Origin: Trichomonas tenax
Lineage: Eukaryota; Parabasalia; Trichomonadida; Trichomonadidae
Reading direction: 5' to 3'
Assembly: GCA_023091735.1 (NCBI GenBank)
Contig: JALKBU010000679.1
Location: forward strand, 1 to 28,078
Length of the DNA: 28,078 nucleotides
Position 1 is the stretch's first letter; the number at the start of each line of letters is the position of its first letter. Below the pieces are notes generated by a model that saw nothing but the letters and a program-made list of their open reading frames with translations, searched no databases and was not told where the DNA came from. A program made the translations under genes and the position numbers. Below are positions 1-28,078 of this stretch, piece by piece.

Positions 1-303
1 AGGGCCTGGTTTGGCCACTCGAGGGCTTTGGAAGTCTCAGGCCGACCAAGCCATGCATCGAATCATGCTTCTGTTGAATATGCATCTGGATGCATCTCTG
101 CTAGATCACCAGGTCATCCTTCACTATAAGGCCACAACTACTCATAATGAAGTCTTCTTTGGCTTCCAACATTGAGTTCAATCCATTTCAACCTATTGAC
201 ACTTTTCCATTTTTCCCGCGCAAACATGTCACTTTCCTTTATTTTGACATTCTGACTTTACATGTCAGAAAAGCACGTTGTTCTATTTTGTCCCAGTCCC
301 TCG
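1..303 (+). repeat. Dispersed ~300-bp repeat, copy 1 (window edge)
   Basis: This stretch matches 12319-12639 in the same orientation over about 300 bp with scattered substitutions. The first ~44 bp (around GGCCACTCGAGGGCTTTGG) also match 11273-11316 in inverse orientation. It is richer in GC than its surroundings and may extend beyond the window start. The part from 147 keeps a ~40-codon open frame in both copies, with several third-position differences, so an ancestral coding piece is possible. No transposase, terminal inverted repeat or target-site duplication is visible. It could be a fragment of a transposable element or of a multicopy gene; the sequence does not decide. Confidence 0.75.
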
Positions 304-682
304 AAAATTGTCGCCACCGTAATTGCATTTTCCTGTATAGGGATCAAAAAGTCCAAGAAAGCAGAAAATGCATTTTTTTGAAAACAAACTCAATTTCATA
401 ATCACTTTTCACAAAAGTGAAAAAGTGGTTCTCTTATTAAAAATACATCCAAATTATATTCTTGAGTAAAACAATTTGATGACTTTGGAATGCATTCAAT
501 TATTGTTATGTTTACATAATAATAGCATATTCAAAAATTGATTGATTTACGTTATTCAATAATTGATGAACTTTACAAATAATTGATAAGTTTACATCAC
601 ATGATTTTCTTACACGTGTACTCTGTATGTGTGTAGATTCCATTTTTGAGTTGATAATAAAAAACTCAGAAACATTTACAAA
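304..682. other. Intergenic, upstream of the pseudokinase
   Basis: AT-rich non-coding sequence. It contains one perfect 8-bp palindromic stem, TCACTTTT at 402-409 and AAAAGTGA at 413-420 with a 3-nt loop. Each arm resembles the GTCACTTTT motif found before other genes. Several TTTACA words follow (about 508-600). No other gene-like signal was seen. Confidence 0.5.
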
Positions 683-1687
683 ATGGATTTGGTTTCAAGT
701 TTAAGTACCTACGAGTTAAAAGGAATCGTCAAAAGTTATTCAGGGATGTCTGTCTATAACACTATCTGCAAGGACACAAGCAAACTCTATAATATCTCAA
801 AGGTAGCCAAAGATCCAACCATTAGACCATATAAGATTCCATTTTCTAATCTACACAGCGAGTTTCTGCATAAGTGTGTTGAAGTTTTCGAAGATTCAAT
901 GGAATATTACGCAGTCTTTGAGCTGCCATATGGCAAACCATTGACAGAAACCTTGCAGAGAGGTGGATCTTTACCTGAAGAAAAAGCATCCTCGATATTA
1001 ACGCAGATTATATGCGCTGTGAAGTATATTCACAATACTGGGTATGCAAACATCAAGATTAATCCAACCACCATATATCTTTCTCCCACGGACATGATTA
1101 CTATTGCAGACTTCCAGTTCACTGCGTCCACGAGGTACATCGATAGACTAAAGGCGAATCCCGACACTCTTGAGAATTCGCCCCCTGAATTCTTCCAGCA
1201 GGGTTCTTATGTTGCATCGCAAATGGATATCTGGGGATTAGGTATATTTGCTTATACCTTATTGACAGGAAAGCATCCCTTTATGACAAATCAACCTTCA
1301 TATATTTAGAGTGACGTCTCAATTAAGTCCGCAATTTTGAAGCCTGTGTCTGTTCCTGGGAGCATCAGCAGTACACCCGGGAACTTTATTCAAAGAACTT
1401 TGGAGATTGATCCACAAAGAAGGTTTTCTATTGAGCAGTGCCTCACACACGTGTGGATCTCTAAAATAACGATAAGAGGAAGACACAACTCATATAATTG
1501 TACAAACTATTTGCACTTAGAAGAGAAAGGAATAATGAGGACAAACGGAATTTCGGTAATGAATTGTAAGACATCGCCAACAAGGTTCAATAGCTGCAAC
1601 TTGACGGCTTTCCGCTCATTTTCTGATGTAAGCCAATCTTCGCGAAGATTTTGTTTAGATATTTGGCTGTGTATGGCCCTGCGTTAG
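683..1687 (+). pseudogene. CAMK-like pseudokinase, interrupted by an in-frame TAG
   Basis: The frame from ATG 683 encodes most of a protein kinase fold and stops at TAG 1307-1309. The same frame continues open to 1687 and supplies the missing kinase C-lobe helix (LEIDPQRRFSIEQCLTHVW), so one nonsense codon splits the domain. Catalytic residues are also gone. There is no glycine-rich loop. The HRDxKxxN loop reads YANIKINP (121-128): the Asp and Asn are lost and Lys125 remains. DFG is DFQ (143-145). The structural PPE (167-169) and DxWGxG (182-187) motifs survive, as does HPF (198-200). The tail after the kinase domain matches nothing I know. Either a pseudokinase lineage decayed further, or a truncated protein of 208 residues is made. 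It lies 380 bp downstream of the 300-bp repeat. Confidence 0.75.
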
Positions 1688-2127
1688 CTGTTTATATCAT
1701 TAACGAGCGTGTGGTGTTAATAATTTTTGCAAATATTTACAGTTATGAGGCCTTACTGTATAAATGTAGCCACTCATGGTGATATAATTAATATATATCG
1801 TTCGAACAGTCTAATGTCTATTTTATCATTTCAAATTCAATATTTACTCACTAATATGCAGTTTTGGCTTTAGTATGTGTCAGAAAGGTATAAAATTTAG
1901 TGTATATGTGATGAAACAATGAAATAAGCAGTAAATACATGATAAACCTAATAAGTTTAATATCTGTGACTTCCATCATTTTTAATGATAAAATCACGAC
2001 AGAATCTTATTAACTATGGTTATTTTCTATTGAACTAAGTAAAGTGAATAAATATTTTAGCGAAATATTGAATAATATGTTAAATAAAGATTAATTACTG
2101 CAAAACAATCTATTTACAATAAAAACT
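1688..2127. other. Intergenic between converging pseudogenes
   Basis: AT-rich sequence between the 3' ends of the pseudokinase (plus) and the transporter pseudogene (minus). I see no open frame, repeat or strong stem-loop. Confidence 0.5.
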
Positions 2128-3455
2128 CTAAGCCTTGACAGAATTTACTATTGTTACAACGATTGTTGAGACTGCAAGGAACACTCCGAGAACAAATAAG
2201 AACAAACAACCCTAGAATTGTGCTGACTTCACACTTGGTCTATAATAGAAGTACCATAGCAATCCTGGTGTGGACAGATCAATCAAACACGCTGAAGCTC
2301 CTGTGTAATCCAACATTTCCATAACTTTTGGATAAAATGCAGCGACGAGAACAGGAATTGAGTGAGAAACAAGATGAATAATGCCTCTCTTTTGCCATGG
2401 TAACACAGTTGAATCATTTTCTTTAAAGAAGAACTGTGACCAAAAACTCAAAACTGGACGAACGAAAATTGGGTATGAACATGATACAGCGATGAAGCAT
2501 CCGGCCTTTACAATGTTAAAAAGAACATCTTTCTGGAATTTCTCATATGAAAAGATCAAAGTTACAGAATCATTGTCGAAAACCATTAAATAGCCAAGTG
2601 TTGCTGGTATAACGAGAATGAAGTAACAAATGACGTTTGTGAACATTAGAGCGTAGTTCCCTTTCTTTATATCAGGATTATATTTTTCAATAACTGGTAA
2701 AGTTGTCATTGGCAATGTGAAGTTCAAGAACAAGATAGAAATTGCTGAGAAAATGCCAATTCCTGTCTTTCCAAGTGTGAATCTGGGATCTTTGAAATTC
2801 ATTGTCGGAATTATCTTAGGGGAACGAATGACAACAATCATCACATAGAATATCATGATAATAATGGTGAGTGAAGAGGTGTATGACAAGAATTTGAAAG
2901 ATCTTGGAATTGAAAATCCAACAGGGAAAATGCTGTAGACAAGTGTCAATAAAACACGTCTCTAGTATGTAATTGCGATTCCTTTGACAATGAACCATTG
3001 TTGAATTGCATCACAAGCAATTACAACATATGCAATGACACCAGCAATGCAAAAGACCAGAGTAAGTACAGATACGATGACTTGACCTGTTTTTCCTATA
3101 ACTTTCAAAGCACCTCATTTTGAAGTTTAACAAGCATCTTAGTGCAAACATATGATACATAGCAGGCAACAGTGAGCAGAATTACAGATGGTAACAATCC
3201 AATCTCTCCAAATTTTCCTGGTAATGAAAAAATTGTTGCACTAAGTAATGAGTTCAATAGATTTATGATCGTTGTCATTCTTCCTACTCTTCCTGTATCT
3301 ATATTTTCTTCTTTACCAACACCATCAGGATTTTCAAAATCCAATTTAGTGTCTGGGTCTGATTTAATATCGCTTGTCGTTGTGGTAGATGAAAAATCAA
3401 GCTTAGTGTCCTCTTCAACTTGTGTTGCGCTGTTATCAAGTTTCTCTTCGCCTAT
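2128..3455 (-). pseudogene. AAAP-type amino acid transporter pseudogene
   Basis: Read on the minus strand in its correct frames, this is a full-length permease of the amino acid/auxin permease type, about 430 residues with some 11 membrane helices. An acidic, Thr/Ser-rich N-terminal tail leads into a typical first helix (INLLNSLLSATIFSLPGKFG). Four lesions are visible. The only plausible start is ATA at 3453-3455, and no ATG precedes the first helix. A one-base deletion in a G run at 3113-3114 shifts the frame and causes the stop at 3105. An in-frame TAG sits at 2962-2964. A second TAG at 2212-2214 cuts off the last helix, which continues in frame to TAG 2128-2130. Family members import amino acids at the plasma or lysosomal membrane; this copy is very probably dead. 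Confidence 0.85.
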
Positions 3456-4327
3456 TTTTTGATTTTAATAAAATTTCAATGTAAATTCGATTTTTTATGA
3501 TAAAAATATGTGTTCTGTTTCGCAAAATGAGTGATGAAATAAAAAAAAATCAAAACCCGTAAAAATATGACTTTGCGCAATTTTATGTTTAAAATTATGC
3601 ATACACGTTGCATAACACATTTTGCGTTTAAGAATTTTATCTCCTTGAATTCATGGCCAAACGAAGCTCAATTTTTTTGACAACAGAATTGAACCTTTTC
3701 TTTTTGGAAATATTGGTGTTATTGGTGCTCTGCTGCAAAATAGCGATACGTGATTTTGACATGTCAATATTTACACTTTCAGGATTTGATCAAAGATCTT
3801 TTCAATAAAAATCTTAATCAATATTGATATTTTAATAATTCGTTACTCTGTTGCTTTTCCAGCGAGGCCTTGGTCTTTCCGCATGTTTTACGTGAGAAAT
3901 TAACATCGATTTTTGGTGATTGCCAATTCCTTTGTATGATTATCAAGCCAAACAACCTTTTGTATGTAACACCTTAATCAGGTGAGGCGGAATTTGATAT
4001 ATTCGAACTCATCGAAATGAAATTTTTTGACATGTAAATTATTGAAAGTTTATTTATATTTGACACGTAGATTATTGAAAACAAATCAATTTGGCATGTA
4101 AATTCTTAACTAAATTTTATTTGACAAATAGAACAATTTAGTTCAAAGATTTAAAATTGGACATATTTCTTTTGAATACTACTTCTCTATAACCTATATA
4201 TGACAGCACATCAATATTATCTCATAATATTAACTTTGAGTTGATTTTATCATAAAAACATGAATTCATATAAACCAAGTTGCATGAGAGTGTGCATAAA
4301 ATTGAACCTTCTCATACAGAGTTTTAC
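3456..4327. other. Intergenic, AT-rich
   Basis: Non-coding DNA between the 5' end of the transporter pseudogene and the 3' end of the adaptor gene, both on the minus strand. It carries the degenerate TTGACATGT repeat array listed separately (4027-4130) and a related TTTGACATGTCAAT at about 3756. No gene was seen. Confidence 0.5.
4027..4130 (+). repeat. Four degenerate 30-33 bp tandem units (TTGACATGTAAAT)
   Basis: Units begin at 4027, 4060, 4091 and 4121. Each starts with TTGACATGT or a close variant (TTGACACGT, TTGGCATGT, TTGACAAAT), followed by AT-rich filler that in the first two includes ATTATTGAAA. The same word occurs singly near 3756 and 10619, and inverted inside the 300-bp repeats. 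It may be a protein-binding word or simple tandem expansion. Confidence 0.5.
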
Positions 4328-5182
4328 TTAATAACTCTCAATGGTGTCATCAAATTGAGGCTTCCGTTCAAGCTGAAGGTCAGTGATAAGATAAATATCA
4401 CGAGGATTGTCCAGCCCTTCTTTGACTTCTTGAGCAGGTTCATATTCTTGGAGTTTGATCGAATTAAGAAGCATCATATCGATATTATCACCGGCTTCAT
4501 CAGTTGTTTCAGGAATAGGTTCGGGAATTTCTTCTTGCTGCTGATGATTGAAATTGATTAAATCGTGAGATGAAAAGAATGGATTGAATGATGCCTTCAG
4601 AGGCTTATCATCTGACATTGACTTAAGGTCGAACGGAAGCTCGTCGTCTTCTTCCTCCTTCTTTTCACCTTCCTTCGAATCTTCGAATTCGAATTGAACT
4701 GTAGGTTCTTTCGTTGGAGACTTCGGTGGCTTCTGGAACTGCGGAGCCGATGTGCATGATTCAACGGAAGGCAAAGGAGCTTCATAGACAAGGAAATGAT
4801 ATATCGCTTGTGTCATGTAATGAATTTGTTCGCGATAGATATCACCCGGATCGTTAAATGATAAGAAAAGTATTGATATTATCTCAGGAACGAATGCTTT
4901 TGCAGCTTCGACGAACAAGAATCTATTTTGATGTAATCCGTTCATAAAGATGACGAGGATCTTAAAAACAGGGAGGGAATATGTCGCATTCTCGTCAATC
5001 ATCATAAGCATCGTAGAAATAACACGAAAAGAATCACGTGGAGAAACAACATAATCTAAAACTTTTCTGTTGTCATCTGGAGTGACGACGAATGACTTTC
5101 CGCTGATTATTTTCTTAAGCTCGGAACGGATGTTTCCGTTGTAGAGGTTTGGAACTCCAAACGGAGCTTTTTCTGCAAACAT
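4328..5182 (-). CDS. ENTH/ANTH-like endocytic adaptor protein
   Basis: The predicted protein has 284 residues. Residues ~15-135 are an all-helical region whose hydrophobic pattern resembles the ENTH/ANTH superfamily (epsin, AP180): an N-terminal helix, a KxxISGK...PDDN..VL segment, then paired helices around VFKILVIFMNGLHQN (72-86) and ending at HFLVYEAP. The remainder is Pro- and acid-rich and looks disordered. It contains an NPF tripeptide (200-202), the usual ligand of EH domains, and acidic Leu/Phe stretches (DDELPFDL, 179-186) like clathrin/AP2-binding peptides. Such proteins bind phosphoinositides and recruit coat components at the plasma membrane or endosomes. ATG 5182 begins the frame after a T-rich leader; TAA ends it. 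The fold assignment is by pattern only; a VHS-like domain is an alternative. Confidence 0.6.
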   Translation of the reverse strand: MFAEKAPFGVPNLYNGNIRSELKKIISGKSFVVTPDDNRKVLDYVVSPRDSFRVISTMLMMIDENATYSLPVFKILVIFMNGLHQNRFLFVEAAKAFVPEIISILFLSFNDPGDIYREQIHYMTQAIYHFLVYEAPLPSVESCTSAPQFQKPPKSPTKEPTVQFEFEDSKEGEKKEEEDDELPFDLKSMSDDKPLKASFNPFFSSHDLINFNHQQQEEIPEPIPETTDEAGDNIDMMLLNSIKLQEYEPAQEVKEGLDNPRDIYLITDLQLERKPQFDDTIESY

Positions 5183-6635
5183 GAAATGAAAATATAAAAA
5201 ATAATAAAAATGGCAAAGATGTTAATTAGAAGTGTTTTAACTCTCAAATTTGGTTTTTAGCGACCAAAATTGGCAAAATTAGCATTACCATTATGTAAAT
5301 GTTATAATAAACCATATTTTAAAAAGTGGATAAGGTTAAAAGTCACGTTTTTTCACAATTTATTTGACACCGTTTACATTAAAAAAATAGTATATATGAT
5401 GCGAATTATTTTTCCATCGTTTTTGTTTTTGAATACTTTATTTCTATTAATCAATAATTTCATCATATTCATTGGGAGGCTATGAGTATAAGTTGGTGTA
5501 TCACATTGAAAACATGTAATATGTGCATGCATCTATGTATATTGTCGTCTCCGCAATGATTTCGTGTATTTATCAATTAAGATACTGAACAATTATTCAA
5601 TTAGGAGCTTGCATTATTTGTAATATGTTACTATGTTGTTGACATGTGATATATTTATAATAAATATTGCTATTTACTCAATAATAAGCTGATATCAAAT
5701 TGTTAATGAAAAATATGAAACGATATTATATGTTTAACACTACAACTATGTATGGCATCACACAAGAGTTATATTTGGCCATAGATGTTTGATCTGGTTC
5801 TGACCCCCAGAGTTGATACACTTCTCAAGTTTTCAATTCATATACTAATAGTGAAAATAAATACATTATTGATTTTGATATGCATTCAATTATGTAATTA
5901 AAACTTTTCGATTTTGTTTAAGTAATACTATGTAATGGCAATAAATTTTAAAAACTCGAATCTGTCTAAAATATGTTGTGAAAATAATTACTTTTGGGCT
6001 CTGCATCTTACCCTATCAATTTTAAGGTAATTATCGCAAAGATATGGCGAAGCGTATTAATTATGTTGTTTCAGCAATCAGAGACCAGATTTGACATATG
6101 CATTTCATGCATACGATATTCACTACATGAACAAATGTGAATTTTTAGTATTTGATCAATTTGGAGATTTTAACTGCAAAGCCCCTACACAGCATGATTT
6201 TTGAAACAAGAACACAGTGTAACCTAACAGCTGGCCAATTTGAAACTTAAACCCAAAAATGTTATATGTTCATATCAAATATGATTTGTAATGAATCTGA
6301 TATGTATATCCCGAGCTTGTTAACTTTTCTTAAGTATGAATGGTATTTCACAAAGGATAATGTCGATTCATAAAATCATCACAGTGTCATCATTTTCTAA
6401 TGCATTCTATGACTGCCAATCATCTTTTTTATGCATATAACCTTGATTAGAAAGAAATGAAACATGCATTAGTTTAATTCAGTTATATTTGAAGAATTAG
6501 TTCGCTCTGTATAGTTTTTCAATGAATAAAGCTGATGTAAAGGAGCAATGTAATCACTTTCAAATCGAATAGTTCAAAACCACCCAAATTTTAATGAAAT
6601 ATAAAATACAAAACATAAAAAAATATAATATAACA
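5183..6635. other. Long AT-rich intergenic region
   Basis: About 1.45 kb between two minus-strand genes. It would hold the promoter of the adaptor gene (right of 5182) and the 3' flank of the GYF-like gene (left of 6636). I found only short chance open frames, no repeat longer than about 15 bp and no convincing stem-loop. Confidence 0.5.
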
Positions 6636-7286
6636 CTAATTGGAAGACATCTCGATGTAAATTGGAATGTAAAGCCTCCACTCGTTAAACATCGAAAAGA
6701 ATTTTGTTGCATATGTTTCGTTCAGAATTTTAGCGAGGAAGAACTTTCTAGACATTTTTGGATCCGAATTTAACAGTACTTTGAGAATTTCGTCGTCATT
6801 TGCAGTTGAGCCTAAATCTCTAAACGTTTTATAGACCCAAACAGCAAACGGCTGTGCTAATTTGTTAATATTTGGTAAAAACATAGGCAATTGATCCTTT
6901 GGCATTGGTCCATCGAGAAAATGTTCAAATTCTTGCAAAAGTCCCGTCGCTGCCATCTTTTTGTGATCACCAGCACCTTGCCTGGCGTTGAATGCTTTGT
7001 TTACCTTGTTCACCATCGTATTAAACGGACTTTTCGAATCAGTCCATAAATACCATTCAGAAGGAGGGGTCCCTTGCGGCGGTTTTTCGGCGATAATCTG
7101 TGATATAGGCTTCGGCTGCATAGAGCCGACCTCCAATGCGAGAGTGTTACCATCGACCAAACCTGATTCGAGCCAAACGAGGATCGTTGCGGTGTCCATT
7201 GGACCGACACTGCCGATTTTCTCGTCCTGGATGTTGTACTGCTCCTTTCTGCCGTACCCGAACTGGCTCTGGTTGTAACTGTCCAT
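6636..7286 (-). CDS. GYF-like domain protein
   Basis: A 216-residue protein. Residues ~17-66 follow the GYF-domain layout: a YNIQDEKIGSVGPMD entry strand (the GP dipeptide at 28-29 is normally followed by Phe), an amphipathic helix ILVWLESG (35-42), then a strand ending near ISQII. The aromatic signature GYF is replaced by GLV, and the first conserved Trp is missing, so Pro-rich peptide binding may be altered or lost. Residues ~85-216 are helical with no family I recognise. GYF proteins usually act in splicing or translational control. The ATG at 7286 is supported by the GTCACTTTT motif 21 nt upstream. The gene ends with TAG, which shows that TAG is a normal stop in this genome. Confidence 0.6.
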   Translation of the reverse strand: MDSYNQSQFGYGRKEQYNIQDEKIGSVGPMDTATILVWLESGLVDGNTLALEVGSMQPKPISQIIAEKPPQGTPPSEWYLWTDSKSPFNTMVNKVNKAFNARQGAGDHKKMAATGLLQEFEHFLDGPMPKDQLPMFLPNINKLAQPFAVWVYKTFRDLGSTANDDEILKVLLNSDPKMSRKFFLAKILNETYATKFFSMFNEWRLYIPIYIEMSSN

Positions 7287-7307
7287 AAATTTTTGGAGTT
7301 CAACAGC

Positions 7308-7316
7308 AAAAGTGAC
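7308..7316 (-). promoter_or_regulatory. GTCACTTTT motif before the GYF-like gene
   Basis: On the minus strand GTCACTTTT ends 21 nt before the ATG at 7286. The same nonamer lies 24 nt before the internal ATG of the Rab gene. Trichomonad transcripts have very short 5' leaders and core elements close to the start codon, so a core-promoter role is plausible. It differs from the published Trichomonas vaginalis initiator (TCAYW). Confidence 0.4.
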
Positions 7317-7317
7317 G

Positions 7318-7900
7318 CTTGGATAATACAGGGTTTTTCTATTTTATAAAGGGTGCATTTCACATTCCTTATAATCAATACATCGATGTATTGCTATTTC
7401 AGCGAAGCGGTATTAATTCCATTGAATATGTAGATTGCACCAATGATTTAACTTTGATCCAAACACTCGGATTTAGGGGTTGTTTAATAAGTGCTATTTC
7501 ACATTCATTATTTTGTGAATATCGATATATAATATAGGAATACACTAACAGAATATTACCGCATGCATCCAAATCCATATGGAGAAGCCTTATAATCAAT
7601 GCAAACTATTGCAATTCAATGAATCTATGTTAGCTGACTTCGTAATTCAATACTCGGATTTCTGGAATTTGTATAAATCAATGAAAGGTAATTTGAAGAT
7701 GCATATTATAGGATTTTCTATAATGATATTACTGCTTCAATGATGCAATTTTAAATCTTGATTCAATCACTTGGATTAAAGGAATTTTTGTAAAGCGTGA
7801 ATATCACGTTAATATAGTATTGTTCATATTGTAGACAATACTCTATGAAATATTGCTGTTTCAATGATGTGATTTTGAAATCAATTCTCCTGTTTTCAGA
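7318..7900. repeat. Degenerate tandem repeat in the intergenic region
   Basis: Four loosely similar units begin with CTYGGATW at about 7318, 7466, 7653 and 7770, so spacing is irregular (about 117-187 bp). Shared landmarks include CCTTATAATCAAT (about 7367 and 7579), ATTTCACATTC (about 7355 and 7495) and TATTRCYGYTTCAATGATG (about 7725 and 7852). The units are too diverged for recent slippage and encode nothing recognisable. It separates the thioredoxin gene from the GYF-like gene. Confidence 0.4.
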
Positions 7901-8028
7901 CTTCATTAATCACTCATATTTTATTTCCAAGTCATTGCAAAGGATAAAATACTCTATCCATAGCTGAATGATCATCAGCAAAAACCAAAATGGAATATAT
8001 AGCTAATATTTATACATAACAAACATTA

Positions 8029-8898
8029 TTAGAAGTGTTGTTTGATGAAGCAAAGTTTGAAGTACCAACGGAAGAGTCCTTTGACAAGCTTTGGATTCCT
8101 GATGATGAAATAGCCGATGAAAGATGAGAGGAAGATTGCAATCCAAAACCAATATCCGTATTCGACTGAGGGACTGTTGACCTGAGAAATGACAACCTCG
8201 GTCTTTTTCACTTCAAGGGGTCCATTGGCGGCCTCCTTGTGTTTCTGGATTGGTTCTTCTGGAGTTGGTTCCGATTCATTGAAGAAATGAATGAAATCTC
8301 TAATTGCTTTATCAGTAACAATGTCTACGAAAGGAACAACTGAATCTTCATTGGACGCCCAGTTTATGCTATTGTGATGCTTTACTGACTTAATATAAAA
8401 TAATTTTTGAGAATAATGTGCGGGATACAAAAACTTGCGAATATTATTAATAAATGTGTAGTTGTGTGTTGAATACTCAATGTAAAATGATGGATATGTT
8501 CGATTTTGCTTCTCAATCGAAATAAATGGGCTCGAAACGTGTGCTTCGTACTTCTCAAACACGAAGTTGAATAAAGAATCCAATTTGTTGGTTACTGATG
8601 TATTGGTTACGGTTCCATTATAAAATGTAACAAAATTCGGATATGAAACTATTTTCAAAGAGTCACAAGTTCTATGATACTGTTCGCAGTTGACTTCACC
8701 GAATACTATTTTATCATCATTTGCGAAATAATTTGAAACATCGACGAATTTTGGATGCATTCTCTGGCAGTAAACGCAGTAGGGCATGAAAAACATGTAT
8801 ATCATGGGCTTTGTCGGGTTCTCTCTCGTAAGAGACCACAATGTTGATGCATTTTTAGATATAATGTTCCATTTAATTAATAATATCGACAATGACAT
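8029..8898 (-). CDS. PDI-like membrane-anchored thioredoxin-domain protein
   Basis: A 289-residue protein with one N-terminal thioredoxin fold (~15-125). The redox motif is CVYC (41-44), preceded by the strand MIYMFFMPY, and the cis-proline follows at SYP (85-87). The N-terminus MSLSILLI is a short, weak hydrophobic start that may act as a signal; a stop codon directly upstream excludes a longer form. Several N-glycosylation sequons (for example NAS, NGT, NYT) suit a lumenal location. A single membrane helix spans ~249-266 (YWFWIAIFLSSFIGYFII) and leaves a short basic cytosolic tail with no clear KKxx signal. Family role: thiol-disulfide exchange during folding of secreted proteins in the ER. 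The middle region (130-210) is unassigned. Confidence 0.85.
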   Translation of the reverse strand: MSLSILLIKWNIISKNASTLWSLTRENPTKPMIYMFFMPYCVYCQRMHPKFVDVSNYFANDDKIVFGEVNCEQYHRTCDSLKIVSYPNFVTFYNGTVTNTSVTNKLDSLFNFVFEKYEAHVSSPFISIEKQNRTYPSFYIEYSTHNYTFINNIRKFLYPAHYSQKLFYIKSVKHHNSINWASNEDSVVPFVDIVTDKAIRDFIHFFNESEPTPEEPIQKHKEAANGPLEVKKTEVVISQVNSPSVEYGYWFWIAIFLSSFIGYFIIRNPKLVKGLFRWYFKLCFIKQHF

Positions 8899-9165
8899 AA
8901 ATTATGTCATTTGCCAGTTGTCAATTGGTCTTTTGTTGCAACTTAAACTTAATATATGTTTCATTATGTAGTTGATTATTTTCAAAAAATTAATTTTCTT
9001 ATTTTACAATTTGTGATCCGATTTTAAGATACTCCAAAGTCACCCTTATTAATGGTTAACAAGAGATTTACTAATTTTAATTATATTGTTTTCGATTATT
9101 GAGATATAGTATAAATTATAACAAATATGTTTTTAATACATTAAGATTATATCAGTGAAGTAATA

Positions 9166-9786
9166 TCAGCATCTAAATCTAGATTTCTTTTTTTCTTCTT
9201 TAACGGAAAGTACAGATGCTTGCATTGGCTCTGAACAGTCGATTTCTCCGTGAACAACTTTCGTGAATACTTTCTGTGTCATGTGATAGAATAGGTCGTG
9301 AACATTTGTATTTTTCTTCGCAGAGGTTTCCATGTATTCAATTCCAAGTTTTTCAGCAAAACTCTTTATTTGGAAATCTGCTACTCTCTTTTCATCGACT
9401 AAATCGCTTTTTGTTCCAACTAAAACAATTTCGGCGAGAGGATTGCACAAGTTTTTGACATCGGTGTACCAATCTTGTATTTTTTCGAACGAATCGTAGT
9501 CTGTTAATGAAAAACAAAGAATCACGCCAACGGCGTTTCTATAATAAGCTTTTCCGAGAGATTTATATTGTTCTTGGCCGGCAGTGTCCCAGATCTGAAG
9601 TTTAATCGGTGTCTGATCTAATTTCACGATTGATGTCATGAATTCGACTGATATTGTTGAAGTCATCAACTCATCGAAGTCGTCACGACAAAATCGATGA
9701 ACAAGTGAAGTCTTTCCTACACTGGAGTTTCCAACAAGAAGGAATTTGAACGTGAATTTAGGTGTAACTTCTTCTTCTCTTATCAT
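9166..9786 (-). CDS. Rab-family small GTPase
   Basis: This is a Ras-superfamily G domain of Rab type. Numbering from the longer open frame (ATG 9837): P-loop GNSSVGKT (36-43), switch I Thr61, WDTAGQE (83-89), TKSD (142-145, where most Rabs have NKxD) and ETSAK (170-174). It ends in a basic tail, KKKSRFRC, with one cysteine instead of the usual CC or CxC, so it may be singly geranylgeranylated. I chose Met18 (ATG 9784-9786). The 17 extra residues from 9837 do not look like Rab sequence, and the GTCACTTTT motif would otherwise lie inside the coding region; it ends 24 nt before Met18. Rabs direct vesicle targeting and switch with GDP/GTP. The subfamily cannot be named from sequence alone. Confidence 0.9.
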   Translation of the reverse strand: MIREEEVTPKFTFKFLLVGNSSVGKTSLVHRFCRDDFDELMTSTISVEFMTSIVKLDQTPIKLQIWDTAGQEQYKSLGKAYYRNAVGVILCFSLTDYDSFEKIQDWYTDVKNLCNPLAEIVLVGTKSDLVDEKRVADFQIKSFAEKLGIEYMETSAKKNTNVHDLFYHMTQKVFTKVVHGEIDCSEPMQASVLSVKEEKKKSRFRC

Positions 9787-9810
9787 CAGATTATGTAAAG
9801 TATTTTTGTG

Positions 9811-9819
9811 AAAAGTGAC
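9811..9819 (-). promoter_or_regulatory. GTCACTTTT motif before the Rab start codon
   Basis: Same nonamer and similar distance (24 nt) to an ATG as upstream of the GYF-like gene. It decides between two possible Rab starts by favouring the ATG at 9786 over 9837. Confidence 0.4.
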
Positions 9820-9837
9820 ATTCTTCATTTTCTTCAC

Positions 9838-10764
9838 GGTGGGATTTCATATTAAAAATAAATTACCACTAATCAATGTTCATACTTCCGGTACTAAATT
9901 CCAAATCTCGGGGAGATATTAGAAATTCAAATCTAATATATTCTTCATATCACAATCTAACTACTATAGTAAAATAATATTCCTTAATCTTAATTATATC
10001 ACAAAGTTACAAGAGCTAATTTAAGATATTTTATTTATTGGAAAATATTTTGTTTAATGAAACTAAAACTGATCGGATTTTTAAGGATATGAATATGCAT
10101 TTTTAAAATATAGATAGTAGCGTATTTAAAGACAAATTATTAAAAATGAATTAAATTGAATAATCAAAGAATGCTATTAGAACAATGAATTATATTCCTT
10201 TGATGATAGATTATATAATTTATATCGCACGATTTCCAATTCTTTTTTTAATCATGAGATATTGATTGCGATGAAATTATTTACATGTCAGTCTGTCGAT
10301 TTTATTTCAAACAGATATAAAGTTGTATCTATATAATATTATTATATGTGATTTTTAGTATAAACTAGAATGAATTGTGTTTTGTAACATTTTGTTGAGT
10401 TTTGCGATTTACTAATAGTTCATTTCTTCGAATATTTGTTTTTATGCCTGGCTTACGTTCGATTTTCCCTCCCACTTCTTGGAGTGAGGATGGCCAGGGA
10501 TCAGACTTTGACATTTCGAAAACTAGATTTTAGCATAAAAATTGCTAACTACATAGATTGTACATTCTATTTTCCTTCTTAGAGTGTGATAAAAAGGAGT
10601 TAACGGTCATAATTTATTTTTGACATGTAAAAATAGATCTGACATTTTCCAAAATACAAGTGATGTATTGATGTTTTCCTATAAACATATATATTATTCA
10701 TTCAAAGTTTGCCTGATATTATTCTTGAGATTTATCGATTTATTTGCTATGTAATCTAAGAAAT
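9838..10764. other. Intergenic, AT-rich, with one GC-rich stem-loop
   Basis: Mostly AT-rich sequence upstream of the Rab gene. A locally GC-rich patch folds as CCTGGC (10447-10452) with GCCAGG (10493-10498), with an inner bulged stem (CACT with AGTG). A TTTGACATGTAAA word lies near 10619. No open frame of note. Confidence 0.4.
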
Positions 10765-11032
10765 ATGACGATATTTATGTTGAAGAATATAAAACCTAAT
10801 GAATTCATGACTGGAAAAGCAGTCAATCAAGCTTTATTTGCAGCTTATATCAATAACAATAAAAATACTCTCCAATTTTGCTATATTTATTTAAATCATG
10901 ACAAAAGTTAGTTTTCAATTTTTTATTAATCAAGTGATTATAAAAACAGGCTTTGTGGATCCAGAAACAAATGAAATCAATATCCAAACCGTTCTGAAAT
11001 CATTTAAAAAAATAAAAAAAATGAGTCTATGA
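10765..11032 (+). pseudogene. Possible coding remnant, two frames
   Basis: Two short open pieces look more protein-like than the surrounding DNA. One runs from ATG 10765 to TAG 10909-10911 (including AVNQALFAAYINNNKN). The other, in another frame, ends at TGA 11030-11032 (including KTGFVDPETNEINIQTVLK). They could be parts of one gene broken by a stop and a shift. I recognise no family. It lies just before the tandem GTCACTTTT cluster and the inverted repeat core. Low confidence. Confidence 0.25.
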
Positions 11033-11069
11033 CAAAAGTGAGTATCGGAAAGTGTCAGGGAACCTTAAA

Positions 11070-11119
11070 GTCACTTTTCATGAATAAACTGTCACTTTTT
11101 TGCGCAAATTGTCACCTTT
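11070..11119 (+). promoter_or_regulatory. Three tandem GTCACTTTT-type motifs
   Basis: GTCACTTTT occurs at 11070-11078 and 11091-11099, and GTCACCTTT at 11111-11119. Spacing is 21 and 20 bp, about two helical turns. An inverted relative (CAAAAGTGAG) lies just upstream near 11033. No plus-strand gene follows within 380 bp, so this may be an orphan promoter or a multi-site binding element left by a lost gene. Confidence 0.35.
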
Positions 11120-11272
11120 ATAAAAAGTGTTATAAATATCTTTGTAGTCTAACCAATATATCCAGGTTGGTGTTGTTGACGAGCCACAACTCTATCATCA
11201 ACGAGCATATACCTAATTAGTAAGAAAACAACGATATTTATGCATGGTTAAATTATTGCGAGAATGTCATTG

Positions 11273-11316
11273 GGCGAGGTCGGCCTGAGACTTCCAAAGC
11301 CCTCGAGTGGCCAAGC
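11273..11316 (-). repeat. Inverted 44-bp core of the dispersed repeat
   Basis: This is the reverse complement of the first part of the repeats at 1 and 12319. It agrees best with the 12319 copy (about 42 of 44 positions, including GGCGAG at its left end). Similarity stops abruptly on both sides. With the copy at 12319 it brackets the gene at 11500-11976 as an inverted pair about 1 kb apart. Confidence 0.7.
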
Positions 11317-11499
11317 TTTAGACCATGATATGATTTTTCTTTTTCAAGCATTACGTCATATTTATGATAATTAATTTCTAATTTATCTATTTTTGCTTAT
11401 ACTACTTTTTGCTTTATTATTATATTATTCATCAAAGATTTTTCAATTCTTAATTGTTTATTCAATATAAATTTTTGTAATTAAATATAATATTGTAAG

Positions 11500-11976
11500 T
11501 TATGTTAGTTTCTCTTTCTTGTTCATATTGACGAGCATCTTCTTGTGGACTGCTCTTATCGTAGGCAATAACTGATCAATATCGATCCAATCACCACTCA
11601 CCATTTCATGCAATTGACTCAACAATGTCATCAGCTCATCTCTGTGAGCTTCCTTCAATTCAGCACTTGAATTTGGTATTGAGCTCATGATTCTCAAGTT
11701 TCTCTCCGACAAATTGTTGAAAACTGCAATCTTAATGACAAATGTTGGTGTCACTTTTGCCAGAAGTTTGACAAATAATTTGTCAGTTGGCAGATTTCTT
11801 TCTTCGACAAAATAAAAGTGTTTTAATTGTCGAAAATGAGTTTCGGAAATGTTATTTGTGCTATCAGCATCCTGACGATAGCACATCATCCATTTCTCTT
11901 TGTTCATTGCAATTTTTTGTTGCACTCCAAACCTAAGAAAACCAAGAAAGTCGGTCGAAATTATCACTTCTTGCAT
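11500..11976 (-). CDS. Hypothetical protein, unrecognised
   Basis: A 158-residue open frame from ATG 11976 to TAA. It has no signal peptide or membrane segment. It is predicted mainly helical, with a TPTFVIKIAVFNNLSERNLRIMSSIP central section and a charged C-terminal half (ELKEAHRDELMTLLSQLHEM, then a Lys-rich end). Codon use resembles neighbouring genes and the frame is long for this AT content, so I take it as real. It sits between an inverted core copy (11273) and a full copy (12319) of the dispersed repeat. No function can be proposed. Confidence 0.55.
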   Translation of the reverse strand: MQEVIISTDFLGFLRFGVQQKIAMNKEKWMMCYRQDADSTNNISETHFRQLKHFYFVEERNLPTDKLFVKLLAKVTPTFVIKIAVFNNLSERNLRIMSSIPNSSAELKEAHRDELMTLLSQLHEMVSGDWIDIDQLLPTIRAVHKKMLVNMNKKEKLT

Positions 11977-12318
11977 GGTAAATATGAATTATAAACGAAT
12001 AATTTGAAGATAAAAATAAAAATTTAGTTAAAAATGAATTTTACAAAGAATATAAGGATCGATTTGAGAATCTAAATAATATAAATCAATATATAAAATG
12101 AAAGTAACATGAAAACATTATCTAATTCATGATTCATAATTAATTATGAATTTAATGATATATTAATAATTATGAGAATAAGTAATAATATGAAAATAAT
12201 CTTGTAATGAAAAAGGTATCTGTGAAAAAATAAAAAATAGAAAAAAAAATAATTTATTAATATCAAAAGTGAAAATGTAATGTGTATTAAAAATTGAATC
12301 AATAAGTGGGTTCTTGTC
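11977..12318. other. Extremely AT-rich intergenic spacer
   Basis: This stretch is almost pure A/T with runs such as AAAAAAAAATAATTTATT. It lies upstream of the 11500-11976 gene and ends at the dispersed repeat. A weak relative of the promoter word (CAAAAGTGAAAA) lies near 12264. No gene. Confidence 0.5.
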
Positions 12319-12639
12319 AGGGCCTGGCTTGGCCACTCAAGGGCTTTGGAAGTCTCAGGCCGATCTCGCCATGCATCGAATCATGCTTCTTTTGAATAGG
12401 CATCTGGATGCATCTCTGCTAGATCACCAGGTCATCCTTCACTATGAGGCCACAGCCACTCATAATGAAGTATTCTTTGGCTTCCAACATTGAGTTCAAT
12501 CCATTTCAACCGATTGATACTTTTCCATTTTTTCCCGCGGAACACGTCACTTTCCTTTATTTTGACATCCTGACTTTACATGTCAAAATAAGTTACATGT
12601 CAGAAAAGCACGTTGTTCTATTTTGTCCCAGTCCCTCAA
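12319..12639 (+). repeat. Dispersed ~300-bp repeat, copy 2
   Basis: Direct-orientation partner of 1-303. Compared with copy 1 it carries an extra ~18 bp around 12586-12603, created by local duplication of TTACATGTCA. The left boundary (AGGGCCTGG) coincides with the window start in copy 1. The right boundary is just after GTCCCAGTCCCTC. A frame from about 12465 (KYSLASNIEFNPFQPIDTF) parallels that in copy 1, with several silent changes. A kinase gene lies downstream of both copies, but the sequences between differ. Confidence 0.75.
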
Positions 12640-13228
12640 AAAAACTAAAACCGTTTTATTCAAAAATCGCATTGAAAATTTTGAGAGCATCGCATAAAAT
12701 AATTGATTACAAAAGCTCAAAAACCAAAATGTCCGAGAAAGATAACATAATTATTTCTATGTTCTGAATTTGGTGAGAAAAACGTGCTTTTTGCTTATCT
12801 TTACAATTTTTTTAATAAATAAGCCATAATATTCGTATATCAGCCATATTTTGTCTCTAAACGAACTTTTGAGAATAAATGTACTGATGCGTCAGTGTCT
12901 TAACGTACAGTAAATTTTATTTTTGAATAAAAATAAGACCATTTAATTAGTAATAGTATGTACATTATATATACGAAATAATGGAAACGAAATCGTATCA
13001 CGAAAACTAGTGTGAGAAAATCTATGCAAAGCCAACAAACGCTTGCACTCGGGCTACATATGCATATATTTGAATATAAGGATTTTTCCTGTATATAGCA
13101 AAATTATGAAATTTCGTAACACCCTAAAAGACTCTTTTTTAAGCATTAGATGATTTTCTATTCATCTCTGAGACCAACAACCACGCTTAGCGAGCATTTT
13201 GAAATCGTTTAATAAATTTGATCATTTT
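12640..13228. other. Intergenic, AT-rich
   Basis: Non-coding sequence between the repeat and the small doubtful frame before the kinase. No repeat or stable stem-loop of note was seen. Confidence 0.4.
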
Positions 13229-13426
13229 ATGCTAAAGAAGAAGCTTCTTGAATTAATTATCATATTTTTTGCAATGTTCATGTTAGCAAGAATACTATGG
13301 CAAAAGATTGTATACCCTGTCTTTGTTGGTGAGCGAAAACGTAACTTTCTTTGTTCCCGTGAAAAAAATGCGACGATAGATAAAAAAGCACATATAACTA
13401 ATGCGTGTCGAATTATAAAAATATAA
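13229..13426 (+). CDS. Doubtful small membrane protein frame
   Basis: A 65-residue frame begins at ATG 13229. It has a Lys-rich start, then one hydrophobic segment (LLELIIIFFAMFMLARILW) and a basic remainder. It lies 88 bp before the kinase ATG, where a promoter would be expected. AT-rich DNA produces such hydrophobic frames by chance, and I see no homology. Treat it as unproven. Confidence 0.15.
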   Translation: MLKKKLLELIIIFFAMFMLARILWQKIVYPVFVGERKRNFLCSREKNATIDKKAHITNACRIIKI

Positions 13427-13514
13427 ATATCTTTATTTGGCAATGAGTTATTGACAAAATATGTAAAAAAAGTAAACTATTCAAAGTTCCCCCTTAAAAA
13501 AACAAAAATCGATA

Positions 13515-14417
13515 ATGAAAACAATCGGTCCTTACGAGCCCCGCCGTTTCCTCGGAGCCGGGTCGTTCGGCGGTGTCTGGGAGTGCCAGAACATGACCAC
13601 TGGTGAGTCCGTCGCTTGTAAACTGATCGATTTGAACACGGCTTTATCTGATAAGGTATATCCGCATTTTAGGAACGAAATTTTAATTCATAGCAGAATA
13701 AATCACCCTTCAGTGACGCAGCTCAAGGATGTTATCCTGGACAAGGACAATATCTACATCTTCTTGGAGTTATGCGATGGTGGAGACATGAATGACATCG
13801 TACAAGAAGTCGGCGGTCTCACTGAAGATGAAGCTAAGCACTACTTCCACCAAATCATGGAAGCGCTCTCATATATCCACAAACTCGGTGTCGCACACAG
13901 AGATGTTAAATTAGAAAACATCCTCGTTACTGCGGATGACGACGCGAAGCTGACAGACTTTGGACTTTGCAAGCAACAGCACGGCAATGATCCAATGCTT
14001 ACAACTTGCGGTACGTTGGTTTATGCGGCACCAGAAATTATTAAAGAGGAACCATACAACGGTATGAAAGCGGACATATGGTCGGCTGGTGTAGTTCTTT
14101 ACACAATGGTGGCTGCCCACTTCCCGTGGATCGTTCCAGATGATTTACCACCTGAGAACCTTATGAAAGAGACAGCAAGACAAATCGTTGACGGTGATAT
14201 TGCTTTACCAGATGGTATCTCCTACGAACTCCAGAATTTGATGGCGAACTTGCTTAATGTTGATCCAAATGAGAGACCAACAGCAGAAGAAGTTTTAGAG
14301 CATCCATGGCTTCAAGATGTTGCAGAAAATGAGGCTGTTGATCCAAAGCCAAATACATTTATTGTTAACTTAGTCGATTCATTCTTGAGTGATCTTGACC
14401 GTAGGAGATCGAATTAA
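13515..14417 (+). CDS. CAMK-like serine/threonine protein kinase
   Basis: A complete, apparently active kinase of 300 residues. It has a glycine loop GAGSFGG (14-20), VACK with Lys36, an alpha-C Glu55, HRDVKLEN (128-135, catalytic Asp130), DFG (148-150), an activation segment with TTCGTLVYAAPE, DIWSAGV, and the closing RPTAEEVLEHPW. The single-domain layout with a short tail (to ...LSDLDRRRSN) is typical of the large CAMK/CAMKL expansion in trichomonads. It phosphorylates Ser/Thr; substrate and upstream control are unknown. The first ~90 bases are markedly GC-richer than the rest, as in strongly biased 5' ends. ATG 13515 is the only start ahead of the glycine loop. The stop is TAA. In contrast to the pseudokinase at 683, every catalytic residue is present. 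Confidence 0.95.
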   Translation: MKTIGPYEPRRFLGAGSFGGVWECQNMTTGESVACKLIDLNTALSDKVYPHFRNEILIHSRINHPSVTQLKDVILDKDNIYIFLELCDGGDMNDIVQEVGGLTEDEAKHYFHQIMEALSYIHKLGVAHRDVKLENILVTADDDAKLTDFGLCKQQHGNDPMLTTCGTLVYAAPEIIKEEPYNGMKADIWSAGVVLYTMVAAHFPWIVPDDLPPENLMKETARQIVDGDIALPDGISYELQNLMANLLNVDPNERPTAEEVLEHPWLQDVAENEAVDPKPNTFIVNLVDSFLSDLDRRRSN

Positions 14418-15093
14418 TGACTAGAATAATTGTTTTTTATTCAACTACAGTTATAAATTATTTTATTTTAATGGGATATTTTAGAATACAACGTCACTTA
14501 ATTAAAGCCCGATTCCGAAAATATGGCCCCAAAGACTATTAACCACTGAGGTTTGGCCTTGGTTTGACCGAAATTCAAAAATCGCATTAATAGAAACGCA
14601 TAATTTATTTCTCAAAAGCTATCGACATAATTTCTGGGGTCTAAGCTCCATTTCTGTCAATATATCGCCTGTCAAATCAAATATCAAAAAATAAGATACC
14701 CTACCTTCCCTAATATTGGAAAATTTTCATGACCCCCTATAGTTGCAGTGCAATTGTGGATATGAATAGCCAGACTGAATTCTAGATTAAGAAAATTTGC
14801 CGAAGGAAATAAAGAACAAATATGCAATTAATAGGTAATATTATTATAGCAGCAGTGATGAGATATCGGCCAGATACTAAAAATGCATAAAAGCAGATAA
14901 TTATTTCTGATATAAAAAGCGCTTTGATCGTATTGATGAAATTTAAAAGAATGATTGACGGAGGCTTCTGAATGTAATTGGTAAATGGATGGAGATGTTA
15001 ATTTGGAAGAAATAGATGACAATAAAGAGTTGTCTGGTTCATTAAAAATAATGAAAAGTGACATTTTATGAGAGCGAAGAAGGTAATGTAAGT
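14418..15093. other. Intergenic 3' of the kinase
   Basis: Non-coding sequence with no convincing open frame. An AAAAGTGAC word lies at 15054-15062 (minus-strand sense GTCACTTTT) and is followed on that strand by an ATG, but the frame is short. Nothing else was seen. Confidence 0.4.
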
Positions 15094-15178
15094 AGATATT
15101 GTCGTGACTTGGCATTGATGATATGCACGTAAACTTTGTAAGAATTCGCGTTATTGGATTGCATAGAATGAAAACATT
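15094..15178 (+). repeat. 85-bp dispersed repeat, copy 1
   Basis: This matches 27819-27903 in the same orientation at 83 of 85 positions. It begins AGATATTGTCGTGACTTGGC and ends GAATGAAAACATT, and similarity stops sharply at both ends. The near identity implies recent movement or selection. It lies 230 bp before the long stem-loop at 15409; the other copy lies 281 bp after the stem-loop cluster. Confidence 0.9.
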
Positions 15179-15408
15179 TCAATTTCGTAAATTTAGGAAA
15201 TTTTGATTCGGCAACAATTGAAATTGCGGCGGAATATACAACACTCAGCTTAAATGCCAATCATTACGAAATAAAAATGAGCGGAAATTAGAAAAATGAT
15301 CTAAATTATTTCATTATATTTTGCTTGTCCTATTCTGATAGGAAGTTAAAATTATGTACCAATAGCTATTGTTATTAAATCTCAGAGATAACTTCGATTA
15401 ACAAAGTG

Positions 15409-15498
15409 TTTGCTCTTCTCTGTAATTCCTGGTGCTGCGTGCAGCTGTACCTCATTCTATAGTTGCACGCGGCACAAGAGACCCCAGAGAAGAGCAAA
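15409..15498. ncRNA. 90-nt microRNA-precursor-like stem-loop
   Basis: The outer stem TTTGCTCTTCTCTG (15409-15422) pairs perfectly with 15485-15498 (14 bp). A symmetric 9/9 internal loop follows. The inner stem GTGCTGCGTGCAGCT (15432-15446) then pairs with AGTTGCACGCGGCAC (15461-15475), 15 bp including two G-T wobbles, closed by a 14-nt loop. A total of 29 pairs in 90 nt is far beyond chance for one locus and GC-richer than its setting. The strand of transcription is unknown. It might instead be a DNA-level palindrome from a mobile element. RNA function is inferred. Confidence 0.5.
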
Positions 15499-15797
15499 TT
15501 CAGAAGAAAACTTTCTTTTCGATCTTTGAATGAGGTCAAAAATCAATGAATGAATAATATGGATCTGATAATGGTATTTATGTGACATTGAATATAACAC
15601 TTGTTGAATCAGCAACGATGCATCCTCCTGAAACGCTGACATTTACCAACTAGAATGAATATCGCAGCCGCTGCTTTCACAGCAAGCAGTAACGCTATAA
15701 TTTTCGAACAAATAGCCAGCACCAGGCTTGGAAATGTATTCTATCGAATCAGATGTCGTGATTTTAAGTTGAGATTTAGAAGTTGCGTGATGGCTTG

Positions 15798-15865
15798 TTT
15801 TATACTCCGAGTTTGCTTCCTATTTAACGTCAGAAGACTTGACGCGGCATCTTCGGAATATAAAA
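15798..15865. ncRNA. 68-nt stem-loop
   Basis: TTTTATACTCCGA (15798-15810) pairs with TCGGAATATAAAA (15853-15865) with one mismatch. An inner 5-bp stem CGTCA (15828-15832) with TGACG (15840-15844) has a 7-nt loop. It is weaker than the 15409 stem-loop but only 300 bp from it. AGTTGCACGC, part of the 15409 inner arm, recurs at about 15880. Confidence 0.3.
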
Positions 15866-16543
15866 TCGTCGTAGGTTAAGTTGCACGCTTCACACAAAAT
15901 AATTATTATTGAAAAGTGACAATAACATTCATCTTTTGCTATCAGAAAACTGAGTTTACAAGCAATCATTTTGTTCACCACGTACATATTCACATGATAA
16001 TGCTACGCCTTTTTGCAATTGAAATGATTTGTTATTTCAATCATTGCACAGAATACAAAAATAGATCTCATTGAATTTAAAGTCAGAAAACCAGCAACCA
16101 TGCATCGCTTAGTATAGCCAAATGTGCTTCATGCAAGCCAAATACCTTTAATATATCTTGAATTTAATTTTATATTTTTCATTTGCTGTTCTATACCTTT
16201 GTATTGCTTCTTGGGGTGAATCTAATAAGTAACATTTTATGTCACATCTAATTATGGGACTCTGGAACCATATTTTCACATAGAGATCATAATTTGACGC
16301 GTAAACTTTGTTAATTTTTTTCAAGATATAAATATAATGGATATGATTTTTTTCTGACTCAAATATTAGGTACTACTAATGCTATATATATTGCATATGA
16401 AGATGTAAAGAATGTTATTGAGAATTGATAGAGTTTTATAAATGTCATAAAATGTTCCACCTAATTTACGTGATAAATCTAGTTTATTTGTCAGGTTTTT
16501 GTTAAAATTACCAAAAATTTATTTGGCAGATTTATTTATCTAT
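15866..16543. other. Intergenic, AT-rich
   Basis: No gene seen. One AAAAGTGAC word (15914-15922) would read GTCACTTTT toward the stem-loops at 15865-15409 on the minus strand. The remainder is featureless. Confidence 0.4.
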
Positions 16544-17147
16544 ATGGATCAAATCAAGTCTACTCTCTCCAAGTTTTCGCCAGCGTTACACTGTGATTTC
16601 CTCGCCATCCTAGTTAAGCTTGCTGCCAAGCTCAACAAGTATACAGTCCGGAACGACTGAAGAGCTAAAGATGGACTTCATCAGGCGTAACTGGGACAGC
16701 AATGGTAACTACACCAATTCTGACCGATGCATTAATTGGTTCTGAGTGAATTGTTAAGCCACTTTTTCATGCTTTTTATCCAGGACGCATGGACAACGGT
16801 TGGTCCTGTTCTCAATAGGCCCGACGTTTTTACCCTGTTTAAATACCAGAGTCAACTCGTTAGGAGTCCGTTGTAATCAAATTACTCAAATTCGCATCCC
16901 TCCTATGTGGACACAATTTCCAGCTGGCGTTGATCTCTTCCTCATCATAGAGCAATACAAGACTGGCGCTGCAGTTATCACACCTCCGCAGTTGCCGATT
17001 CAGCAACAATCTCAGCCTCAGTTGGTTAACGGCTTTTCTTTCAATATGGATCAATCCAATGATTCATATTTTGGTGAAAACGTGGGTTACGATTGTGATT
17101 ATCAAGTGATGATCCAAGATGAACCATTCCAATTCACTTTTGAATAA
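16544..17147 (+). pseudogene. Frame-broken gene of unknown family
   Basis: Coding-like segments follow one another in different frames. From ATG 16544, IKSTLSKFSPALHCDFLAIL to TGA 16658-16660. Then, shifted, EELKMDFIRRNWDSNGNYTN up to TGA 16743. Then, shifted again, FMLFIQDAWTTVGPVLNRPD up to TAA 16874. Then the frame ending at 17147, with PPMWTQFPAGVDLFLIIEQY, a Gln/Pro-rich linker and an acidic Phe/Tyr-rich end (...DEPFQFTFE). At least three frame breaks make expression as one protein impossible without recoding. The Q-rich linker and acidic end resemble activation regions, but I do not recognise a DNA-binding domain. The base composition is clearly coding-like compared with its flanks. Confidence 0.6.
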
Positions 17148-17197
17148 GTAAGATGGTGAAACAAGTAGCAGAGCAGGTGTTACGTCTCTCCGCAAAA

Positions 17198-17380
17198 TTA
17201 TGGTATGATAGGCATCATAACTATGCTTATTTTTTTATCATTAGTGAGATTCCTTTTCATTCTGGCTGTTACATGTCCATCCATCAACATGATTTCATCA
17301 GTGATTGCAACTTCTAGCGCATCGTGAACGTTCTGTCCGACTTCCTGCTTAATACGGGAAAATCGTGCAAAGCATGTTTA
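17198..17380 (-). pseudogene. Coding-like remnant, minus strand
   Basis: The minus strand from about 17380 to TAA 17198-17200 reads as a protein-like segment containing FSRIKQEVGQNVHDALEVAI and then TDEIMLMDGHVTARMKR. It has no ATG at its 5' end and a stop just upstream, so it looks like the tail of a lost gene. Family unknown. It converges with the frame-broken plus-strand gene ending at 17147. Confidence 0.35.
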
Positions 17381-17831
17381 CATGTGCTTTTAGAGGTTGA
17401 TTATATTAGAACTTTGCTATCGCTTGTCGAGACATTCATATATTTGTATTATTAATTAAGATTAATTTTTATTAAATGACTACATTAAATTAATCTTATA
17501 ATAATACACAAAGAATGCATGAATATTTACATATTTAGGAATCATTGTTACCGTTATTTAACGGAAAATTTCAATAATTTTACATAAATCTCATATCATC
17601 ATATGGGTCATACCGGATCACATCGTCTCATGCTGGATTAGACATTTCGATTACTAAATTTTCGTTATCTTATATTTTACTAAATATAAAATATAAATAT
17701 ATAAATTTGTAAAGAGTTCACGTTAGATCATTATATTGGAAACGTCACATACTTTAAAGATAATCAATGAAAGAAATCAAATAAATTACGCACTATAAAT
17801 CTCAATATTTAGTGTTCAATCCGATAACCAC
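17381..17831. other. Intergenic, AT-rich
   Basis: 3' flank of the repeat-protein gene. It contains a self-complementary AT run around 17452-17500 (TTAATTAAGATTAATTTTTA with a later TAAATTAATCTTATAATAA). No gene seen. Confidence 0.4.
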
Positions 17832-18662
17832 TTATTTCTGGAGGAGGTCGATTAGGATTGGCTTGACAACTTCATCACGGATTGGCTTCCAATGGAACTT
17901 GTTGGCCTCTGGTGTAGCCTTGGCACGCTTGAGATAGCTGTAGAGGATTGGCTTCCAGTGGATCCTGTTGGACTCTGGCTCCATCTCAGAACGCTTAAGA
18001 AGCTCGATGATGACTGGCTTAATGATATCATCACGAATTGGAACCCATCTGATCTTGTTAGACTCTGGTTCTTTCTCAGAACGTCTAAGCATATCGATAA
18101 GGACTGGCTTAATGATATCATCACGAATTGGAACCCATCTGATCTTGTTAGACTCTGGTTCTTTCTCAGAACGTCTAAGCATATCGATAAGGACTGGTTT
18201 TACGATTTCATCGCGGATTGGCTTCCAGTGGAACTTGTTGGCCTCTGGTTCTTCCTCAGAACGCTTGAGAAGCTCGATGAGGACTGGCTTAACGACCTGG
18301 TCACGGATTGGAACCCAGCGGATCTTGTTATCCTCTGGATCAATCTTAGAGCGCTTGAGCATGTCGATGAGGACTGGCTTTACGATTTCATCGCGGATTG
18401 GCTTCCAGTGGAATCTGTTCTCCTCAGCCTCAGCAAATGGAATACCAACAACTGGTTTATGAATCCTCTTCCACTTGAATTTGTCATCTTTAGCCTCATA
18501 GAATGGGAATGGCTTAATTGGCTTAGGGGCAAAATGCTTTTCCATTTGAGTGTATGGAAGAGCTGCCCTGTTGATTGGGTACCACTTGGCAATCTCCTTC
18601 AGCTTGAAGTTGCTCTCAGGACAGTGGCGGGGATGCCTCAGCGTCACAATGAGTAGAAACAT
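17832..18662 (-). CDS. Protein of 30-residue WxPIRDxxxKPVLIxxLKRS repeats
   Basis: A 276-residue protein. After a diverged start (~1-85; MFLLIVTL could be a weak signal), five full units of 30 residues run in tandem. Each follows NKIRWVPIRDDIIKPVLI, then DMLRRSEKEPES, alternating W-K-P-I and W-V-P-I. A short sixth unit (22 residues) and a final partial unit ending LIDLLQK follow. Trp, Pro-Ile-Arg-Asp, Lys-Pro and the acid-rich linker are invariant or nearly so. Codons favour AAG, GAG and ATC, which suggests strong expression and supports the minus strand as coding. Because 90 bp is a multiple of three, long frames also stay open on the other strand; I treat those as shadows. I recognise no family. 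A structural, scaffold or ligand-binding solenoid role is only a guess. Confidence 0.75.
   Translation of the reverse strand: MFLLIVTLRHPRHCPESNFKLKEIAKWYPINRAALPYTQMEKHFAPKPIKPFPFYEAKDDKFKWKRIHKPVVGIPFAEAEENRFHWKPIRDEIVKPVLIDMLKRSKIDPEDNKIRWVPIRDQVVKPVLIELLKRSEEEPEANKFHWKPIRDEIVKPVLIDMLRRSEKEPESNKIRWVPIRDDIIKPVLIDMLRRSEKEPESNKIRWVPIRDDIIKPVIIELLKRSEMEPESNRIHWKPILYSYLKRAKATPEANKFHWKPIRDEVVKPILIDLLQK
18012..18197 (-). repeat. Perfect 90-bp tandem duplication inside the repeat gene
   Basis: Positions 18012-18107 and 18102-18197 are identical at a 90-bp offset, including silent sites. Neighbouring units differ at many positions. The array is therefore still expanding by whole 30-codon units or being homogenised. 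Confidence 0.9.
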
Positions 18663-20281
18663 TTAAAAATAATGTCAACTTGACATGGCAAAATGACATT
18701 TGTTAAAAACCGAAAACCACACTTTACCTTTGGTCACAGTACAGCATTTTTATAAAATTATTCAATATAAAGTTATTGCAGAAATATGATATTTAAATGC
18801 ATTCTATATAGGTCGTCAAATTGTTTTTGTCCGTTATTTTTTCATGATCGGCAAAACGATCCACATTCTTGTGTGGAGAAAGTTCTAACTTCTGGGACCA
18901 AAATATGTTAAAGACTACCATATGCTTAACATTTCAATGTTAAAGGAAAGAATCTTATTTAAATTTCTTATGAATATATTCTCGATTAAATATTAATCTC
19001 AAATCCAATCATTTCAACATATCATAAATCACAATTTACGTCATGAATGATCTGAATCCACACAAAAAAGTATATCACAGAAATTACATATTTTATCTTT
19101 TTAAAAAATCAAGAGAATCTTCTAAAACACCTACAATTCTGCAAAGCTAGCCTAGCATATGTATTTTATTCTGTTTTGAGTTGATTTTGGTCCGCCGATT
19201 TTGAGTTTCTTGTATAACGACTCTCATTTCCTAAAATGTATGCGATAAAAATCATGTTCTTCTGCTTTGCATTACAGAGAGAATAAAATTGCATGAGTTT
19301 TATTAAATAAAAAGTTTATAAATTGTGAAACAATGTATTTTCTAATGAAAGTAGTAATAAACACGACAACCTCTAAATATCCAACCTTATAGCAGTCATT
19401 AGACAGTATTTATGGAATCACATTCGGAATATTTTTAGCTGTTAGTTGTCGAAATACTAAAACACAATTTTTGCCATTTTGCCGTGTAAAAAATGTAAAC
19501 ATGCTATTTTTGTCATAATCCAATTAAAATCTTGATATTTCCATTGATTCCAACTCTCTGATAATTATAAATCAATGCCCTGGAGTTATTTTTCATTTTA
19601 CCTCAAAATTGTCTTAAAATTTTACAAATTCGAATTTTTCACAAAAAAAAACCACCAAGAGCACTTAATATTTACGCGCTCTTATCTCGAAATCGGAGGA
19701 CCAGTTTTTAACGCGCCTCACTAGAAAATGATGCATATGGTGCAGCGAATATATGGTAAGAATTTGAGCCAATTCTCTTGGAGCTGGCTTCGACCTCTAT
19801 CTATCGTTATCGCTATCGTTCTGAATATTGGAAATCAAATCGGTTGAACATATAGCTTAATAATGCCATATAGAATATGTTGATAAAAAAGATTTCAAAA
19901 AACTTTAATAATCGCTGAGATAAAAAATATAAAACATCAAAGTGTGATTGTAGATCCTTTGAAGCATGAGAAAACTATCTAGCTACTTGATCTGACGGCA
20001 AAGTGTGATTCTCAATATCTAAAGCGCTTTGATAATAATTATCTATTATAAAAACTGCTGATTGCAGCATAAAACATGCATTCATGATATCATATATGAT
20101 AGTACGAGATTATGTGAAGAACATTAGTGGGAAAATTCGGTTTTTTTGATCAAATCTTATAATAATTTTCATAAAACTAATAAGGTTAGAGAAATGTAAT
20201 TGAATAGTGAATTTATGAGTCTTGACTGAGTAATGCTTAACTAAAAGCCGCAAATTATTATTGATGAAAAATATTACGCAT
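18663..20281. other. Long AT-rich intergenic region
   Basis: Promoter side of the repeat-protein gene. Small features only: TGACATGGCAAAATGACAT near 18682, a short stem CCACA/TGTGG around 18870-18885, and a CTATCGTTATCGCTATCG simple repeat near 19802. I see no gene and no strong stem-loop. Confidence 0.4.
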
Positions 20282-20719
20282 TTATTGGACGTCGTATATA
20301 TGACTATGCCCGATTGCAACAATTGGGCCGATTTTTGTATGCTTTTGATGCATTTTGAGTTGCCAAAATAATTTGGAATATTGTATGATTATCTCGGAGA
20401 CCGAGATTTTCGAGAGAACCGCGATAATTTGGAATATTCGAACATCGATGGGGAAGTCGGCTCCCAGAAGCCAATATTTGGCGAAGTCGGTATTTTGAGA
20501 AGAATTGAGGGAAAAATAATCGGCGATGATTAAGGTTATTTTGATTAACGATAGAATAACCTTAACCATTGGGATATTAGTGACGAACTTTTTTTGTTTC
20601 ATTGTTAAGTAGACATAAAATGTTTCATGTTTTATAATATAACTTCTGTAAAAATCATAATTTTTGACACAAAATTTGCAAAAAGAACCTAAAAAAATCA
20701 AAATTTTTGTATCATTCAA
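20282..20719 (-). CDS. Doubtful 145-residue frame
   Basis: Open frame with a hydrophobic N-terminal half and no recognisable domain. Its DNA is full of short inverted repeats: ATTATCTCGG 20388-20397 with 20419-20428 (one mismatch), and GCCCGATTG 20308-20316 with 20320-20328 (one wobble). The frame may simply be open by chance. I give it little weight as a protein gene. Confidence 0.2.
   Translation of the reverse strand: MNDTKILIFLGSFCKFCVKNYDFYRSYIIKHETFYVYLTMKQKKFVTNIPMVKVILSLIKITLIIADYFSLNSSQNTDFAKYWLLGADFPIDVRIFQIIAVLSKISVSEIIIQYSKLFWQLKMHQKHTKIGPIVAIGHSHIYDVQ
20530..20565. repeat. Perfect 11-bp inverted repeat
   Basis: TTAAGGTTATT (20530-20540) and AATAACCTTAA (20555-20565) are exact complements with a 14-nt loop. 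It could be a short RNA stem or a chance AT-rich palindrome. It lies among other small inverted repeats at 20308-20428. Confidence 0.4.
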
Positions 20720-20858
20720 ATTTGAATTGAACAGTCTCTTTTCTAATTTTTGCCTTTTTCTCTCAATTTTTTTTATAAAGGGGTTGCTTATTAAATTATG
20801 GGGATAATGGCTGTGGAAGCCTGAGGCATGTCAATGACAGTGCAACGAGTAAAAACAT

Positions 20859-20944
20859 CAGTTTTCCACCTGCCCATAGACTTTATTGTAAAATCTGGAA
20901 TATTCATAAGAGCTGCCTCGTGGGCAGCGCACTTTCGAAAACTG
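20859..20944. ncRNA. 86-nt stem-loop
   Basis: CAGTTTTC (20859-20866) pairs with GAAAACTG (20937-20944). After an asymmetric 3/9 internal loop, CTGCCCA (20870-20876) pairs with TGGGCAG (20921-20927), giving 15 pairs. Three further outer pairs (ACA with TGT) are possible across a one-base bulge. The terminal loop is long (44 nt). Similar in size to the stem-loops at 15409 and 26743-27537. A role as RNA is inferred. Confidence 0.35.
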
Positions 20945-21740
20945 TGTGTATTGTAGTTATTGTCATGTGATGTTTAAGCCAACAAAAAGGGCTATATAAC
21001 ATATGTGAATTGTGTATATTTACCAATTGAGCTCTACCAATTTGATCTGTCTTGCTTTTTTTATCCTTAGGATTAAATATGGGCAATTAAATTTTTATAC
21101 GCAAAGTTGGCGAAACTTGTTTTTTAACTCACTGGATTAACTTCTTGCGAAGTTATTGAACCACAATGTACAAAATCATGTTGTGCATGATATATTAAAG
21201 AATTAGCTAATAAAGTCTATATTTCATTAAAATATTAGATATATCTTGCATCAAAAACATTGATTTTCCATGATGTGCTTTACTCATTATAATATATTCT
21301 CATTGTATAGCATTTTTATACCGTAAAATATGTTATTGTCGAAGATAAATAAGTAAATATAATCACAAATATGCTTTTTAAGCTTTTTTTGGAAAAAAGT
21401 ATTCCAAGTGTTCACATATAAGCTCTGGGTGTTATTCTTCTCAATTTAGTAAACTTTTCAAATTTAGCTGCGGAAAAAAGAGTCATCATTATTTTTGGGA
21501 GAATAACATTAGTGCGGCAGAACATTATTTCAATGAATGTATTGATGTTGGCCATTGTAATTATTCAATTAAACTTTCTCATTCCTAAAACAATAAATCA
21601 AGTTGAAGTTACATCTTTCTAAATTCACTCTGTCGTCCCGTTCCTTTGCTGCAATGTTCGAAAATTGTGCATTGATAGAATAGGACCACAATAAAAGAGA
21701 ATATCTTTTAACAAAAAAATTTCTAAAAAATTGTTTTTTG

Positions 21741-21773
21741 TCAAAAGTGACAAGATTTGAATAGTTTACAAAA
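21741..21773. repeat. Promoter-like module, copy 1
   Basis: CAAAAGTGACA followed 7 nt later by GAA and AGTTTACAAAA matches 22310-22342 at about 28 of 33 positions. The reverse complement contains GTCACTTTT. Two copies of the same two-part module about 570 bp apart suggest a bipartite binding element. Confidence 0.35.
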
Positions 21774-22309
21774 CATTACGTCTCTCAAATTTATGATTTT
21801 GGGATTATAGATACAAAAATGATACAAAGAAAAACGTAAACAACACAATTTCGAAAATGGTTAATTCAGAATTTTGATGGGGTAAACAGCATCTGCACGA
21901 CATGCATATGCAAAATTTAATGTTTTGCGGCTTGGATTGTGTATTTGACAATGAAAAACGAATTAATTGTAAAATGATAAAGCAATCAAAACCAAAAAGC
22001 AATCATTCAATTCAATAAAATTTAAGAGTTTAGTTAATTTTTCTTTGTAAACCATTATAAAATCGGAAATTATATATATGACCAATTAGATTTTGAAAAT
22101 TGAGAAGGACGGTAAGCATTTTTTTGCAATTTATTCGACAATGGTCCACAATATTAAGACAATTGATCCAATTTTAAATAATACATCTATATAGAGGTAA
22201 ATTTTATTCTTTTGTCTGGATTTTTGTTCCCATTATAATTTTATAAAGACAATAAATATAACAACGATTAAAAATTTATTTTTGAAAAAGAATAAAATAA
22301 AAATTCTTG

Positions 22310-22342
22310 ACAAAAGTGACACATTTTGAAAAGTTTACAAAA
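22310..22342. repeat. Promoter-like module, copy 2
   Basis: Second copy of the CAAAAGTGACA...AGTTTACAAAA module, 343 bp before the RRM gene start. Shared words and spacing are as in copy 1. Confidence 0.35.
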
Positions 22343-22684
22343 AGTAACTGTTCTAAAATGGCTCACTTTTATATCAAGAATGGAAATATTCAATTATTTT
22401 TTTAAAGTATCAATTTATATATTATCATCTATTAATCTCATCTAAGTAAAATAATAAAACGCAATTTCAATAACATTATAAACCACATGATGTATGACCT
22501 ACAATTATGCTAAAATTCGAGAACAATGATTTTTCAAATAATTTCACAAATAATTCAAACAACTCTCAAAAAATTCAGAACGAAACACCTCTCAAATTTT
22601 ATTAAAACAGATATATCCTGTTTCATATATAAAGCACCATTCCGCAAAATATATTATTCAACGTGACTACGATCAAAAATTTAA

Positions 22685-24124
22685 ATGCAAGGGGAGGGGC
22701 GTTATTACGCTCTGAAGTGTTTAAAAAGCATTGGCGACGACGAGCTATCGAAGAGGTTCGCTACTGTCGCTCCCCTGGCTTTTTGCAAGTCTTTTGTATC
22801 GCAGGCCTCGTTTCAGCTAATTTTTTTAGGTTTTAACACGGCTGTGCCTTTTAATATCATAAACAACACCGCATTGATGCACATACACACGCAAATCGAT
22901 GTACAGATTATCACGGAAAAAAATGATCTTAAAGCTGCGAACGAAATTTATTTATTCAATTTACCTGACGCTATTGACCATTCGCACTCAGTACAGGCTT
23001 TGATAAAAATATTCGATGAGAACGCTACAATCAAACATCCTCCAGGCCTTTTCGTTGTTTCTCCATCGAATGATGAAAATTCGATTTTATTGCAAACTTT
23101 TTTGCCCGATATCGATTTTGGTAACGAGTCGCATCTCAACATGGTCGTAGATGATGCTTACCAGGTCCCATACTTGCTCATACAGAACCTCCCTATAGGA
23201 ACAACGAAAGATAAATTAATTCAATTCTTCGAAACAAACGATTTCCAAGTCAACTTCCTTGAAATCATCCCGAACACGAAGCTCAATAACATGACAGCGG
23301 AAGTAATTTTCCCATCTAATCAAGTTGCCAATGAATTCACTGAAAAAATGAACTACACACAATACGAATCAAATACAATCTTTATCAGACACTACCTATC
23401 GCCTAAACAGCTCGAAGAGATGAAAAAATGGAGAATTAAGGCGATAGGAATTAAACGAAATATGACTTTAAGAGAAGTCAACGAGATCTTCTCCAAATAC
23501 GGAGAAATCTTCTCTATTACCATCAGAGACGCGACAGGTGTCATAGAATACAGATTTTTCGAATCGGCCGAGAAAGCGATTTTGGGACCACCGAAGGGAT
23601 TCACATTATCGTACCTCGTCATGGAAAATGCGAAAATGATTTGCCTCAACGTACCAATAAATACAACACAACAAGACATTCAACAGATATTTCCAAATGC
23701 TTTTGGAATCAAAATCATTTTTTCCAAATACGAAGGCGTGAGACCGATCATCCACATCCTGTTCAAGAGCAAGGATGAGATGAAAAACGCAATCGAATAC
23801 GGAAATAAACTGTCTGCCGACGGAATGAGGCTGATTTGCTTAAGATTCAATGAGTTCCACTCCAAGATTGGAGAAATTCAGGCCTCAATGACCAAAAATA
23901 ACTCTGTTTTCGTAATTAATCTTCCTCAAGGTTTCCTCGTTGAAAATATTGTTCAGAATCTGAAACAATATGGTGATATATTGTATATAAAGTACTCTTC
24001 AGCCAATGCTACAAAGCATGGCTTTGCAGGCGTTCTCTTTGCTGAGATATCCTCTATTCCTAAGGTTTTAGCTTCCACTAATGAAGCAGGAGGTCTTTCC
24101 ATCAAACAATTTTGTCCGAAATAA
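22685..24124 (+). CDS. Multi-RRM (PABP-like) RNA-binding protein
   Basis: A 479-residue protein that appears to be a string of six RRM folds and little else: ~7-78, ~86-155, ~163-236, ~250-313, ~317-390 and ~407-477. RNP2-like strands are visible as IYLFNL (88-93), YLLIQNL (163-169), MICLNV (318-323) and SVFVINL (407-413). The best RNP1-like strand is KHGFAGVLFAE (444-454). The third to sixth units have clear helix 1 segments (for example TTKDKLIQFFE, TLREVNEIFSKYGE). Most RNP aromatic residues are lost, so several units may bind protein instead of RNA. The order and close packing recall poly(A)-binding protein, without its PABC domain. Likely role: mRNA binding in translation or stability. 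ATG 22685 starts in a GC-rich stretch; the stop lies in TAAA. Confidence 0.75.
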   Translation: MQGEGRYYALKCLKSIGDDELSKRFATVAPLAFCKSFVSQASFQLIFLGFNTAVPFNIINNTALMHIHTQIDVQIITEKNDLKAANEIYLFNLPDAIDHSHSVQALIKIFDENATIKHPPGLFVVSPSNDENSILLQTFLPDIDFGNESHLNMVVDDAYQVPYLLIQNLPIGTTKDKLIQFFETNDFQVNFLEIIPNTKLNNMTAEVIFPSNQVANEFTEKMNYTQYESNTIFIRHYLSPKQLEEMKKWRIKAIGIKRNMTLREVNEIFSKYGEIFSITIRDATGVIEYRFFESAEKAILGPPKGFTLSYLVMENAKMICLNVPINTTQQDIQQIFPNAFGIKIIFSKYEGVRPIIHILFKSKDEMKNAIEYGNKLSADGMRLICLRFNEFHSKIGEIQASMTKNNSVFVINLPQGFLVENIVQNLKQYGDILYIKYSSANATKHGFAGVLFAEISSIPKVLASTNEAGGLSIKQFCPK

Positions 24125-24427
24125 ATATTACTTTTTCAGAACAAAAATGTTTCGAATATTTTGTTAAAATATCATATATAGTCCCCTCGAATGCAAGCTT
24201 AGGTCATGCGAAGGATAACTGTCGTTTGGATTTTGATATTTGATATATAATATATATTTGCAAAAATATTATTTCTTTTTTCATGAGTTCTTTGCGTGCT
24301 TATGCTATATCTATTAAAAATGATGTTGTTTTCCTAATATTGACGAAGTGAGGAAATTTCTGAAATATTGCAAAAATTCAAAATTTATGAGCACAACATC
24401 AGCATCGAAAATGAGGGTACAATTTTT
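24125..24427. other. 3' flank of the RRM gene
   Basis: AT-rich non-coding sequence that leads into the stem-loop pair at 24428-24594. No gene seen. Confidence 0.4.
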
Positions 24428-24492
24428 CTTGCCAGAACGTCCGGACGGTTATTTTACATCGATATTGAATTGAAAATGATCGTTCTGGCAAG
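24428..24492. ncRNA. 65-nt stem-loop (CTTGCCAGAACG arms)
   Basis: CTTGCCAGAACG (24428-24439) and CGTTCTGGCAAG (24481-24492) are perfect 12-bp complements. An inner AT stem (ATTTT with AAAAT) is possible across an uneven bulge. An outer GCATC (24402-24406) could pair with GATGC (24507-24511). Function unknown; grouped with the other stem-loops by size and setting. Confidence 0.45.
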
Positions 24493-24553
24493 GTCTAAAG
24501 TATGGGGATGCCGACGATTATTTTTAAACGTAAGTTCATTGTAACTTGCTACA

Positions 24554-24594
24554 CCATCATTTTCTGCGGTAGTTTACCTAACATAAAATGATGG
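24554..24594. ncRNA. 41-nt stem-loop (CCATCATTTT arms)
   Basis: CCATCATTTT (24554-24563) and AAAATGATGG (24585-24594) are perfect complements with a 21-nt loop, 61 nt after the previous stem-loop. GAAAATGAT also occurs in the previous stem-loop and in stem-loop A at 26751, so the words may be related. Confidence 0.4.
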
Positions 24595-26742
24595 ACAGTA
24601 ACTTTGCAGTCATCCTGCATACACTGCATGCAGCAGTTTCACACATCACATTCCACTAATAAGATATCTTCGAAAAAAAGTAGTTTGAGCACAAAATTCA
24701 ATCTAAACTATAACGCACGCATTATCGAATAGCAAATGCACAAGTAAATATGAAACAATGTTCGAATAATAATATTTCGAAATTTCGAAAACCTGCATTT
24801 ACACAGTATGAGTACAATGTTATTCATTACTGGCTTGTGTTTAGCCAAGGTGAAACATTTGTTCAATATCATACTCGATGTTTAATATCAAAAATTGATA
24901 AACGTACACTCTTTTTGGCCCTAAAGTTCAGTTCTCTATCTTATTCGGCATGCATGTGTATGCCATCGAAAAATAATATACTTTTCTGCAGTTATTCCTC
25001 ATTTTTAATATGCTGCGAGATCTGAAGTTTGTCTATAAGCAATTTTAATCATTTAACATGCATTTCTTAGTTTTGCCTTACCTTGCTTTTGTCTCTTTTG
25101 TATAAATAAAGCATTATTATCGATAATTTTTTATATCAAATATTTTCAATATTCACAAATACAGTTGTAAATGCTATTGGCATACATGAGTGATTACTTC
25201 TGTAAATCTGTGGTGTATACAAGTCATAAAACTATACAAAATTATAAATGAATGAGTAAAACTTAATATATTCTTATTTTATTGGCATGCATGCTTTATA
25301 ATATTCTTATATGTGTTGTGTAGCATGCAATTAATTGAGTCTAATATGTATATAAATATAAAATTTGCATTATTCAAGAATGTATGTGAATAGTTTCATA
25401 AATCAATCATACATAAATTTATTATGAAATCTTTAATGTGTTTTGTGATAATATTGAACTTTATGAGAAAAAAGAATTTTAATTGCGCTGAATATTTGAT
25501 AACAAGTGTGCGCCTAGTAAGTATTATGGTTTAGTGATTGCATATATTAGTGTAATACTATAATATATTGTTTATTAGAAGTGTATTAATGAAAATTGAA
25601 ATCAACTTTTTTCAAATTCAATATCCTCGTTTATTTGATAATGTGTCTGGTGTTAGAATATGATTTTATGTAGATTTTGTGATTGTAATGAGTCTTTTTT
25701 CAAAAATTAGTGGAATCAAAATGTGATTAATGATTTTTATGTGTGATATTGTATATGTTTCACTTCATAACTATTTCTCATGATATTACAATGACTGTAT
25801 ATAAATTTCAAGCCTAAATACTCTTTCTATCACTGTAAAATGTGCATTCTTTGTGATTGAAGAGTGACGGTGATGTGCACGTTAATCCTGATTTTTTCGC
25901 CGATTAATTGGGATTTAACTGAGACTTATATGACATAATGTATCATCAAACATGTGATCCACACTGTACTTTATACTAAATGAATAGAATACTGTTTATT
26001 GATTCTGTACAACGTCAAAAACACGTCCTTAAGCAAACAAAAGAAATATAGACATTCTGTATGTTGAAGATGTTATACTGTGTCCACTGAGCATTCAAAT
26101 AATAGGCAATGCAATTTTGTGTATTTCTATTGATATATAAATAAATCTTGATTATGTTTGGTATAGATTATTTACTACTCATATATATTCTTTCTGTGCA
26201 GATCAATCCATCAGAAACGGTGTAAATAACAAAACTTTTTATGATAAATATTTTTGATCGTGTAAAGTAATTTTGTCAAAATGTCAAAAATGCAAAATTG
26301 TGTTTTCAGTATATGTTCATATTTTAATAGATGCTTCCAATTCAACAAACGAAAAATTAGTCATTTTTATTAAGTTTTTTAAAATAGTTATTTCCATATT
26401 AATGTTATACATCATATTGTGTAGTGCGTTATTCATGCATGCACGCTGTATATTGTCTTTTTACTACTAAAAATGGAAAAAATTTTATTCAATATTATAA
26501 AACTTATTTAAAAAGACTATAAACAATTGTCTTCCATTCCATATTATTCTTCTATGTATGTAAAAGGATAAAATGGATTGAAACATAGATGTTTCTGTCA
26601 AAATAAGGCGAAATCACGTGATTCGGTCATTTTTCAGAGAATTTAAAGCTTGCAGTATCTCTGTTGATTATTTATTCATATTCAAATCAATAAAATGCTG
26701 CAAAGTAGCTTAGAAAGCATATATTATAATCCAAAGCATCAA
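24595..26742. other. Long AT-rich region before the hairpin cluster
   Basis: About 2.1 kb without a credible gene. Open frames here are short and hydrophobic. If the six stem-loops downstream are transcribed as one RNA from the plus strand, its promoter should lie in the right part of this region. I see no GTCACTTTT there. Confidence 0.4.
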
Positions 26743-26836
26743 ATATCATTGAAAATGATGGACTTATTGGCCGCATCATCTAGAACATCAATGTGTTCCA
26801 GAAAATGGCCAATAAGCGCGTCATTTTCAATGGTGT
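26743..26836. ncRNA. Stem-loop A of the hairpin cluster
   Basis: Arms 26743-26772 and 26807-26836 (30 nt each) pair along their whole length with two mismatches and three G-T wobbles. The lower stem is ATATCATTGAAAATGA with TCATTTTCAATGGTGT. The upper stem is CTTATTGGCC with GGCCAATAAG. An inner stem TCTAGAACA with TGTTCCAGA (one mismatch) closes most of the loop. The lower stem is homologous to that of stem-loop B. Confidence 0.55.
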
Positions 26837-26960
26837 TCGATCTTGAAATACATCAACACTATATTTCCTTTGATATGGTAAGCATCCAATAATTGTATAC
26901 TTTTGATGTGATCTTCGTGTTTATTAGTGCCTGAAGTCGATAATTTATCCAAAAATATAA

Positions 26961-27054
26961 ATACCATCAAAAATGAATAATTTAAAGCATGAATTCTCCA
27001 GAACAGCTAATTTCCGGAGAATTCGTGCTAGAAATTGATCATTTTTGATGGTGT
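26961..27054. ncRNA. Stem-loop B of the hairpin cluster
   Basis: Arms 26961-26999 and 27016-27054 (39 nt each) have a 16-nt loop. The lower stem ATACCATCAAAAATGA pairs with TCATTTTTGATGGTGT over 16 bp. The middle is AT-rich with three mismatches. The top GAATTCTCC pairs with GGAGAATTC over 9 bp. It differs from stem-loop A in the lower stem by substitutions that keep pairing. Confidence 0.55.
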
Positions 27055-27084
27055 TTAAAAACGAATAATTATGAATCGCAGATT

Positions 27085-27159
27085 GCTTTAGTTATCTCAT
27101 AGCATGACGAACCGATGTGCATACCCTATCTGTTTGTCATGCTATGAGACAACTAAAGC
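27085..27159. ncRNA. Stem-loop C of the hairpin cluster
   Basis: Arms 27085-27112 and 27132-27159 (28 nt each) have one mismatch, one G-T wobble and a 19-nt loop. The core is TCTCATAGCATGAC with GTCATGCTATGAGA, followed by the outer stem GCTTTAGTT with AACTAAAGC. The size and near-perfect pairing are typical of precursor hairpins. Confidence 0.55.
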
Positions 27160-27199
27160 GAGTAATGTAAATCGATAAAATGAAGTACTTGATACATAG

Positions 27200-27270
27200 C
27201 ATTTCCTACGACTATCTGAGGTTTCCACATCACTTTATAACCTATAAACCTCAGATAGTCGTAGAAAATG
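27200..27270. ncRNA. Stem-loop D of the hairpin cluster
   Basis: Arms 27200-27224 and 27246-27270 (25 nt each) have one C/A mismatch and a 21-nt loop. The core is CTACGACTATCTGAGGTTT paired with its exact complement (27246-27264). It is the most regular member of the group. Confidence 0.55.
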
Positions 27271-27320
27271 TAGATTTGTAAAAGATGGTCGAATATGTTA
27301 GATTCATGTGAATCTCGAAA

Positions 27321-27390
27321 GCACCAACAGTCAACAAACCATCATGTGCGAACAAATGCTTTGGATTTGTAGTTTATCGACTGTTGATGC
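27321..27390. ncRNA. Stem-loop E of the hairpin cluster
   Basis: Arms 27321-27341 and 27370-27390 (21 nt each) have four A/C-type mismatches. The best part is CAACAGTC with GACTGTTG, and the loop is 28 nt. It is the weakest of the six; its place in an evenly spaced series supports it. Confidence 0.45.
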
Positions 27391-27433
27391 GTTGAATGCA
27401 ATGAAATTGCAAAAAAAATCGAAGAACTAGGAA

Positions 27434-27537
27434 AACATTGAATGGTAGACCACTAGATTTTCACTGGATAGAGGGGCTTATGTACTGATAGACCTTATAA
27501 GCAGTGAAAAACTAGTGGAAAAGACGTGAACAATGTT
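27434..27537. ncRNA. Stem-loop F of the hairpin cluster
   Basis: The main stem is CCACTAGATTTTCACTG (27450-27466) with 27502-27518, 17 nt and one mismatch. An outer stem AACATTG (27434-27440) with CAATGTT (27531-27537) lies beyond a 9/12 internal loop. An inner stem CTTAT/ATAAG is possible. The layered layout resembles a primary microRNA hairpin. Confidence 0.5.
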
Positions 27538-27818
27538 GTATCGTGCACTTTTTCACATTTCAAATAAATTACTTATTTTGAATTGCTACATAATCTAGAT
27601 TCTATTTTGCTATTTTAATTTCTTACTCTGTTCATTTTGAAATTTTGTTCAAACAATTTTCTAACAATTTTGATAAAATTATGTTAAAATGCAAAATATA
27701 TCTCAATTATGACAAATATTTACGATTTAGAATCGACAATTAGAAGCTAAATTAGTTGCATCTGCATATGGAATAACTTTATAAAGTTATAAAACTTAAA
27801 TCAATGAAAGATATTGGA
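27538..27818. other. AT-rich spacer
   Basis: Nothing recognisable between the hairpin cluster and the 85-bp repeat. Confidence 0.4.
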
Positions 27819-27903
27819 AGATATTGTCGTGACTTGGCATTGATGATATGCACGTAAGCTTTGTAAGAATTCGTGTTATTGGATTGCATAGAATGAAAAC
27901 ATT
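27819..27903 (+). repeat. 85-bp dispersed repeat, copy 2
   Basis: Direct partner of 15094-15178, differing at two positions (A/G in CGTAAGCTTTG, C/T in TTCGTGTT). Flanks are unrelated. It lies 281 bp beyond stem-loop F. Confidence 0.9.
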
Positions 27904-28078
27904 AATATACCCAGTTTCACAATACTTTAGCCATTCCCCCAGCCTTTGGGCGTTTACATGTCATATTGTCAGATTCATTTTTTAATGGATGGTTCAACGC
28001 TGTTTACCCCAAACTCATATGTAAACTGCTAGCTGAGGCTTTTCCGCATGAATTAACGCATACCATGCAATACATGAG
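27904..28078. other. Unassigned, base composition unlike the spacer
   Basis: The last 175 bp are richer in C and G than the preceding spacer (for example CCATTCCCCCAGCCTTTGGG) and may be the edge of a gene or mobile element that continues outside the window. No frame is open throughout on either strand. Confidence 0.3.

Follow-up and report, generated by a model that had tools for sequence, protein, structure and literature searches.

Clusters of polycistronic microRNAs or hairpin RNAs consist of several hairpins of 70-104 nt arranged in tandem. Helitrons carry a hairpin near one end, occur as one-ended copies and, to our knowledge, make no target-site duplications. The MULEs of Trichomonas vaginalis (TvMULE1-4) encode a transposase and, in the accessible part of their description, are 2.4-3.0 kb long (three lengths are given), with imperfect short terminal repeats and AT-rich target-site duplications of 10-14 bp as printed (PMC2725143). 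Tm1 of root-knot nematodes is a Mutator/foldback family with non-coding members, composite inverted ends and Mutator-size duplications of 9 bp, in which some members carry an internal hairpin motif, according to the sections of the source at hand (PMC3169594).

Here we describe a repeated element from Trichomonas tenax that carries an array of six hairpins, starting from one window, the whole 28,078-nucleotide stretch of DNA analyzed. The array resembles polycistronic microRNA clusters in its tandem hairpins of that size but lies in a dispersed repeat, with a transcript that is putative only and no agreed RNA strand. The element shares a hairpin near an end and one-ended copies with Helitrons but differs from them in having two two-ended copies with duplications of 10-11 bp, which rules out a Helitron. 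Its length of about 3 kb, its ends and its AT-rich duplications, whose 10 and 11 bp are among the printed lengths, are like those of TvMULE1-4; unlike the TvMULEs, which encode transposase, the copies and lineages examined hold no coding frame, and terminal hairpins and a hairpin array set the element further apart, a comparison made by description and not by sequence, within the accessible part of the source (PMC2725143). It is also like Tm1 in its non-coding copies, composite inverted ends and Mutator-size duplications; where Tm1-HH, as described in the sections at hand, has one histone-type hairpin, six different stems covary here over 14 lineages (PMC3169594). Our literature search, with subscription papers and Repbase outside its scope, turned up no DNA transposon described as carrying hairpins that covary as an array.

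Six hairpins fold better than shuffled sequence

An earlier note on this DNA had reported six inverted repeats following one another in gene-free DNA. All six are real (Table 1). An inverted-repeat search of the window mechanically recovered five of them at the places given in that note, hairpin 5 (27321-27390) being the one absent from the listing, and no ATG-started open reading frame of at least 80 aa overlaps the cluster. The comparison of folding with shuffled sequence was strongly in favor of hairpins 1-4 and 6 on both strands (z from -6.1 to -14.1), with none of 200 shuffles as good. Hairpin 5 also folds better than its shuffles, weakly on the + strand (z -2.33, 4 of 200 shuffles as good) and more clearly on the - strand (z -5.02, 0 of 200). 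The loop sizes reported earlier hold roughly, with slight differences; the arms of hairpin 2 are separated by a gap of 8 nt.

Across the whole window, arms of at least 25 nt separated by no more than 100 nt were listed only at the hairpin cluster and at 15409-15498. The latter is an extra hairpin outside the element, with 41-nt arms that are 78% complementary and 8 nt between them.

Table 1. Coordinates of the hairpins and of the surrounding element in the window (z, folding against shuffled sequence).
Feature	Position	Strand	Description
Element copy, subfamily A	24415..27784	+	Left end, one arm with the array, 240-bp central segment
Left terminal sequence	24415..24493	+	Subterminal hairpin CTTGCCAGAACG ... 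CGTTCTGGCAAG; boundary near 24415 in L012, L015 and L017, with different flanks
Hairpin 1	26738..26841		35-nt arms, 83% complementary; z -9.2; covariation
Hairpin 2	26958..27057		46-nt arms, 85% complementary; z -14.1; covariation
Hairpin 3	27085..27159		32-nt arms, 91% complementary; z -11.8; covariation
Hairpin 4	27200..27270		25-nt arms, 96% complementary; z -10.8; covariation
Hairpin 5	27315..27396		Weakest in the window copy; z -2.3 on +, -5.0 on -; covariation
Hairpin 6	27434..27537		Paired core 27450-27518; 29-nt arms, 79% complementary; z -6.1; covariation
240-bp segment	27544..27784		Right of hairpin 6; either orientation among copies

The array recurs throughout the genome

We searched the window's own genome (53.4 Mb in 1528 contigs) with the 795-base cluster and found the whole or partial array at no fewer than 40 places, the window's own included. 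Most of these (34 of 40) span at least 720 of the 795 bases; nine, counting the window's copy, reach 91-100% identity, and the other 25 lie at 72-78%. Queries with the cores of other subfamilies brought in at least 9, 9 and 8 further places, bringing the number of places with a whole or partial array to at least 66 (40+9+9+8), which is a lower bound. Sequence from the left parts of the element recurs widely too, in part without the hairpin core. The six hairpins are one unit within a dispersed repeated element. The earlier note had seen in them the layout of a polycistronic hairpin RNA and not copies of one foldback element, and had named genome-wide recurrence as an observation that would speak against this; a host locus of that kind is not supported, because the array does recur across the genome as a mobile-element-like repeat.

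Another repeat family begins beside the element (27817-28078), of which about 170 bp (27907-28078) recur at 94-97% in many places. Two open reading frames at 147-401 and 12444-12767 encode a near-identical peptide (SLASNIEFNPFQPIDTFPFFP...HVTFLYFDILTLHV) and probably belong to yet another repeat. The window also encodes a Ras-like protein with 93% identity to one database protein, 77% to one of T. vaginalis G3 and 53% to one of Tritrichomonas foetus, as expected of a trichomonad on the Trichomonas side.

Ends, duplications and arms of the element

Copies of the repeat, which is about 3 kb long and ends in terminal hairpins, have the array as their shared core. Subfamily A copies share homology from about 24415 to about 27784, and their flanks differ. 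No right end of the element was seen within the window. L012 also ends on its right side, in a short inverted form, and shows no clean duplication with both ends present. Subfamily C ends in GAGGAGAAG followed by the hairpin ACAAACTATACC...GGTATAGTTTGT, again with flanks unrelated between copies. The first 21 bases of this end occur at 55 sites with at most one mismatch, compared with 0 for the reversed control.

This subfamily C end, 44 bp long, is found on both sides in L022 (C710) and L044 (C1505), and end motifs face each other in C1178, C52 and C869. The target-site duplication is CATTTTTAAAA (11 bp) in L022 and TTGAAAAATT (10 bp) in L044, the same 10-mer being found once more inside the L044 locus. 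Duplications of about 9-11 bp and terminal inverted repeats at both ends are the marks of a Mutator-like element, and these two copies have both. Of 17 left-ended copies tested, only these 2 have both a second end and a duplication within the stretch examined; in the remaining 15, that stretch holds no right end, and the left end is not accompanied by a duplication of at least 9 bp. Because the end motif of L040 (C1313) sits just beyond the stretch examined, some left-ended copies may still have a right end.

The segment to the right of hairpin 6 is flanked in other copies by the short inverted repeats GTGCACTTTTTCACAT / ATGTGAAAAAGTGCA. Within subfamily A, it is forward in the window, L012, L013 and L037 and inverted in L009, L010, L011 and L018; only a 35-nt inverted piece is left in L015, and L014, L016 and L017 lack it. 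Both orientations occur in subfamily C as well. Opposed arms are seen at C532, C1178 and L013, while most copies examined have only one arm in the stretch examined. The simplest ancestral form would be an arm, the central segment and an inverted arm, one arm having since been lost in most copies.

In the 9 of 14 lineages examined, no stop-free stretch of the core exceeds 104 aa, and in three element copies none exceeds 103 aa; we reject a coding origin. The genome holds 11 matches to the MULE transposase domain (PF10551). Nine loci representing six of these matches, with flanks of 1-4 kb, lack the ends of both A and C (the ends of other lineages fall outside this comparison), so that no transposase gene with ends matching the element was found among the six. 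None of the 55 subfamily C end motifs lies on the 11 contigs with PF10551 matches. An 18-nt match of hairpin 4 in a viral collection is put down to chance: the contig concerned has phage-like genes, and element queries matched it over no more than 19 nt.

The six stems covary between lineages

Of 60 core copies (the window plus 39 and 20 loci), we used 53 for the lineage analysis; L017, L023, L027, L037, L042, L064 and L065 were too short. The 53 copies form 14 lineages that differ from one another by about 25%, and the eight multi-copy lineages have internal mean distances of 6-9%. Between the 14 lineages, Watson-Crick pairs fill 1886 of 2326 cells (0.811, compared with 0.774 when shuffled), extra pair types number 49 (25.6 shuffled) and two-sided changes 545 (196 shuffled), none of the three being matched in 1000 shuffles. 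These shuffles assume equal relatedness among lineages, which is roughly true here. Slid registers give no excess (at least 84 of 1000 shuffles as high). For each single hairpin, no more than 8 of 1000 shuffles matched the two-sided measure; extra pair types show no excess over shuffles for hairpin 5 alone (121 of 1000). Five multi-copy lineages alone give 70 two-sided changes compared with 25.5 (0 of 1000), and with a separate tool applied to one raw copy per lineage (n=14) each of the five measures stands at 0 of 500. As a set, all six stems covary across the 14 lineages.

A stricter G-test with tree-simulated null alignments, using 51 of the 53 copies, left none of the 305,371 column pairs significant; its stem-only version found 1 of 180 stem pairs. 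Single pairs are thus not proven; the joint signal is.

Stems are also more alike between lineages (0.80) than spacers (0.73) and loops (0.69). The two largest lineages, with 17 and 10 copies, show no covariation beyond that of shuffles when each is taken by itself (877 and 748 of 1000 as high), and their stems and spacers are equally alike; individual resident copies there give no sign of constraint. Free decay is not apparent in a third lineage, of six copies, where stems stand at 0.90 and spacers at 0.87. The conservation of pairing among relatives that a microRNA cluster should show is seen between lineages, by compensatory change, but not within the two largest lineages, whose copies decay without keeping their pairs. 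Active elements seem to retain the pairing, and dead copies to lose it.

A block without hairpins (26142-26737) adjoins the array and is conserved nearly as well or better. Its likeness between subfamilies A and C is 0.72-0.73 compared with 0.73-0.75 for the array (four copies), and between A and B 0.83 compared with 0.78 (one copy).

A likely transposon that probably keeps its arms paired

The recurrence, the terminal hairpin ends, the 10-11 bp duplications, the opposed arms and the segment found in both orientations fit a transposon. We consider it likely that the dispersed element is a non-autonomous DNA transposon of Mutator-like/foldback type, with the six hairpins as one arm unit whose pairing active copies probably keep for propagation. 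Because the arms covary between lineages and not within the two largest, the pairing probably serves the spread of the element and not a host microRNA gene, and its retention in the active line together with its loss in resident copies is as expected for a structure of use to the element. The element would be moved by a Mutator-type transposase acting in trans, folded arms would be needed when it propagates, and the covariation would reflect selection on the active element and not arm-to-arm copying during transposition. As to where the fold acts, we lean, tentatively, toward single-stranded or extruded element DNA over RNA.

Several results count against the transposon reading. Transposase sites do not usually sit about 2.3 kb from an element end, which is the distance between the hairpins and the left end. 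The outcome with tree-simulated nulls, the extra pair types of hairpin 5 and the six-copy lineage with stems more alike than spacers weigh in the same direction, as do the duplications seen in only 2 of 17 copies, the second occurrence of the L044 10-mer, the lack of a clean duplication in L012, the missing A and C ends at the nine MULE loci compared and the conserved block without hairpins.

Alternative explanations

The array could instead encode hairpin RNA for the element, an arm transcript folding into six precursors as supply or sponge for machinery of Dicer/Piwi type, which we regard as possible but doubtful. The hairpins are of precursor size (71-104 nt) and fold strongly, and their pairing is preserved by covariation. 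The Argonaute- and Dicer-like proteins that the earlier note ascribed to trichomonads have counterparts here: a single Piwi-domain match lies in an open frame of 838 aa (G000:C599:10152-11027), and one frame of 832 aa holds two RNase III domains (G000:C203:8967-9791). Since both genes exist, a small-RNA role for the array is possible.

RNA made from one strand should show an excess of G.U over A.C departures in all six hairpins. In hairpins 2, 4, 5 and 6, AC departures exceed GT, as expected of G.U in - strand RNA, but hairpin 3 leans the opposite way (GT 47, AC 25) and hairpin 1 is even. Overall the counts are GT 120 and AC 153 across the 14 lineages (p 0.053) and 32 and 45 in five multi-copy lineages (p 0.17), both p values ignoring shared descent; single hairpins fall below 0.05 only for 2, 3 and 6, likewise uncorrected. 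The wobble counts therefore give no single agreed RNA strand for the six hairpins. Transcription of a two-armed element in both senses would mask a one-strand bias and so weaken this test. A search of the window against Rfam at gathering scores gave no match, which also speaks against RNA. In T. vaginalis, small RNAs of about 34 nt with a 5' U bias come from repeats, which favors the RNA reading, but in the accessible part of the report they map to both repeat strands and are likened to piRNAs, which does not (PMC7845603). The fuller version of this idea, in which a selfish element brings along an RNA array of six hairpins that targets host Dicer/Piwi as a decoy or small-RNA source and is kept by compensatory evolution through at least 14 lineages, we consider unlikely.

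Pairing might also be upheld by mutation without any function, if snap-back synthesis on the other arm restored complementarity during copying or repair. In L013 (1608-2106), a 109-nt inverted tail matches the copy's own arm with 99% complementarity, whereas divergence among copies of that lineage is about 6%; this tail may well be a footprint of such synthesis. Covariation that exists between lineages and is absent from resident copies of the two largest fits as well. However, copying between arms alone should not slow the divergence of stems below that of spacers, as is seen between lineages, and lineage majorities retain fixed mismatches; we judge this explanation improbable.

A polycistronic microRNA-like gene of the host, the earlier view, has the hairpin layout, the folding and the presence of silencing genes in its favor, but a microRNA cluster should not derive from a genome-wide repeat, and the recurrence of all or part of the array at no fewer than 66 genomic places largely refutes it. 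The decaying copies, the mobile-element-like ends and the lack of an agreed G.U strand also count against it, and we regard it as very unlikely.

Implications

Hairpin clusters in repeat-rich protist genomes can mimic microRNA clusters, and the present array is a reason for caution in reading them. Non-autonomous DNA transposons are usually thought to require their ends only. Here, an internal array of six different stems is kept paired between lineages by compensatory changes while copies in the two largest lineages decay freely, which suggests a structure used by the element itself. The small-RNA pathway of this group of parasites is still poorly known.
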